This document shows positions 1-50,540 of a stretch of 50,540 bases of DNA, one piece after another. The DNA is taken from the NCBI GenBank assembly GCA_017403185.1, contig JAFQON010000022.1, positions 1-50,540 on the forward strand, read 5' to 3'. A model generated the notes under the pieces. That model searched no databases, was not told the DNA's origin, and was given only the letters and a program-made list of their open reading frames with translations. Each line of letters begins with the position of its first letter. The stretch's first letter is position 1. The stretch comes from Clostridia bacterium (GTDB taxonomy: Bacteria > Bacillota > Clostridia > Oscillospirales > Acutalibacteraceae). A program made the translations under genes and the position numbers.

Positions 1-141
1 CATACATTTCTACAACAACGAAAGAATCCAATTAAAAACAAAACTGACTCCGCTTGAAAAACGAAGTCAGTATGTCGCTTAATTAAATATTTCTGCCATA
101 GGGTCTTTTTTTGTACTGTCCGCACAATTTGGGGCAGTTCA
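1..141 (+). mobile_element. IS3-family insertion sequence, right end only
   Basis: Only the 3' end of the element is in the window. It comprises the last 26 codons of an OrfB-type transposase followed by a non-coding end that finishes in GGGGCAGTTCA near 141. A terminus ending in TCA/TTCA is typical of IS3-family (IS150-like) inverted repeats. The left end and the rest of the transposase lie before base 1. The element ends about 20 bp beyond the stop codon of the TIR/TPR gene, so it sits just downstream of that gene without interrupting it. The exact IS boundary is inferred, because the partner inverted repeat cannot be seen. Confidence 0.65.
2..82 (+). CDS. IS3-family transposase OrfB, C-terminal fragment
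   Basis: Reading frame 2 gives 26 codons and a TAA stop. The peptide contains FYNNERIQ followed by LTPLEKRSQY, which matches the conserved C-terminus of IS3/IS150-group DDE transposases (the Y-N-x-x-R ... L-x-P-x-x-Y/F region). It is cut by the window start, so the DDE catalytic core is not visible and activity cannot be judged. Confidence 0.7.
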   Translation: MHFYNNERIQLKTKLTPLEKRSQYVA

Positions 142-161
142 GGTGTGAGCCTCTCTTTTAT

Positions 162-2825
162 TTATGAATAATTTTCAAGAATAGATTTAAGGTAATTATA
201 GTTCCGCTCATGACGAGTCTTTAACATGAAATTTTCAATATTTTCAAGATAGCAAGGATAAAATTCACATGCCTTACGAAGATACTCTATATCGGGGTTA
301 TCTCTGTCAAGCAGAGCAAGTTCTTCATACACTTTAGCCAAATTACCTTTATCTTCTTTTTCACCGCTCATTTCTGCAAGTTGTGTTCCGAATTCAAGTG
401 CTTCAATAAGAAAGTCTTTTGCCATTGAATTATCTTGGATATTGTATTTTGCATAACTTCCAAGGTCTTTTAAACAATTAAAAACTTCTCTTTTAATTTC
501 CAAGGCAAAACCTTCGTCTTCCAATGATTCCGAAAACTTCAGAAATTCCAAAAGATATTCCCTTGATTTTTTTAAATTCACTGATTTAAATGCTGAATAA
601 TATAAATTTTTATAGCTCCAATAAATGCCGTTTTGTGATATATGGGTAGCAGTTTCTTCTCTGAGCTGAATTCTTATTCCCAAACTTTTTAAATACAGTT
701 TTTCTGCTTCAACAAAATTTTCTGTTCTTTTAAATTCATCGGCAGTTTTATCAATCAAATGAGCCAACCTTTCTCTGTCATCAGGAAAAACAGCAAACTC
801 GGAAATTTGATCAATAAGTTTCAAAGACAAATCAACATAGAATTTCAAATCATTCTCATTTTGACTGAAATAAGCAATCTCAGCAAGATGAGCACAGCAT
901 TGCAACAGCGCTTCTTTCTCATTCAACGCACCTGTTTCTTGTTCAAGTTGCTTCCTTATTTCAAACGATTTTAAATAATAATCCTGAGCCTTTTGCTTGG
1001 TTTCATCGAAATTGGAATAAGCATCTCCTATCAAAATATACGACTGCGCAAGATCTTCTCTTTTTTGAACAGCATTGCTCTTTTCCACAAGACATTTTCT
1101 GATTTCAATAGCTTTTTTATAATAATCAATCGCTTTGTTATTGCTCTCTTCATCATATGGATTTTTATATATTTCGCCAAGATAACAATATGTATCAGCC
1201 AAATCTTTACTTGCCCGGAAATCACCGTTCTTTTCAACAAAAGCCTTACTAACTTCAACTGCTTTCAAAAAATATTGTTCACCGTTATCTCTTCCGTTTT
1301 CAAACTCTACCTGTCCGAGTTTATAATAACTTACAAATAAATCTCTGTTAAATCCGAATACACCGCTTTCTTTAAGGCTTAACAATATATTCAGACCTTT
1401 CAGATAATACTCACGAGCTTCTAATCTTGTTGTTTCATATTTATCATAATTATGAACCAATAAATATCTCGCTTCCGAATGAGTAAAATCACCAAGCTTA
1501 TTATAGCTTACCGACAAATATCTTTTCGCTTGATGTGCACCGGTTTTTTCAACAAGATTATAGCTTGTTTCATTCATAATTTTATAATATTCGATTGCTT
1601 TTTGAGTGTTCCAAAGTTCTTTACAAAAATCACCGAGACCCCATATTTCATCCAAAAACTTATAACCGTCATTTATTTTGCCCGTTTTTTCATAAATTCG
1701 CTTAAAACGAAAAACATAGTTCTCCTGCCACAAAATTGCTTTTTCGTAATCTCTCTTTACGCCCTCGCCGTTGCGGTACATTGTGACGAGCTTTTTCATC
1801 GCTTCGGGGAGACCTGCCTCTGCGGCGGAGGTGATGAGCGAAACTGCTCTTTCGTGGTCAACCTCAACATCAATACCCGAAAGATATGCAAGACCGATAA
1901 AGAAATTGTGCTCGGGTGAGCTGTCGTTTTCCCTTTTAGCCATTGCCTGCACAGCCTTGAGCAAACTGTCACTAAGGGCTGATTCGTTATGAGCATCGGT
2001 GCACACGGGGATATCCTTATAGCATTCTTCAAGCAGCTTTCTGTCTGTTTCAACAAGCTCTGCGGGCAAAATGGGCTTGTTCTTTTCTTTTGCCATTGGG
2101 TATTCCGTTGACATGATGTAGTTGGGCTCGTTAACAAGATTCGGCGTTACCGCCATAACGAAAAGTCCGCTTTTGTTGAGCGCATCTTCAATTGAATCGT
2201 TGAAATTTTCGCCCGGCGTGAGGAATTCGTCATACCATATCGCGATGTCACGGCAGAAATCGTTTTTATGTATCAGACGCATTAATTCCTGAGCATATTT
2301 TCTGTCCTTTTTGCGGTAGCTGAGAAACACATAAGCATCAAATGCCGCCCTGACCTTCGCCGCAAGTTCATCGCCGACAAGCACGGATGAAAGATATTTT
2401 TCAAGCTTTTCGTCATAGCTGATAGCGGTCAAATCTCCGGAATTGGGGTCAAGAAACTGCAAATCTCCGCATTTTTTGTTGAAGTGCTCTTCAAGACCGT
2501 TTTCCTGCATAATCGGCAGCACGGGAATGTGCTTTTCCATAGCAAAAGCAAACTCGGAGTCGATTGCTCTGTTGGGGTCAAAAAGCAGATTTGAGGTTAC
2601 GGGCATAACGAAAAGCTGCATCTGACCGAGGTCGTGAAACAGTTCTTCTTCGCTGTATGAAGCTGTGCTGTCAAGATAAAAAATTGCACAGTTCTGCTTT
2701 TTAAGAATATCATCGGATATTTTTTCGAAATATCTCTCAAAATCCTTGGGGTGGCACGAAAAATACACTCTCGGCATTCCCTGAGGGCTCATCATTCCTC
2801 TTGTTTTAAACTTGAGTTCAGCCAT
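162..2825 (-). CDS. Tandem TIR-domain protein with Sel1 and TPR repeats
   Basis: An 887-residue protein. The start at 2825 is chosen over an in-frame ATG 30 bp upstream because a GGAGG box lies just ahead of it. Two TIR-like domains are visible, at about residues 18-115 (starts PRVYFSCH) and 164-275 (starts AYVFLSYRKKD). Both carry a glutamate in the helix where TIR NADases have their catalytic Glu (SEFAFA, E91; TEYPMA, E241). They are followed by Sel1-type repeats (about 305-365) and a long TPR array (about 370-870) with repeated A-x-x-Y-Y-x-K-x-x-E units. TIR-TPR proteins act in signalling or anti-phage NAD+ depletion; which applies here is unknown. There is no signal peptide or membrane segment. 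It stands alone, with an amidase upstream and an IS downstream. Confidence 0.75.
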   Translation of the reverse strand: MAELKFKTRGMMSPQGMPRVYFSCHPKDFERYFEKISDDILKKQNCAIFYLDSTASYSEEELFHDLGQMQLFVMPVTSNLLFDPNRAIDSEFAFAMEKHIPVLPIMQENGLEEHFNKKCGDLQFLDPNSGDLTAISYDEKLEKYLSSVLVGDELAAKVRAAFDAYVFLSYRKKDRKYAQELMRLIHKNDFCRDIAIWYDEFLTPGENFNDSIEDALNKSGLFVMAVTPNLVNEPNYIMSTEYPMAKEKNKPILPAELVETDRKLLEECYKDIPVCTDAHNESALSDSLLKAVQAMAKRENDSSPEHNFFIGLAYLSGIDVEVDHERAVSLITSAAEAGLPEAMKKLVTMYRNGEGVKRDYEKAILWQENYVFRFKRIYEKTGKINDGYKFLDEIWGLGDFCKELWNTQKAIEYYKIMNETSYNLVEKTGAHQAKRYLSVSYNKLGDFTHSEARYLLVHNYDKYETTRLEAREYYLKGLNILLSLKESGVFGFNRDLFVSYYKLGQVEFENGRDNGEQYFLKAVEVSKAFVEKNGDFRASKDLADTYCYLGEIYKNPYDEESNNKAIDYYKKAIEIRKCLVEKSNAVQKREDLAQSYILIGDAYSNFDETKQKAQDYYLKSFEIRKQLEQETGALNEKEALLQCCAHLAEIAYFSQNENDLKFYVDLSLKLIDQISEFAVFPDDRERLAHLIDKTADEFKRTENFVEAEKLYLKSLGIRIQLREETATHISQNGIYWSYKNLYYSAFKSVNLKKSREYLLEFLKFSESLEDEGFALEIKREVFNCLKDLGSYAKYNIQDNSMAKDFLIEALEFGTQLAEMSGEKEDKGNLAKVYEELALLDRDNPDIEYLRKACEFYPCYLENIENFMLKTRHERNYNYLKSILENYS

Positions 2826-2890
2826 AATAATCCTCCGAAGATCTTTATATATCATTTAACTGTTTAAAATTATTGTTTTTCGCAGATAAA

Positions 2891-3517
2891 TCAGCTTTCC
2901 AACGATAAAATCACTGCATCAGCTATTGCTTGGGCATAGGCATCAAGATTCTTGTCAAAAAGGCTGTTATCCTCTTCGCTGTTGATAAAGCCGAGTTCAA
3001 CAAGGCAGCTCGGCATATTGCTGTGGCTGTTGACATAATAATTGCCGTCACCTCTCGCATATCCTGCCTTAACTCCCCTGTTTTGGGAAATTCCCGCTTC
3101 ATCAAGATTTTTCAATATATTTTCGGCAAGCTCAATATCTTTAACGGGGCTGTCATCACTGACCCATATTTCAACACCCTTTGCGCCGTCAGCACTGTTA
3201 CGGTGAAGCGAAACAAAAAGCTCCGCCTGCCTGCGGTTTGCAATTTTACAGCGTTTTTCAAGGCTGATGAATGTATCGTCATCCCTCGTCATTGCAACCT
3301 CAACGCCCTTTTCTTCGAGCTTTTCGGCAACAAGCAACGCAACAGCCAGATTATCGTCTTTTTCATATCTGCCGTTATATTGCGCACCCACATCATCACC
3401 GCCGTGACCCGCATCTATAACCACCTGAACGGTATCATTCAGAACAAAAGATGTTATGGCTATGGCAATAATAATTGCAACCGTACCTGCGACGGCAATT
3501 TTCATATTGATTTTCAT
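2891..3517 (-). CDS. N-acetylmuramoyl-L-alanine amidase (Amidase_3 family)
   Basis: A 208-residue, membrane-anchored or secreted zinc amidase that cleaves the bond between muramic acid and L-alanine in peptidoglycan. An N-terminal hydrophobic helix (about residues 5-27) is followed by the Amidase_3 fold. The zinc ligands are visible as H38 (DAGHGG), E52 (YEKD) and H105 (SLHRN), and the catalytic glutamate as E174 (CLVELGF). The length fits CwlD/AmiC-like catalytic domains without extra wall-binding repeats. GGAGGTGG lies just upstream of the ATG. The gene follows the trxB terminator, so it probably has its own promoter. A CwlD-like role in spore cortex is possible, but the sequence does not decide this. 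Confidence 0.88.
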   Translation of the reverse strand: MKINMKIAVAGTVAIIIAIAITSFVLNDTVQVVIDAGHGGDDVGAQYNGRYEKDDNLAVALLVAEKLEEKGVEVAMTRDDDTFISLEKRCKIANRRQAELFVSLHRNSADGAKGVEIWVSDDSPVKDIELAENILKNLDEAGISQNRGVKAGYARGDGNYYVNSHSNMPSCLVELGFINSEEDNSLFDKNLDAYAQAIADAVILSLES

Positions 3518-3567
3518 TCATCCACCTCCGATTAGTATATTATATCATCATTACACTTCCGTAATGC

Positions 3568-3595
3568 CAAAAACGGGGCTGAAATCAGCCCCGTT
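3568..3595 (-). terminator. Rho-independent terminator of the nrdD-trxB operon
   Basis: A perfect 11-bp stem (AACGGGGCTGA / TCAGCCCCGTT at 3572-3582 and 3585-3595) with a 2-nt loop. On the minus strand it is followed by TTTTT. It begins 3 bp after the trxB stop codon. Confidence 0.9.
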
Positions 3596-3598
3596 AAA

Positions 3599-4507
3599 TT
3601 ACATGGAATCTATATATCTGCAGGCAGCAAGTGCTGCAACAGAACCGTCTGCCGTTGCGGTTGTAATCTGCCTTATCTGCTTTTTGCGGCAGTCACCCGC
3701 AACAAATACACCTGAGGTTTTGGTAAGACAAGCTTCATCGGAATCAATATATCCCCAATCGTCAAGACCTGCAATATCCGCAAATGCGCCATTATTGGGA
3801 ATAAGACCGATTGCAACAAAAAGCCCGTCAACCTTAAGCTCTGATTCGGATTTATCGGCTTCCTTGACCAGCTTCAGCCCTTCAAGGGATTTTTCGCCTA
3901 CAAGCTCGGAAATAACCGTGCCCATGATAAATTCAACATTATCCTTCTCTTTGAGTTTTTCAACAAGGCGTGCTTCGCCCGTGAAATAATCAAGATTCTG
4001 GATAACATAAACCTTCTTACAGCCTTCCGAAAGGAGCACCGCCTCCTGCAAAGCGGAGTTTCCGCCGCCAAGCACTGCTACGGTCTGACCCTTGAAGAAA
4101 GCACCGTCGCACACTGCGCAATAGGAGATGCCCTCGCCTACAAGCTCGTTTTCATTGGGCAGACCAATCTGCCTGTGTTTAACACCCGTTGCGATGATAA
4201 CAGCCTTTGCTTCGTGCTCGCCTTCCTCTGTTACAACGGTCTTTGTTGCACCGTTATCACGGATTGCGGTTACGGTTTCCATTTCAATTTCAGCACCCTG
4301 ACTGAGCACCTGGTCAATGAGCTTTTCGGCAAATTCGTTGCCGCTCATCTGAGCAAAACCGGGATAATTCTCAATCTGCGGTGAATAGGTTATCTGACCG
4401 CCGAAGGTTCCTTTTTCAAGAACAAGAACGGACTTATCCGCCCTGAGAGCATAGAGCGCCGCAGTAAGACCTGCGGGGCCCGCTCCGATTATGATAATAT
4501 CATACAT
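3599..4507 (-). CDS. trxB: Thioredoxin reductase
   Basis: A 302-residue flavoprotein that passes electrons from NADPH through FAD to a dithiol partner. The FAD dinucleotide-binding motif GAGPAG is at residues 8-13. The redox-active pair is C130-AVC-C133, followed by DG. The second nucleotide-binding motif GGGNS is near 147-151, and a C-terminal GVFVAGDC FAD contact is present. The gene starts 13 bp after nrdD, with GAGGATTG upstream, and ends at a strong terminator, so it is cotranscribed with nrdD. Because the neighbouring NrdD carries a fused glutaredoxin-like domain, this reductase may recycle it directly; that link is inference. Length and motifs match the low-Mr TrxR family. Confidence 0.93.
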   Translation of the reverse strand: MYDIIIIGAGPAGLTAALYALRADKSVLVLEKGTFGGQITYSPQIENYPGFAQMSGNEFAEKLIDQVLSQGAEIEMETVTAIRDNGATKTVVTEEGEHEAKAVIIATGVKHRQIGLPNENELVGEGISYCAVCDGAFFKGQTVAVLGGGNSALQEAVLLSEGCKKVYVIQNLDYFTGEARLVEKLKEKDNVEFIMGTVISELVGEKSLEGLKLVKEADKSESELKVDGLFVAIGLIPNNGAFADIAGLDDWGYIDSDEACLTKTSGVFVAGDCRKKQIRQITTATADGSVAALAACRYIDSM

Positions 4508-4520
4508 AAAAATTCAATCC

Positions 4521-6908
4521 TCAGATTGCTGCGCCGTTTGCAGCTTCAATGAATTTCTTGACTTCCGCAACACCTGCATATTTATCAAACTCACCGTTTG
4601 CAACAACAACAAGTGTGGGAGCCTGTCTTACTCCGAGAGCAACTGCAAGATCTTCATTTTCGTAAGCCATTATTTCTTCATAGGGAATGTTTGCCTTATT
4701 AAGAAGCGCAATTGCTATTTTGCAGTTGGGGCAAGTGCTTGTTTTGAAAAGATAGATTCCGTCTGCAAGAGGGCAAGCAGACGCAGATGCTTCCGCAGCA
4801 GCGGCAGGAGCTGTTTTTACAGTGCCGTGCTTTGAAATATCGGAGCTCTCCATATTATATACCTTGCGCTCTTTATATTCCTGAGTTTTGCCGTCATTCC
4901 AGTTCTGAACAGGTCTGTAATATCCTGTGATACGGCTGTAAACCTCAGCATTTTCGCCGCATTCGGGGCACTCAAAGTGCTCGCCTGCGATATAGCCGTG
5001 ATTCTTACATACTGAATATGTGGGTGAAATTGAGTAATAAGGCAGTCTGTAGTTTTCCGAAATCTTTCTTACAAGATTTGCGGCAGCCTTCCAGTCGGGG
5101 AGCTTTTCGCCGAGGAATGCGTGGAAAACAGTGCCCGAAGTGTAAAGAGTGTGGAGCTCATCCTGCATATCAAGAGCTTCAAATACATCCTCTGTGTAGC
5201 CAACGGGAAGATGTGAGCTGTTGGTATAATACGGTGTTCCGTCCGAAGCGGTTATGATGCCGGGATAGCGCTTAACATCGTGCTTTGCAAGACGGTATGA
5301 GGTTGACTCTGCGGGAGTTGCTTCAAGATTGAAGAGATCACCGTACATCTCCTGATAATCAGAAAGGCGGTTTCTCATGTGATTAAGAACATCCTTTGCA
5401 AACTGACGGGTCTTTTCGTTGATCATGTTTGCTCTGAGCCAGTTTGCGTTAAGACCGACTTCGTTCATACCAACAAGACCGATTGTTGAGAAATGGTTTG
5501 CAAATGTGCCGAGATATCTCTTGGTGTAAGGATAAAGACCTTCGTTGAGAAGCTTTGTGATGATTTTGCGCTTGATATCGAGTGAACGGGCTGCAATATC
5601 CATCATCTTATCAAGGCGTCTGTAGAAATCTGCTTCACTTTCTGCAAGATATGCTATTCTGGGAAGGTTAATTGTTACAACGCCTACAGAACCTGTGCTT
5701 TCACCGCTGCCGAAGAAACCGCCGCTCTTTTTGCGAAGTTCACGAAGGTCAAGACGAAGACGGCAGCACATTGAGCGGACATCGCTGGGCTCCATGTCGC
5801 TGTTAACATAGTTTGAGAAATAGGGTGTGCCGTATTTGGAGGTCATTTCAAAGAGAAGCTTGTTATTCTCTGTCTCTGACCAGTCAAAATCTCTTGTGAT
5901 TGAATATGTGGGGATGGGATACTGGAAGCCTCTGCCATTGGCATCGCCTTCGATCATGATTTCGATGAAAGCCTTGTTGATCATATCCATTTCAGCTTTA
6001 CAATCGCCGTAGGTGAAGTCCATCTCCTTGCCGCCTACGATAGCGTTCAAGCCCGCAAGGTCAGCGGGAACGGTCCAGTCAAGAGTGATGTTTGAGAAAG
6101 GTGCCTGAGTACCCCAACGGCTGGGTGTGTTCACACCGAAAACAAAGGATTCGATGCACTTTTTAACCTGATCGTAGCTGAGGTTATCAACCTTGACAAA
6201 GGGTGCAAGGTAGGTGTCGAATGATGAGAAAGCCTGAGCACCTGCCCACTCATTCTGCATAATACCGAGGAAATTGACCATCTGATTGCAAAGAGTTGCA
6301 AGATGGCTTGCGGGAGCAGAGGTAATCTTGCCCGTTACGCCGCCGAGACCTTCCTGAATAAGCTGCTTGAGTGACCAACCGGCGCAATAACCGGTAAGCA
6401 TTGAAAGGTCATGAATATGAATATCTGCATTTCTGTGAGCATTTGCGATTTCATCATCATAGATTTCGGAAAGCCAATAGTTAGCAGTGATTGCACCCGA
6501 GTTGCTGAGAATAAGACCGCCTACCGAATAGGTAACGGTTGAATTCTCCTTAACTCTCCAGTCGGTAACATTAACATAGCTGTTAACAAGCTCTTTATAG
6601 TCAAGGATTGTTGACTTAAGATTACGGAGCTTTTCACGCTGCCTTCTGTAAAGGATGTAAGCCTTTGCGATATCGGCATAGCCTGCCTGAATGAGAACCT
6701 GCTCAACGCTGTCCTGAATTGCTTCAACGGCAATAAGGCCATTTTCAATTTTAGGCTCGAAATCCGCCGTTACCTTGAGAGCAAGGAAATCAATTGTTGA
6801 GGGATGATACTGCTTTTCCTGCGATTCAAATGCCTTTTTGATGGCTTCGCCGATTTTGGTGATGTTGAATTCTGCTACTTTGCCGTCTCTTTTAACTACC
6901 TGATACAT
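4521..6908 (-). CDS. nrdD: Anaerobic (class III) ribonucleoside-triphosphate reductase with C-terminal glutaredoxin-like domain
   Basis: A 795-residue glycyl-radical enzyme that reduces NTPs to dNTPs without oxygen. ATG 6908 is preferred to GTG 6914 because an AAAGGAAAG box lies 8 nt upstream. An ATP-cone occupies about residues 1-90. The catalytic barrel contains SMCCRLRLD and GVVTINLPRIAY. A four-cysteine zinc site near the end (VCKNHGY, CPECGE) precedes the glycyl-radical loop RITGYYRPV (Gly near 662). After an Ala-rich linker there is an extra domain of about 85 residues with a CPNC redox motif (about 726-729) and a cis-Pro QAPTLVV segment, typical of glutaredoxin or NrdH. Most NrdD proteins end soon after the glycine loop. 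The activase gene nrdG lies upstream. Confidence 0.95.
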   Translation of the reverse strand: MYQVVKRDGKVAEFNITKIGEAIKKAFESQEKQYHPSTIDFLALKVTADFEPKIENGLIAVEAIQDSVEQVLIQAGYADIAKAYILYRRQREKLRNLKSTILDYKELVNSYVNVTDWRVKENSTVTYSVGGLILSNSGAITANYWLSEIYDDEIANAHRNADIHIHDLSMLTGYCAGWSLKQLIQEGLGGVTGKITSAPASHLATLCNQMVNFLGIMQNEWAGAQAFSSFDTYLAPFVKVDNLSYDQVKKCIESFVFGVNTPSRWGTQAPFSNITLDWTVPADLAGLNAIVGGKEMDFTYGDCKAEMDMINKAFIEIMIEGDANGRGFQYPIPTYSITRDFDWSETENNKLLFEMTSKYGTPYFSNYVNSDMEPSDVRSMCCRLRLDLRELRKKSGGFFGSGESTGSVGVVTINLPRIAYLAESEADFYRRLDKMMDIAARSLDIKRKIITKLLNEGLYPYTKRYLGTFANHFSTIGLVGMNEVGLNANWLRANMINEKTRQFAKDVLNHMRNRLSDYQEMYGDLFNLEATPAESTSYRLAKHDVKRYPGIITASDGTPYYTNSSHLPVGYTEDVFEALDMQDELHTLYTSGTVFHAFLGEKLPDWKAAANLVRKISENYRLPYYSISPTYSVCKNHGYIAGEHFECPECGENAEVYSRITGYYRPVQNWNDGKTQEYKERKVYNMESSDISKHGTVKTAPAAAAEASASACPLADGIYLFKTSTCPNCKIAIALLNKANIPYEEIMAYENEDLAVALGVRQAPTLVVVANGEFDKYAGVAEVKKFIEAANGAAI

Positions 6909-6997
6909 AACCACGCTTTCCTTTCCGATAAATTGTATTTTAAATTTTAATCAAACCCTATATGTTGTGTTACCGTAATTACACGGCAACGATTAAG

Positions 6998-7091
6998 ATA
7001 TTATCAAATAATTGTGTTCCTGTCAATGCTTTTCACAAGATATTGTGCATCATTTTTGAAGTTCGTTAATAGTGCACAATATATATTGTGT
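6998..7091 (-). promoter_or_regulatory. nrdD promoter with two NrdR boxes
   Basis: On the minus strand a TTGACA (7021-7026) and a TAATAT (6998-7003) are separated by 17 bp. Immediately upstream of the -35 is a good NrdR box, TCACAAGATATTGTGC (7033-7048). A second, imperfect palindrome CACAATATATATTGTG (7075-7090; best NrdR register 7076-7091) starts 43 bp further upstream, close to four helical turns. NrdR is the ATP/dATP-sensing repressor of RNR genes and usually binds such paired boxes. The leader also holds a stem-loop (GTTGCCGT / ACGGTAAC, 6967-6990 region) of unknown role. Confidence 0.75.
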
Positions 7092-7107
7092 TTTTTTGGC
7101 AAAATTC

Positions 7108-7800
7108 TCACACGCCACGGATTTCACACGAATCAACATACTTGAGCATAACATTCTGCATTGTTTTCATCTCATCTTTAGGCACTGCCGTTAGGTCAAA
7201 GCCGATTAATTCGCCCGAATCAATAAAAGCCTGAATATAGTGGCGTTTTGCACCCTGTATCAGCTTGCCTATGCCCTCCATTGAGAAAACGCTGTGAAGC
7301 TCTCGAACAACGGTTGTTCTGAATTCATAATCAACCTTGCCTTCAAGCAAAAACGCAATGCTTTCTTTTATTTTGGATATGTCATAACCACTTATTCCGA
7401 CGGTTTCCGAATAAAGCTCAGGGGAATTTTTGATATCCATTGCCACATAATCAACAAGCCCTCTGTTGACCAGATCCTTGAGTTTTTCGGGGTATGTGCC
7501 GTTGGTATCAAGCTTAACGGAATATCCGAGTTCGCGGATTTTTTGAATAAAAACATCAATATCCTTTTGCATCAGCGGTTCGCCGCCCGTAATGGCAACG
7601 CCCTCTAAAATCCCCTGCCTTTTTTTAAGGTATGAGAGAATTTCTTCTTCGCTGAACTCCGATTCTCCCGACGGATTGATTACAAGACGCGAATTATGGC
7701 AGAAGGGGCAGCGCATATTGCAGCCTGCAGTGAAAAGAGTGCATGCCATTTTGCCGGGATAATCGAGCAATGTTAACTTTTGAAAGCCTTGAATATTCAT
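7108..7800 (-). CDS. nrdG: Anaerobic ribonucleotide reductase activating protein (radical SAM)
   Basis: A 230-residue radical-SAM enzyme that cleaves S-adenosylmethionine to install the glycyl radical on NrdD. The [4Fe-4S] cluster motif is C27-NMR-C31-PF-C34. The GGEP-type SAM-binding motif appears as ITGGEPL, followed by KLDTNGT. The length fits the NrdG2-type activases of Clostridia. The gene lies upstream of nrdD on the same strand with its own promoter. About 200 bp, including the nrdD promoter and NrdR boxes, separate them, so the pair is a regulon rather than one tight operon. CGGAG lies 9 nt before the ATG. Confidence 0.92.
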   Translation of the reverse strand: MNIQGFQKLTLLDYPGKMACTLFTAGCNMRCPFCHNSRLVINPSGESEFSEEEILSYLKKRQGILEGVAITGGEPLMQKDIDVFIQKIRELGYSVKLDTNGTYPEKLKDLVNRGLVDYVAMDIKNSPELYSETVGISGYDISKIKESIAFLLEGKVDYEFRTTVVRELHSVFSMEGIGKLIQGAKRHYIQAFIDSGELIGFDLTAVPKDEMKTMQNVMLKYVDSCEIRGV

Positions 7801-7844
7801 AAAAAATTACTCCGTATATACTGTTATAATTGCGGTGTACGACT

Positions 7845-7928
7845 ATAATAACACAAGATATTGTGTTTTGCAATAGGTAAAACCACAAAATTTTGAATTA
7901 TTTTGATCTATCAAACCAGATATTGTGT
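7845..7928 (-). promoter_or_regulatory. nrdG promoter whose spacer is filled by an NrdR box
   Basis: Minus-strand -35 TTGCAA (7868-7873) and -10 TATTAT (7845-7850) are 17 bp apart. A perfect 16-bp palindromic NrdR box (ACACAAGATATTGTGT, 7851-7866) occupies almost exactly that spacer. A second half-conserved box (7913-7928, CCAGATATTGTGT) is centred 62 bp upstream, close to six helical turns. Bound repressor would directly block RNA polymerase. Confidence 0.75.
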
Positions 7929-7933
7929 TGTCC

Positions 7934-7970
7934 CGCAAAAAAATACGGTAATCCGAAGATCACCGTATTT
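7934..7970 (-). terminator. Rho-independent terminator of the gtrA-like gene
   Basis: The stem AATACGGT / ACCGTATT (7942-7949 with 7962-7969) has a 12-nt loop and is followed by a run of seven T on the minus strand. It lies 15 bp past the stop codon of the GtrA-like gene. Confidence 0.85.
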
Positions 7971-7984
7971 ATAATATGTATTAA

Positions 7985-8542
7985 TTATTTGTCTTCCTTC
8001 TTCTTGCGGAAGAGAATTGCCTGAACAGGGAAGAATGCAATGAACTGGAAGGTCATTGAAGCGAATGTTGAGAGCATGTTTGAAAGTGAAACAGACCAAT
8101 TCCAACCAAGGAAAATATTATAAAGAGTAGGTGCAAGCCATGCTGAGAAAAGAAGAATGATAATGGTGCAAACAAAATAAATGGGAAGAGTTACTGCAAT
8201 ATTGGCGCTTGATTTGAATGTTTTTTCTCTGTTAATAAAGAAAGCAACAATCTGAGCTACAACATTCGATACATTAAAAGCGATACAGTAACCGAGACCG
8301 CCGAGAATGATGTTGCCTGCTGCATCATAATTAACGGGATAATTGAAAACGGGAACACCGTTAACAACAAGCTTAACAAATTCCTGTGAAAAAAGCTCCT
8401 TAACAGCAGGAATCATGGGAATAAGGTTAACCAATGCAATCTGAACGATGCAAGCACCGAGGCTTACAATAATGAATTTAACAAAAACCCAAAGTTTTGC
8501 GAGGAAACCGTTTTTACCTGCGGTCTGATTTGAATTTGCCAT
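7985..8542 (-). CDS. GtrA-like four-helix membrane protein
   Basis: A 185-residue integral membrane protein with four predicted hydrophobic helices (about residues 17-40, 75-100, 115-140 and 150-175). The family-typical charged motif between helices 2 and 3 is seen as FFINREKTFKS. GtrA-family proteins are thought to move lipid-linked sugars (undecaprenyl-phosphate-glucose) across the membrane for wall or O-antigen glycosylation. No glycosyltransferase neighbour is present, so the substrate is unknown. The gene is monocistronic, with its own promoter and terminator. AGGAGATAATAATT precedes the ATG. Confidence 0.75.
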   Translation of the reverse strand: MANSNQTAGKNGFLAKLWVFVKFIIVSLGACIVQIALVNLIPMIPAVKELFSQEFVKLVVNGVPVFNYPVNYDAAGNIILGGLGYCIAFNVSNVVAQIVAFFINREKTFKSSANIAVTLPIYFVCTIIILLFSAWLAPTLYNIFLGWNWSVSLSNMLSTFASMTFQFIAFFPVQAILFRKKKEDK

Positions 8543-8575
8543 AATTATTATCTCCTAACATAATAAATTCAATGT

Positions 8576-8605
8576 ATTATATCACATATTGTATATTCTT
8601 GGCAA
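8576..8605 (-). promoter_or_regulatory. Vegetative promoter of the gtrA-like gene
   Basis: On the minus strand TTGCCA (8600-8605) and TATAAT (8576-8581) are separated by 18 bp. The predicted transcript starts about 30 bp before the GtrA-like ATG. Confidence 0.6.
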
Positions 8606-8636
8606 GTCAAAAATAACTGTTAAATTTTGTGCAATA

Positions 8637-9938
8637 TTACCCGACAATTCCGTACAAAAGCGGTTTTGCTGACGGCTTTTCGTCACTCACGGTTACAGAT
8701 TCATTAAACTGTAACACAGCATTTTTAAAAAGTGCATCGTCTGAACAGAGAAGAGTTGCGATTACATCGTCTTTTTCAACCTTATCGCCCGTCTTTTTGT
8801 GAAGAATTATACCCGCCGAAGGGTCAATATCATCCTCTTTTGTCTGCCTGCCTGCACCGAGTGCAACGCAGGCAAGACCGATTCCCTCAGCATTCATATG
8901 TGTAACATATCCGCTTTCTGCCGCTTTGACATCGAGCGAGAATTCTGCTTTCGGAAAAAGCTCCGTATTTCGTACATACTCCGCATCACCGCCCTGAAGA
9001 GCAACCATTTCGGCAAGCTTTTTGAGTGCCGAGCCGTCATCGATTTTTGATTTTGCAAGAAGTTTGCATTCATCAAAGCTACCCTTACCTGCAAGCTCAA
9101 GAAGCTTTGCTGCAAGAAGAATACAGATTTCAGTCAAATCCTCGGGACCGTTGCCTTTGAGTGTTTCAACCGCTTCAATAATTTCAAGTGAATTGCCGAT
9201 GCTTTTGCCGAGCGGAGTATCCATATCGGTAATGAGAGCTGCAATTTTTCTGCCTGCTCCCCTGCCGATTTCAACCATTTTCTCCGCAAGCTCGATTGCA
9301 GATTTCTCATCTTTCATAAATGCACCGCTGCCGCATTTGACATCAAGCACAATACAGTCAGCTCCGCCCGCAAGCTTTTTGCTCATAATGCTTGAGGCGA
9401 TAAGGGACATATTGTCAACAGTTTCAGTTGCATCACGCAGGCCGTAAAGCTTTTTATCAGCAGGGCAAAGCTTGCCCGACTGACCTGCCACACAGATGCC
9501 GCATTCATTGACAATTGAAATAAACTCGTCTGTTTCAAGCGAGGTTTTAAATCCCGGTATTGATTCAAGCTTGTCAACCGTGCCGCCTGTGTGACCGAGC
9601 CCTCTGCCACTCATTTTGGCAATTTTCACGCCACATTCTGCAACAATCGGTGCAACAACAAGAGTTGTTTTATCGCCTACACCGCCTGTTGAATGCTTGT
9701 CACCCGTTATACCGTTTATTGCAGATAAATCCGCCATATCACCCGAGCGAGCCATTGCATCGGTCAAATCAAGAGTTTCTCTCTCATCAAGACCGTTAAA
9801 GCATATAGCCATGAGCAAAGCCGAAAGCTGATAATCCTTAACGCTGCCGTCCGCCGCACCGAAAGCGAAATATTCAATTTCCTCTTTTGTAAGTGAAAAA
9901 CCGTTACGCTTTTTGCGGATAATTTCTTTTATATTCAT
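8637..9938 (-). CDS. deoA: Pyrimidine-nucleoside (thymidine) phosphorylase
   Basis: A 433-residue enzyme that splits thymidine, deoxyuridine or uridine with phosphate to free base and (deoxy)ribose-1-phosphate. The family signature is intact: SGRGLGHTGGTVDKLE near residues 109-124, preceded by the phosphate-binding KHSTGGVGDK. The length is standard for the DeoA/Pdp family. In low-GC Gram-positives the enzyme usually accepts both uridine and thymidine. It is the last gene of the salvage operon; its start lies 3 bp after cdd and its ribosome binding site is inside the cdd 3' end, so translation is coupled. No clear terminator is visible before 8637. Confidence 0.93.
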   Translation of the reverse strand: MNIKEIIRKKRNGFSLTKEEIEYFAFGAADGSVKDYQLSALLMAICFNGLDERETLDLTDAMARSGDMADLSAINGITGDKHSTGGVGDKTTLVVAPIVAECGVKIAKMSGRGLGHTGGTVDKLESIPGFKTSLETDEFISIVNECGICVAGQSGKLCPADKKLYGLRDATETVDNMSLIASSIMSKKLAGGADCIVLDVKCGSGAFMKDEKSAIELAEKMVEIGRGAGRKIAALITDMDTPLGKSIGNSLEIIEAVETLKGNGPEDLTEICILLAAKLLELAGKGSFDECKLLAKSKIDDGSALKKLAEMVALQGGDAEYVRNTELFPKAEFSLDVKAAESGYVTHMNAEGIGLACVALGAGRQTKEDDIDPSAGIILHKKTGDKVEKDDVIATLLCSDDALFKNAVLQFNESVTVSDEKPSAKPLLYGIVG

Positions 9939-9941
9939 TAA

Positions 9942-10349
9942 TCAAACCTCACGCTTATCAAAGCTTGCGGGCAAAAGCTCCGCAAGAGTCATTGATTTAT
10001 AATCATCAGGAGTTTTTGCAATTATTACTTCAAAATCCGCACCACAGAATTCTTTCATTACCTGCCTGCAGACCCCGCAGGGCGGACAATAATTCTCAGG
10101 GGATTTCTCAGCATTGCCGCCGACAACGACTATTTTAACAAAATCACGCTTACCTTCGGAAACTGCTTTGAAAAAAGCTGTTCTTTCCGCACAGTTTGTG
10201 GGCGAAAAAGCAGAGTTTTCGATGTTGCAACCCGTGTAAACCGAGCCGTCACCGCAAAGCAGAGCAGCTCCGACAGCAAAACCCGAATACGGACAATACG
10301 CCTTTTCACGAGCCTGCAATGCGATTTCAATGAGCTGCGAATTGTTCAT
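9942..10349 (-). CDS. cdd: Cytidine deaminase
   Basis: A 135-residue homotetrameric-type cytidine/deoxycytidine deaminase producing uridine/deoxyuridine for the phosphorylase encoded next to it. The zinc and catalytic site is complete: C53-A-E55 (NCAERTA) and C91-GV-C94 (PPCGVCRQ). Cysteine in all three ligand positions is the short Gram-positive form. The start overlaps the deoD stop (ATGA), with GGAGGCGACGG upstream. Confidence 0.93.
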   Translation of the reverse strand: MNNSQLIEIALQAREKAYCPYSGFAVGAALLCGDGSVYTGCNIENSAFSPTNCAERTAFFKAVSEGKRDFVKIVVVGGNAEKSPENYCPPCGVCRQVMKEFCGADFEVIIAKTPDDYKSMTLAELLPASFDKREV

Positions 10350-11062
10350 TCCGTCGCCTCCAATGCAATTTCAATCATTTTGTTGAAGGTCTGCTCTCTT
10401 TCAAGAGCGGTGCATTCCTCTCCGCTTGAGAGCGGACAATCCGAAATCGTGCAGATTGCGAGAGCCTTTTTGCCGCTTCTTGACGCATTCATATACAGTG
10501 CGGCACATTCCATTTCAATTGCGAGCACACCCATTTTCTGCCACTCAGAAAGGCTGTTTGCATCATCATAGAATGTATCTGACGAAAGCAGGTTGCCGAT
10601 ATACGGCTTTACACCGAGCCTTTCGGCGGCTTTAACTGCATTCTGAAGTGTTCCGTAATCCGCAATCGGTGCAAATGTGCCGGGCAGACGGTATTGATCT
10701 GCATAAGCGGAATTGGTGCACGCACCCATACCGAAAACAACATCCCTGAGATGAAGCTCGGGGCTGATTGCTCCCGCAGAGCCGACTCTGATTATTGTAT
10801 CAACATCATAAAAATTAAAAAGCTCATAGGAATAAATACCGATTGACGGCATACCCATTCCCGATGCCATAACCGAAACTCTTTTACCTTTATAATATCC
10901 CGTGTAGCCCTGAACTCCTCTTGTGTTATTGACAAGCACGGCATTTTCGAGAAAATTCTCTGCAATATATTTTGCTCTTAAAGGATCTCCCGGCATAAGC
11001 ACGGTTTTGGCAAACGCATCTTTTTCAGTTGCAGCAATATGCGGCGTGGGTAATTTACTCAT
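10346..11062 (-). CDS. deoD: Purine-nucleoside phosphorylase, DeoD type
   Basis: A 238-residue enzyme of the hexameric PNP family that releases purine bases from (deoxy)nucleosides. The N-terminus PTPHIAATEKDAFAKTVLMP and the phosphate loop PGDPLRAKYIAENFLE are characteristic, as are RVGSAGAI and the nucleoside-binding AIEMECAALY. It lies between deoC and cdd with ATGA overlap downstream. The released deoxyribose-1-phosphate would need phosphopentomutase before DeoC; that gene is not in this operon. Confidence 0.93.
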   Translation of the reverse strand: MSKLPTPHIAATEKDAFAKTVLMPGDPLRAKYIAENFLENAVLVNNTRGVQGYTGYYKGKRVSVMASGMGMPSIGIYSYELFNFYDVDTIIRVGSAGAISPELHLRDVVFGMGACTNSAYADQYRLPGTFAPIADYGTLQNAVKAAERLGVKPYIGNLLSSDTFYDDANSLSEWQKMGVLAIEMECAALYMNASRSGKKALAICTISDCPLSSGEECTALEREQTFNKMIEIALEATE

Positions 11063-11074
11063 AAGAAAGCCTCC

Positions 11075-11740
11075 TTAATATCCCGTTACCTCTTGATTCT
11101 TGACAAGCTTAACTATTGCGCTTGTGCCGAGTCTTTCACAGCCAAGATTAAGATAATCCTCGGCATCTGCAAACGAGCGTATACCGCCCGCAGCCTTCAT
11201 ACTGACTTTTTCGCCGATATGCTTTGCAAAAAGCGAAATATCTTCTCTTGTTGCGCCGCCTTTTGAAAAGCCTGTTGAGGTTTTGATAAAATCAGCACCC
11301 GATTCGGTTACAACACGGCACATCTCGATTTTCTCATCATCCGTCAAAAGGCAGGTTTCGATAATAACCTTTAATATTTTGTCACCGCAAGCGGTCTTTA
11401 CCATTTTAATTTCATTTAATATTTCATCAAATCTGCCGTCTTTTGCCCAGCCGACATTGATAACCATATCAATTTCATCCGCACCGTTTTCAACAGCGTT
11501 TTTTGCCTCAAAAGCTTTCACTTCTGAGGTTGAATAGCCGTTCGGAAAGCCTATAACCGTGCAGATTGCAAGCTTACCCTCAACATACTCCGCCGCCTTT
11601 TTAACATATGACGCAGGAATACACACGCTTGCGGTTTTATATTTCATTCCGTCATCACAGATTTGCTTTATATCATCCCATTTTGCATCAACTGCGAGAA
11701 GTGTGTGGTCACAATGCGAAAGAATTTTTTCGATATTCAT
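11075..11740 (-). CDS. deoC: Deoxyribose-phosphate aldolase
   Basis: A 221-residue class I aldolase that splits 2-deoxyribose-5-phosphate to glyceraldehyde-3-phosphate and acetaldehyde. ATG 11740 is chosen because AAAGG lies 8 nt upstream; a GTG nine bases earlier overlaps the preceding gene. The barrel landmarks are visible: CDHTLLA near the N-terminus, [33 protein letters not shown] (Schiff-base lysine) and [10 protein letters not shown]. It joins purine and pyrimidine nucleoside breakdown to central metabolism. Confidence 0.93.
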
Positions 11741-11741
11741 A

Positions 11742-12569
11742 CTATTCACCTTTCAAAGCATATTTTTCAATCATTTGTGCTACGCCGTCCTCGGCATTTG
11801 ACGGTGCGGAAAACCGTGCACTCGCCTTGCATATTTCATCGCCGTTTTCCATTGCGAACGAATAATAAGCATACCTGAGCATCGTTGCATCATTTGAAGC
11901 GTCTCCGAAAGTCATTGCTTCATCGGAGTTTATGCCCATAATTTTGCATAGTCCGTCGAGTGCCGTGCCTTTATCGGAGCCTACAGCCGTTGCAGACACA
12001 ACACCCGCAAGAGCCGAGGTAAGCACCAGACCGTTTGACTCGAAAAAATCAAATATGGTTTTTTTCAATTCGTCGCTGTCACCATAGAAAACATCTATAA
12101 GCTCCGCACCTTTGCCCTTCACAGCCGCCGCCAGATCATCACAAACAACAAGCTTTGACGCAAATTCCTCAAGAAAATCCGACGGTAAACCGTCGTTTTC
12201 AAAAAATCTGTCGCTCCCCTTCTGAACATATGTCGAACCCTCAATATAAATATTATAGTATACAGGCAAGGTATTAAGAAGTGCAATCGCCTGCGCCGTG
12301 ATTTCGGGAGTAACAAGATTTGTATAAATAAACTTATTGTTGTTTCTGTCATAAACCGATGCGCCGTTTGAGCATATAACATAATCCGCAAACGGAATCT
12401 GATTTGTCACGCCTTTTGTAAATTCAAGAGCTCTGCCCGTTGCAACGGTAATTTTTATGCCGTTATCATGTGCATCAAGCAATGCCTGCTTTGTTCTCGG
12501 GGTAACCGTTAAATGATCAGGCGCCATAAGCGTGCCGTCAAGGTCTGTTGCGATAATTTTAACTGCCAT
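11742..12569 (-). CDS. Cof-type HAD-IIB sugar-phosphate/nucleotide phosphatase
   Basis: A 275-residue cytoplasmic HAD hydrolase. Motif I is [10 protein letters not shown] with the nucleophile Asp near residue 8, motif II is VATGRALEF, and motifs III/IV appear as the lysine in GSDKGTAL and [14 protein letters not shown] type IIB cap lies between motifs II and III. Substrates of this family are broad (sugar phosphates, nucleotides, FMN). First position in the salvage operon suggests a (deoxy)ribose-phosphate or nucleotide, but this is a guess. GAGGAGAAAG precedes the ATG. Confidence 0.85.
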
Positions 12570-12639
12570 TACTTTCTCCTCAGCTTTATCAATATATTTA
12601 ACAGTATATCACCGCCCGCAAATATATGTCAAGAAAATC

Positions 12640-12669
12640 AATGTCAAAGATTTACAGGCAACATATAAT
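12640..12669 (+). promoter_or_regulatory. Possible sigma-E-type promoter of the cotJ operon
   Basis: CATATAAT at 12662-12669 resembles the -10 element of mother-cell sigma-E promoters (CATACAAT). It lies about 43 bp before the cotJA start. The -35 region (TCAAAGA, about 12644) matches only weakly. CotJ operons of Bacillus are sigma-E controlled, so this site is plausible but unproven. Confidence 0.35.
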
Positions 12670-12711
12670 ATAACAGAGGTATATCCTCAAACTACGAAAG
12701 GAATGATTGAC

Positions 12712-12930
12712 ATGCCGGATTACGGATACCGTTATCCTCAGCAAAGGCAGGCTCACAAACACGAAACCTGCCACGGCACAATCTCTCCTCTGCCCGCAAA
12801 CCCCGTTGTTGCAATGCTGTATGTTCCAATGCAGACCGATACAACCGTGTTTGACGAAATAAAGGCGCTTGAATGCGGAACACTGTTCCCCGTTCTGAGC
12901 AAGCCCTTTGCAGGGAAGTGCTGCCGATGA
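12712..12930 (+). CDS. cotJA: Spore coat associated protein CotJA
   Basis: A 72-residue small coat protein. The core PLPANPVVAMLYVPMQ and the C-terminal GTLFPVLSKPF match the CotJA family (Bacillus: APPNLYLGFQPP ... GTLWPALYDPY). The start is ATG 12712 with AAAGGA upstream; an in-frame ATG at 12703 is too close to that box. It is the first gene of cotJABC, on the plus strand opposite to the salvage operon. CotJA is needed for CotJC assembly into the inner coat in Bacillus. The presence of cotJ implies a sporulating lineage. Confidence 0.88.
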   Translation: MPDYGYRYPQQRQAHKHETCHGTISPLPANPVVAMLYVPMQTDTTVFDEIKALECGTLFPVLSKPFAGKCCR

Positions 12931-13178
12931 CTCACCGTGAAGCAATGCTCAAAAAGCTGAGTGCGGCCCAATTTGCACTTTGGGAAATGCACCTTTATCT
13001 TGATACACACCCGTGGGATCTGCAAATGCTTGAAGCACATAACAGAGCAGCAATCAAATGCAAGGCACTGCGAACGGAATTTGAAGAAAAATTCTGCCCG
13101 CTTACCGCAGATAAAGCACAGGGCTTTGAATGGCTCAAAGGCCCCTGGCCCTGGGAGATTGAGGAGTGTGACTGCTGA
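12927..13178 (+). CDS. cotJB: Spore coat protein CotJB
   Basis: An 83-residue coat protein. The start ATG overlaps the cotJA stop (ATGA). The family pattern MLKKLSAAQFALWEMHLYLD, THPWDLQML and FEWLKGPWPWE is clear and close to the CotJB consensus. It is intact and ends overlapping the cotJC start in the same way, so the operon is translationally coupled. Confidence 0.9.
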   Translation: MTHREAMLKKLSAAQFALWEMHLYLDTHPWDLQMLEAHNRAAIKCKALRTEFEEKFCPLTADKAQGFEWLKGPWPWEIEECDC

Positions 13179-13291
13179 TGTTTGTATACGAAAAGAAATT
13201 GCAGTATCCCGTTAAAATCAAAAACCCCAATCCGAAATACGCACAGATTATTATAAGTCAGTATGGAGGTGCTAATTGTAAAAAGATATAA
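13178..13291 (+). pseudogene. cotJC: cotJC, 5' fragment (split by prophage)
   Basis: CotJC is the manganese-catalase-like coat protein encoded last in cotJABC. Only codons 1-30 are host-derived: they begin MFVYEKKLQYPVKIKNPNPK and end ISQYGG. The frame then runs into phage DNA (ANCKKI) and stops at 13291. A full CotJC has about 190 residues. The next stretch (QYGGPDGELGASLRYLSQRF) is found in the same frame at 49,548 on the other side of the prophage. The start overlaps the cotJB stop, so the operon layout is undisturbed up to the break. Confidence 0.92.
13262..13289. other. Prophage left attachment site (attL)
   Basis: Host cotJC ends within TATGG (13262-13266), which is also present at the right junction (49548-49552). 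The adjoining phage arm AATTGTAAAAAGATAT (13274-13289) is the reverse complement, with one internal mismatch, of the phage arm at the right junction. The crossover dinucleotide cannot be fixed beyond the shared TATGG. Confidence 0.85.
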
Positions 13292-13312
13292 CTTTCATTA
13301 CAAGACACCGCA

Positions 13313-13335
13313 CCATGTGACAATTCATCACATGG
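13313..13335. other. Short perfect hairpin beside attL
   Basis: CCATGTGA and TCACATGG form an 8-bp stem with a 7-nt loop, 24 bp inside the prophage. No T-run follows on either strand, so it is not an obvious terminator. Its place next to attL allows a role in recombination or as a protein site; this is speculative. Confidence 0.35.
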
Positions 13336-13344
13336 TTGGTCTGC

Positions 13345-13404
13345 AAAAAAGAAAACCGCCGAGAAGGTAATCAGGTGTTATGCCTGAAAGCCCTCTCGGC
13401 GGTT
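13345..13404 (-). terminator. Terminator of the leftward phage operon
   Basis: An 11-bp GC-rich stem (AACCGCCGAGA / TCTCGGCGGTT, 13354-13364 with 13394-13404) encloses a smaller TCAGG/CCTGA hairpin. On the minus strand it is followed by TTTTCTTTTTT. It lies between the last phage gene and attL and would insulate cotJ from phage transcription. Confidence 0.85.
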
Positions 13405-13459
13405 AGTTTGTTGCAAAAGTTATTAAAAAAATCGAGGCTATTTTATTTACTTTTTAAAA

Positions 13460-13555
13460 TCAGAATGATTGGAATAAATCCATCATAAATCCGATGGGAT
13501 CTTCCACAAACATCCATATATATATTCCGAGCACTGAAACAATAAAGTGTATCAT
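13460..13555 (-). CDS. Small hydrophobic phage peptide
   Basis: A 31-codon frame (begins MIHFIVSVLGIYIWMF) starting one base after the stop of the upstream gene, with GAAGGTG about 9 nt ahead. The N-terminal half is a possible membrane helix. Its position at the end of the lysis module would suit a small lysis-accessory peptide. There are no homology clues, so coding status is uncertain. Confidence 0.4.
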   Translation of the reverse strand: MIHFIVSVLGIYIWMFVEDPIGFMMDLFQSF

Positions 13556-13556
13556 A

Positions 13557-13805
13557 TTATATTTCACCTTCCCATTCTCCGTGGACAATGCCGTGTTCGT
13601 TATACACATCAAACCACTCTCCGCAATAGTTATATAAATCTATGCGAAGCTCAAGGATTCTTTTAAGTGTTTTACAAGTATACACTTTCATACCTTGATG
13701 CTTGTTTTCGATGCCTTCAAACTGATTTCTGTAATAACGATTGTGTCGAGGGTGTTTATAAACTGCTCTATCTTCGTTTTCGTCATTTTTTCTAAGATAA
13801 AACAT
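13557..13805 (-). CDS. Hypothetical phage protein
   Basis: An 82-residue, Tyr- and charge-rich soluble protein (starts MFYLRKNDENED) that I do not recognise. The start at 13805 is set by GAGGAG 7 nt upstream, inside the end of the endolysin gene, so it is coupled to the endolysin. It is the second-last gene of the late operon. Confidence 0.6.
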   Translation of the reverse strand: MFYLRKNDENEDRAVYKHPRHNRYYRNQFEGIENKHQGMKVYTCKTLKRILELRIDLYNYCGEWFDVYNEHGIVHGEWEGEI

Positions 13806-13806
13806 A

Positions 13807-14739
13807 TCACAACTCCTCAAAATAATTCTTGTGAGCCCACATTTCTTTGGTGTTGCTGATTTTGCGCCAAGAGCCTTTAGTTTCGTAAACCATTACAATC
13901 ATGCCCTTGGGAAAATCATTATCAGCAGCTTTGCCGCAGTTTGCAATCACCTGCTCCTGCTGATATTCGGTGAATTCGTCAAACCTAACACGGGCAAACC
14001 CTGTACCGGGACCTCGGCGGACATTAACAGCCTTTGTTACTTTATAAATTGTTTTACCGTCAATTCCTTCACGGTGAATAGGTCTGAGAACACCGAGAAA
14101 ATCTCTGTTATAACTCCACTCTGTCACCTTCATGGCATCGTTGTTGCCCGTTGCGTTTTGGTCGTACATAACCACCTTCGTCAGCGTGCAATTTTCGGTC
14201 GCAATGCCTATGTGCCCGCAATTATGCGAGCTGCTGAATTTCTTACCGAATACGCATATATCGCCCTTCATCGGAATTAACTTCGGAGAATTCTTTATTC
14301 TCACAAAATTCTTATTAAGGAACGGATGCAGCATGAAGTTGTTGAAATATGTATGGGCGTTGCCGATTGACTTCGGAGTAATATCGAACACATATTTAAG
14401 ATACATCTTGATGAGGTCAACACACTGTGCGCTGTATGCGCCGTCATAATCCGTAGCCTTGCCGAGATACTTCTTTATGAAAGCATCGAGGGTCATTGTG
14501 CCTGCGCCCTTTCCCGCAAGGCGTGCATCAATCATATCTCGCACCATATTCCACACGGCGGATATGCCTGCGGCTCCTGCGGCGATGAGGATACTGATGA
14601 GCACCTTTTTGAACACTGCGAAATCCGTTACTCCGATGAGTGCATCAACCGAGATAGCGGAGAGAAACGCCTGCACGAAGGTTTTGAGAGCTCTGATAGC
14701 GATATCCTTGAGCTTGTCCTTGTTGATTTTGAATTTCAT
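13807..14739 (-). CDS. Holin-endolysin fusion: N-terminal holin-like region, CHAP amidase/peptidase, SH3 domain
   Basis: A 310-residue lysis protein. Residues about 1-72 resemble a small phage holin (r1t/phi-type): ALKTFVQAFLSAISVD, then the hydrophobic helix VLISILIAAGAAGISAVW and a charged tail. A CHAP domain follows with catalytic C106 (SAQCVDL) and H176 (CGHIGIA); CHAP enzymes cut peptidoglycan cross-links or the muramyl-alanine bond. Residues about 230-310 form an SH3-type wall-binding domain (VNVRRGPGTGFARVR, then MWAHKNYF). Holin and endolysin are normally separate genes, so the fusion means the enzyme would be membrane-tethered until lysis. A separate XhlA-like membrane protein gene is adjacent. 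Confidence 0.8.
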   Translation of the reverse strand: MKFKINKDKLKDIAIRALKTFVQAFLSAISVDALIGVTDFAVFKKVLISILIAAGAAGISAVWNMVRDMIDARLAGKGAGTMTLDAFIKKYLGKATDYDGAYSAQCVDLIKMYLKYVFDITPKSIGNAHTYFNNFMLHPFLNKNFVRIKNSPKLIPMKGDICVFGKKFSSSHNCGHIGIATENCTLTKVVMYDQNATGNNDAMKVTEWSYNRDFLGVLRPIHREGIDGKTIYKVTKAVNVRRGPGTGFARVRFDEFTEYQQEQVIANCGKAADNDFPKGMIVMVYETKGSWRKISNTKEMWAHKNYFEEL

Positions 14740-14745
14740 TATGTA

Positions 14746-14994
14746 TCATCCTTTCATATGAAAATTTAAAAGAGTATTGATTGTGCCTTTGATTTCCTTG
14801 ATTTCAAGGTTAATGTTCTCTTTCCAAGCTTCGAGCTCGGTTGTTCGCTCGATGACATTATTATGCTTGTCAACCTTTTTCTCAAGCTGTTCAATACGAT
14901 AGCTTGTCAACTTAGAATTGACTATGATTCCCGCAAATGTTCCAAGTGCCGAACCAGCAAGAGTAATGAGCGATACAATGATTTCTGTTTTCAT
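14746..14994 (-). CDS. XhlA-like holin-associated membrane protein
   Basis: An 82-residue protein with an N-terminal membrane segment (IIVSLITLAGSALGTFAGII) followed by a coiled coil (YRIEQLEKKVDKHNNVIERT). This layout is common for small proteins next to phage lysins in Firmicutes (haemolysin XhlA/BhlA-type). The start at 14994 has GGAGGT upstream. It probably assists membrane permeabilisation; the family assignment is from layout and wording of motifs only. Confidence 0.6.
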   Translation of the reverse strand: MKTEIIVSLITLAGSALGTFAGIIVNSKLTSYRIEQLEKKVDKHNNVIERTTELEAWKENINLEIKEIKGTINTLLNFHMKG

Positions 14995-14995
14995 C

Positions 14996-15340
14996 TTAAC
15001 CTCCGCAGCAGGGGCACGGTGCCGAATATGTGACCTCAAACTCACTGAGCTTATAGTCCAGCACATCAAGAAGGATTTCTTCGGGAAGTCCGTCAACAAA
15101 GTATGCGGTTGCAATTGAAGCATCCTCACTGTTGTAATGACAGCCAACCACAACGCCGTCAAGGTTTTCAAGATAGGGGTTGGTGTATTTTGTGCCGTTT
15201 ACTGTCACTTTGCCGACAAGGCGGATGTGCTTGACCTCGGCTCCCTCGGGAAGCTCAGCACAGAAGCTGATGGAATTGGCACCCTTAAGCTGAGCATAGA
15301 TGCCGCCGTTGATTTCGTTTGATTTCATTGTTTTTTTCAT
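14996..15340 (-). CDS. Hypothetical phage protein with C-terminal CPCCGG
   Basis: A 114-residue protein that I do not recognise. GGAGGTAATTAAA precedes ATG 15340. It is beta-rich by composition and ends in APCPCCGG, a possible metal or disulfide motif. It lies between a tail-fibre-region gene and the lysis genes, so a baseplate or tail-tip accessory role is plausible. Confidence 0.55.
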   Translation of the reverse strand: MKKTMKSNEINGGIYAQLKGANSISFCAELPEGAEVKHIRLVGKVTVNGTKYTNPYLENLDGVVVGCHYNSEDASIATAYFVDGLPEEILLDVLDYKLSEFEVTYSAPCPCCGG

Positions 15341-15341
15341 T

Positions 15342-16283
15342 TTAATTACCTCCAAGATAATATATTTTAACTCCGCTATATTCGCCTGTAAGAAGCTTGC
15401 CACAAAGTTCGTTCCCCTGATAGTTGTCTTTAACTATCCGAAATAACACATACGTACCGAATTCGTTATCGAGCTGAGGCATATGGAAAATATGATGAAC
15501 TGCATCAGCTCCGAAGTTTGCTGACTGAGGAAATTGAGATGCTCGGATTTCGCCCCCATCTTGAAGCACTATGCCGACATCGAGAATTACAGCATCGTTG
15601 CCGCAAGGCATTGCACCGTCTGCAGCAGGATACATCAGCCCGATTATATCGTTTCCGTACCCGTCGAATATATCAACACCTGTCATCGCCTCAAGAAACA
15701 TACTGTTGACCGTGAAGCCGCCGACCTCTTCAAGAGCCTTGTTAACCTCTGCCCTGTGTTCAGCTACCCTCGATGCAACATCATATTGTGTTGCAAGCAC
15801 CTCACCTTTAAATGTGGGTCTTGTGTCAGCATTGTTGATGCCGAACGAATCAAGAACATCCTTGTTTGGGTGAGTGTGCCTTGTTTTTAAAATTTCTGAA
15901 ACAAAATCAGGGTTATCGGTGTCTGCAGAAATATCCTTACCGCTTGCAGAAGGAAGAAACCTCAAGCCGCTTACCATCATACTTTTTCCGATATATTCGC
16001 CTGCATCGTCATAAGCTTCAAGCTGTATACCGAGAACAGGATTCATTGTGAGTTGCTTCCAAAGCGGCACGGAAAGCGTTTCAGCCTTATTAAAAGGCTC
16101 GGAATGAATAAGCTCGCCACCCGTTACGAAAGCGATAACATAACTTGTTGCCGCCTTGTTTTCGGTAATTTCGGCAGGAGGAGTAATAATAAGCTCTGTT
16201 GCGTTGTGCTCACCTATTCTGCCGAGACAGCAGCCATCAACGCAGGGGTTGTCCTGCGTGAAATCAATCCTGAATTTTCTCAT
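15342..16283 (-). CDS. Putative baseplate/tail-fibre protein
   Basis: A 313-residue protein. The N-terminal ~110 residues are beta-rich and resemble the attachment part of upper baseplate (BppU-like) proteins: they start MRKFRIDFTQDNPCVDG and contain PLWKQLTMNPVLGIQLEAYD. The middle holds KTRHTHPNKDVLDSFG, a short sequence frequent at the collar of tail-fibre proteins. It follows the large tail protein and coiled-coil gene, where receptor-binding parts are usually encoded. Host-range function is inferred. Confidence 0.55.
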   Translation of the reverse strand: MRKFRIDFTQDNPCVDGCCLGRIGEHNATELIITPPAEITENKAATSYVIAFVTGGELIHSEPFNKAETLSVPLWKQLTMNPVLGIQLEAYDDAGEYIGKSMMVSGLRFLPSASGKDISADTDNPDFVSEILKTRHTHPNKDVLDSFGINNADTRPTFKGEVLATQYDVASRVAEHRAEVNKALEEVGGFTVNSMFLEAMTGVDIFDGYGNDIIGLMYPAADGAMPCGNDAVILDVGIVLQDGGEIRASQFPQSANFGADAVHHIFHMPQLDNEFGTYVLFRIVKDNYQGNELCGKLLTGEYSGVKIYYLGGN

Positions 16284-16500
16284 CTGCCGTCACCTCCTGC
16301 ACATTGTCTTCTTCGTTTGCTTCATCTATGAGCTGAAGAACAGCTTCTCTTGCACCTGTGAAAGCATTGAGATTTGCAACTGCCTGCTCTCTTTGCCTGC
16401 CGAGGTTTGCAATCTGTTTATCGATAGCTTCAATTGTTTTCAAGGCACTTGCCCTGCCCTGCTCTACCTCTGTGAGCTTTGCACTGAGTTTGTTAAGCAT
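16264..16500 (-). CDS. Small coiled-coil phage protein
   Basis: A 78-residue, almost entirely helical protein with heptad-like spacing (LTEVEQGRASALKTIEAIDK). It overlaps the next gene by 20 bp. Such short coiled-coil proteins often link tail-fibre components, but I cannot assign a family. Confidence 0.6.
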   Translation of the reverse strand: MLNKLSAKLTEVEQGRASALKTIEAIDKQIANLGRQREQAVANLNAFTGAREAVLQLIDEANEEDNVQEVTADEKIQD

Positions 16501-16511
16501 AATTTCACCTC

Positions 16512-19472
16512 CTACAAATTTGTCGTACTGCCATTAACACATTTTTTGAATGTGCCATCCGAAGACAGGTAAATATATCCGTAATTAGTGCCATTCATAA
16601 AAAATAAATTTGCACCCTTGCTGTCATCTGCTGTCATTTCAATTCGCTTAGAATCATCAAACCCACATCGAATGTTTCCGGTCGCTTGAAGTTTTTTCTT
16701 TAAAAATAAAGATTTATAAATCGTTACAACTTTTTCTCCGATTGTGGAATCATATCCGCAATCGAGAATTGGATCTGTGTTACTAATTTTACCTTCTCCG
16801 ATTCTAAGACCGTTTTGAAAATGCAGAATTTGTATAGCTGTTCCTGTTCCGTATATATCAGCTGCTCTAAATCCACCTGTTTCTTCGTCATTATATTTTG
16901 ATACGATACCGCCCACGGACAATTCTGTGCTGTAACCTGAGCTGTTTTCACTGTGAATTAATCCGTTGTCCAAATCAAAAAATGTGCAACCGTCACTTGA
17001 TGCTATTCTACCGTCAACAATCATCTTACCTGACACCGATTGTGTTATGGTTATGTTCCTTATATAAGCTGATGTATTGCATTTTGTAAACCATGTTACA
17101 AGTTTAAAAAATCCGCCTTCAGTAACGGTGTACTCGATAGATAACAAGTGTTCTGTATTAAGCGTTTTTCCGTTTGTTGATTCGTTGGCTTTCTGTGAAA
17201 ATGATCCGTTTGCTGTTGATGCTCTGTCCAAGCCTATTCCGATGAAAGATGAAGTATTTGATGTTCCTCCCGAAGGATAAGCTATACAGTTAATAAGTAT
17301 CTTCGCCCCTGTCGCCGCATAAAAAGCCCCGCTCATTTTCAGTTGCTTTTCTCCCTCATAAGCTGTTATCATTGAGATTTTCGGCAAATAAGAATTAGAA
17401 CTGTCTTCACTCACAGAAAGGTAGTCTGTTTCACCTTCCCAAACAGCATCCGCAGCATAGTTTGCTCCGCTCCATCCGACATTGATTTGCTTTGCGGTAA
17501 TTGAACCTGTATAAATTCCTTCATCTGTCATTAGTGTCAACTTTTTATCAAGAGCATATCCCGCAAGTTCAGTTTCTATTGCCGTCAACTCATCTTCTTT
17601 TGCATAATCGCTTAAATCTTCCGAAGTAATATATCCTTTTCCGCTGACTATTCCCTCAATTTCCTCGGTTAACCCTGTAATACTACTTCCATTGATAGCT
17701 ATTACACCTTTACTTATTGCCGATTCTATTTTTGAGTTTAGAGAATTTAAATCTATTCGTTCCACACTCATTGTTCCTACTGTTATTTCATCAGCATTAA
17801 TACCTTCGTGTGTTATAGCTGTGCGGTAGGTAACGCCACCATCTGAGGAAAGACCGATGCCTTCGTAATTGGCACGGATAAGGCCGCCCGTACCGTCCTG
17901 ATACTGTTTTATGAGCCATCCGTCGGGATTTCCGTCATTGTCGCTGTCAACAACTTCATAATGCCCGCCGAGTGCTCCGTTGATTGCATTGGAAGCATCA
18001 ATAATAGCCTGCTGAAGGGATGTATACTGCCTATTCAACGCCGCACGGGTGCGTTCATCCACAGTGTCAAAAGAAACATCCGCATCACCGCTTGGACAAT
18101 GAGTGTTCATTGAGAGGCCACCCGTGAGGTCTATATCCTGCGATGCAACAAACACTGTGTATAAATTGCCGTTTTTATCGGAAACAATGACTGTATCGCC
18201 GCACTCTACACATGGATTGCCTCGCCATTCACAGGTTGAAGGCTGAAAGCTTATGCCTGCATACATATCATAAATTTCGGTTATTTCTTCCTCAGTGATT
18301 ATCGGGTTTGCAAAGCTTATGCCCGCACCCGTTCCTGCGGTGAAAACAGCATCATCAATGCCCGAAGTAACGGAATGTATCATAAATTCCTCTTCGGCTG
18401 TTTTCTTGAATCCGTTCTGCCACTGAATGTTGGCGGGAATGGTGAAATTATCTGTAGGATAATATTGATATCTTCTCACGGAAAGCTTGCCGACTGTATT
18501 AATCCTTGCATTCGCTCCGACAAGACCAACAAGGAATCCGCACACCTCACGCTCAGTATAAGCCGTGAGAGCTGTCGCCTCTTTCTCTGTTACCGTCCTG
18601 CTGCGCAGCTCGGCAAGCACATCACTCTCAATATCAAGTTCAAGATTATGCTTGTTTGCAATAAGCTGAAGCAGAGTGTATGCGTTTGATGGGAATGTGA
18701 TACTTGTATTCCACTTGTCGCTCATGTCATCCGCAGCATCATAAGCCGTGACTTTTACGGTGCGCCAATCATCATCTGTTTCGGGTTTGTCGACCTTGTA
18801 ATATCCGCAAGGGATATAAAAGAAACTGTCGTTGAGCTTTGTGACTTCAAGCGTAACATCCTCATCAAAGTCAAAGGTCTGAAACATTGCCCATGCAGCT
18901 CCCTCGGGTGCTTCAACCGTTACGGTCGTAACATGGTCCCTCGTCTCTTCGCTTGCATATTCCGCAGCGGATAAATACTTTTTATCGGCATCATACCAAA
19001 TTACCGATGCTCCACCCCACTCACCTCTGCCTGTGTAAAGGAATTTATCCCCTTCAAAAACGGGTATAAGGTTTGTGACTTTGATATGGTTGGTTTCAGA
19101 ATCGACCCATTTGCCGTTGTCTGTGAGATAATATCCGCCTGTCTTGTTTTCGTAGGATATTTCAACCGGGAATTTTATTCCGCACTCCACAAACACCGTT
19201 TTGCCGTTGTAATTGTAGGTTTTATCGGAATTATTATAAAACTCTGCTGCGCAGGAAGATGCGCAACAGCTGCCGAAAACAAGTCCGCTGCTGTCCGCAT
19301 TGCCTTCCTGCGATATTTCAATTTTGGTGATACCTTCTTCAAAGCTTATCTGCTTAAAAAATTTTGCACCCGAGCCTTCGCCGAATGAAAGCCTGTGACG
19401 GAATTCTCTCGTCTGTGCGGTAAGAGCGGAATACACTCCGTTTTTCAATATATTGTCTGTTATCTGATACAT
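16512..19472 (-). CDS. Large tail-tip/minor structural protein
   Basis: A 986-residue structural protein. The N-terminal ~450 residues look like a tail-associated hub (FFYIPCGYYKVDKPETDDDW, then KVTAYDAADDMSDKWN). A helical linker (TRAALNRQYTSLQQAIIDAS) leads to fibre-like repeats with the phrase VDSDNDGNPDGWLIKQYQDG. The C-terminal third is beta-rich and probably binds the cell surface. Its place directly after the tape measure and the 127-residue tail gene matches the Tal/tail-fibre position in siphoviruses. It begins at the stop of the preceding gene. Confidence 0.7.
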   Translation of the reverse strand: MYQITDNILKNGVYSALTAQTREFRHRLSFGEGSGAKFFKQISFEEGITKIEISQEGNADSSGLVFGSCCASSCAAEFYNNSDKTYNYNGKTVFVECGIKFPVEISYENKTGGYYLTDNGKWVDSETNHIKVTNLIPVFEGDKFLYTGRGEWGGASVIWYDADKKYLSAAEYASEETRDHVTTVTVEAPEGAAWAMFQTFDFDEDVTLEVTKLNDSFFYIPCGYYKVDKPETDDDWRTVKVTAYDAADDMSDKWNTSITFPSNAYTLLQLIANKHNLELDIESDVLAELRSRTVTEKEATALTAYTEREVCGFLVGLVGANARINTVGKLSVRRYQYYPTDNFTIPANIQWQNGFKKTAEEEFMIHSVTSGIDDAVFTAGTGAGISFANPIITEEEITEIYDMYAGISFQPSTCEWRGNPCVECGDTVIVSDKNGNLYTVFVASQDIDLTGGLSMNTHCPSGDADVSFDTVDERTRAALNRQYTSLQQAIIDASNAINGALGGHYEVVDSDNDGNPDGWLIKQYQDGTGGLIRANYEGIGLSSDGGVTYRTAITHEGINADEITVGTMSVERIDLNSLNSKIESAISKGVIAINGSSITGLTEEIEGIVSGKGYITSEDLSDYAKEDELTAIETELAGYALDKKLTLMTDEGIYTGSITAKQINVGWSGANYAADAVWEGETDYLSVSEDSSNSYLPKISMITAYEGEKQLKMSGAFYAATGAKILINCIAYPSGGTSNTSSFIGIGLDRASTANGSFSQKANESTNGKTLNTEHLLSIEYTVTEGGFFKLVTWFTKCNTSAYIRNITITQSVSGKMIVDGRIASSDGCTFFDLDNGLIHSENSSGYSTELSVGGIVSKYNDEETGGFRAADIYGTGTAIQILHFQNGLRIGEGKISNTDPILDCGYDSTIGEKVVTIYKSLFLKKKLQATGNIRCGFDDSKRIEMTADDSKGANLFFMNGTNYGYIYLSSDGTFKKCVNGSTTNL

Positions 19473-19855
19473 TACATTTCCACCGCCTCAAGAGAAAATT
19501 CATGATAATACCACAGCGATTCATTCTCGATACGATATATATCGGGAGTTGCCGCCGAGGAGTAAAAGGATTTTGTGTTATAAGCTCCCGTTTTGGGATT
19601 CGGGCACCAAAGCTCAAAAGAGCTCTCCATAACAATTTGGAGTATTTCCGCTACCTGAGTGTTGTTCAGTCCGAAAGGAAATGTTATTGTATAGGTCTGC
19701 TTTTCGGCAATTTTATCCCTGAACATGGCACCCGTGTTATTATCTCTGCCCGATTTGGAGCTGTCGAGAGCATTGACTGCAGGGGTCATAACTACGGGAG
19801 CAGGCAGCTCAACCCAAGCCGTATCACCCGATTTTCTGATTTTTGCCGCTACCAT
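19472..19855 (-). CDS. Tail component, possibly distal-tail related
   Basis: A 127-residue protein with an AGGAGG box before its ATG. The position between the tape measure gene and the large tail-tip gene is where the distal tail (Dit) protein is normally encoded. It is shorter than a full Dit and I see no decisive motif. The sequence is beta-rich with WVELPAPVVMTPAVNALD near the N-terminus. Confidence 0.5.
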   Translation of the reverse strand: MVAAKIRKSGDTAWVELPAPVVMTPAVNALDSSKSGRDNNTGAMFRDKIAEKQTYTITFPFGLNNTQVAEILQIVMESSFELWCPNPKTGAYNTKSFYSSAATPDIYRIENESLWYYHEFSLEAVEM

Positions 19856-19858
19856 AGT

Positions 19859-22663
19859 TTAACCTCCTTGCTTTATGGGCGATTTGCCCGTTTTTCTGAT
19901 AACGCCGTTGACATATTCAACTGCCTCCTCACCGATTACCTTACCGTTGAGAATAAGCTGAATTATAAAGGGTATTCCGCTTCTGTTGCCTCCGCTTTCC
20001 TCTCTCACAATCTGCCTGAGCAGATTTTCGGGCAATTCAAGGTTTCTGCCGTTCTTCTGGTCACCGAGAACCGCAAGGAATTCCTTGTTTGCAGGAATAA
20101 CCGCACCCTGAGCAAGGCGGGGAATCTGAATTTCGCTGACCGGGGAAATATTAACTCCGGGGATTTTGTTAATAACGCCTATGGCGCTGTTGAGCATACG
20201 GATGAATCTGTTGATTGCGGATTCTATTGCTGAAAGAACGCCGTTTATAACGCTCTTGAATGTACCGGCAATAAAATCGACTACATCTGTACCGATACTC
20301 TTGCAAAGCTCAATTAAATCTGCAATTTTTTCAGCAATTTTATCAATTACATTTTCTTTGATAAAATTCCATACGGTGCTTGCAAAAGCCTTTATTTTTT
20401 CGACTATAGAAGCAATTAACTCAATTAAACTTGCAATTCCTTCGGCAATTTTATCAATTACATTTTCTTTGATAAAATTCCATACGGTGCTTGCGAAAGC
20501 CTTTATTTTTTCGACTATCGGCACAATGTATTCGCTGTAGAAGTCTTTCACCTTTTCCTTGAGCGGATTCCAAATATATTCCTGGAAAGCCCACTTCAAA
20601 GCGGTAAAGATTTCTTTGATTTTTGCGACTATTTCAACGACCTTGCTCCAAATTACCGAAAATGCGAGAACCACGCCGTCTTTTATTTCGGTGAATTTTT
20701 CTGTTGCATATTCCTTCACCTCGGTAAAAGCATCACTTATTGGTATAAACAAGTTTTCATCAAGCCAAGTCCAAACCTCTGTTGCTGCCGTTTTAAATGG
20801 TTCGAAAAAATCTCCAACAGAAGAAAACACATTTTCATAAAGCCATATCCAAGCATCTTGGGCAACAATTGTTATTTGTTCAAAAAAATTGCATATAGGT
20901 TCTATGACATTTGTTTTCACCCATGCTGCAAGCGTATCCCATTCTTTAATTGCAACAACAACATCTCTCACTATGCGAATCATAGGGCTGAGATTTGAGA
21001 ATGCAATAACAAGAAACTGTGCCCATGACGGAATATTCATAAACCAAGATTTTATTTTTTCATATTCCTGCCAGAACCAAATTACAAAGTCTGTTGTCAA
21101 GCCGATAACAATGCCTATCAAAGCTCCGATGCCTGCACCTATAGGACCTCCGAGCGAACCGATGATTGCGCCGATGCCCGTGCCCGCCAATGTTGAACCG
21201 ATCGGAATAAGCGAGGCATTCAAAGCGTTTAATTCATTAACAATAGCGTCATAAATACCGACGAAATACATCGGTAAGCCTGCAATTACTGCGCCTATAC
21301 CTCCGCCCAAAAGAGCCGAGCCGAATTTTGCACCGAGAAGAGCACCGCCTGCTATGGTAAGACCTCCGCCGCCTATAATCTCGGCAAAGTTAATCTTGTT
21401 AAGACCATCCTGGAGTGCTTTTCGTATTCCGTCAGCTTCAAGAGCAATGCCCGCTATAACAAAAGAAAGCCCGACACTGTGTGTAAGCTTCCATGTAAGC
21501 AAGCCTGCGCTTACAGCCATTACAACGCCCAAGATATCCTCAAGCTTCTTTTTCAGCTCCTCAGCCTCTTCAATGGTCATGCTGAGCACTGTTTCGCCCT
21601 TATCCCATTCTTCGGTTGATGTTACATCGGTTATTGTACTCGATGTGCCGCTGTCACCGCTGCTGTCACTGTCGCTTCCGAGCACATTCAATTTATCGAA
21701 GCCTGCGAGCTGCTTTTTAAGCTCCTTTGCCGATTCCGATGCGGAATCAATGTTCGAGGATATCTCGCCTGCTGAATCCGCCGCAGCCGTAACAGCTGAT
21801 GTTGTGCTTCCCGCATCGCCGAAAACAAGCTGTGTGAAAGCTTTGAATTTCTCTGCAACAACAACAAGCTTCGCAATCAGCTCGTTGAGCATTTTTAAAA
21901 GCGGTGTAAGAACATTGATTAACCCCTGACCGATTGCCGCTTTCAGCGATTCAAGCTGAAGAGAGAGCACTCTTGTTTGGTTTGCCCAACCGTCGGAGGT
22001 TCTTGAGAAATCACCCGATGCACCCGAAAGTCTTTCTGTTACAAACGCAAGCCTGAGTGCAACCTTCTCCTGCTCGGACATTGATTTGGTTGTTTTTCCG
22101 AAGCCGTTGGCAAGGGCAAATTCATCAAGAGCCGTTTGGGTCATTACAACGCCAAGTGCCTTGAGGCCTTCTGTTTCACCCGAATAAACACCCTTCAGTT
22201 TGTTAAAAGCTTCATCCGTTGAAAGGTTATAAAACGATGCAACATCGCCCGTCAATGCGGTCAGTGCCGCCGCCTGCTCATATGCCGCATCTGTGGAATA
22301 TCCGAACGCCTTTGACATTGCACCGAATGTGCCCATATACTGTTTTGCAACCTTCTCGGAAAGACCGAAGGATTTCATTGCATCCTTAGCAAACTGATTA
22401 ACCCTTGAGGACATACTGCCGAAGGTTACATCAACAACATTTTGTACTTCCGCAAGGTCTGAGCCGAGCTCAATTGCCTCCTTGCCGAAATTTATAATTG
22501 CAGTCACACTGAAAGCTGCAGCCAAAAGACCGCCGATTCCTGCAAGTGAAGATTTTATACCGCTCAGAGCTGAGGGGATTCCCTTCAACCCCGCTTTCAG
22601 ACCCGAGTTATCAAGCTTGGTGCTGATTACCACTTTTCCGTCTGTTTTAATTTGTCCCACCAC
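19859..22663 (-). CDS. Tail tape measure protein
   Basis: A 934-residue protein that sets tail length and helps DNA ejection. The N-terminal domain is typical of phage tape measures (PF10145-like): KDAMKSFGLSEKVAKQYMGT, AALTALTGDVASFYNLS. Central hydrophobic segments and glycine-rich stretches follow (AGTGIGAIIGSLGGPIGAGI), then amphipathic helices. Residues near 700-780 contain a 37-residue tandem repeat (EKIKAFASTVWNFIKENVI, twice). The predicted start is GTG, with only a weak AAAAGG next to it, and it follows a terminator-like hairpin, so its expression may be limited. The length predicts a tail of roughly 140 nm by the usual 1.5 angstrom per residue rule. Confidence 0.88.
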   Translation of the reverse strand: MVGQIKTDGKVVISTKLDNSGLKAGLKGIPSALSGIKSSLAGIGGLLAAAFSVTAIINFGKEAIELGSDLAEVQNVVDVTFGSMSSRVNQFAKDAMKSFGLSEKVAKQYMGTFGAMSKAFGYSTDAAYEQAAALTALTGDVASFYNLSTDEAFNKLKGVYSGETEGLKALGVVMTQTALDEFALANGFGKTTKSMSEQEKVALRLAFVTERLSGASGDFSRTSDGWANQTRVLSLQLESLKAAIGQGLINVLTPLLKMLNELIAKLVVVAEKFKAFTQLVFGDAGSTTSAVTAAADSAGEISSNIDSASESAKELKKQLAGFDKLNVLGSDSDSSGDSGTSSTITDVTSTEEWDKGETVLSMTIEEAEELKKKLEDILGVVMAVSAGLLTWKLTHSVGLSFVIAGIALEADGIRKALQDGLNKINFAEIIGGGGLTIAGGALLGAKFGSALLGGGIGAVIAGLPMYFVGIYDAIVNELNALNASLIPIGSTLAGTGIGAIIGSLGGPIGAGIGALIGIVIGLTTDFVIWFWQEYEKIKSWFMNIPSWAQFLVIAFSNLSPMIRIVRDVVVAIKEWDTLAAWVKTNVIEPICNFFEQITIVAQDAWIWLYENVFSSVGDFFEPFKTAATEVWTWLDENLFIPISDAFTEVKEYATEKFTEIKDGVVLAFSVIWSKVVEIVAKIKEIFTALKWAFQEYIWNPLKEKVKDFYSEYIVPIVEKIKAFASTVWNFIKENVIDKIAEGIASLIELIASIVEKIKAFASTVWNFIKENVIDKIAEKIADLIELCKSIGTDVVDFIAGTFKSVINGVLSAIESAINRFIRMLNSAIGVINKIPGVNISPVSEIQIPRLAQGAVIPANKEFLAVLGDQKNGRNLELPENLLRQIVREESGGNRSGIPFIIQLILNGKVIGEEAVEYVNGVIRKTGKSPIKQGG
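20337..20520. repeat. Tandem duplication inside the tape measure gene
   Basis: About 70 nearly identical bases recur with a period of 111 bp (for example CATTTTCTTTGATAAAATTC at 20350 and 20461), giving two 37-codon units. The duplication is in frame. Confidence 0.8.
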
Positions 22664-22675
22664 CTTTTTATAGGT

Positions 22676-22707
22676 GTAAAAAAGCCGCCTGCATCGGCAA
22701 GCGGCTT
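22676..22707 (-). terminator. Terminator-like hairpin between Gp15 and tape measure genes
   Basis: The stem AAGCCGC / GCGGCTT (22682-22688 and 22701-22707) is followed by TTTTTT on the minus strand. It overlaps the stop codon of the Gp15-like gene. It lies inside the late operon, so it may lower expression of the tape measure protein relative to the upstream head and tail genes. Confidence 0.65.
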
Positions 22708-23269
22708 ATTCAAGTAATTTATTTATCCTTTCTCTTTCCGCAAGCTCTTCGGCCGAATATCTCTTTTTAAGGTCGATTCTGCTTTTGTTCTTGCGGTAAT
22801 ATTCTTTTTCCCAACTGTCAAGAGGATTGCTCTTCCTGAGCTTCTCCCGGATTGAAACAACCGTTGAAAGCTGTCCCTCACCGATGCCCATAAAATAAGC
22901 CATAAAGGTCCACCAATGCAGGAAAGGCAGAGAGCGCACATCGCAACCTGCAACCTTATTAATGTCAGCGGCTATTATGAGCCCGTCCTGCTGCCAATCA
23001 ATTTGTTTCTGCGCAGGCTGACCGTCGTTTTCATCCTCCTGACCGCAATTGATGAACCACATCATAAGCTCCAGTGCCTCGGCATAGTGTTCTTCGGGCA
23101 TTTCAAAGAAATCATCATAGAACATTGCCATTGCACAGTAAATGCGTACTTCCTGACTTTCGTCGGGCTCATCAAGCTGTTCGATGATATCAAGGATATC
23201 TCTGAAATCAGCATTTACGGCATATTCAACGCCGCCGATTTCAACTTTTTCGGGCAAATCCCAGGTCAT
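22706..23269 (-). CDS. Gp15-like tail assembly protein
   Basis: A 187-residue acidic protein matching the Bacteriophage Gp15 pattern: an N-terminal beta strand region (EKVEIGGVEYAVNADFRDIL), acidic helices, and the conserved SLPFLHWWTFMAYFMGIGEG. It is located directly before the tape measure gene and overlaps the preceding gene by 4 bp. Such gene pairs act as tail assembly chaperones binding the tape measure. The C-terminus is rich in Lys/Arg/Glu. Confidence 0.75.
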   Translation of the reverse strand: MTWDLPEKVEIGGVEYAVNADFRDILDIIEQLDEPDESQEVRIYCAMAMFYDDFFEMPEEHYAEALELMMWFINCGQEDENDGQPAQKQIDWQQDGLIIAADINKVAGCDVRSLPFLHWWTFMAYFMGIGEGQLSTVVSIREKLRKSNPLDSWEKEYYRKNKSRIDLKKRYSAEELAERERINKLLE

Positions 23270-23724
23270 TTTCTTGACCTCTTTTTCTTATTCTGCTTAA
23301 CCTTGGATGCAGCTCTTTGAGCTTTTGACTTGGTATAATTCGCAACATCCCTCTCAATTATGGGCGTTATCGCCTTGAGGAAATTCACGATTACGCAATT
23401 GCCCGTATCCGTAACAGAATAACAATTAACATAGTCAAACATAGCATCAAAATCGTTTTCAACAGCAAAACATTCTTTGAGTGCCTGCTTGCATTTCTTA
23501 TCTGCCGCTTCAAGAAAAAAGGCCGCTTCTTCGCTGTCAGACCTGTTTTCCAAGTCAAGCTCTGCCTTTTTCTTTTCAAGCTCATCACCGATAGCCTCAA
23601 TTTTCTCCTTTGTGCGGAGAAATCGGGCATAAAGGTTTGCATCCGTAGGGTTAAAGCTGAATATAATCCCTCTGTCATTGACTTCATAGCGTTTTAAGCC
23701 TGTGCTTATTCTGAGTTTTTCCAT
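23266..23724 (-). CDS. Tail assembly chaperone-like protein
   Basis: A 152-residue protein with a helical middle and a strongly basic C-terminus (VKQNKKKRSRK). Its place between the major tail gene and the Gp15-like gene is where siphoviruses encode the first tail assembly chaperone (gpG equivalent). The 4-bp overlap (ATGA) with the next gene suggests translational coupling rather than a programmed frameshift; I saw no obvious slippery heptamer at the overlap. Confidence 0.6.
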   Translation of the reverse strand: MEKLRISTGLKRYEVNDRGIIFSFNPTDANLYARFLRTKEKIEAIGDELEKKKAELDLENRSDSEEAAFFLEAADKKCKQALKECFAVENDFDAMFDYVNCYSVTDTGNCVIVNFLKAITPIIERDVANYTKSKAQRAASKVKQNKKKRSRK

Positions 23725-23762
23725 TGAATATCATCCTTTCTCGATATCAAAGAATATTAAAA

Positions 23763-24263
23763 TTAAGCTGCAGCTGCTGTGCCTGCAGTAAATTTCTTTG
23801 ATGTAACATCAAAGTCGCCTGCGGTGCGGTTGCCGTTGTAATAGATTTCAAAAGGAATCTGAATACCGTCCGAGCCGCCGATGCTCTGAGGAACAATAAT
23901 CGCATCTTCACGGTATGCGGATTCAACATTGCCCTCGCTGTCAACGATAACATCAACAACCGTTGTTGCAAGCTGGCTGCCTGTTGAGCGCTCGTTAACT
24001 GCCGTGAGCAAATGCTCATAGAGCGGATCGCCCTTATAAGCATAATAGGTGTCAACGCTGCCCTGAGGAGCGTAGCCCTTTACATTTGTTGTTGATTCTC
24101 CGAGAATATTTTTCTTTGTTTCAACATCGGGATTAAGCGCAATGCTGTAATCCTCAAGGTCCTTGCCGAGCCTTGTGTAGCTCGGCGATGTCGCATTGAA
24201 AGCGGAATCAATATAATGAGCGAGATATTTACGCTCATACTTTGTGCCTTCTGCCATTGCCAT
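23763..24263 (-). CDS. Major tail protein
   Basis: A 166-residue tail tube subunit of the phi13/TP901-1 type. Motifs include GTKYERKYLAHYIDSAFN near the start, a mid-region AYKGDPLYEHLL and a C-terminal FEIYYNGNRTAGDFDV. Position after the head-tail completion genes and before the chaperone genes agrees. AGGTGAATTAAAA precedes the ATG. Confidence 0.8.
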   Translation of the reverse strand: MAMAEGTKYERKYLAHYIDSAFNATSPSYTRLGKDLEDYSIALNPDVETKKNILGESTTNVKGYAPQGSVDTYYAYKGDPLYEHLLTAVNERSTGSQLATTVVDVIVDSEGNVESAYREDAIIVPQSIGGSDGIQIPFEIYYNGNRTAGDFDVTSKKFTAGTAAAA

Positions 24264-24265
24264 TT

Positions 24266-24736
24266 TTAATTCACCTCATATTTCTTTTTGAAATTAAAAG
24301 AGAGCTGCACCATATAGGTTGCAGTTCCTTCGATATCTGCTTCATAAAGCACGCCGTTCTGAGCGGCGGCTTTTTCCTTTTCGCCTGTGTTACCGAATGT
24401 GGGAGCTTTGCCGAGAACACTCTGCTCCTGTACCCACTGCTGAAACTCCATAATCCAGTCTGCATTGAGCATTGCACCGACATCATCCTCGGGAGCTTTG
24501 CTGAACACATAATAAAGACCGAAATTATACTGATTTTCAACAGTTACATTGCCGATTATATCCTCGGTGCGGCTTATCTCGACAAGCCCTGACGGAAATA
24601 TTCCGCCGTTTGCGGGAATATGGTCGGTATAGTCAACGCTGAAATTCGATATATCGCTGAATTTCGGGAATGTTTTAAGCCATTCCCTCACCTTTTCAAT
24701 ATCGGTATCGTTTATCACTTTTTCAATATCAATCAT
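24266..24736 (-). CDS. Minor capsid / tail-terminator protein
   Basis: A 156-residue head-tail joining protein. The start at 24736 overlaps the stop of the previous gene (ATGA); the nearby GGAGG abuts the ATG with no spacer, so translation likely depends on coupling. The pattern DWIMEFQQWVQEQS and the ending YMVQLSFNFKKKYEV fit the minor capsid proteins located before the major tail gene in Firmicutes phages. Confidence 0.65.
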   Translation of the reverse strand: MIDIEKVINDTDIEKVREWLKTFPKFSDISNFSVDYTDHIPANGGIFPSGLVEISRTEDIIGNVTVENQYNFGLYYVFSKAPEDDVGAMLNADWIMEFQQWVQEQSVLGKAPTFGNTGEKEKAAAQNGVLYEADIEGTATYMVQLSFNFKKKYEVN

Positions 24737-25170
24737 CCTCCGTTCTTTCTGTTGATATAATTCTGCAGATCTCTCACCATAGCAGCCCCTTCGGCAGCAG
24801 AGAGTGCTCTGTCCCAATAAGGTCCTGCCCGCGGATTTTGAGTTTTGGTATAATTGAGCGGCGTATCCGTCACGGTTTTGGGGGCAGGTCCCGTCATAAC
24901 CTTACCGTGATAAATGTATTTGCCAAAAGGCACATCGAGAATAATATACGGCTTGTTGATATCCGTCTGAGCTATCATTACTTTAACTGTTGCCGCTGTA
25001 AGTCGAGGCATATACCTGTACATGCGCCGCATTACATTATTTGTGTGAAACGCCTGCACTGAGCCGTCAGCCGTAAGACCTTTATCCTTAAGGATTTGGT
25101 CAACCGAATTAAGCTCCAAATAGGCTTTTGTGCCGTCAGGCAGCTTTGCAATCTGAATTGCATTCGCCAT
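24733..25170 (-). CDS. Minor capsid protein (Minor_capsid_2-like)
   Basis: A 145-residue protein. The start at 25170 overlaps the upstream stop codon region. The signature DVPFGKYIYHGKVMTGPAPK, followed by RAGPYWDRALSAAEG, is typical of the minor capsid 2 family (neck protein) next to minor capsid 1. Role: head completion/connector, inferred from family and order. Confidence 0.75.
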   Translation of the reverse strand: MANAIQIAKLPDGTKAYLELNSVDQILKDKGLTADGSVQAFHTNNVMRRMYRYMPRLTAATVKVMIAQTDINKPYIILDVPFGKYIYHGKVMTGPAPKTVTDTPLNYTKTQNPRAGPYWDRALSAAEGAAMVRDLQNYINRKNGG

Positions 25171-25550
25171 TATCCGCTCGCCTCCACATGGCATATTTCG
25201 CCGTTATAGTATTTCGGGTCAACCGTTTCTATAACGACAAGGCCTGCACGGTTTGAGGGGATAAACTCTGCCCATTCTTCACGGGTCAGAATATCCTCGC
25301 CCACACCGGGCAGCACCTTGTCTTTCGGCTTCAAATCGGCGTTGCCTTTAATAACAAGCAGAAAAGAATGCGCCTCTTTGCTGCCCGTTTTATTAACGGA
25401 AACAACCTTTTTGAAATCGAGAAAGGCTTTTTTATCGTACACCGTTTTTGTGCAGGAGAATTCTCCGTCAAAATTCGCACGGTAAACTGTTACGGTCTGA
25501 TCACACTGTGCATAGCTGAGAGGGATTTTGCGCTTGGGTATTTTAACCAC
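25170..25550 (-). CDS. Minor capsid protein (Minor_capsid_1-like)
   Basis: A 126-residue neck/stopper protein. It starts IPKRKIPLSYAQCDQTVTVY and contains HSFLLVIKGNADLKPKDKVL, as in the Minor_capsid_1 family. The gene overlaps both neighbours, as expected in the packed head-tail completion module. Confidence 0.75.
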   Translation of the reverse strand: MVKIPKRKIPLSYAQCDQTVTVYRANFDGEFSCTKTVYDKKAFLDFKKVVSVNKTGSKEAHSFLLVIKGNADLKPKDKVLPGVGEDILTREEWAEFIPSNRAGLVVIETVDPKYYNGEICHVEASG

Positions 25551-25890
25551 GGCTTTTCACCCCTCTGTAGATTTCAAGATAAAGATTTGCAGCACTATAA
25601 AGCTCTTTCTTCTGAGCCTTTACGCTTGTGTCAATATCAACACCCGATTCGGATACACTGCCTATGGATGCGCTCTTCACCGATGCGCCGCTCAGCGCAT
25701 TATCGAAATAATAAAGCACATCAGCAACGGCACAGACCGCAAGCTTGCGCTCATTATCTGTGCCTGTTACCGTGTAAAGCCGTTCAAGGCGTTTGATTTC
25801 AGCGTTTGCACGGGATGCGTATGTGCAAAAATCTTCATCGGGAATACTGCATCCGTGAAATTCGGTGCAATAAAACTCATATCCGGGCAT
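25543..25890 (-). CDS. Head-tail connector protein
   Basis: A 115-residue helical protein located right after the capsid module, where gp6/gp15-type connector adaptors are encoded. The helix LAVCAVADVLYYFDNAL and the C-terminal KKELYSAANLYLEIYRGV fit this class. It overlaps its neighbours by 1 and 8 bp. The assignment rests mainly on order and composition. Confidence 0.6.
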   Translation of the reverse strand: MPGYEFYCTEFHGCSIPDEDFCTYASRANAEIKRLERLYTVTGTDNERKLAVCAVADVLYYFDNALSGASVKSASIGSVSESGVDIDTSVKAQKKELYSAANLYLEIYRGVKSRG

Positions 25891-26171
25891 CAGGCATCAT
25901 CCTCGGGAGTTTCATCATCCTCGGGGGCGTTATCCTCGGGATGCTCCTTGGCAATATGCTTGTTGAGGGCAGCTTCGCTCTTATATTCTCTGCCGCACAC
26001 AGGGCAGATGAATTTGAGAGAATCGTCGGATTCTTCGGCTACTTCTACCTTATATCCTTTTGACTGCAGCTTTTTAGCAAGCGTTGCATTATCAGTCTTT
26101 GCTTCGCCTTTCACAAAGTTGAGACCCCAACCTTCGCCTGTAAAATTTGTAGGTGCTTTAATCTTGAACAT
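25890..26171 (-). CDS. Small phage protein with C2H2-type zinc finger
   Basis: A 93-residue protein directly after the major capsid gene. The N-terminal part (FTGEGWGLNFVKGEAKTDNA) resembles short capsid-adjacent phage proteins. Residues about 55-76 form a C2H2-like finger (CPVCGREYKSEAALNKHIAK, then EH), followed by a tail of Glu/Asp/Pro. Metal binding is likely; DNA or protein contact is unknown. Confidence 0.65.
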   Translation of the reverse strand: MFKIKAPTNFTGEGWGLNFVKGEAKTDNATLAKKLQSKGYKVEVAEESDDSLKFICPVCGREYKSEAALNKHIAKEHPEDNAPEDDETPEDDA

Positions 26172-26172
26172 A

Positions 26173-27126
26173 TTAAACTACCTTTACCTTTCTGAGCACT
26201 GCTGCGGCTCTTGATGCTTTGATAGCTGTTGCCGCTACCATTTCAACCTCGCCCTTTTTAACTGCGCCGAGTGTTTTAAGCTCCGGGAGATATATGCTGG
26301 GTTCTTTTGAACCTGTAGGTGTTACACCATGAACGCCGTCAAGACCGATTCGAGCAAAATAAATGTCGGTTGTTCCGTCATCGGCAGATGTTTCGATAAT
26401 CGACTTTGAAGTGCCGGGTTTATCGCCGAGATCCATGATCGTTGCAGTTCCCCATTTAACAATCTCAGTGCCGAGTTCATTCTTGGTCTGAGTATACTGT
26501 GTTGAGAGGTCTGCAATTGACTGGAAGATTGCAAACATATCAGAGTTAACGCCCATGATAGTAGGCGCACCGTCCATGAGCTTCATTACCTGTCTGAGAT
26601 AATAAGTGAACGCCTTCCAGTTCTTTTCAACCATTTCAGCCGAGGAAAGATCGAGCACCGTATCAAGCGTTTTTTCGGTGCTTGAGCCTGTCAGACTCTT
26701 ATCAAGACCTTCAAAAGCTGTTTCATCAACAGCACTGTCTCCGTTTATAAACCAGTCGGCAAACAAGGCTCTTGTGGCCTTGATTTTCTGCTCAAGCTGG
26801 AAATTAACATGGTTTACAACCTCAGTCTCGGAGTTCTGAAGTACTCTGTCAATTTCAAAAGAACCACCGAACACTTTAAGGTCTACGGTAATTCTGTCGG
26901 TTTTTGCTTCCTGAGGAACATATTCCGAGTTAATCGCACGGCCTGCAGCTGTAGGAAGCGTTGTTACACGGTTATAAACATAGCTCAATGAGCCGCCGCC
27001 CTGAGGCTTAACCGTATCGTCAAATACCATTACATCAAGCAACGGTGATTTTCTGAATTCATCAATTACATATTTTGTGAGTTTGCTGTCTGACAGTTTT
27101 TTTGCATCTGCAAGTGTAAATGCCAT
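26173..27126 (-). CDS. Major capsid protein
   Basis: A 317-residue HK97-fold-type capsid subunit. It begins MAFTLADAKKLSDSKLTKYV and contains GGSLSYVYNRVTTLPTAAGR, the spine-like long helix region VNFQLEQKIKATRALFADWF and a C-terminal KAAVLRK-like end. Its place directly after the scaffold gene and before connector genes is as expected. There is no separate protease gene nearby. Confidence 0.85.
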   Translation of the reverse strand: MAFTLADAKKLSDSKLTKYVIDEFRKSPLLDVMVFDDTVKPQGGGSLSYVYNRVTTLPTAAGRAINSEYVPQEAKTDRITVDLKVFGGSFEIDRVLQNSETEVVNHVNFQLEQKIKATRALFADWFINGDSAVDETAFEGLDKSLTGSSTEKTLDTVLDLSSAEMVEKNWKAFTYYLRQVMKLMDGAPTIMGVNSDMFAIFQSIADLSTQYTQTKNELGTEIVKWGTATIMDLGDKPGTSKSIIETSADDGTTDIYFARIGLDGVHGVTPTGSKEPSIYLPELKTLGAVKKGEVEMVAATAIKASRAAAVLRKVKVV

Positions 27127-27134
27127 AAGTTAAA

Positions 27135-27728
27135 TCAATCCTTTCCAAATAATTTACGAGCTATTTCGTCATTAAGATTTTCTGTCGAATTAACAGTGTT
27201 TGATCCTGTGCCGCCTGCGTAGGGAGGCGGTGTGTCTGTTTTCTTAACGGCAGGGAATTCGGTCTCGGCAGCCTTTATCGCATCGTCAAGACCTTTCACT
27301 TCGCCGTTATCGTCAACTGTGACCTTTGAGAGGTCAATAACCTTTTCAAGCAGCTTATGGTCGTAACCGTCACGGCTACGGAGTTCAGCTGCTATAAGGC
27401 GGTTATTTGCCTTCTTCAGCGCATCCTGCTGAGCAGCCTCGTTTCTCTGATTGAGAGCATTAATGTGACCTTCAAGGTCATCACCGAGCTCTGCATCGGC
27501 ATCAATACCGAATACGGTTTTGAGTGCCGCTTCATATTTCTTGGCCGTAGTTCTGTGACCTGCCGATTCGTTACGAAGAGTGCGCACATAATCTTCACTG
27601 AACACCTTGCCGCCCGGTGCAGGTGCGGGTTCTGCCGCAGGAGCGGGATCGGGTTCGGCGGGTGCAGGGTCACCTTCAGCAAAAAGCTGAATATTGGGTT
27701 TAAGTGTGGGTATTTTTGAATTGAGCAT
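27135..27728 (-). CDS. Capsid scaffolding protein (Gp20-like)
   Basis: A 197-residue scaffold. It opens with the phrase PTLKPNIQLFAEGDPAPAEP, common at the N-terminus of Firmicutes phage scaffolds and capsids. A Pro/Ala-rich linker and a helical core (HINALNQRNEAAQQDALKKA) precede the C-terminal LNDEIARKLFGK, the capsid-contact end. It would guide procapsid assembly and be absent from mature heads. Confidence 0.8.
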   Translation of the reverse strand: MLNSKIPTLKPNIQLFAEGDPAPAEPDPAPAAEPAPAPGGKVFSEDYVRTLRNESAGHRTTAKKYEAALKTVFGIDADAELGDDLEGHINALNQRNEAAQQDALKKANNRLIAAELRSRDGYDHKLLEKVIDLSKVTVDDNGEVKGLDDAIKAAETEFPAVKKTDTPPPYAGGTGSNTVNSTENLNDEIARKLFGKD

Positions 27729-27774
27729 CTATCTCAACTCTCCTTTCCGAGGCTCTACCTCTTTTGATATGCAA

Positions 27775-27966
27775 AAAGCCACCCTCAAGGCGGCTGATTG
27801 GCTGAATGTATCGGTTATTAATGGGTATAAAAAATGCCGAAACCAATGCGCTAAACATCAATTTCGGCTATTTTTGGTTGTTATATTGTGAAAAAATCTC
27901 AAAATCGGGGTTATAAAACCATATTTGGGTATAAGAAAAGCACCTTGCATTTGACTGCAAAGTGCT
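27775..27966 (-). terminator. Three consecutive terminator-like hairpins
   Basis: The 251-bp gap between the toxin/immunity genes and the scaffold gene holds three leftward hairpins, each followed by T on the minus strand. H1 is 27777-27795 (AGCC-G-CC / GGGTGGCT with one G-U pair, then TTTTT). H2 is 27836-27868 (GCCGAAA / TTTCGGC, then ATTTTTTATACCC). H3 is 27939-27966 (AGCACTTTGCA / TGCAAGGTGCT with one mismatch, then TTTTCTTATACCC). H2 and H3 share the TATACCC tail. No promoter after them is obvious. Confidence 0.7.
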
Positions 27967-27979
27967 ATCTTAAACATTT

Positions 27980-28186
27980 TTATTCGTTGCACATATAAAT
28001 TTCATCATATACGCTTTGCACTTCATGACCGAAATCAGTCATATTGTCGTTTTTGTCAAGACCGTACATCGTGATGTAATCATCCAGTGCAAGCAAAGCT
28101 TCATCAAGGCTTTTACAATTAAAAAAATCAGGAAAATTCTTATTTAAAAAATTTTTTGAGCTTTCACTCATCTTACAAACAAACAT
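27980..28186 (-). CDS. Small acidic protein, candidate immunity protein for the MuF-like toxin
   Basis: A 68-residue acidic helical protein that starts MFVCKMSESSKNFLNKNFPD and contains LDEALLALDDYITMYGLD. Its first codon overlaps the last codon of the minor head/toxin gene. Small acidic proteins encoded directly after polymorphic toxins are usually cognate immunity proteins, and this order is unusual for phage head genes, where the scaffold gene should follow. I recognise no named immunity family, so the role is inference. Confidence 0.55.
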   Translation of the reverse strand: MFVCKMSESSKNFLNKNFPDFFNCKSLDEALLALDDYITMYGLDKNDNMTDFGHEVQSVYDEIYMCNE

Positions 28187-29853
28187 TATTTCCCCTTCTT
28201 TCTAGGATTAGTTTGAATCAATTTGCCAGTGTTGGGATTGATTGTGACAATACATCGTTCACCAATAAATCGAACGCTTATCTCTCCGGAAGGCCGCTTT
28301 TGGGGCGGGTCAACTTTTTCAGGATTAAACAAAGCATTTGAAATATCATCAATATCAACACCTGAACGGCGGATAATTTGTAAATCTTTTTTCTTTTTTT
28401 CAGGGTCTACCATTGTTCCGATTAATCGTTGCATAAAATGAGGCACTTGCCCTTGAATAACCGTGCCATTTGCCGCTGTTTTACCGTCGATTTCATTTTG
28501 GATTCTGTTATAAAGTTCCTCATAATTATCAAATCCCGATAAAGGAGATATCCAACCCGCTTCAACATCTTTTGCATATTGTTCAAGTAATTCGTACCGA
28601 GGAGGAGTAGTATACTTTATATCGTAATATTTGTCAAGTGTTTTTACTGAATTATTTAAACCAATTGATTTTGACCACTCATTATAATATTTATTCGCTG
28701 CGCCTGTAGCTTGCGCCGCTTGCCTTTTGCCGAAACCGCCTACCTGTGCACGCTCTCTCTGCGTTGGCAAGCCTACGGCGTTTGAATACCGCCCGTATTC
28801 TTCGTTTAAACGCCTCAATTTGATTTGAGAAGTTAATAAGCCATCTTTGTCACCTCTTTTTTCAGCGGATAATACACGGCGTTTCTGACAGCGTATTGCA
28901 CGCTCTATCTGCCGTTGTTTCTGTGTTGCTTCATAAACAGTATAATGCCTGCCGTTATAAGTAACGCCTTTCTTGTTATCTTCCTTGAATTTTTCAAGCT
29001 GTTCGGGTGTATATTGAGGTTCGTTTACTCCGATAATAACCGGAAATGCGGCGTGCCCGCAATGCAGGGTGCCGATTCGTCTTACAAGGCTGTTATTAAG
29101 CTCCTCATATTCCTTATCGGTGTACTGCTTGCCCTGAATGTCCTCATGGTCAGGGGCGGATGCGGCGTGAGCCGATATTTCCCAACCGTTTGCGCCGAAT
29201 GTATCGTGATTCTGCTGTGAAATCTGCTCCTGCATCAATCCCAAACCGCCCATGATATTGCGCCTTACGGCAGCTTCAAGCGAAGTGTGCACGCCCGATT
29301 CATAATTAATAGTGTGTATGCCTTTATCAGCAAGGTTTTTCGTTGCATTTCGGATTGCGGTATTATAATCCGTTGCACCCGTTATAACCTGATTAAAAGC
29401 ATAATCGCAGCTTGATATGTAAGCTTCGGTATACTCTTTGAAATTGCCGTACGGGTCACAAAATCCGAGAGTTTGTGTGATATTCTTGAAATCCTTATCA
29501 GCAAGCTTCACCGCCGCATCAATAATCTGCTGCAGGCTTGTGTTTTCGGCAAACGGTATCGCTTTTTTGCCGAAGCCCTTCATATCGAAGTTATAGCCTA
29601 CCTCTGCAGACTGCCTGAGCAGCTTTTTAAGCTCCTTTTTTGACACTTTGAGCCGTTTCTGCAGTTCCTTTTCAATGGTTTTGCGGTCAACTCCGAGAGC
29701 CTGAGCACGCCATATCTGATATGCGGCAGACGATGTAAACTGCCCCGCCTCGGCTATTCTTCGGGATATATCTCCGAGCAAAAAATCAACAACAGGCTGC
29801 ATCGCCTGCTGTGAAAGCTCAGAAAGAGCATTAATCTGACTTGGAGTGAGCAT
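28186..29853 (-). CDS. Phage minor head protein (MuF/minor capsid 2 type) with C-terminal nuclease-like toxin domain
   Basis: A 555-residue protein. Residues about 1-330 match the phage minor capsid (MuF-related) proteins packaged in the head: GDISRRIAEAGQFTSSAAYQ, GWEISAHAASAPDHEDIQGK and RIGTLHCGHAAFPVIIGVNE. After a helical linker, the C-terminal ~60 residues (VDIDDISNALFNP, RFIGERCIVTINPNTGKL) look like a small toxin domain of the barnase/EndoU/colicin-E5-like nuclease group found at the ends of MuF polymorphic toxins. The assignment of the last domain rests on the C-x-V-x-I-N-P-x-T-G pattern and position. It could be carried by the virion into recipient cells. Confidence 0.75.
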   Translation of the reverse strand: MLTPSQINALSELSQQAMQPVVDFLLGDISRRIAEAGQFTSSAAYQIWRAQALGVDRKTIEKELQKRLKVSKKELKKLLRQSAEVGYNFDMKGFGKKAIPFAENTSLQQIIDAAVKLADKDFKNITQTLGFCDPYGNFKEYTEAYISSCDYAFNQVITGATDYNTAIRNATKNLADKGIHTINYESGVHTSLEAAVRRNIMGGLGLMQEQISQQNHDTFGANGWEISAHAASAPDHEDIQGKQYTDKEYEELNNSLVRRIGTLHCGHAAFPVIIGVNEPQYTPEQLEKFKEDNKKGVTYNGRHYTVYEATQKQRQIERAIRCQKRRVLSAEKRGDKDGLLTSQIKLRRLNEEYGRYSNAVGLPTQRERAQVGGFGKRQAAQATGAANKYYNEWSKSIGLNNSVKTLDKYYDIKYTTPPRYELLEQYAKDVEAGWISPLSGFDNYEELYNRIQNEIDGKTAANGTVIQGQVPHFMQRLIGTMVDPEKKKKDLQIIRRSGVDIDDISNALFNPEKVDPPQKRPSGEISVRFIGERCIVTINPNTGKLIQTNPRKKGK

Positions 29854-31211
29854 TATTCTTCACCTGCAATAAGCTCTTCAATCTCAGGCATATATTCTCT
29901 GCGAATCTTTTCAAGGTCTGGTTTTGTTTTGCATGGCAGGTTGAAATACCAAGCAATTGCAATCTCGGGTTTAAGTAAGCCCGCCTGCACCATTTCTTTA
30001 TATTCCTGCCATGTTTTGTCACGGTTATAGAGAACGCCGTCGCCCCAATCAATTGAAATCTTCTTGGGGTCAATATCAACGGCACCCTTGACATTGTAAA
30101 GCTTGCCGAGCTCAGCACAGAGAACAGCAACCTCTTTGAGAGCGTTCTCCCATACTTCCTGAAAGTCAATTATGGTGAGGTTATAATCACCTTCGCTTGA
30201 TGTTACCTCTGTTGCAGTGCGTTCAGCTGCTTCAACCTCAGAAAGAATTCCACGCTTCAAGCCTATAAGGCTTTCGATGTTGCGGAGGTATTCATTCTTT
30301 CGGTTGAGATAACTCTGTTCACGAAGAGCGGGGCTGAAAACGGTTATACCCATATTATCAGCATCCTCTTCAAGGGCTACAAATACATCGTCATTGATAA
30401 CCTTTTCACCGCTTTTTGTCCTTTCAAACATATCTGCAGATGCGATAATTCTGCTTCTGCCGTTTTCGAATTCTCTGCCGAGCAGATATTCATTTTTATT
30501 GATATTGTGAATAAGCTCCCTTGCGGGCTCATATACGGGAACGCCGTCTGCCGAGCCGTCAACATCGTTAAGCAGGGGTGTTTTCATTTCAACAAGACCT
30601 ATACCGTTAATCGGAAGTTCAAAAGAAGGCTGAAGCATTTCATATTTCTTAACTGAATTCAATGGTGCAGGTACACCCAAATCCTTTGCGGAATCCGAAA
30701 CAAAAAGCTTGTTTTCGATAAGCAGTTTTTCGCCTGCTGTTCTGCGTTCAAGCAGAGTATAATACTTTCCGTTAATAACGGTCTGTTCCGATGTGCCGAT
30801 GCTTGTGAGCCTGCCCTCTGCATCCCTACCCAAAGGGATAAAACAATCCCTGCGCACGGGCAAAAAATAAAACCCGCTGCCATTAGGCACGGGCTTGAGC
30901 AATACGGAACCGCCGACAAGCATAAACTGCATTGCCTTCTTTTTGATTTCACCGAGCTTTGACAGCACGGCATTTGCGAAATCTCCGTCTGCGTTTACTT
31001 CATATTCTGAAAAAGTTGTTTTATAAAGTTTGCTGACTATAAGCGCAGGAATACGCTGACAGTGATCCTCTTTAGGCTTTTCAACACCGAAATACAGGTT
31101 GAAACAATCCTGCACGGCAGTTTTCATCTCAGATGATGTGATATCCTTCACATTAAAAGCCTGCTCAAATCCGCTGATTTTGTTATTAAATAACGCCGAT
31201 ATAACAGCCAT
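29853..31211 (-). CDS. Portal protein (SPP1 Gp6-like)
   Basis: A 452-residue portal subunit forming the dodecameric DNA gate of the capsid. Typical features are the wing/stem region with VGGSVLLKPVPNGSGFYFLP, IDFQEVWENALKEVAVLCAE and a C-terminal DPKKISIDWGDGVLYNRDKT. It is followed by the minor head gene with a 1-bp overlap and preceded by terminase. Length and order match the family. Confidence 0.85.
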   Translation of the reverse strand: MAVISALFNNKISGFEQAFNVKDITSSEMKTAVQDCFNLYFGVEKPKEDHCQRIPALIVSKLYKTTFSEYEVNADGDFANAVLSKLGEIKKKAMQFMLVGGSVLLKPVPNGSGFYFLPVRRDCFIPLGRDAEGRLTSIGTSEQTVINGKYYTLLERRTAGEKLLIENKLFVSDSAKDLGVPAPLNSVKKYEMLQPSFELPINGIGLVEMKTPLLNDVDGSADGVPVYEPARELIHNINKNEYLLGREFENGRSRIIASADMFERTKSGEKVINDDVFVALEEDADNMGITVFSPALREQSYLNRKNEYLRNIESLIGLKRGILSEVEAAERTATEVTSSEGDYNLTIIDFQEVWENALKEVAVLCAELGKLYNVKGAVDIDPKKISIDWGDGVLYNRDKTWQEYKEMVQAGLLKPEIAIAWYFNLPCKTKPDLEKIRREYMPEIEELIAGEE

Positions 31212-31412
31212 TTACTCACCTCTGTTCACTATCTGTATTTTCTTGACAGCTCTCAAACCTCTTTGCATGCCGCTGATATAGGATTCAAGCTCTTTTTTCT
31301 CAGCTTTAAGCTCCTGCACCTGCATACGAAGCTTGTTGTTTTCTTCAATAAGCTCCTCTTTGCAGTATGCAGGCAGATATTTATTAAAAAACCACTGTTT
31401 GATTTTACTCAT
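31212..31412 (-). CDS. Small coiled-coil phage protein
   Basis: A 66-residue protein (starts MSKIKQWFFNKYLPAYCKEE) with a coiled coil in its C-terminal half. The start overlaps the terminase stop (TAATG) and uses GAGAGG within the terminase end. Function is unknown; it lies between terminase and portal, so a packaging accessory role is possible. Confidence 0.6.
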   Translation of the reverse strand: MSKIKQWFFNKYLPAYCKEELIEENNKLRMQVQELKAEKKELESYISGMQRGLRAVKKIQIVNRGE

Positions 31413-32977
31413 TACTTTCCTCTCTTCTTCCATACAGGTGACATAGCATAGCGTGTCATATCTATAGCATGGTTATTGGCATCAGGATATCCGCTTATGA
31501 TATTACCTTCCTTATCCTTTTCGTACTCATATTCAAGAAATTCCTTGGCTGTTTCAGGGCAACGCTCAGGGTCAATCACAATCCTTCTGAGCGACTGCAG
31601 CCATTTCATAGAATAATCAACGCTGCCCGGGCCTTTTTCCGCACCCCGTGCCATAAGACCGTAAGACTTATAATCGCTTATACTCTTTTCTTCTGCACTG
31701 TCGCAAGTTATTCTCTCGTTCAAGGGTACACCTTTTTGATTAATAAGAATATCTGCTGTTTCACGGTTGCTCTTTTTATTACAACGATATTCATCAAAAA
31801 TATAAAGAGTAAGCCGTGCGGCATCGTAGTGCATTGCACCGTAATGAAACGGATCTGGAAACCATCCCCAGTCCACGCCTCTGTAAACACGGTCAAAGTT
31901 TGCAATCTGTTTATCTGTTATAGTTTCACAAACAACATTATCAAACACAGCTCCGCCCGTACCGTTGGCGATGCCTTCATATTCGTGCTCATAAGCCTGC
32001 GGATTGACGGCTTTGAGGAATTCGGCCTCATCAAGGAATACCTTTCCGAGCCATTCGGGCGGAACACCTTTATAAGTGGAGTGATGAACAAGTCGGCTGT
32101 CCTTCGGTACTTTGATATACTGATTAGCCCAGTTGTTTGCCGTTTTCGGCGGGTTAAATGATTTGAAGATATAAACCTTATCGCCGCCTCTTGCAGCAGA
32201 CTGCTCAATATTTCGCACACTTTCGGGACCAAGGAATTGGTCAAGCTCTTCAAACCATATGATTCCGATATATCCGAACGGCGGTTTAACCGATTTCAGC
32301 TTTTTCGGATCATCAGCTCCACGGAAATATATTTTCTGCCCGGTGGGTTTGTATGTAATTTCAAGCGACGACACTTTGAACTCAAATTCATCATCAAGAC
32401 CAAGTGTTTCTATCGCCCACTGCATCTGATTATAAACAGAATCCCTCAGTGTTTTGCCGACCTGACGAAGGACAAGCATGTGCATCTGAGGGTTATTTTT
32501 TAATATTTCAATTGCCTCAATCGAAATGAATGAGGATTTTGTTGAACCTCTGCCGCCCGGCAGAACATACTCAGTGTGATTATAATTAAGAATATCACGG
32601 CGCACGCTTGCGAAGCTGTCTGCAATAACAAGCGGGTCGATACGATATATTTCATTTTCCTTAATCGGAATTTCCTTAATGTGCTCTTCAAGCATACCGA
32701 GAGCTCTGAGAGCTCCGTAAGCATCTTTCAACTCTCTGCATTCACGGTATGTATCCACAATCTCGGTTACAATCATATCGGAGCTGAGGGCAAGGCTCTT
32801 TCTTTTTTCTTCCTGTAATTCACGCACACGGGCGAGGATGTCAGGTTTTGTAAGGTTTTCACATCCCATACTTCTTGCCGTTTTATCGGAATAACCTGCT
32901 CTTATTGCTGCTTGTGTAGCATTATAATCTTGAATATACTCCCGGCAGAATTGCTCTTGCCTTGCGTTAAGTGCCAA
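31412..32977 (-). CDS. Terminase: small-subunit DNA-binding domain fused to large subunit
   Basis: A 521-residue DNA packaging motor. Residues about 1-95 are a TerS-like (terminase_2) helix-turn-helix region (LNARQEQFCREYIQDYNATQ, AAIRAGYSDKTARSMGCENL). The TerL part follows with a Walker A-like loop PGGRGSTKSS (140-149), Walker B IIWFEE (239-244) and the RNase-H-like nuclease acids (GVDWGWFPD, TCDSAEEKS, DANNHAID). TerS and TerL are usually two genes; no separate TerS is found here, so the fusion appears to serve both roles. The ATPase would fill the procapsid through the adjacent portal. Confidence 0.88.
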   Translation of the reverse strand: MALNARQEQFCREYIQDYNATQAAIRAGYSDKTARSMGCENLTKPDILARVRELQEEKRKSLALSSDMIVTEIVDTYRECRELKDAYGALRALGMLEEHIKEIPIKENEIYRIDPLVIADSFASVRRDILNYNHTEYVLPGGRGSTKSSFISIEAIEILKNNPQMHMLVLRQVGKTLRDSVYNQMQWAIETLGLDDEFEFKVSSLEITYKPTGQKIYFRGADDPKKLKSVKPPFGYIGIIWFEELDQFLGPESVRNIEQSAARGGDKVYIFKSFNPPKTANNWANQYIKVPKDSRLVHHSTYKGVPPEWLGKVFLDEAEFLKAVNPQAYEHEYEGIANGTGGAVFDNVVCETITDKQIANFDRVYRGVDWGWFPDPFHYGAMHYDAARLTLYIFDEYRCNKKSNRETADILINQKGVPLNERITCDSAEEKSISDYKSYGLMARGAEKGPGSVDYSMKWLQSLRRIVIDPERCPETAKEFLEYEYEKDKEGNIISGYPDANNHAIDMTRYAMSPVWKKRGK

Positions 32978-33056
32978 CCGTCACCACCTCTCTTTATTTG
33001 CTGATTATCCCGCCCCTAACCCTGCCCACTCGCTATGGCAGGCTCAACTGGATAGA

Positions 33057-33512
33057 TTACATATATTTACCGCCGCGTTTTTTTGCTTTAGCGTTGCCAG
33101 TTTGAGCTTCACGCTTGTATTTTTCATATTCGCTTCGTGAATCAGTCATTTTTTTAATTGCTTTTTCTCTAAGTGCGATTTTTTCTTTTATTGCGGCTTT
33201 AGTTCCTGACACAGTATCTTTAGACATTGTTCCTTTGCCGTAAAAAGAATTAACATAAGCCGCTGTAACATCTACCTCTTTGATTGATTCTTTTAAGGAT
33301 TTAACTTCTGCTTGAGTATCTGCAATCAAACTCCGCCCTGTAACTGATTGATAAGCGTGCATTTCCCAACCGATTGTACTTGCCGAAGCCGTCAATGCAA
33401 ATGCGGCCGTAAATTCTCGTGCGTTACCCATTTCATCAGCATAAGCATTTTTGTAGTCAGCAGAATTTGGGTTGATTCCACTTAATCCACTTGAGCCACC
33501 TCTACCACCCAT
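33057..33512 (-). CDS. Hypothetical phage protein starting MGGRGGSSG
   Basis: A 151-residue protein with a Gly/Ser-rich start (MGGRGGSSGLSG) and a helical, lysine-rich end (AKAKKRGGKYM). The start overlaps the stop of the DUF4417 gene (TAATG), with GGAGGAATAAATA upstream. Proteins starting MGGRG occur near terminase or MuF genes in Firmicutes phages, but I know no function. Confidence 0.55.
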   Translation of the reverse strand: MGGRGGSSGLSGINPNSADYKNAYADEMGNAREFTAAFALTASASTIGWEMHAYQSVTGRSLIADTQAEVKSLKESIKEVDVTAAYVNSFYGKGTMSKDTVSGTKAAIKEKIALREKAIKKMTDSRSEYEKYKREAQTGNAKAKKRGGKYM

Positions 33513-34132
33513 TATTTATTCCTCCTGAATTTATCTTGATATGCTCCAACCCTAACAATGTCGCCTTCGCATTCTTCGGGTACTGAACCAAAAAATATAA
33601 TCTTTTTCGGGGTAAGTCGTTTTAGCATTTCCGTGTAACCTTTTATAAACAGCTCTTTTGTTTCGAGCGTTTTTTGTGTGCTTACAGAGGAAACTGCGAC
33701 AACTCCGCCAACAGGCTCGCCGTCAAAGCACCATTTAAAACTATCCTCGTCACTCCAGCTAATAGAGGGAATAACTTTTATCCCATGTTCTTGCCAATAA
33801 GCAGCAAGCCAATGTTTTCGATAGTGATTGTAAATTTGAATAATTTTCGGAAAATCCGTGTAAGTTGAAAAATCGGGAGATAAAACACAGTCAAATCGCT
33901 TGAGGATATCAATATAAGCATCCGGATTAGTCCAAAACCTTTCGAACTGATAATCATCAACAAAGAAGTGTAAGCCCTTATGTTCTGGAGATTTCTCTGT
34001 TTTTGCGTAATTAACACCAACAAAGCAATCGATATCGCAAGTTTCAGGTTGGATTTTGGGTATTGAATAACTGCCTACACCTTCAAATATTCTTTTGTTA
34101 AGATTTTCATACATTCTTGACTGTCGATACAT
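33512..34132 (-). CDS. DUF4417 family phage protein
   Basis: A 206-residue protein. The start is ATG 34132, with GAGGTG 9 nt upstream; an upstream in-frame extension would run into the tRNA. Sequence landmarks are CDIDCFVGVNYAKTEKSPEH, HFFVDDYQFERFWTNPDAYI and VLSPDFSTYTDFPKIIQIYN, with a C-terminal KKIIFFGSVPEECEGDIVRV, all typical of DUF4417. The biochemical role is unknown; the family is common near phage terminase genes. Confidence 0.7.
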   Translation of the reverse strand: MYRQSRMYENLNKRIFEGVGSYSIPKIQPETCDIDCFVGVNYAKTEKSPEHKGLHFFVDDYQFERFWTNPDAYIDILKRFDCVLSPDFSTYTDFPKIIQIYNHYRKHWLAAYWQEHGIKVIPSISWSDEDSFKWCFDGEPVGGVVAVSSVSTQKTLETKELFIKGYTEMLKRLTPKKIIFFGSVPEECEGDIVRVGAYQDKFRRNK

Positions 34133-34153
34133 TTTATTAACACCTCGTAAAAT

Positions 34154-34228
34154 TGGCAAAGGCGGCAGGATTTGAACCTGCGAATACGGGAGTCAAAGTC
34201 CCGTGCCTTACCGCTTGGCTACGCCTTC
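34154..34228 (-). tRNA. tRNA-Gln (anticodon TTG), prophage-encoded
   Basis: A complete cloverleaf reads on the minus strand: acceptor GAAGGCG with CGCCTTT (first pair G-U), D arm GCCAAGCGGTAAGGC, anticodon stem CGGGA/TCCCG with loop CTTTGAC (anticodon TTG), T arm GCAGG-TTCAAAT-CCTGC. The 3' CCA is encoded (34154-34156). It lies between a terminator and the DUF4417 gene, well inside the prophage and away from both att sites. Confidence 0.93.
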
Positions 34229-34229
34229 A

Positions 34230-34283
34230 TATAAAAACAGCAAAGCCCCCGAAGTGCGGAAAACTTCAAGGGCTTTGTGCTGT
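34230..34283 (-). terminator. Terminator after the late-regulator gene
   Basis: A long stem (ACAGC-AAAGCCC with GGGCTTT-GT-GCTGT, plus inner GAAGT/ACTTC, 34237-34283) has TTTTT on its minus-strand 3' side. It separates the early genes from the tRNA and late genes, so it is a candidate site for antitermination or late-promoter control. Confidence 0.75.
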
Positions 34284-34387
34284 ATATCCTAAAGGAGGAG
34301 ATTGAAAGAAGGGGTTTTACAATTTGTCTACACTATCATTTTAGCACGGAGTTATTGCATTGTAAATTGCACGTTTGTCGCATCATA

Positions 34388-34927
34388 TCAGGTCAGTCCG
34401 TCAATGCCGAATATCAGGTTCGAAAGCACCTGAATTGCTTTTTTGATATCTCTGTATACTGTGCTGCGGTCAATTGTTTCCTCTTCTGCAATCTCATCAA
34501 CGGATTTCGGTTCATCATCAATATAGAGAGCCTTTAAGATTCTGTAACGGCGTTTGTTTTCAGGTACACCGCTCTTTTCGCAGATAATCTCATAAACCTC
34601 AAGCATTGAATTTATGTGATTGACCATAATTGCCGTGCGTGCTGCCGAATTTCTGATTGATTTAACCGTTGTTTCAGCCTTTGAAAAATCACTGTCCGAC
34701 ATCATTGCAAGAATATCAAAAACGCTGTCCTCGCATTCTGCGGCAGAATATACGGATTTCTCAGCGTGTGCCTTGAACATTCTGTAATTGCAAATAAGCA
34801 GTTTTGTATTGTGCAGGCGTTTATCCTTGCCCTCGGAAACAAACTTCCTTTTGAGAGTTTCAAAACGCTTGTCAGCAGCCTTAACACCCTCTGCAACAGC
34901 AAGCTCAATGATTTCTTTTTCGTTCAT
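34388..34927 (-). CDS. ArpU/sigma-like phage transcriptional regulator
   Basis: A 179-residue protein. The C-terminal part (RILKALYIDDEPKSVDEIAE, EETIDRSTVYRDIKKAIQVL) is a sigma-70 region-4-like helix-turn-helix, as in ArpU/RinA-type late regulators placed just before the packaging genes in Gram-positive phages. The N-terminal ~110 residues are helical. It probably turns on the late operon beginning after 34.2 kb. It is the last early gene. Confidence 0.7.
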   Translation of the reverse strand: MNEKEIIELAVAEGVKAADKRFETLKRKFVSEGKDKRLHNTKLLICNYRMFKAHAEKSVYSAAECEDSVFDILAMMSDSDFSKAETTVKSIRNSAARTAIMVNHINSMLEVYEIICEKSGVPENKRRYRILKALYIDDEPKSVDEIAEEETIDRSTVYRDIKKAIQVLSNLIFGIDGLT

Positions 34928-35101
34928 TTATTCACTCTCCTTGATACCTGACATTGTTTCTCTTATGTACTTGTGAGGAACATCGCAGTTTATTGCGTTC
35001 ATCATAAGCTCCGCTTCTGTTGCCTGCTTTACAAGAGCATAAAAATCAGAATACTTGATATTAAGCCTTTCTTCAGGGCCTATAGCATCTATAAATCCCA
35101 T
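34928..35101 (-). CDS. Small hypothetical phage protein
   Basis: A 57-residue protein starting MGFIDAIGPEERLNIKYSDF. AGGAGGGGAATGATC precedes ATG 35101. Its stop is adjacent to the start of the regulator gene. No family recognised. Confidence 0.6.
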   Translation of the reverse strand: MGFIDAIGPEERLNIKYSDFYALVKQATEAELMMNAINCDVPHKYIRETMSGIKESE

Positions 35102-35103
35102 GA

Positions 35104-35265
35104 TCATTCCCCTCCTTTGTCGGATGATTTCTCGGAAACATCGATAAACATCGTAAGCATGGGTATAATGTACCACCAAAGCAACGATGCTTTGTCAAAA
35201 TGTATTGCCGCCAAAGTTACGCAGATAAAAGCAGCAATTATTGTTATGTAGTGAAAAACAATCAT
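35104..35265 (-). CDS. Small membrane protein
   Basis: A 53-residue protein with two hydrophobic stretches (FHYITIIAAFICVTLAAIHF and LLWWYIIPMLTMFI) and a short charged tail. GGAG-TAA precedes the ATG; ATG 35268 is an alternative start. It lies between ssb and the next small gene, with a ribosome binding site for the latter in its 3' end. Function unknown. Confidence 0.6.
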   Translation of the reverse strand: MIVFHYITIIAAFICVTLAAIHFDKASLLWWYIIPMLTMFIDVSEKSSDKGGE

Positions 35266-35268
35266 CAT

Positions 35269-35649
35269 TTACTCCATCACCTCCGGAATATCCTTGTATT
35301 CAGGTATGTTTTCACATCCGGGCGCACTTGCCCCTTTATCTCCGCAAAAACTTACCGCATCAGCAATAAGCTCCAAAGCCTTGCGTGAAAAACCGTTTTT
35401 ATCTTTGTAGCTTCGTGACTGCAGTCTGCCCTGAACCGCTATCATTGTTCCCTTCCTGAAATTCTTGCATATAAACTCTGCATCGTGCCGCCAAGCTACA
35501 ACATCAATGAAATCAGCCTGCCGTTCTCCGTTTTGCGTAAATCTACGGTCAACAGCAACGGTGAATGAAGTTGTTTTCGTTCCTGACGGCGTAACTCTAA
35601 GCTCCGGGTCAGCAGTTAAGCGGCCCATTATAACTCCGATATTTACCAT
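35269..35649 (-). CDS. ssb: Single-stranded DNA-binding protein
   Basis: A 126-residue OB-fold SSB. Family hallmarks: MVNIGVIMGRLTADPELRVT, TSFTVAVDRRF, FIDVVAWRHDAEFICKNFRK and IAVQGRLQSRSYKDKNG. The C-terminus is acidic but short (EYKDIPEVME) and lacks the usual DDDIPF partner-docking tip. The start lies inside the end of the HUH protein gene, with AAAGGAATACGAG upstream, so the two are coupled, consistent with a shared role in phage DNA replication. Confidence 0.9.
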   Translation of the reverse strand: MVNIGVIMGRLTADPELRVTPSGTKTTSFTVAVDRRFTQNGERQADFIDVVAWRHDAEFICKNFRKGTMIAVQGRLQSRSYKDKNGFSRKALELIADAVSFCGDKGASAPGCENIPEYKDIPEVME

Positions 35650-36379
35650 CTCGTATTCCTTTCTTTTCAGGTATTTTTATCATGGTGTATTTTTGATACG
35701 GATATCCGAAAGCATCAACATCCATTTCGATGCTGTCTTTCGGTATGTAATAGCCCTTTATAGGTTTCGGATAGTTTGTCCAACTGTCAGCTGATACAAT
35801 TTCCTTCTCAATTTCAGGCTTTTTCAAGTTTTTGCTTGCATTCCATCTTTTTGCACTTACGGGATTTCCTTTGAATGTTTTCCGGGTTTCCTTAACAAAA
35901 TAAACTGCAAGGGCACTGTAATCTCCTTTATCATCAAGCGGCGTAAAGAACACTCTGCCGTACGGCCACAATTTTTGAATGATTTTGGGATTGATTTCAT
36001 TGACTACCAAATGATGATGAATTCTCTTGTTTTCGTATTCCGTTGCGTTTACATATTTAAGCTCCAAACCATTCTCACGGTAAGCCTTTCTTAAGTTTCT
36101 GAGAAATTTGCGGATATTTTCTCTTGCTTCTTCAGGTGTCGGGTAATAATCATCCTTGTATGTAAGCCTTGCATGAAGGTCACCTTCGCCAAAGTTGGTA
36201 TTGATAAGCCATGTCAATTTCTCGACGGCGTTTTTTTCGTTGATTTCCTGCACCTTTTTAGGAGAAAGGTTTGTTTTTTTCTCTCTTGCAATATTCTCTT
36301 TCTTCCCATGCCGAGCAGAATAATATTTCTTTATCTCTACTGTATCGCCCGCTCTGACTGTTCTCTTAATGTACGGCAT
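35609..36379 (-). CDS. HUH-type rolling-circle replication initiator-like protein
   Basis: A 256-residue protein. The start at 36379 has AGAGGTAAAT upstream. The metal-binding HUH motif is seen as IHHHLVVN (His 121-123 region), and a candidate catalytic tyrosine lies in ALAVYFVKE (about Y160), the spacing expected for REP/G2P-like endonucleases. These enzymes nick one strand at a hairpin origin and stay covalently attached. A strong stem-loop (36407-36470) lies 28 bp upstream of the start, and ssb overlaps the 3' end. In a dsDNA siphovirus genome this is less usual than a DnaA/helicase-type system. Confidence 0.7.
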   Translation of the reverse strand: MPYIKRTVRAGDTVEIKKYYSARHGKKENIAREKKTNLSPKKVQEINEKNAVEKLTWLINTNFGEGDLHARLTYKDDYYPTPEEARENIRKFLRNLRKAYRENGLELKYVNATEYENKRIHHHLVVNEINPKIIQKLWPYGRVFFTPLDDKGDYSALAVYFVKETRKTFKGNPVSAKRWNASKNLKKPEIEKEIVSADSWTNYPKPIKGYYIPKDSIEMDVDAFGYPYQKYTMIKIPEKKGIRDGKYRSYNGPLNC

Positions 36380-36392
36380 ATTTACCTCTTTC

Positions 36393-36470
36393 GTGTCCGT
36401 AAGATAATTGCTATACCAAGGCGAGCAAGTGCCCGACCGGACACTTCTTTGCGAGGCTTGATATAGCAAT
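36393..36470. other. Large stem-loop upstream of the HUH gene, candidate replication origin
   Basis: A 14-bp stem (ATTGCTATACCAAG, 36407-36420, with CTTGATATAGCAAT, 36457-36470, one wobble pair) encloses a smaller hairpin AAGTG/CACTT (36427-36431 and 36442-36446) with loop CCCGACCGGA. GTGTCCG just outside (about 36394-36400) can alternatively pair with CGGACAC in the loop region. There is no T-run, so it is not a terminator. Being next to a nickase gene it is a good double-strand-origin candidate. Confidence 0.5.
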
Positions 36471-36547
36471 TTCAAGGTGCATATATTAATGTATATAATA
36501 TAAATATCGTTGATTATAAAATTCGGAATCGGAATAATATTTTGTGT

Positions 36548-36691
36548 TTAAATGTCGAAGAATTCATTTTTACAATAATCGTTAAAACGGTCACACCATA
36601 AGCAGCACTTACGGCAATGCTTTCCTGTTGAAAAAAACAATTTAATTCTTAGCTTTGCGTTGTTAAATTTCTTTGCTATGTTTCGATACAT
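36548..36691 (-). CDS. Small cysteine-rich phage protein
   Basis: A 47-residue basic protein (starts MYRNIAKKFNNAKLR) with a metal-binding-like cluster HCRKCCLWCDRFNDYC. GGAGGGTTTTAA precedes the ATG, inside the end of the truncated gene upstream. Probably a small zinc protein; function unknown. Confidence 0.6.
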   Translation of the reverse strand: MYRNIAKKFNNAKLRIKLFFSTGKHCRKCCLWCDRFNDYCKNEFFDI

Positions 36692-36822
36692 TTAAAACCC
36701 TCCTTGCTTTTTTCATCTGTTCTTCCATCTCGGGAATTGATGTTTTGCCGTTGTGCTCTTTCCAAAGCTCCAACAATACAGCTGTGCACGGGGTGCACTG
36801 ATTTCGGCTGATGCCTACTCTG
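36663..36822 (-). pseudogene. 5'-truncated gene remnant directly after the DGR template
   Basis: An open frame of about 52 codons with no ATG/GTG start. It begins after an in-frame TGA about 17 bp past the template repeat. It encodes a plausible protein end (NQCTPCTAVLLELWKEHNGK, then TSIPEMEEQMKKARR) and overlaps the next gene by 29 bp in the manner of a real operon gene. The missing 5' part, at the exact place where a DGR normally has its reverse transcriptase, suggests a deletion junction near 36,820-36,838. Confidence 0.55.
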
Positions 36823-36838
36823 TCTCACATTCCATCAG

Positions 36839-36914
36839 AACGGGCGAACACCGCCGCTGTTGTTGCAATTGTTGTTGTTGAGTATTCCATTGTTGTTGAC
36901 GCAGCGGACACAAT
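36839..36914 (-). repeat. DGR template repeat (TR)
   Basis: A 76-bp gap-free match to the variable repeats at 37360-37435 and 37896-37971. Read on the minus strand it is packed with AAC/AAT codons (would encode VNNNGILNNNNCNNSGG). Versus VR2 there are 11 differences and all 11 are at adenines of this copy. Versus VR1, 9 of 11 differences are at adenines. The first 21 plus-strand bases (GC-rich, end of the repeat on the coding strand) are identical in all three copies, as expected for the homing-initiation region. It lies about 28 bp after the avd-like stop codon. Confidence 0.88.
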
Positions 36915-36942
36915 AAAAAGGCTACAGCACACAGCCTGTGCG

Positions 36943-37314
36943 TTATCTTTCTTTATCCCTTTTCCTCCACGCTATTGTCATTCGCTTCACATCCGACACA
37001 AGCCCCGACCAATACTCGGCTCTGTCATAAGAAAGTATTCCGAGACGAACAGAAAGCTCAATATAAAACTGCAATTCTTCGCAATATGTAATTGCTTCGG
37101 TCTGAAGCTCCTGCCGCCTGCCTAAATCTTTAAGCAGCGTTCGGTTTGCCTCAAGCAATTTATTATGGATATGAAGGCTTTTACAAAGCATTTCGTTAAC
37201 TATGTTTAATCTGTACTTTTTTGGGAACACCTTATCATTCGATGTTACCCTGTATGTGTGTTCTGCAAGGTCTTTTGCTTTTACAATTACCTGCAGTCCT
37301 TTTCCTTCGCTCAT
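36943..37314 (-). CDS. avd: DGR accessory variability determinant (Avd-like four-helix protein)
   Basis: A 123-residue helical, basic protein. It resembles the four-helix-bundle Avd/bAvd proteins encoded beside DGR reverse transcriptases: KAKDLAEHTYRVTSNDKVFP, KKYRLNIVNEMLCKSLHIHN, ELQTEAITYCEELQFYIELS and YDRAEYWSGLVSDVKRMTIA. Avd binds the RT and template RNA and is needed for mutagenic retrohoming. It is placed between the second target gene and the TR, the usual order (targets-avd-TR-RT). GAGGATTAATA before the ATG overlaps the target gene's last codons. No RT follows. Confidence 0.85.
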   Translation of the reverse strand: MSEGKGLQVIVKAKDLAEHTYRVTSNDKVFPKKYRLNIVNEMLCKSLHIHNKLLEANRTLLKDLGRRQELQTEAITYCEELQFYIELSVRLGILSYDRAEYWSGLVSDVKRMTIAWRKRDKER

Positions 37315-37316
37315 TA

Positions 37317-37844
37317 TTAATCCTCATCAGATACAGAGATTGAAGATTTTAAGATATAAAACGGGCGAACACCGCCGCTGATGTTGCAAAGGTTGATGTA
37401 GAGCACTCCATTGAGGCCGACGCAGCGGACACAATCCGTCCATGTTTTACTTGACAATGCTGTAGCAGTCCACCACCATCTGCCGGGATTATATTTATCA
37501 AGGATTTCAATAAACTCTCTGAACTGAGTTGTTGTCAAAAGGCTGATTTTATCTGTTACTGTGCCGTAATCCTTGCGCCCATCATCGGTTATAAGGTCAA
37601 CCGTATGCTCAACAATATTCTCTGCACCGACTTCAGTTGCAAGCACCTTAAGGAACTTTGTATTCAGATCATTTCGGATATCACTTGCAACATAATTTGC
37701 TGTATCATTGTCAAACCTTGCAGTTTTCCAAAAATCTTTAAGAAGGCACATTGTTGTGCCGCTTCCTTCATCATGGGCAAGAATTATATGCTCAAGCTTT
37801 CCTGTTTTGAATGTTGTGCCTATGGCTTTTTCGGATAATTTCAT
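37317..37844 (-). CDS. DGR target protein 2, C-type-lectin-like variable domain (DUF6273-like)
   Basis: A 175-residue protein. The start at 37844 follows GGAGGTAACAACA. The body resembles target 1 (NDTANYVASDIRNDLNTKFL, HTVDLITDDGRKDYGTVTDK, then RWWWTATAL). Residues 138-162 are encoded by the variable repeat: CVRCVGLNGVLYINL followed by CNISGGVRPF. A fixed YILKSSISVSDED tail ends the protein. WWWTATA...GGVRPF is the frame typical of C-type-lectin/FGE-fold DGR targets, where variable residues form an exposed binding site. Variable codons derive from AAC/AAT in the template (to GGC, CTC, TAC, ATC, CTT). There is no signal peptide. Confidence 0.82.
   Translation of the reverse strand: MKLSEKAIGTTFKTGKLEHIILAHDEGSGTTMCLLKDFWKTARFDNDTANYVASDIRNDLNTKFLKVLATEVGAENIVEHTVDLITDDGRKDYGTVTDKISLLTTTQFREFIEILDKYNPGRWWWTATALSSKTWTDCVRCVGLNGVLYINLCNISGGVRPFYILKSSISVSDED
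37360..37435 (-). repeat. DGR variable repeat 2 (VR2)
   Basis: 76 bp, no gaps relative to the template at 36839-36914. It carries 11 substitutions, all at template adenines (minus strand). It encodes the last variable segment of target 2. Confidence 0.88.
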
Positions 37845-37858
37845 TGTTGTTACCTCCA

Positions 37859-38485
37859 TTATTCAGATACAAAGATTTCAGAATTCAAGATACAAAACGG
37901 GCGAACACCGCCGCTGTTGCAGCAATAGCAGTTGTCGAGTATTCCCCCGTTGTTGACGCCGCGGACACAACTGGTTTTCGCCTCATCAGACCATGCTGTT
38001 GCAGTCCACCACCAACGCTCCATATTTTCGCCGATAACAGAACGGTATTTGCGATACATCTCGGTTGTGATGAGGCTGATTTTGTCAGTGGCTGTGCCGT
38101 GGGCTTTGAGGCCATCATCGGTGAGCAAGTCAACTGTATGAAGAAATATATTATCCTTGCCGACAATCGTTTCAAGCGCTCTGAGAAATTCACCATTGAG
38201 ATACTTGCGGATGCTGCTGTTTGCATAGTTGCAGGTGTCTTCATCAAACTTCATTGACTTCTCAAGCAGATTCTTGAAAAGAACCGCTGTGCCGTTTTCA
38301 AAATTCTCAAGAATTATAAGCTCCGTTTCGCTAACCTTGACTACCATACCGGGCTCATATTCCTTCAGGCGTTTTTTCTGCTGAAGATGTTCCTTGAGGT
38401 CTTCGGGGTTGATGTGAAGAATTATTTCATCTCCTACATTCTCAACCTCAGCTTTGATTGTCGTTTTGGTTTTCAGGAAACACAT
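37859..38485 (-). CDS. DGR target protein 1, C-type-lectin-like variable domain (DUF6273-like)
   Basis: A 208-residue paralogue of target 2. AAAGGAGGAAGAAACA sets the start at 38485. An extra N-terminal region (about 1-60, KEHLQQKKRLKEYEPG) precedes the shared core: DEDTCNYANSSIRKYLNGEF, HTVDLLTDDGLKAHGTATDK and RWWWTATAW. Residues 173-197 come from the variable repeat: CVRGVNNGGILDNCY, then CCNSGGVRPF. The stop overlaps the ribosome binding site of target 2, so they are one operon. As a phage early-region protein without export signal, its ligand is probably intracellular or virion-associated; this is unknown. Confidence 0.82.
   Translation of the reverse strand: MCFLKTKTTIKAEVENVGDEIILHINPEDLKEHLQQKKRLKEYEPGMVVKVSETELIILENFENGTAVLFKNLLEKSMKFDEDTCNYANSSIRKYLNGEFLRALETIVGKDNIFLHTVDLLTDDGLKAHGTATDKISLITTEMYRKYRSVIGENMERWWWTATAWSDEAKTSCVRGVNNGGILDNCYCCNSGGVRPFCILNSEIFVSE
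37896..37971 (-). repeat. DGR variable repeat 1 (VR1)
   Basis: 76 bp aligned without gaps to the template at 36839-36914. It has 11 differences, 9 at template adenines and 2 at template thymines (minus strand; plus positions about 37946 and 37960). The homing-end 21 bases are identical to the other copies. Confidence 0.85.
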
Positions 38486-38571
38486 TGTTTCTTCCTCCTT
38501 TGAATTTAAAAATTTTGTAACTTCGCTCACTTTTTGTCATTTATTTATAAACGACAAAGTGAGTGTTTTAT

Positions 38572-38787
38572 ATGAAAACAAAAATAAATGTTATTGAGGC
38601 GACGACCTATAGGCAACCCCTTGCTGTTACCGAAATCCTTTTGTTACTCAACGGTGACGCATTTTCTATCTGCCCTCGATGTAAGAATACTCTTGAGTGG
38701 GAATATCAGCGTTACTGCGACCGCTGCGGTCAGTGCCTCGATTGGGATAACTTTGATGATGCGGTTATTGTGGAGTTTCAGGGTTAA
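38572..38787 (+). CDS. Small double zinc-ribbon protein, lone rightward gene
   Basis: A 71-residue protein (starts MKTKINVIEATTYRQPLAVT; GTG 38563 is an alternative start). It has two CxxC knuckles: CPRCKNTLEWE and YCDRCGQCLDW. It is the only plus-strand gene in the middle of the leftward early block, divergent from the DGR targets and convergent with the radical SAM gene, which it overlaps by 4 bp. Such rubredoxin/zinc-ribbon-like proteins often bind nucleic acid or partner proteins; its role is unknown. Confidence 0.6.
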   Translation: MKTKINVIEATTYRQPLAVTEILLLLNGDAFSICPRCKNTLEWEYQRYCDRCGQCLDWDNFDDAVIVEFQG

Positions 38788-39626
38788 ACTGAAAAATCTT
38801 TGTAACTTGTTCCTTTTTCCATATGAGCTCTTGTTGCAGCCGGGCGTTGCCACATTCTTGCCCAAGCATTCCAATCCGCAGAATACTCGGTCTTTTTATC
38901 CGAGAAATCTCTGTAAAGCTGAATAAACGGCATTGCACCCGCTTCATAAACGGCCTGCGCTCTTGCTTCGTCTTTGTCTCGGTCTTTACCGTAAGAAAGA
39001 ACATAGCATTTGATTTTCTCACGGTTAAATCCCGCTTTTGTAAGCTTTTCGCAAGCCTTTTTAAATTCGGGCAGCCTTGCATCGGTATCGCAAGCAAGCC
39101 ATAATTCCGATATTCTCAAATCTGATATGCCGTTGATAAAATGGTCGTCAATCAAATCAGCTTCAAGTCCACCTTTGAAACAAATTGCTTTTTGGTGTTT
39201 CAGCATTTCAAACACTTTATCTTTGTGCCGTCGGCTCGCCTGCAGAAAATTGTTATCCTGTATTATATTGCCTTCGCAAATCGGCAGCTCTTTCAATCTG
39301 CCTTCAAGCTTTGGGACACAGCACCACGGGCAGTTATTGTTGCAACCTCTTGTGGTGAAAATGATGTTTTTCTTGATATACATACCCTGTGTGAAATCTT
39401 CGGCACAGCTGCCGAATGCAGGACCACCAAGTTTAACGGGCTTGTCCGTTCTTCCTTCCCATTGAAAAGCAAGCTCTTCGCAAAGCTGCTTATCCCAAGT
39501 GAAAGTGCAGGACACATGAATTTCCTTGTGCTCAGGAATCAGTAAAGGCGGCATACCGATAAAAGACATATTGTCATCGGGTGTATACGATGTTTTGCGA
39601 GGAAACACACGAATTATACCGTTCAT
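38784..39626 (-). CDS. Phage radical-SAM-like protein
   Basis: A 280-residue protein. The cluster motif is C-NNN-C-PW-C (FTTRGCNNNCPWCC), followed by VPKLEGRLKELP. Later strands (ACDTDARLPEFKKACEKLTK, KCYVLSYGKDRDKDEARAQA) fit a radical-SAM barrel. An N-terminal ~80-residue part contains SFIGMPPLLIPEHKEIHVSC. The substrate is unknown; small radical-SAM proteins of this kind occur in early regions of Firmicutes phages. The upstream gene ends with GGAGGGTAA at its start codon, giving coupling. Confidence 0.7.
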   Translation of the reverse strand: MNGIIRVFPRKTSYTPDDNMSFIGMPPLLIPEHKEIHVSCTFTWDKQLCEELAFQWEGRTDKPVKLGGPAFGSCAEDFTQGMYIKKNIIFTTRGCNNNCPWCCVPKLEGRLKELPICEGNIIQDNNFLQASRRHKDKVFEMLKHQKAICFKGGLEADLIDDHFINGISDLRISELWLACDTDARLPEFKKACEKLTKAGFNREKIKCYVLSYGKDRDKDEARAQAVYEAGAMPFIQLYRDFSDKKTEYSADWNAWARMWQRPAATRAHMEKGTSYKDFSV

Positions 39627-39627
39627 T

Positions 39628-39795
39628 TTACCCTCCTGATTTCATAACAAGCGTATCTCTCAATTCGTCAAGAGCATTGTATTCATCCGTGTGAAGAAAG
39701 TCTCTATTGTTGTCATGGCTGAGAACACTTTCGATAGCTGTTATAAGCTCCTGTGCCGCTTCGTATTCAAGATTTATTGTTACTGTGTTTTTCAT
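39628..39795 (-). CDS. Small hypothetical phage protein
   Basis: A 55-residue acidic helical protein (starts MKNTVTINLEYEAAQELITA). GGAGGAACT lies before the ATG, and its end supplies the ribosome binding site for the radical SAM gene. No family recognised. Confidence 0.6.
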   Translation of the reverse strand: MKNTVTINLEYEAAQELITAIESVLSHDNNRDFLHTDEYNALDELRDTLVMKSGG

Positions 39796-39803
39796 AGTTC
39801 CTC

Positions 39804-40619
39804 CTAAAAAAGCTTTATCTGTTCATTCGGTGGCTCATAGTTCATCCATATAAACTCTTTTACAAGTTCTGATGATGTTGTTCTTGTTTCAGTGGAATAC
39901 TTATTCCAAGTAGAAAGCACATTGTTGTAAAGGTCCGAATCATATCCAGACAAAACAATTTTTGCATTGCTCATTGATATAAGCTTCAACATTTGTATTT
40001 GCTGCTCATCGTTCATTTCATATTTGTATAAACGACCGCTTTTTCTCGCACTCCGAACATACGGAGGATCAAGATACATTAGCACTTCCGAGGAATTGTA
40101 TTTCTCGATAAGACTTAAGGCATCTTTGCGTTCTATCTGTACAAGATGTGTCGTATCACCCAAAAGTCTTTTAGAAGCAATGTCAATTGTGTTTGTTATG
40201 CTTGCCCATTTACAAGCTGTTCCCCCGATAGTTTTCTGCTTGTGGTTTCTCCAACCACATTTTCCATCCATTTTTGCGCCTATTGCTTGCGTGGTTTTGA
40301 TTATGTACCTTCGAGCTTTTTCTATCGGTTCATTACAAGGCAAAAAAGATTTATCATATTCTTCTCTGCTGTATGGAGTAAGTGATAAAACTCGTTTAAG
40401 TTCTTCCGGGTGTTCACGTAAAACATAAAACAAATTAACTATATCTCCATCAAGGTCGTTTACCGTTTCAACCGCTCCCGGAAGTTTGTTAAAGAATACT
40501 GCCCCCGAGCCCACAAAAGGTTCGACATAAACCATTTTTTCGTAATCTTCGGGAAAATGAGAAATAATCCACGATGCAAGCCGCCATTTTGAACCGGGGT
40601 ATCTGATAATTGCGTTAAT
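39804..40619 (-). CDS. D12-class DNA adenine-N6 methyltransferase with apparent ATT start
   Basis: A 271-residue methyltransferase if read from ATT 40619. It modifies adenine in DNA using S-adenosylmethionine. The SAM motif is split between IIRYPGSKWRLA (residues about 3-14) and VEPFVGSGAVFFNK; the catalytic motif is LDPPYVRS. The first ATG in frame (40535) would omit the PGSK part of the SAM site. Upstream of the AAC codon that should follow Met there is only ATT (with GGAGGG 6 nt before it) and then an in-frame TAA. Translation from the rare ATT, or a mutated ATG, are the options. Phage Dam enzymes protect against restriction or mark replication. Confidence 0.8.
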   Translation of the reverse strand: MNAIIRYPGSKWRLASWIISHFPEDYEKMVYVEPFVGSGAVFFNKLPGAVETVNDLDGDIVNLFYVLREHPEELKRVLSLTPYSREEYDKSFLPCNEPIEKARRYIIKTTQAIGAKMDGKCGWRNHKQKTIGGTACKWASITNTIDIASKRLLGDTTHLVQIERKDALSLIEKYNSSEVLMYLDPPYVRSARKSGRLYKYEMNDEQQIQMLKLISMSNAKIVLSGYDSDLYNNVLSTWNKYSTETRTTSSELVKEFIWMNYEPPNEQIKLF

Positions 40620-40734
40620 TCCAATCCCTCCTTATCCCCGCCGCTCTGTGTGTAAATGAAATCAAAAGAGCTGTATTAAATTGTGTCAGAACAGCGGGGG
40701 TAATTGTTAAAAAATTATTTGATCCTTTGAGAAA

Positions 40735-41031
40735 TCAGGCGTTCCTTTCGCCCTTGCTGCAGTAATCATCAGGGTTCACATACTCGGTAAAATAACCTCG
40801 TCTGTCGCACTTATAAACATCGGCATCTTCGTTATATTTGCAGAAAATGCAATCTTTGCAACGAACAACCTCAACTACATCGGCGGCGGGAAGCTTATCA
40901 ATTATGTGAAGAATGTGATTGTGCTCCTGCGTATGAATAAGACTTGCTTCAACGGTTCTGTGGTTGTCTTTTAAACGAGAACCCTTGTAAGCGTTTATTG
41001 CGTCTAAACGCTTTATAAAATCATCATCCAT
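40735..41031 (-). CDS. Small zinc-binding phage protein
   Basis: A 98-residue protein (starts MDDDFIKRLDAINAYKGSRL). The C-terminal part carries a four-cysteine pattern (VRCKDCIFCKY ... YKCDRRG ... DDYCSKGE). AAGGAAGGTG precedes the ATG. The motif is common in small early phage proteins with no known job. The ~115 bp between it and the methyltransferase gene holds no recognisable feature beyond that gene's ribosome binding site. Confidence 0.65.
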   Translation of the reverse strand: MDDDFIKRLDAINAYKGSRLKDNHRTVEASLIHTQEHNHILHIIDKLPAADVVEVVRCKDCIFCKYNEDADVYKCDRRGYFTEYVNPDDYCSKGERNA

Positions 41032-41329
41032 TGTCAGCACCTTCCTTTGTTTCTGCAACCTCAAGGCAGTCGATACAGTTCCTTGCTGTGTCAAGTGCAT
41101 CAAGAGCCTCCTGAATTGCCCTTTTGGAAAACATCCGTTTTTCTTCTGATTTATTAAAAACAAATTCCATATGTTCATCCGCTTCAATTACTTCTGCGGT
41201 CACAAAATTATTTTCATTTGCATTGAATTCAGTAACCCTCTTGTTGAGCTCTTCATCTGACCATTCCAACGCCTTGAACACAGTTGTCAATTCGCCTGAC
41301 TTTTTGTTTCTGTAAAAAATCAGTTTCAT
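41024..41329 (-). CDS. Hypothetical phage protein
   Basis: A 101-residue acidic protein (starts MKLIFYRNKKSGELTTVFKA). GGAGGTGTTGAA sets the start at 41329. It overlaps both neighbours by a few bases. No family recognised; the composition suggests a soluble alpha/beta protein. Confidence 0.6.
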   Translation of the reverse strand: MKLIFYRNKKSGELTTVFKALEWSDEELNKRVTEFNANENNFVTAEVIEADEHMEFVFNKSEEKRMFSKRAIQEALDALDTARNCIDCLEVAETKEGADNG

Positions 41330-41913
41330 TTCAACACCTCCACATAGCACCAACTCTGTGGCGGTCTGTCAAGCCGTTTCAGATGCTGACCGAAACAATT
41401 TGTGTTCAATTTTGAAGCTGACACAAATTCATTTATTTTTTTCGGCTTGTCATAGATTACAAGGTCGGATATGTGCCAACCGTAAAAAGTGTCAATTCCT
41501 ATACCGATATACTTTTTTAAATCTTCATACCCAACACAACATTTTCTGAAAAAGTTTGTGTTTATATATGGAATATCAAGCTCATTTGTCCACTCATAAA
41601 AGCCTGTTATATCTCCATGTTCGTCGCGGTCAATGCTTGCAATCCATTCAAAGCAATCATCATCAACAAATTCACTTTCGTATTCTTCAATACAATTACA
41701 CACAAACTCGCCTATGACTTTCTTTCTGCCTTTGCCCTTCAAATAAACATTGAAATTCTCGTTGCCTACCCTGTGATTTCCACTGCTTTCGTATATGTAA
41801 CACTTAAACGGTGTCGGAAGCTTGGGCTTTGTCTTCCTGACCTCAACGGTCTTTTTGCCCGATGCAATAAGCTCACACCATTTCGGCTGAACGCTGAGTA
41901 ATACTGATTTCAT
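41326..41913 (-). CDS. ASCH-domain phage protein
   Basis: A 195-residue protein. The N-terminus (VLLSVQPKWCELIASGKKTV, then EVRKTKPKL) and the strand KVIGEFVCNCIEEY match the ASCH/PUA-like fold, which binds RNA or modified nucleotides. Proteins of this type are frequent in Firmicutes phage early regions. The target is unknown. It overlaps its neighbours on both sides. Confidence 0.7.
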   Translation of the reverse strand: MKSVLLSVQPKWCELIASGKKTVEVRKTKPKLPTPFKCYIYESSGNHRVGNENFNVYLKGKGRKKVIGEFVCNCIEEYESEFVDDDCFEWIASIDRDEHGDITGFYEWTNELDIPYINTNFFRKCCVGYEDLKKYIGIGIDTFYGWHISDLVIYDKPKKINEFVSASKLNTNCFGQHLKRLDRPPQSWCYVEVLK

Positions 41914-42191
41914 TCCGTATCACCTGCCTTTTTGCCCACCACACCTGTTTGCATATTTCTGATTTCGCGTTCGTCATATCCTACAAGGTGCGACATAGTG
42001 ACGGCTCTGTTTATAGATACGCATATAGGTTTCAACTGCATCTGCAAATTAAAGGTTGCTGTTTCTTTGCACTTTTCACAAAGAGGAATTTCAATGTGTA
42101 TATTGCAATGGTAGAAATAATAATATTCGTTTGTTTTTCTCGATTGGCAACAAGCACATAAAACCTTTTCACTTGATGTTAAAAAGTTCAT
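41910..42191 (-). CDS. Small cysteine-rich phage protein
   Basis: A 93-residue protein with a zinc-ribbon-like set of cysteines: VLCACCQSRKTN and PLCEKCKETA. 4-bp overlaps on both sides place it in the early operon. No specific function can be given. Confidence 0.6.
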   Translation of the reverse strand: MNFLTSSEKVLCACCQSRKTNEYYYFYHCNIHIEIPLCEKCKETATFNLQMQLKPICVSINRAVTMSHLVGYDEREIRNMQTGVVGKKAGDTE

Positions 42192-42598
42192 TCCGCATCA
42201 CCCGCCATTTCTTTTACAAGGTTGTCGATACAGCGTTCAAAAGACAAACTCATACATCGGTTTTTGTATTCGCCTTTCAACCTCTTGGCAAATTCTTTGA
42301 TTGCTTCGGCTTTTGCTTGTTCAATGTATTCAAGCAATTCTTCAAGTGTTGGTGTTTCTTTTTCTTTTGCTATACTTAACTTTTGCAGCTCACACCAAAA
42401 CGCATTTATTGTCGTTTCGATTTTCTTAAACCTCTCAATCTCTGCCTTTTGGCGGTTGATAAGGTCAAGTGTCGGTTTGTGCAAAGCAAGAAAACAATCC
42501 CCTGCATATTCATATAATGGGCAAACAGCAGGGCAATCAAGGCTGTTAGTACAACACTCCAAAACCTTTATAATCTTGTTATCTGTAAATTTCATCAC
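42188..42598 (-). CDS. Hypothetical phage protein, cysteine-rich start and coiled coil
   Basis: A 136-residue protein. The N-terminus has several cysteines (LECCTNSLDCPAVCPLYEYA), followed by a coiled-coil segment (LINRQKAEIERFKKIETTI) and a helical C-terminal half. This layout (Cys cluster, then INRQKAEIE) recurs in small early phage proteins; function unknown. Confidence 0.65.
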   Translation of the reverse strand: MMKFTDNKIIKVLECCTNSLDCPAVCPLYEYAGDCFLALHKPTLDLINRQKAEIERFKKIETTINAFWCELQKLSIAKEKETPTLEELLEYIEQAKAEAIKEFAKRLKGEYKNRCMSLSFERCIDNLVKEMAGDAE

Positions 42599-43014
42599 GC
42601 AACCTCCGATTTAAGTGCTTCGGCACGATTTTTGAGGATGTGTGCATAACTGTTCATTTGCTGTCCTTCAAACAGAGATATAATTTCAAAGGCATCGGCA
42701 AGAAGTGTTTCGGCATCTTCCCCTCTCTTAGCACGCTTTATAAGCTCCGAGAGCAATGCTTCAGCTGATCTGATGTTATTCTGGTAAGAAGTATAAGCTC
42801 CGAGATTAAGCAATCTGCCTTTGCGCAGTTCATTAAACCTTGAAAGAGCTGCCGCTTTCTGTGCTGTGGCTTCGTTTTTTGTTATAAGCCTTTTGCCGTA
42901 AGCCTCACCGATTCCCAAAAGCTCATAATATGCCATTTTCTCCTCAGGTGCAGCAAATTCAGGCAGTCTTTTTCTTTCAACTGTCATTTTGTAAATTTCG
43001 TTAAAGCTAAGCAT
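42595..43014 (-). CDS. Hypothetical phage protein
   Basis: A 139-residue helical protein starting MLSFNEIYKMTVERKRLPEF. The start at 43014 has GAGGAGGTATACG upstream. The longer open frame upstream crosses a strongly structured leader and is not believed. A replication-related role would suit its place, but no motif supports it. Confidence 0.6.
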   Translation of the reverse strand: MLSFNEIYKMTVERKRLPEFAAPEEKMAYYELLGIGEAYGKRLITKNEATAQKAAALSRFNELRKGRLLNLGAYTSYQNNIRSAEALLSELIKRAKRGEDAETLLADAFEIISLFEGQQMNSYAHILKNRAEALKSEVA

Positions 43015-43039
43015 CGTATACCTCCTCTTCTTCTCATCC

Positions 43040-43138
43040 GTTATGCACACGAAGGATAAATAATTGTTGCTCAAGAAACCATGGGGAAAGGTTTGAATTC
43101 CGTGTGCATAACGCATGGGGACGACGCATTCGCCGTCC
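43040..43138 (-). other. Structured leader RNA candidate
   Basis: The 215-bp gap 43,015-43,229 contains a perfect 12-bp inverted repeat GTTATGCACACG / CGTGTGCATAAC (43040-43051 and 43101-43112) enclosing about 49 nt. Next to it is a smaller GGACG/CGTCC hairpin (about 43119-43138). It lies 26 bp upstream of the 43014 start, whose ribosome binding site is beyond the stem. It may be a regulatory leader, processing site or protein-binding palindrome. Confidence 0.45.
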
Positions 43139-43229
43139 TCAGCGGATTGATTTGTGTTTATTGATTTTGGAGAGTGTCGACGGCGGTTAACCGTAATCAA
43201 TTTTTTTCATATTCTGCATCTCCTTTGTT

Positions 43230-43550
43230 TTATATCCGAAAGCTTTTACAATAAGCTTTTCGTTCGTTACTATGCCAATCTGTCATAACCTTCACGCTTA
43301 TATTGTTACATTGTTCTGACAGCGAAGGCTTATTAAGCCACTTCATAAACCGCTTGGATTTTATAAGCCTTGCGGCTATTGCTTTTCCTATTCTCTTGAA
43401 CAGTTTTGAAATCCACTTGCGGAACCGTATTCTGTACGGAATTTCAAATTTAACGATTACAGGCTCAAATACAAAGCCTATAATAAGCAGTACAACCGCC
43501 ACAAAAAGTAAAAGTGTTTTTATAATTTCAATAACAATTTCAGGAAACAT
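43230..43550 (-). CDS. Single-pass membrane phage protein
   Basis: A 106-residue protein starting MFPEIVIEIIKTLLLFVAVV. One strong N-terminal membrane segment is followed by a highly basic cytoplasmic part (RIRFRKWISKLFKRIGKAIA). GAAGGGAG lies 11 nt upstream; ATG 43586 is an alternative start. The gene overlaps the upstream one by 11 bp. Function unknown. Confidence 0.55.
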   Translation of the reverse strand: MFPEIVIEIIKTLLLFVAVVLLIIGFVFEPVIVKFEIPYRIRFRKWISKLFKRIGKAIAARLIKSKRFMKWLNKPSLSEQCNNISVKVMTDWHSNERKAYCKSFRI

Positions 43551-44043
43551 TTTCTTTTTTCTCCCTTCTTTTATAAACAACCTCATCTGTAAGTGATTTC
43601 TGCTCAAATTTATCAAGGTTATAGCTTGCTTTCTGTCCTTCGAGCTTGTCTGCAAGTGTTGTTAAATCATCCTCCCAACGGTGACCGTTAAGCCATGTTG
43701 AAGCGTGAGGAATAAGAGAAGCTGTTTTCCATTGCTCGGTTCTCTTGTGCTGAGCAAGAGCCATCAGCAAGCTGTCAAGCATCTTTCGGTCTTTGCAAAC
43801 CTTTTTGAAGGCCTTGAAAGAATTGACTTTATTAACCTTCCGGGGATATTCCTTCCAAAACTCCTCAAACATTGCTTCTATCTCGCTTTGTTCCTTCTGA
43901 GGGTCTATAATTTCAATTTTTATCGGCTTTTCGATATCCTTCCACTCTTCAACGAAATACGCCATAGCTTCCTTAATGCCGATAACCTCATCTTCGTCCT
44001 CGGTCTTCAGAACAACCTCAAATCTGATTTTGACTTTTGACAT
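43540..44043 (-). CDS. Phage replisome organizer-like protein (C-terminal domain type)
   Basis: A 167-residue protein. The segment FEEFWKEYPRKVNKVNSFKA and the later LIPHASTWLNGHRWEDDL are the hallmark C-terminal block of many phage replication O/DnaD-like proteins. The usual N-terminal DNA-binding winged helix is absent; about 60 acidic residues stand in its place. It may be a helper in origin or helicase loading beside the HUH protein and SSB. Confidence 0.65.
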   Translation of the reverse strand: MSKVKIRFEVVLKTEDEDEVIGIKEAMAYFVEEWKDIEKPIKIEIIDPQKEQSEIEAMFEEFWKEYPRKVNKVNSFKAFKKVCKDRKMLDSLLMALAQHKRTEQWKTASLIPHASTWLNGHRWEDDLTTLADKLEGQKASYNLDKFEQKSLTDEVVYKRREKKENVS

Positions 44044-44045
44044 CT

Positions 44046-44234
44046 TTATAACCTCTCAAACTGTTCAATATGGCTGCTGTAATAATCGCTCATTCTGCAA
44101 CCTGCGTTTTTGCCCATTTGCTCTATATAGCGTGCCTTTTGCTCTTCGGATAAGCTCTCCCACGCATAAGTCTCGCCCGTATAATTGTCTTTCATAAAGA
44201 TTCTGAACGGTATTGATGTTGATTTTTTTGCCAA
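44046..44234 (-). CDS. Small hypothetical phage protein
   Basis: A 62-residue protein (starts MAKKSTSIPFRIFMKDNYTG) with a helix LSEEQKARYIEQMGKNAG. It ends 2 bp before the next gene. No family recognised. Confidence 0.55.
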   Translation of the reverse strand: MAKKSTSIPFRIFMKDNYTGETYAWESLSEEQKARYIEQMGKNAGCRMSDYYSSHIEQFERL

Positions 44235-44283
44235 AAGAGCTCACCCCTTTGCTTAATTGTATTCACTCACCGTTTGTCCTGTT

Positions 44284-44637
44284 TCATGAAACCCTGAGAT
44301 TATTGATATCGTTCATAACCTTTAAAGCTTCTTTTTCCGTAAGCCCTACAACCGTATCGTCAGATTTTCCGATTATAATTGCCATGCCGAATATATCATC
44401 TTCTGCACTCGGCAGCGTTGCGCAGTATGTGGCTCTTTCATTAACCTGAAGAGAGCTTTTCTTTCGTGCATGAACAGAGAACATAGTCAGTTGTCTTTCA
44501 AAGCAGTCAACAGGTGTTTCTTTTATCATCGTGCCTACCTTTTCATGGATAATTGCCGCAGCCTTTTCCATTGAATTGAAGCCCTTAAGGTATGCCTCTT
44601 TGTTAACAGGCACTACCACCAAATATCTGTTTGCCAT
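44284..44637 (-). CDS. Hypothetical phage protein
   Basis: A 117-residue alpha/beta protein (starts MANRYLVVVPVNKEAYLKGF). GGAGAAAAATTT lies before the ATG. No family recognised. It belongs to the first few early genes transcribed from the leftward promoter near 45.16 kb. Confidence 0.55.
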   Translation of the reverse strand: MANRYLVVVPVNKEAYLKGFNSMEKAAAIIHEKVGTMIKETPVDCFERQLTMFSVHARKKSSLQVNERATYCATLPSAEDDIFGMAIIIGKSDDTVVGLTEKEALKVMNDINNLRVS

Positions 44638-44653
44638 AAATTTTTCTCCTTGT

Positions 44654-44857
44654 TTATCCGTATTTCTTTATAAGCTCCGCTTTTTTCTTCATGCAAGCAG
44701 CCCTCTTCGGAAATACAAAATTACTTTTACTTTCGCACTCACGCAAATGCTTGCATATGTTACAGGCACCGCTCATTACCGCCCACTGTATTGCTAAGCC
44801 CTCGACGGTTTTATCTGCCGAATAAGGCTTATCAAAAACAACATTTGTATTACTCAT
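44654..44857 (-). CDS. Small cysteine-containing phage protein
   Basis: A 67-residue protein with four cysteines (SGACNICKHLRECESK ... RAACMKKK) that could hold a metal. Second gene of the early operon. Function unknown. Confidence 0.55.
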   Translation of the reverse strand: MSNTNVVFDKPYSADKTVEGLAIQWAVMSGACNICKHLRECESKSNFVFPKRAACMKKKAELIKKYG

Positions 44858-44875
44858 GATGCAACCTCTGTATCG

Positions 44876-45043
44876 TTAATTATTCTGTGAAGCTTCAAAA
44901 GCAAGGATATCTTCTTTTCTGATTCTGTACTGTCTTCCGATTTTCATTGCTTTGAGTTTGCCCGCCTTAATCCAATCATAAATGGTTATAATTTTCACAC
45001 TGTATCTGTCAGCAAGTTCTTCGCAGGTAAAAAGCTTATCCAT
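44876..45043 (-). CDS. Excisionase-family helix-turn-helix protein
   Basis: A 55-residue protein (starts MDKLFTCEELADRYSVKIIT; GGGAGGCGAAGTA upstream sets ATG 45043). It is a MerR-like HTH_17/excisionase-type DNA-binding domain with IYDWIKAGKLKAMKIGRQYR. It is the first leftward gene facing the repressor, the usual place of a Cro/Xis-like factor. It could steer early transcription or act as directionality factor for the serine recombinase; the sequence does not decide between these. Confidence 0.75.
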   Translation of the reverse strand: MDKLFTCEELADRYSVKIITIYDWIKAGKLKAMKIGRQYRIRKEDILAFEASQNN

Positions 45044-45068
45044 TACTTCGCCTCCCTTCATAAAATAC

Positions 45069-45187
45069 TTGACTTTACTTCGGTTTAATGATAGTATTTG
45101 TTTGCAATAAAACATATCAAGCTGAAGTAAATGCTTCGGTTTTTATCGGTTTAACCGTATTCTACATCGGTTTTTATCGTTTGTCAA
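45069..45187. promoter_or_regulatory. Lysogeny switch: face-to-face promoters and repeated operators
   Basis: Leftward promoter: TTGACA (45182-45187), 17-bp spacer, TAGAAT (45159-45164) on the minus strand. Rightward promoter: TTGACT (45069-45074), 17 bp, TAGTAT (45092-45097). The sequence TCGGTTTTTATCG occurs twice, at 45136-45148 and 45167-45179 (31 bp apart), the second inside the leftward promoter spacer. A related TCGGTTTAATGAT (45080-45092) sits in the rightward spacer. A perfect palindrome CGGTTTAACCG lies at 45147-45157. These are likely repressor/Cro sites. The two transcripts would overlap. Confidence 0.65.
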
Positions 45188-45232
45188 GCAAATCCGATAA
45201 TTTCCTAAGCATTTTGGGAAGGTGAACAAAAA

Positions 45233-45580
45233 ATGTATCATATTTTTGAGCAACTTTTACAAAATCGCGGGTGGACTCCATATGAAATAGCAAAAATCAG
45301 CGGTGTATCTCAAGCAACACTGAGTGATTGGAAGAATGGTAAAAGTGTTCCAAGAAACAAAACCCTAAAAAAACTTGCTGATTGTCTTGGAGTATCAGTA
45401 GGTTACCTTAAAGGCGAAAATAAAACCTCCGATACCGAAGTATCGAAGGTATCTGTTGAAGATTTAAAAGTTGCACTTTTCGACGGCAATCAAGAGGTTA
45501 CCGATGAAATGTGGGAAGAAGTAAAAAATTTTGCTAAATTCGTACAATCCCGTGAAGAACAAAAGAAAAATAACAACTAA
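45233..45580 (+). CDS. Cro/CI-type phage repressor
   Basis: A 115-residue DNA-binding protein. The N-terminal HTH_3 domain is clear: NRGWTPYEIAKISGVSQATL, SDWKNGKSVPRNKTLKKLAD. The short C-terminal part ends in a helical EEVKNFAKFVQSREEQKKNN; there is no LexA-like peptidase domain, so SOS cleavage is not expected and induction must work otherwise. GGGAAGGTG precedes the ATG. It is the first gene of the rightward lysogeny operon with the two cargo genes behind it. Confidence 0.85.
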   Translation: MYHIFEQLLQNRGWTPYEIAKISGVSQATLSDWKNGKSVPRNKTLKKLADCLGVSVGYLKGENKTSDTEVSKVSVEDLKVALFDGNQEVTDEMWEEVKNFAKFVQSREEQKKNNN

Positions 45581-45615
45581 AAAATAAATTGTTTATTTGA
45601 AAGGATGTTTAATTT

Positions 45616-46938
45616 ATGCCTAAGTGTATCCGATGCGGTACAAGCGGAATGTTTTTGAAACTTAATCCCAAGGGTTTTTGCAGTAATTGTGAAAATGCCG
45701 TTGCCATGGAATCAATGCAAAGAAGAATCAATGAGTTATCTACTCCTGAGCATCAAAACCTTGACAGAATTAATGCCGAAATTTCAGCTCAGTCTGCAAA
45801 GCTTATATCAATTAATCAAGAAATTGCTACCAAACAAAATTCTATTTTGCAGCTTAATAATGTTATCAATCAAAAACATAGTGAAATTATAGAACTTGAT
45901 GAAGAGATTCTTATGCAATCCTTTGGGCTGTATAAGCCAAAATTTGATTTTATTAATGCTGAACAGTATAAGCAAAAACTTGATTCTGTCCGTCAGCAGC
46001 AAAAAAACATGATAAAAGCAGGCACCGCTGTTACAGGTGCAACCTCATGGTCCGTTAACGGCAGTGAATCGCAGGGCAAGAAGATGCTGTCTGATATGCA
46101 AAAACTTCTGCTTAGAGCATTCAACGGTGAGTGTGACGAGCTTGTTGCAAAGGTAAAATATAACAACCTTGAGGCAAGCGTAAAAAGAATAAAAACTTCT
46201 TGTGAGGCTATCAGCAAGCTCGGAAAAATAATGTCAATTTCTATCTCTCACGCATACATGAATTTAAAAATTGAAGAAATATATGTTGCTTTTGAATATT
46301 CTCAGGAAAAGCAGAAAGAGAAAGAGGCACAGAAAGCCCTCAGAGAGCAAATGAGAGAAGAAGCTAAGCTCCAAAAAGAGATTGAGGAACAGCGCAAAAA
46401 GCTTCAGAAGGAACAGGCACATTATACCAACGCAATAAAAACGCTTCGTGCACAACTTGCAGATAATCCCGAGGACACTGATATCAAAGAAAAACTTCAA
46501 GAATTATGTGAGCAATATAATGAAACGCAAAAGGCAATCGAAGATGTTGACTATAGAGCAGCTAATCAGCGTGCGGGTTATGTTTACATTATTTCTAATA
46601 TCGGTTCATTCGGTGAAAATGTTTATAAGATCGGCATGACCCGCCGTCTTGATCCCACTGAAAGAATTGACGAACTCGGAGATGCTTCCGTTCCCTTTGA
46701 TTTTGATATTCACGCTATGATTTTCTCAGAAGATGCTCCCGGTCTTGAATCCGCCCTGCATAATGCGTTTGAACACAGAAAGCTCAATCTTGTTAATCAC
46801 CGCAGAGAGTTCTTTAATGTAACCCTTGACGAAATCAAGGATGTTGTTAAAAAGAATTACGACAAAACCGTCGAATTCATTGATGTTGCCGATGCTGAAC
46901 AGTATAGGGTAAGTCAAAAAATGAAAACAAATAGCTAA
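45616..46938 (+). CDS. Coiled-coil protein with T5orf172/GIY-YIG-like C-terminal domain
   Basis: A 440-residue protein. The N-terminus has a zinc ribbon (CIRCGTSGM ... GFCSNCENA), the middle a DUF4041-like region and a long coiled coil (about 225-315). The C-terminal domain is T5orf172-type: AGYVYIISNIGSFGENVYKI, GMTRRLDPTERIDELG and an E in LESALHNAFEHRKLN. GIY-YIG folds are nucleases. Expressed with the repressor, this would be made in the lysogen, which fits a superinfection-exclusion or anti-phage role; the function itself is inferred. Confidence 0.72.
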   Translation: MPKCIRCGTSGMFLKLNPKGFCSNCENAVAMESMQRRINELSTPEHQNLDRINAEISAQSAKLISINQEIATKQNSILQLNNVINQKHSEIIELDEEILMQSFGLYKPKFDFINAEQYKQKLDSVRQQQKNMIKAGTAVTGATSWSVNGSESQGKKMLSDMQKLLLRAFNGECDELVAKVKYNNLEASVKRIKTSCEAISKLGKIMSISISHAYMNLKIEEIYVAFEYSQEKQKEKEAQKALREQMREEAKLQKEIEEQRKKLQKEQAHYTNAIKTLRAQLADNPEDTDIKEKLQELCEQYNETQKAIEDVDYRAANQRAGYVYIISNIGSFGENVYKIGMTRRLDPTERIDELGDASVPFDFDIHAMIFSEDAPGLESALHNAFEHRKLNLVNHRREFFNVTLDEIKDVVKKNYDKTVEFIDVADAEQYRVSQKMKTNS

Positions 46939-46951
46939 AGGGTGTAACTAT

Positions 46952-48025
46952 ATGAAATGTCAAAATTGCGGTCAGCAAATATCTGATAATCCTATGTTTT
47001 GTCCCAACTGTGGAGCTCCATTGCAATATTCAGAGCCCACACAGCATCAGCCGATATCTCCCCCGATGCCTCAGCAGCCAACACAGCAACCCGACCCTCA
47101 AACAAATTATCAATTCGAACACCAACAGCCACAGGTTATAAACTATGCTCCTGCTCACAAACCAAAGCTCCGTAAAAAATGGTATGAAAAAAATTGGGTT
47201 ATAATTTTATTCCTTATTTTTTGTTTCCCCCTCGGTCTGTTCCTTATGTGGAAATTCTCAAATTGGAACAAAATCGCTAAAATAATTGTAACCATTGCAT
47301 TTGCAATTTTCAAAATTTGGTTTTGGTTTGGAGACAGCGGCACTGAAGCAAATGGACCTACACCAAACACAACAAGCACTACCGCTTATCTTACAGAGGC
47401 AACAACCCCTGTTCCCTCTACCAAGGCCCCCACCACCAAAGCCCCCACTACTGCAACAACCGATAAAAACATTCTTGCACTTACTAATATCTCAAATCTT
47501 ACCGTAAAAGAGGCAAAGGAAATACTTAAAGATTTGAAGGCTGTTGGATTTGACCATATTGACAGTGCAACAATAAACGGAAATCAGTCAAATGCAGACA
47601 GCGGTGCAAGCTTCACGGTTTCATGCAACGGATACTCTGCGATACTTATTGTTATCGAAAGAAAAACCGATTATATCATTTCGGGAGATGTTGTTCTCTA
47701 TAAAGATGGTAAGGTTGTTGACAATATTAATAACTATACATTCAGCGACACCGACAAAGGAACCTTTATTTATTATGCAAAAGAATATGTTTTGCAAGGG
47801 CTCAAATCACCTTCAACAGCTGAATTCCCCGGCACCATCCTTGAAATCGGTGAATGGAAAGTATCCCGTAATAAAGATGTTGTAACTGTAAAATCATATG
47901 TCGATTCACAAAACGGCTTTGGTGCCATGGTCAGAAGCACCTTTATCGTTCAAATGAGTTATTCCGATAAATCATGTCTTTATTTGCAAATAGACGGCAC
48001 TACAGTCTATGGTGAACCACAATAA
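46952..48025 (+). CDS. Zinc-ribbon membrane protein, lysogenic cargo
   Basis: A 357-residue protein. An N-terminal double-CxxC ribbon (CQNCGQQI ... CPNCGAPL) and a Gln/Pro linker are followed by two membrane segments (WVIILFLIFCFPLGLFLMW and IAKIIVTIAFAIFKIWFWF). A Thr/Pro-rich stalk contains repeats of TKAPTT, and a C-terminal soluble domain of about 190 residues includes FIYYAKEYVLQGLKSPSTAE. The outer domain is on the far side of the membrane from the ribbon or beside it, depending on topology. Placed third after the repressor, it may change surface properties of the lysogen. No named family beyond the ribbon. Confidence 0.65.
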   Translation: MKCQNCGQQISDNPMFCPNCGAPLQYSEPTQHQPISPPMPQQPTQQPDPQTNYQFEHQQPQVINYAPAHKPKLRKKWYEKNWVIILFLIFCFPLGLFLMWKFSNWNKIAKIIVTIAFAIFKIWFWFGDSGTEANGPTPNTTSTTAYLTEATTPVPSTKAPTTKAPTTATTDKNILALTNISNLTVKEAKEILKDLKAVGFDHIDSATINGNQSNADSGASFTVSCNGYSAILIVIERKTDYIISGDVVLYKDGKVVDNINNYTFSDTDKGTFIYYAKEYVLQGLKSPSTAEFPGTILEIGEWKVSRNKDVVTVKSYVDSQNGFGAMVRSTFIVQMSYSDKSCLYLQIDGTTVYGEPQ

Positions 48026-48029
48026 AACA

Positions 48030-48060
48030 AAAAAGCCCCTCGGTGCGCCAACACCGAGGG
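48030..48060 (-). terminator. Leftward terminator before the recombinase gene
   Basis: A 9-bp stem CCCTCGGTG / CACCGAGGG (48037-48045 and 48052-48060) with a 6-nt loop. The T-run (TTTTTTGTTTTA) is on the minus strand, so it would stop transcripts coming from the right. For the upstream plus-strand genes it has no T-run but could still slow polymerase. Confidence 0.65.
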
Positions 48061-48086
48061 ATAAAACGAATCAAAGGAGCGATAAA

Positions 48087-49517
48087 ATGAAAACTGCCGC
48101 AGCGTATATCCGTGTATCAACGGATGACCAAATTGAATACTCCCCCGACAGTCAGCTGAAGCTCCTGCGTGAGTTTGCCAAAAAGAATGATTATATTCTA
48201 CCCGACGAATACATCTTTCAGGATGACGGCATAAGCGGCAAAGACACCAAACACCGCCCCGCCTTTAATCAGATGATTGCTCTTGCCAAATCCGATGAAC
48301 ACCCTATTGATACCATTCTTGTGTGGAAATTCTCCCGCTTTGCCCGTAATCAGGAAGAAAGCATTGTTATAAAAAATCTGCTGCGTAAAATTAATGTTGA
48401 GGTTCGTTCCATATCCGAGCCCGTTGACCCCGACAGTGCATTCGGTACCCTTATAGAACGCATCATTGAATGGATGGATGAATATTATCTTATCAACCTT
48501 TCGGGCGAAGTCAAAAGAGGTATGCTCGAAAGAGCTTCAAGAGGCGAGATTGTTACTCCCCCATCCTTCGGTTATATCGTTGAAAACGGCACATACATTC
48601 CTCACCCGAATGAAGCACCGATAATACGCCGCATATTTGAATCCTATCTTGCAGGTGTAGGTGTCCGCCGAATTGCCCTTACCCTCGGCGCAGAAGGAAT
48701 AAGAACCAAGCGGGGCAATATGCCCGATAACAGGTTTGTCGAGTATATTCTGCGCAATCCTGTTTATATCGGAAAAATACGATGGTCAAAAGATGGCAGA
48801 ACAGCATCCAAGCGAAAATATGACGACGAAAACATTCTCATAATTGACGGCAAGCATGAGCCCTTAATTGACACCGAAACATTTAACGCTGTTCAGGTTA
48901 AGCTCGATGCTCAAAAGAAAGCGTATCCGAGATATCAGCGTAAAGAACAGCCTGTTGAATTTATGCTCAAGGGTCTTGTTCGTTGCAGTTCCTGCGGTTC
49001 TACACTTTGCCAATCGCAAAAAGGCAAAGGGCTGCAGTGTCACAAATTCGCTACAGGTAAATGCAGTGTTTCACATTATATATCGTTTGACAAAATCAAT
49101 AAAGCAGTAATTGAAGCATTGGAGTATTCTATTGCAACTATGAATTTCAGCATTAAACCGCAGCGGCATAACACATCAGTTGCCGCAGGCTCTGATATAG
49201 ATAAGCTCCTTGCAGCAGAATACAGAAAGCTTGACCGTGTAAAGGCTGCCTATGAAAACGGCACCGATACACTTGAAGAATACGCCGAAAACAAAAAGAA
49301 AATTCAAGCAGCAATAAAAAAGCTTGAATCACAACGACCTCAGCAAAAGAATACCTTCAACAAGAATTCATATGCAAAGAAGGTAAGCTCCGTGTTGAAG
49401 ATTGTAAAAAGTGCTAATGCAACGGAGCATGAAAAGAATGAAGCTCTCCGCTCTGTAATTGACCACATTACACTCCACCGCCCCGAAACATCTATTGATA
49501 TTACTTTTTACAATTAA
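48087..49517 (+). CDS. Large serine recombinase (prophage integrase)
   Basis: A 476-residue serine integrase. The catalytic N-terminal domain starts MKTAAAYIRVSTDDQ with nucleophile S11, and continues with DDGISGKDTKHRPAF, FSRFARNQEES and the recombinase domain (PPSFGYIVENG, GGVRRIA-like GVGVRRIALTLG). A zinc ribbon follows (VRCSSCGSTLCQ ... CHKFATGKCSV) and a coiled coil of about 60 residues precedes the end. AGGAG 7 nt ahead sets the start at 48087. The stop lies 30 bp from attR, the standard place for the integrase acting on that site. It is the enzyme expected to integrate into and excise from cotJC. Confidence 0.93.
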   Translation: MKTAAAYIRVSTDDQIEYSPDSQLKLLREFAKKNDYILPDEYIFQDDGISGKDTKHRPAFNQMIALAKSDEHPIDTILVWKFSRFARNQEESIVIKNLLRKINVEVRSISEPVDPDSAFGTLIERIIEWMDEYYLINLSGEVKRGMLERASRGEIVTPPSFGYIVENGTYIPHPNEAPIIRRIFESYLAGVGVRRIALTLGAEGIRTKRGNMPDNRFVEYILRNPVYIGKIRWSKDGRTASKRKYDDENILIIDGKHEPLIDTETFNAVQVKLDAQKKAYPRYQRKEQPVEFMLKGLVRCSSCGSTLCQSQKGKGLQCHKFATGKCSVSHYISFDKINKAVIEALEYSIATMNFSIKPQRHNTSVAAGSDIDKLLAAEYRKLDRVKAAYENGTDTLEEYAENKKKIQAAIKKLESQRPQQKNTFNKNSYAKKVSSVLKIVKSANATEHEKNEALRSVIDHITLHRPETSIDITFYN

Positions 49518-49533
49518 TTTTATACCCGTCATT

Positions 49534-49552
49534 ATATCTTTTTGCAATATGG
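49534..49552. other. Prophage right attachment site (attR)
   Basis: The phage arm ATATCTTTTTGCAAT (49534-49548) runs into the shared core TATGG (49548-49552), then host cotJC (CGGACCGGACGGC). It pairs with attL (13262-13289). Joining the two phage arms gives a near-perfect inverted repeat around the core. Confidence 0.85.
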
Positions 49553-49676
49553 CGGACCGGACGGCGAGCTTGGTGCTTCACTGCGTTATCTGAGCCAGAG
49601 ATTTGCCATGCCTTACGATGAACTTAAGGGGCTTCTGACAGATGTAGGTACATCAGTTGTACTATGGTCCCTTTGA
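49548..49676 (+). pseudogene. cotJC: cotJC, middle fragment between two mobile elements
   Basis: In frame with the 5' fragment at 13178: it encodes YGGPDGELGASLRYLSQRFA, then MPYDELKGLLTDVGT. This matches CotJC (Bacillus: QYGGADGELAAALRYLNQRY ... GLLTDIGTEEFAHLE). After GT the family needs EE(F/L)AHLE, but the sequence reads SVVLWSL and stops at 49676, so the rest of the gene has been displaced beyond the window by a second insertion. The host part is about 34 codons (to about 49,651). Confidence 0.9.
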
Positions 49677-50540
49677 GCATTTTCAGCTTCATTCTCGGAC
49701 ACTTCTTTCACACATTGTTCGGCTTTAGGATAAAAAGAAGAACCTGCCGCCGTTGCAACGGAAGATAATGCAAATTTCCATTTAAACGGCAGCAGGTTTA
49801 ATTTTACTGTTATTATGTTGTCTTTTGATACGGTCATCGACTCAAGTATCTGTTTTATGAACTCATCATTGTTCTCACCTGAAGTGAGTATTGCTTTTGC
49901 ATACGCAACGCACTCGGCGATTATTTCATCTTTTTTCTCTCGGTCAAGAGTGTTGGCAACACAGCTCTGAAGCTCGGTTTTAAGGCTTTTGATTTCACCG
50001 TCAAGCTGAACGGACATTTCTTTGAATTCTTCTCTTGTTATGCACTTGTCGAGATACAAATCCACAAGAGCTTTTCTGCGTTCGGTTTTCTTGTTGAACT
50101 GCTCTTTTTTACGCTCAAAATCGTTGTTGTCGCTTTGCAAAAACACCTCTTCAAGCTGTTTTTTCAGCAACGAAAGAAATCTGTATTTATCGGCGGTCAT
50201 CATTTCAATGACACTTGCCATAATGTTTTTCAGGTCATCGTGAGCAATATGGTCTGTCGAACAGCCTACCTCTTTGCCTGTCACGGAATCAATATGCTTT
50301 CTCTTTCCGTTTTGCCTTCGGTTATAGCATTGCCAGTATTTGAAATAATTACCGCTTCTCAACTTTTTATTATGAAACACAAAGCTTGAACCGCATTCCT
50401 CGCAGGTGATTTTACCCGAGAAACAATAACGGTTGCCGAGCTTTTTCTTTTGCTCATCACTCGGAGAACGGCGTTCAAGCTCCTTCTGAGTCAGCTCAAA
50501 AAGCTCACGGCTGATAATCGGTTCGTGGTGGTCACGGATA
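49613..50540 (-). CDS. Large serine recombinase of the second element, 5'-incomplete
   Basis: About 309 C-terminal residues are in the window. The frame is open across the right window edge. Visible parts: the end of the recombinase domain (DHHEPIISRELFELTQKELE), a zinc ribbon (FSGKITCEECGSSFVFHNKK, then CYNRRQNGKRKH and GCSTDH), and a long coiled coil (about 50,000-50,180). The last 13 or so codons (DVPTSVRSPLSSS) are the reverse strand of cotJC, so the present C-terminus and stop codon are supplied by the host gene. The catalytic serine domain is outside the window. Confidence 0.88.
   Translation of the reverse strand, partial: IRDHHEPIISRELFELTQKELERRSPSDEQKKKLGNRYCFSGKITCEECGSSFVFHNKKLRSGNYFKYWQCYNRRQNGKRKHIDSVTGKEVGCSTDHIAHDDLKNIMASVIEMMTADKYRFLSLLKKQLEEVFLQSDNNDFERKKEQFNKKTERRKALVDLYLDKCITREEFKEMSVQLDGEIKSLKTELQSCVANTLDREKKDEIIAECVAYAKAILTSGENNDEFIKQILESMTVSKDNIITVKLNLLPFKWKFALSSVATAAGSSFYPKAEQCVKEVSENEAENAQRDHSTTDVPTSVRSPLSSS
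49640..50540 (-). mobile_element. Second serine-recombinase element inserted in cotJC (left end only)
   Basis: The host sequence GATGTAGGTAC (49641-49651) is followed by non-CotJC DNA holding a leftward large serine recombinase. The junction region reads GATGTAGGTACATC, with GATGTA/TACATC arms. The element continues past the window end, so its type (phage, ICE or IME) is unknown. Its junction is about 100 bp from attR of the first prophage. Confidence 0.8.

What the first reader, a model, noticed from the sequence alone, without database searches (positions are those of the whole stretch)
36839..38485. Diversity-generating-retroelement cassette with two targets, Avd and template but no reverse transcriptase
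Three 76-bp copies align without gaps. Taking the copy at 36839-36914 as template, the copy at 37360-37435 differs at 11 positions and all 11 are template adenines on the coding strand; only 22 of the last 55 template positions are adenines. The copy at 37896-37971 differs at 11, of which 9 are adenines. The GC-rich 21 bases at the homing end are identical in all three. The copies sit at the C-termini of two paralogous WWWTATA...GGVRPF (C-type-lectin-like) proteins, next to an Avd-like gene: the canonical targets-avd-TR order. None of the translated frames in the window looks like an RT. The cassette is either frozen or served in trans.
Basis: partly seen in the sequence, partly recalled or inferred. 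Interest (0 to 1): 0.95.

Follow-up and report, generated by a model that had tools for sequence, protein, structure and literature searches.

The report
Phage mutation cassette missing its enzyme
A virus dormant in a gut bacterium's genome carries nearly all of a known gene-diversifying device, but the enzyme that drives it and half of the enzyme's likely RNA docking site are gone, so the device is most likely switched off with its last protein variants kept.

Summary
A prophage (about 13.8-49.5 kb) carries two DUF6273 targets (VR2, VR1), avd and a template repeat (TR) on the minus strand, with no reverse transcriptase (RT). VR1 differs from TR at 11 positions, all adenines; VR2 at 11, nine adenines. 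The four closest IMG/VR contigs found have the identical 76-base TR; in the three that cover VR1 it differs from the window's only at TR adenines, so this lineage was diversified. In all four an RT follows TR (cut by the contig end in one). In the window, RT and the 3' half of the TR-RT spacer are replaced by about 109 bp of unknown origin; in the closest collinear relative both flanks match. In a leave-one-out test on unselected spacers, the window's 5' half scores normally (41.9 bits), its 3' half -0.6, below all 75 relatives. No RT was found in the own, 80%-complete genome. Of 124 related avd loci, 121 have RT downstream, two are cut by contig ends, and one (L131) also lacks RT but keeps its spacer. 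Best reading: a DGR stopped, probably recently, by loss of RT and half the spacer. Service of the VRs in trans, or an assembly fault, is not excluded. RT-less DGRs are known; this is a well-resolved variant.

The parts
37859..38485 (-). Target gene T2 (208 aa from ATG at 38485; DUF6273), VR2 at its 3' end
   Evidence: Pfam DUF6273 47.4 bits vs cut-off 23.5; PHROG 9958 7.7e-42
37896..37971 (-). VR2, 11 differences from TR, 9 at TR adenines
37317..37859 (-). Target gene T1 (180 aa; DUF6273), VR1 at its 3' end
   Evidence: Pfam DUF6273 27.4 bits vs cut-off 23.5; PHROG 9958 1.4e-34
37360..37435 (-). VR1, 11 differences from TR, all at TR adenines
36943..37314 (-). avd (123 aa)
   Evidence: PHROG 3206 Avd 7.9e-20; below curated cut-offs of NCBIfam and Pfam; 97% identical to Avd of L003-L005; Ka/Ks about 0.04
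36839..36914 (-). Template repeat TR, identical in L003, L004, L005 and L207; homing end is 36839-36859
36792..36838 (-). 5' half of the TR-RT spacer (Sp), kept
36683..36791 (-). About 109 bp of unknown origin where relatives have the 3' half of Sp and the RT gene
   Evidence: alignment ends at 36792 and resumes at 36682; no relative found; not an RT remnant by score
36548..36691 (-). Small Cys-rich ORF (47 aa) that directly follows RT in L003 and L005
   Evidence: 84-90% identical over 41-43 residues
35609..36382 (-). Replication initiation gene, next gene downstream; collinear with L005
   Evidence: PHROG 3584 7.4e-66; Pfam REP_ORF2-G2P 51.3 bits
13807..49517 (.). Prophage that holds the cassette, endolysin to serine integrase (approximate limits)
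   Evidence: PHROG matches for endolysin, tail, tape measure, head, portal, terminase, repressor, integrase

Best explanation
This is a phage diversity-generating retroelement (DGR) that has lost its engine, probably recently. Ancestrally it had the order T2-T1-avd-TR-Sp-RT: TR RNA was copied by RT-Avd starting from the spacer (Sp), adenines were randomised, and the cDNA overwrote VR1 and VR2 (past adenine-specific change in this lineage is shown; the molecular steps are taken from known DGRs). In the window lineage a replacement removed the RT gene and the 3' half of Sp (shown by comparison with relatives; that it was one event is inferred). Without RT and with a cut Sp the window's own TR can hardly be copied, so the two target genes keep their last VR alleles (inferred).
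For: TR identical in window, L003, L004, L005 and L207; VR1 of the window differs from L003, L004, L005 at 12, 11, 11 positions, all TR adenines, VR2 at 13 each, 11 at TR adenines. RT follows TR in L003, L005 and L207 and, cut by the contig end, in L004. Window homology stops inside Sp and resumes at the small ORF behind RT, then stays collinear with L005 to 35282. Sp: model R1 gives L003 87.7, L004 and L005 83.7, L131 88.8, window 38.9 bits; leave-one-out on 77 unselected spacers puts the window's 5' half at 41.9 bits (at or above 60 of 75 relatives) and its 3' half at -0.6, below all 75. No RT in the own assembly. 121 of 124 related avd loci have RT downstream, two more are cut by contig ends. 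In the Bordetella phage DGR the spacer recruits RT-Avd and primes cDNA synthesis (PMC12875486, passages).
Against: The assembly is 80.3% complete, so an RT elsewhere is not excluded. TR, avd and the targets show no decay: one change in 154 bases around TR against L003 while avd Ks is 0.41; this fits recent loss but also continued use. VR2's two non-A changes are not unusual: 25 of 123 other unique TR-VR pairs have two or more. The junction was not seen in any other contig, so an assembly fault is possible. Need for the 3' half of Sp is not tested in this family. One relative, L183, scores nearly as low for its 3' half (-0.2 bits) and yet has RT; its spacer carries an insertion that shifts the halves.
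Confidence: 0.72

Rival explanations
1. Non-autonomous, served in trans: VR1 and VR2 are still rewritten when a related phage with a complete avd-TR-Sp-RT cassette and the same TR is in the same cell; the window's own TR is idle.
For: Complete relatives have the same TR; VR1 has no non-A mismatch; TR, avd and targets are intact; two of 45 genomes of the genus hold strong matches to the L005 RT. Trans supply of avd, TR and brt works in the Bordetella phage (PMC3240598, passage); trans activity was inferred in Thiohalocapsa (PMC10907252, passages). A second RT-less cassette, L131, has VRs without non-A mismatch in the 67 bases counted.
Against: No RT or second cassette in the own bin. Intact VRs are also expected after recent loss. 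No read-level data here.
Confidence: 0.15
2. Assembly fault: the sampled phage has RT, and the short-read MAG contig is wrong at 36683-36791.
For: MAG of 50 contigs, 3.95% contamination; the junction is in no IMG/VR contig; only one other RT-less locus in 124.
Against: Both flanks continue the collinear order of L005, and the bridge is 109 bp of sequence not seen elsewhere, which is unlike a join at a repeat; no loose RT contig in the bin.
Confidence: 0.1
3. Moved RT: an RT elsewhere in this genome, in the missing fifth, works with the window's own TR.
For: The assembly is incomplete.
Against: None found in the bin; RT lies next to avd-TR in the 121 of 124 relatives where it is seen; the spacer that should engage RT is cut.
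Confidence: 0.03

Closest known systems
DGRs of gut Clostridia phages with DUF6273 targets, e.g. in Faecalibacterium prophages (PMC11792537, passages)
   Same: Prophage, DUF6273 targets with the VR at the C-terminus of that domain, in some cases two targets
   Different: Those are described as DGRs with RT; the window has none and a cut spacer
Bordetella phage BPP-1 DGR (PMC12875486, PMC3240598, passages)
   Same: Avd, TR, adenine-specific VR change, spacer between TR and RT
   Different: BPP-1 has RT and a full spacer; the window has two DUF6273 targets and lacks RT and the 3' half of the spacer
Incomplete DGRs: nanoarchaeal cassette missing its RT ORF (PMC4372165, legend passage); Thiohalocapsa loci with disrupted or missing parts (PMC10907252, passages)
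   Same: DGR parts at a locus without a usable RT
   Different: Here a phage cassette in Clostridia, with close RT-bearing relatives that delimit what was lost, including half the spacer
Treponema denticola target genes in strains without RT and TR (PMC4891356, passages)
   Same: VR-bearing targets read as remnants of a DGR
   Different: The window keeps TR and avd as well

Membership tests
Diversity-generating retroelement (functional, autonomous) | Reverse transcriptase of the DGR type | tested here: not met
   0 matches to RVT_1 and to the L005 RT in the own assembly, 80.3% complete; site comparison shows RT absent
Diversity-generating retroelement (functional, autonomous) | TR-VR pair with differences at TR adenines | tested here: met
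   11 of 11 and 9 of 11; between related contigs 11-12 of 11-12 in VR1, 11 of 13 in VR2
Diversity-generating retroelement (functional, autonomous) | Spacer RNA between TR and RT as in relatives | tested here: not met
   38.9 bits against 83.7-88.8 for sequences left out of the model; 3' half -0.6 bits, below all 75 unselected relatives
Diversity-generating retroelement (functional, autonomous) | Ongoing VR turnover in the population that carries this locus | not testable with these tools
   No reads of the source sample at hand
Avd family | Match to the PHROG family of DGR Avd and position between target and TR | tested here: met
   phrog_3206 7.9e-20; order seen in relatives
Avd family | Curated cut-offs of NCBIfam DivGenRetAVD and Pfam bAvd | tested here: not met
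   31.6 vs 80 bits; 24 vs 40 bits
Avd family | Four-helix, pentameric Avd structure (recalled) | not tested
DUF6273 (PF19789) DGR targets | Pfam gathering cut-off | tested here: met
   T1 27.4 and T2 47.4 bits vs 23.5
C-type-lectin fold of DGR targets | Fold match to C-type-lectin domains | tested here: inconclusive
   [not shown]

The most novel reading that the evidence does not exclude
RT-less phage DGR cassettes such as this one and L131 are non-autonomous elements: they shed RT but keep VRs that match the TR of complete relatives, so that diversification happens only when a complete cassette is in the same cell, making mutation of a phage surface-type protein a service shared between co-resident phages.
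Probability: 0.12. Interest if true: 0.75.

Novelty: new variant of a known kind. Interest (0 to 1): 0.42.

Why it matters
A large DGR survey started from the RT gene (Roux et al. 2021, PMC8144416, methods passages), so cassettes that lost RT are not seen that way. Searching from Avd, or from the conserved spacer, can find them, and close relatives then show what was lost. Such loci give a natural 'RT off' state beside 'RT on' relatives with the same TR, which makes it testable how fast VR, TR and avd decay without RT and whether relatives serve them in trans.

Tried and rejected
RT remnant in the scar: the 51-residue reading frame at 36666-36818, whose end resembles the RT's C-terminus to the eye, was compared with the C-termini of 112 relatives' RTs. 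It did no better than shuffled peptides (108 of 200 shuffles reached its best score; 1.6 bits against the profile). Rejected.

Origin of the scar: searched as DNA or peptide in phages, plasmids, 398 family genomes (the own genome and seven others, the seven with matches of only 26-35 bases) and by patterns in IMG/VR. Nothing found; origin unknown.

VR2 decay: its two non-A changes looked like drift after RT loss, but 25 of 123 other unique TR-VR pairs have two or more. Not used as evidence. Basis: one search kept 176 TR-VR rows (target frame with a GVRP-like anchor, at most 15 non-A mismatches, at least 8 A in TR; others were not counted); 13 rows without any A mismatch were dropped (those looked at were TR against itself), leaving 163 pairs from 107 loci, 127 unique, with 1358 A and 128 non-A mismatches in 67 bases each.

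Spacer conservation: my first set (36 of 75 unique spacers; 34 of them in alignment A4, and model R1) was picked for holding the CAAAAGA and CC-T-TC type blocks, so the invariance of those blocks there is by construction. I therefore repeated the test without selection: CAAAAGA is in 38 of 76 spacers other than the window's, the looser CAAA[AG] in 72 of 76, and not in the window. The fold of A4 shows only a three-pair hairpin; R1 is mainly a sequence model.

Sequence profiles of Avd and of the targets against the PDB gave no credible match. Mtd and other DGR targets are not among the 50 fold rows shown; that says nothing either way.

Full report
Setting. The window is one whole contig (G000:C14) of a 2.40 Mb, 50-contig MAG, 80.3% complete. 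A genome of the same genus, G020, has a 90,129-base contig that fits, by length and match position, a sheep-colon Clostridia MAG. Host-type genes fill roughly the first 12.9 kb; from about 13.8 to 49.5 kb lies a prophage with matches to endolysin, tail, tape measure, head, portal, terminase, repressor and integrase families.

Relatives. The window's Avd brought three close contigs from IMG/VR, L003, L004 and L005, 87.6% identical in DNA over 36792-38745. Their TR is identical to the window's. VR1 of the window differs from theirs at 12, 11 and 11 positions, all TR adenines; VR2 at 13 each, 11 at TR adenines, the other two being the window's own T to G changes. L003 differs from L004 and L005 in VR1 at 7 positions, all TR adenines; L004 and L005 have the same VR1, and all three the same VR2. 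This is the mark of adenine-specific retrohoming in the lineage. A fourth contig, L207, has the same TR and an RT; it starts too close to TR to show the VRs.

What is missing. In L003 and L005 a 352-residue RT gene follows TR after a spacer of about 86 bases, and a small Cys-rich ORF follows RT; in L004 the contig ends inside RT. In the window, homology stops at 36792, inside the spacer, and resumes at 36682, near the start of the small ORF; beyond it the window stays collinear with L005 to 35282 at 88% identity, whereas L003 diverges behind the small ORF. Between lie about 109 bp with no relative found that do not score as an RT remnant. So RT is gone together with the 3' half of the spacer.

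The spacer. A model from 34 relatives (A4, R1) gives L003 87.7, L004 and L005 83.7, L131 88.8 and the window 38.9 bits; these five were left out of the model. L009 (83.6) and L011 (100.8), also scored, lie on contigs that are in the model. The 34 had been picked for two sequence blocks of the 3' half, so I repeated the test on all 77 unique spacers without selection, leaving out the tested one and near copies: the window's 5' half scores 41.9 bits, at or above 60 of 75 relatives; its 3' half scores -0.6, below all 75, while L131 scores 40.9. The lowest relative, L183, scores -0.2; its spacer has an insertion that shifts the halves, and it has RT. In the Bordetella phage system the spacer folds, recruits RT-Avd and supplies the priming adenine (PMC12875486, passages). 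By analogy the window's template RNA is probably dead even if RT were supplied; this is inferred.

How usual is it. The Avd profile found 128 relatives in IMG/VR, of which the best 80 were kept, and 44 in GTDB genomes. Of these 124 loci (not de-duplicated; they hold L003-L005 again), 121 have an RT frame starting -200 to +1500 bases from the end of avd; L070 and L130 end 156 and 268 bases after avd; only L131 has 4.8 kb downstream and no RT, nor has its whole 16.9 kb record. L131 keeps TR and the full spacer; its VRs have no non-A mismatch in the 67 bases counted; one of its two targets has a broken reading frame. A second survey, by a spacer pattern, found 45 IMG/VR loci: 43 have RT; the other two end 45 and 78 bases after the pattern starts. 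That pattern does not match L131.

Age. Between window and L003, avd Ks is 0.41 and Ka 0.016. In a 154-base block from just behind avd into the spacer the window differs from L003 and L207 at one base, from L004 and L005 at five. If half of Ks fell on the window branch, an unconstrained block would show about 31 changes; one observed change allows at most about 15% of that branch to have been unconstrained (95% Poisson bound, my arithmetic, assuming a clock and no recent recombination in the block). Either RT went recently or TR is still under selection.

Frozen or served in trans. Against use of the window's own TR: no RT in the bin and a cut spacer. Service of the VRs by a complete relative stays open: complete relatives carry the same TR, and two of 45 genomes of the genus give strong matches to the L005 RT (G020, G036); nine others give weak ones. 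I give 0.72 to frozen, 0.15 to service in trans, 0.1 to an assembly fault and 0.03 to a moved RT.

Known before. DUF6273 DGR targets are described in Faecalibacterium prophages (PMC11792537, passages). DGR loci without RT are in print: a nanoarchaeal cassette missing its RT ORF (PMC4372165, legend passage), incomplete and possibly trans-served loci in Thiohalocapsa (PMC10907252, passages), Treponema targets without RT and TR (PMC4891356, passages); a 2014 survey allowed for TR-VR pairs without RT (PMC4159848, passages). My searches listed no paper that I could see to be about loss of RT plus spacer in a phage cassette; this is limited to the held library, those terms and the listings. Hence 'new variant of a known kind', of moderate interest.

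Noticed in passing
L131:3816-6800 (IMGVR_UViG_3300018878_002217): A second RT-less cassette with TR and full spacer kept, VRs without non-A mismatch in 67 bases, and one target with a broken frame; unrelated sequence and a repressor-like and an integrase-like frame follow.
   Followed up: partly
window 36835; L131 start of spacer: Both RT-less cassettes have A at the second base of the modelled spacer where most relatives have G; three of the 34 sequences in A4 (L139, L140, L152) also have A. May be chance.
   Followed up: no
38784-39626 (-): Radical-SAM-like phage gene with avd-region neighbours at Ks about 0.4 but itself at Ks 1.4 against L003/L005, and at a different place in them: the phage is a mosaic.
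   Followed up: no
[not shown]
   Followed up: no
162-2855 (-): Host-side gene with TIR_2, Sel1 and TPR matches.
   Followed up: no
34154-34228 (-): tRNA-Gln (ttg) inside the prophage.
   Followed up: no
49613-50539 (-): Frame open at the contig end beside the integrase; it looks to me like the C-terminal part of another serine recombinase (recalled), but Pfam gave no match for 49613-50380 at 0.001.
   Followed up: no
45616-46938 (+): Prophage protein with DUF4041 and T5orf172 domains next to the repressor.
   Followed up: no
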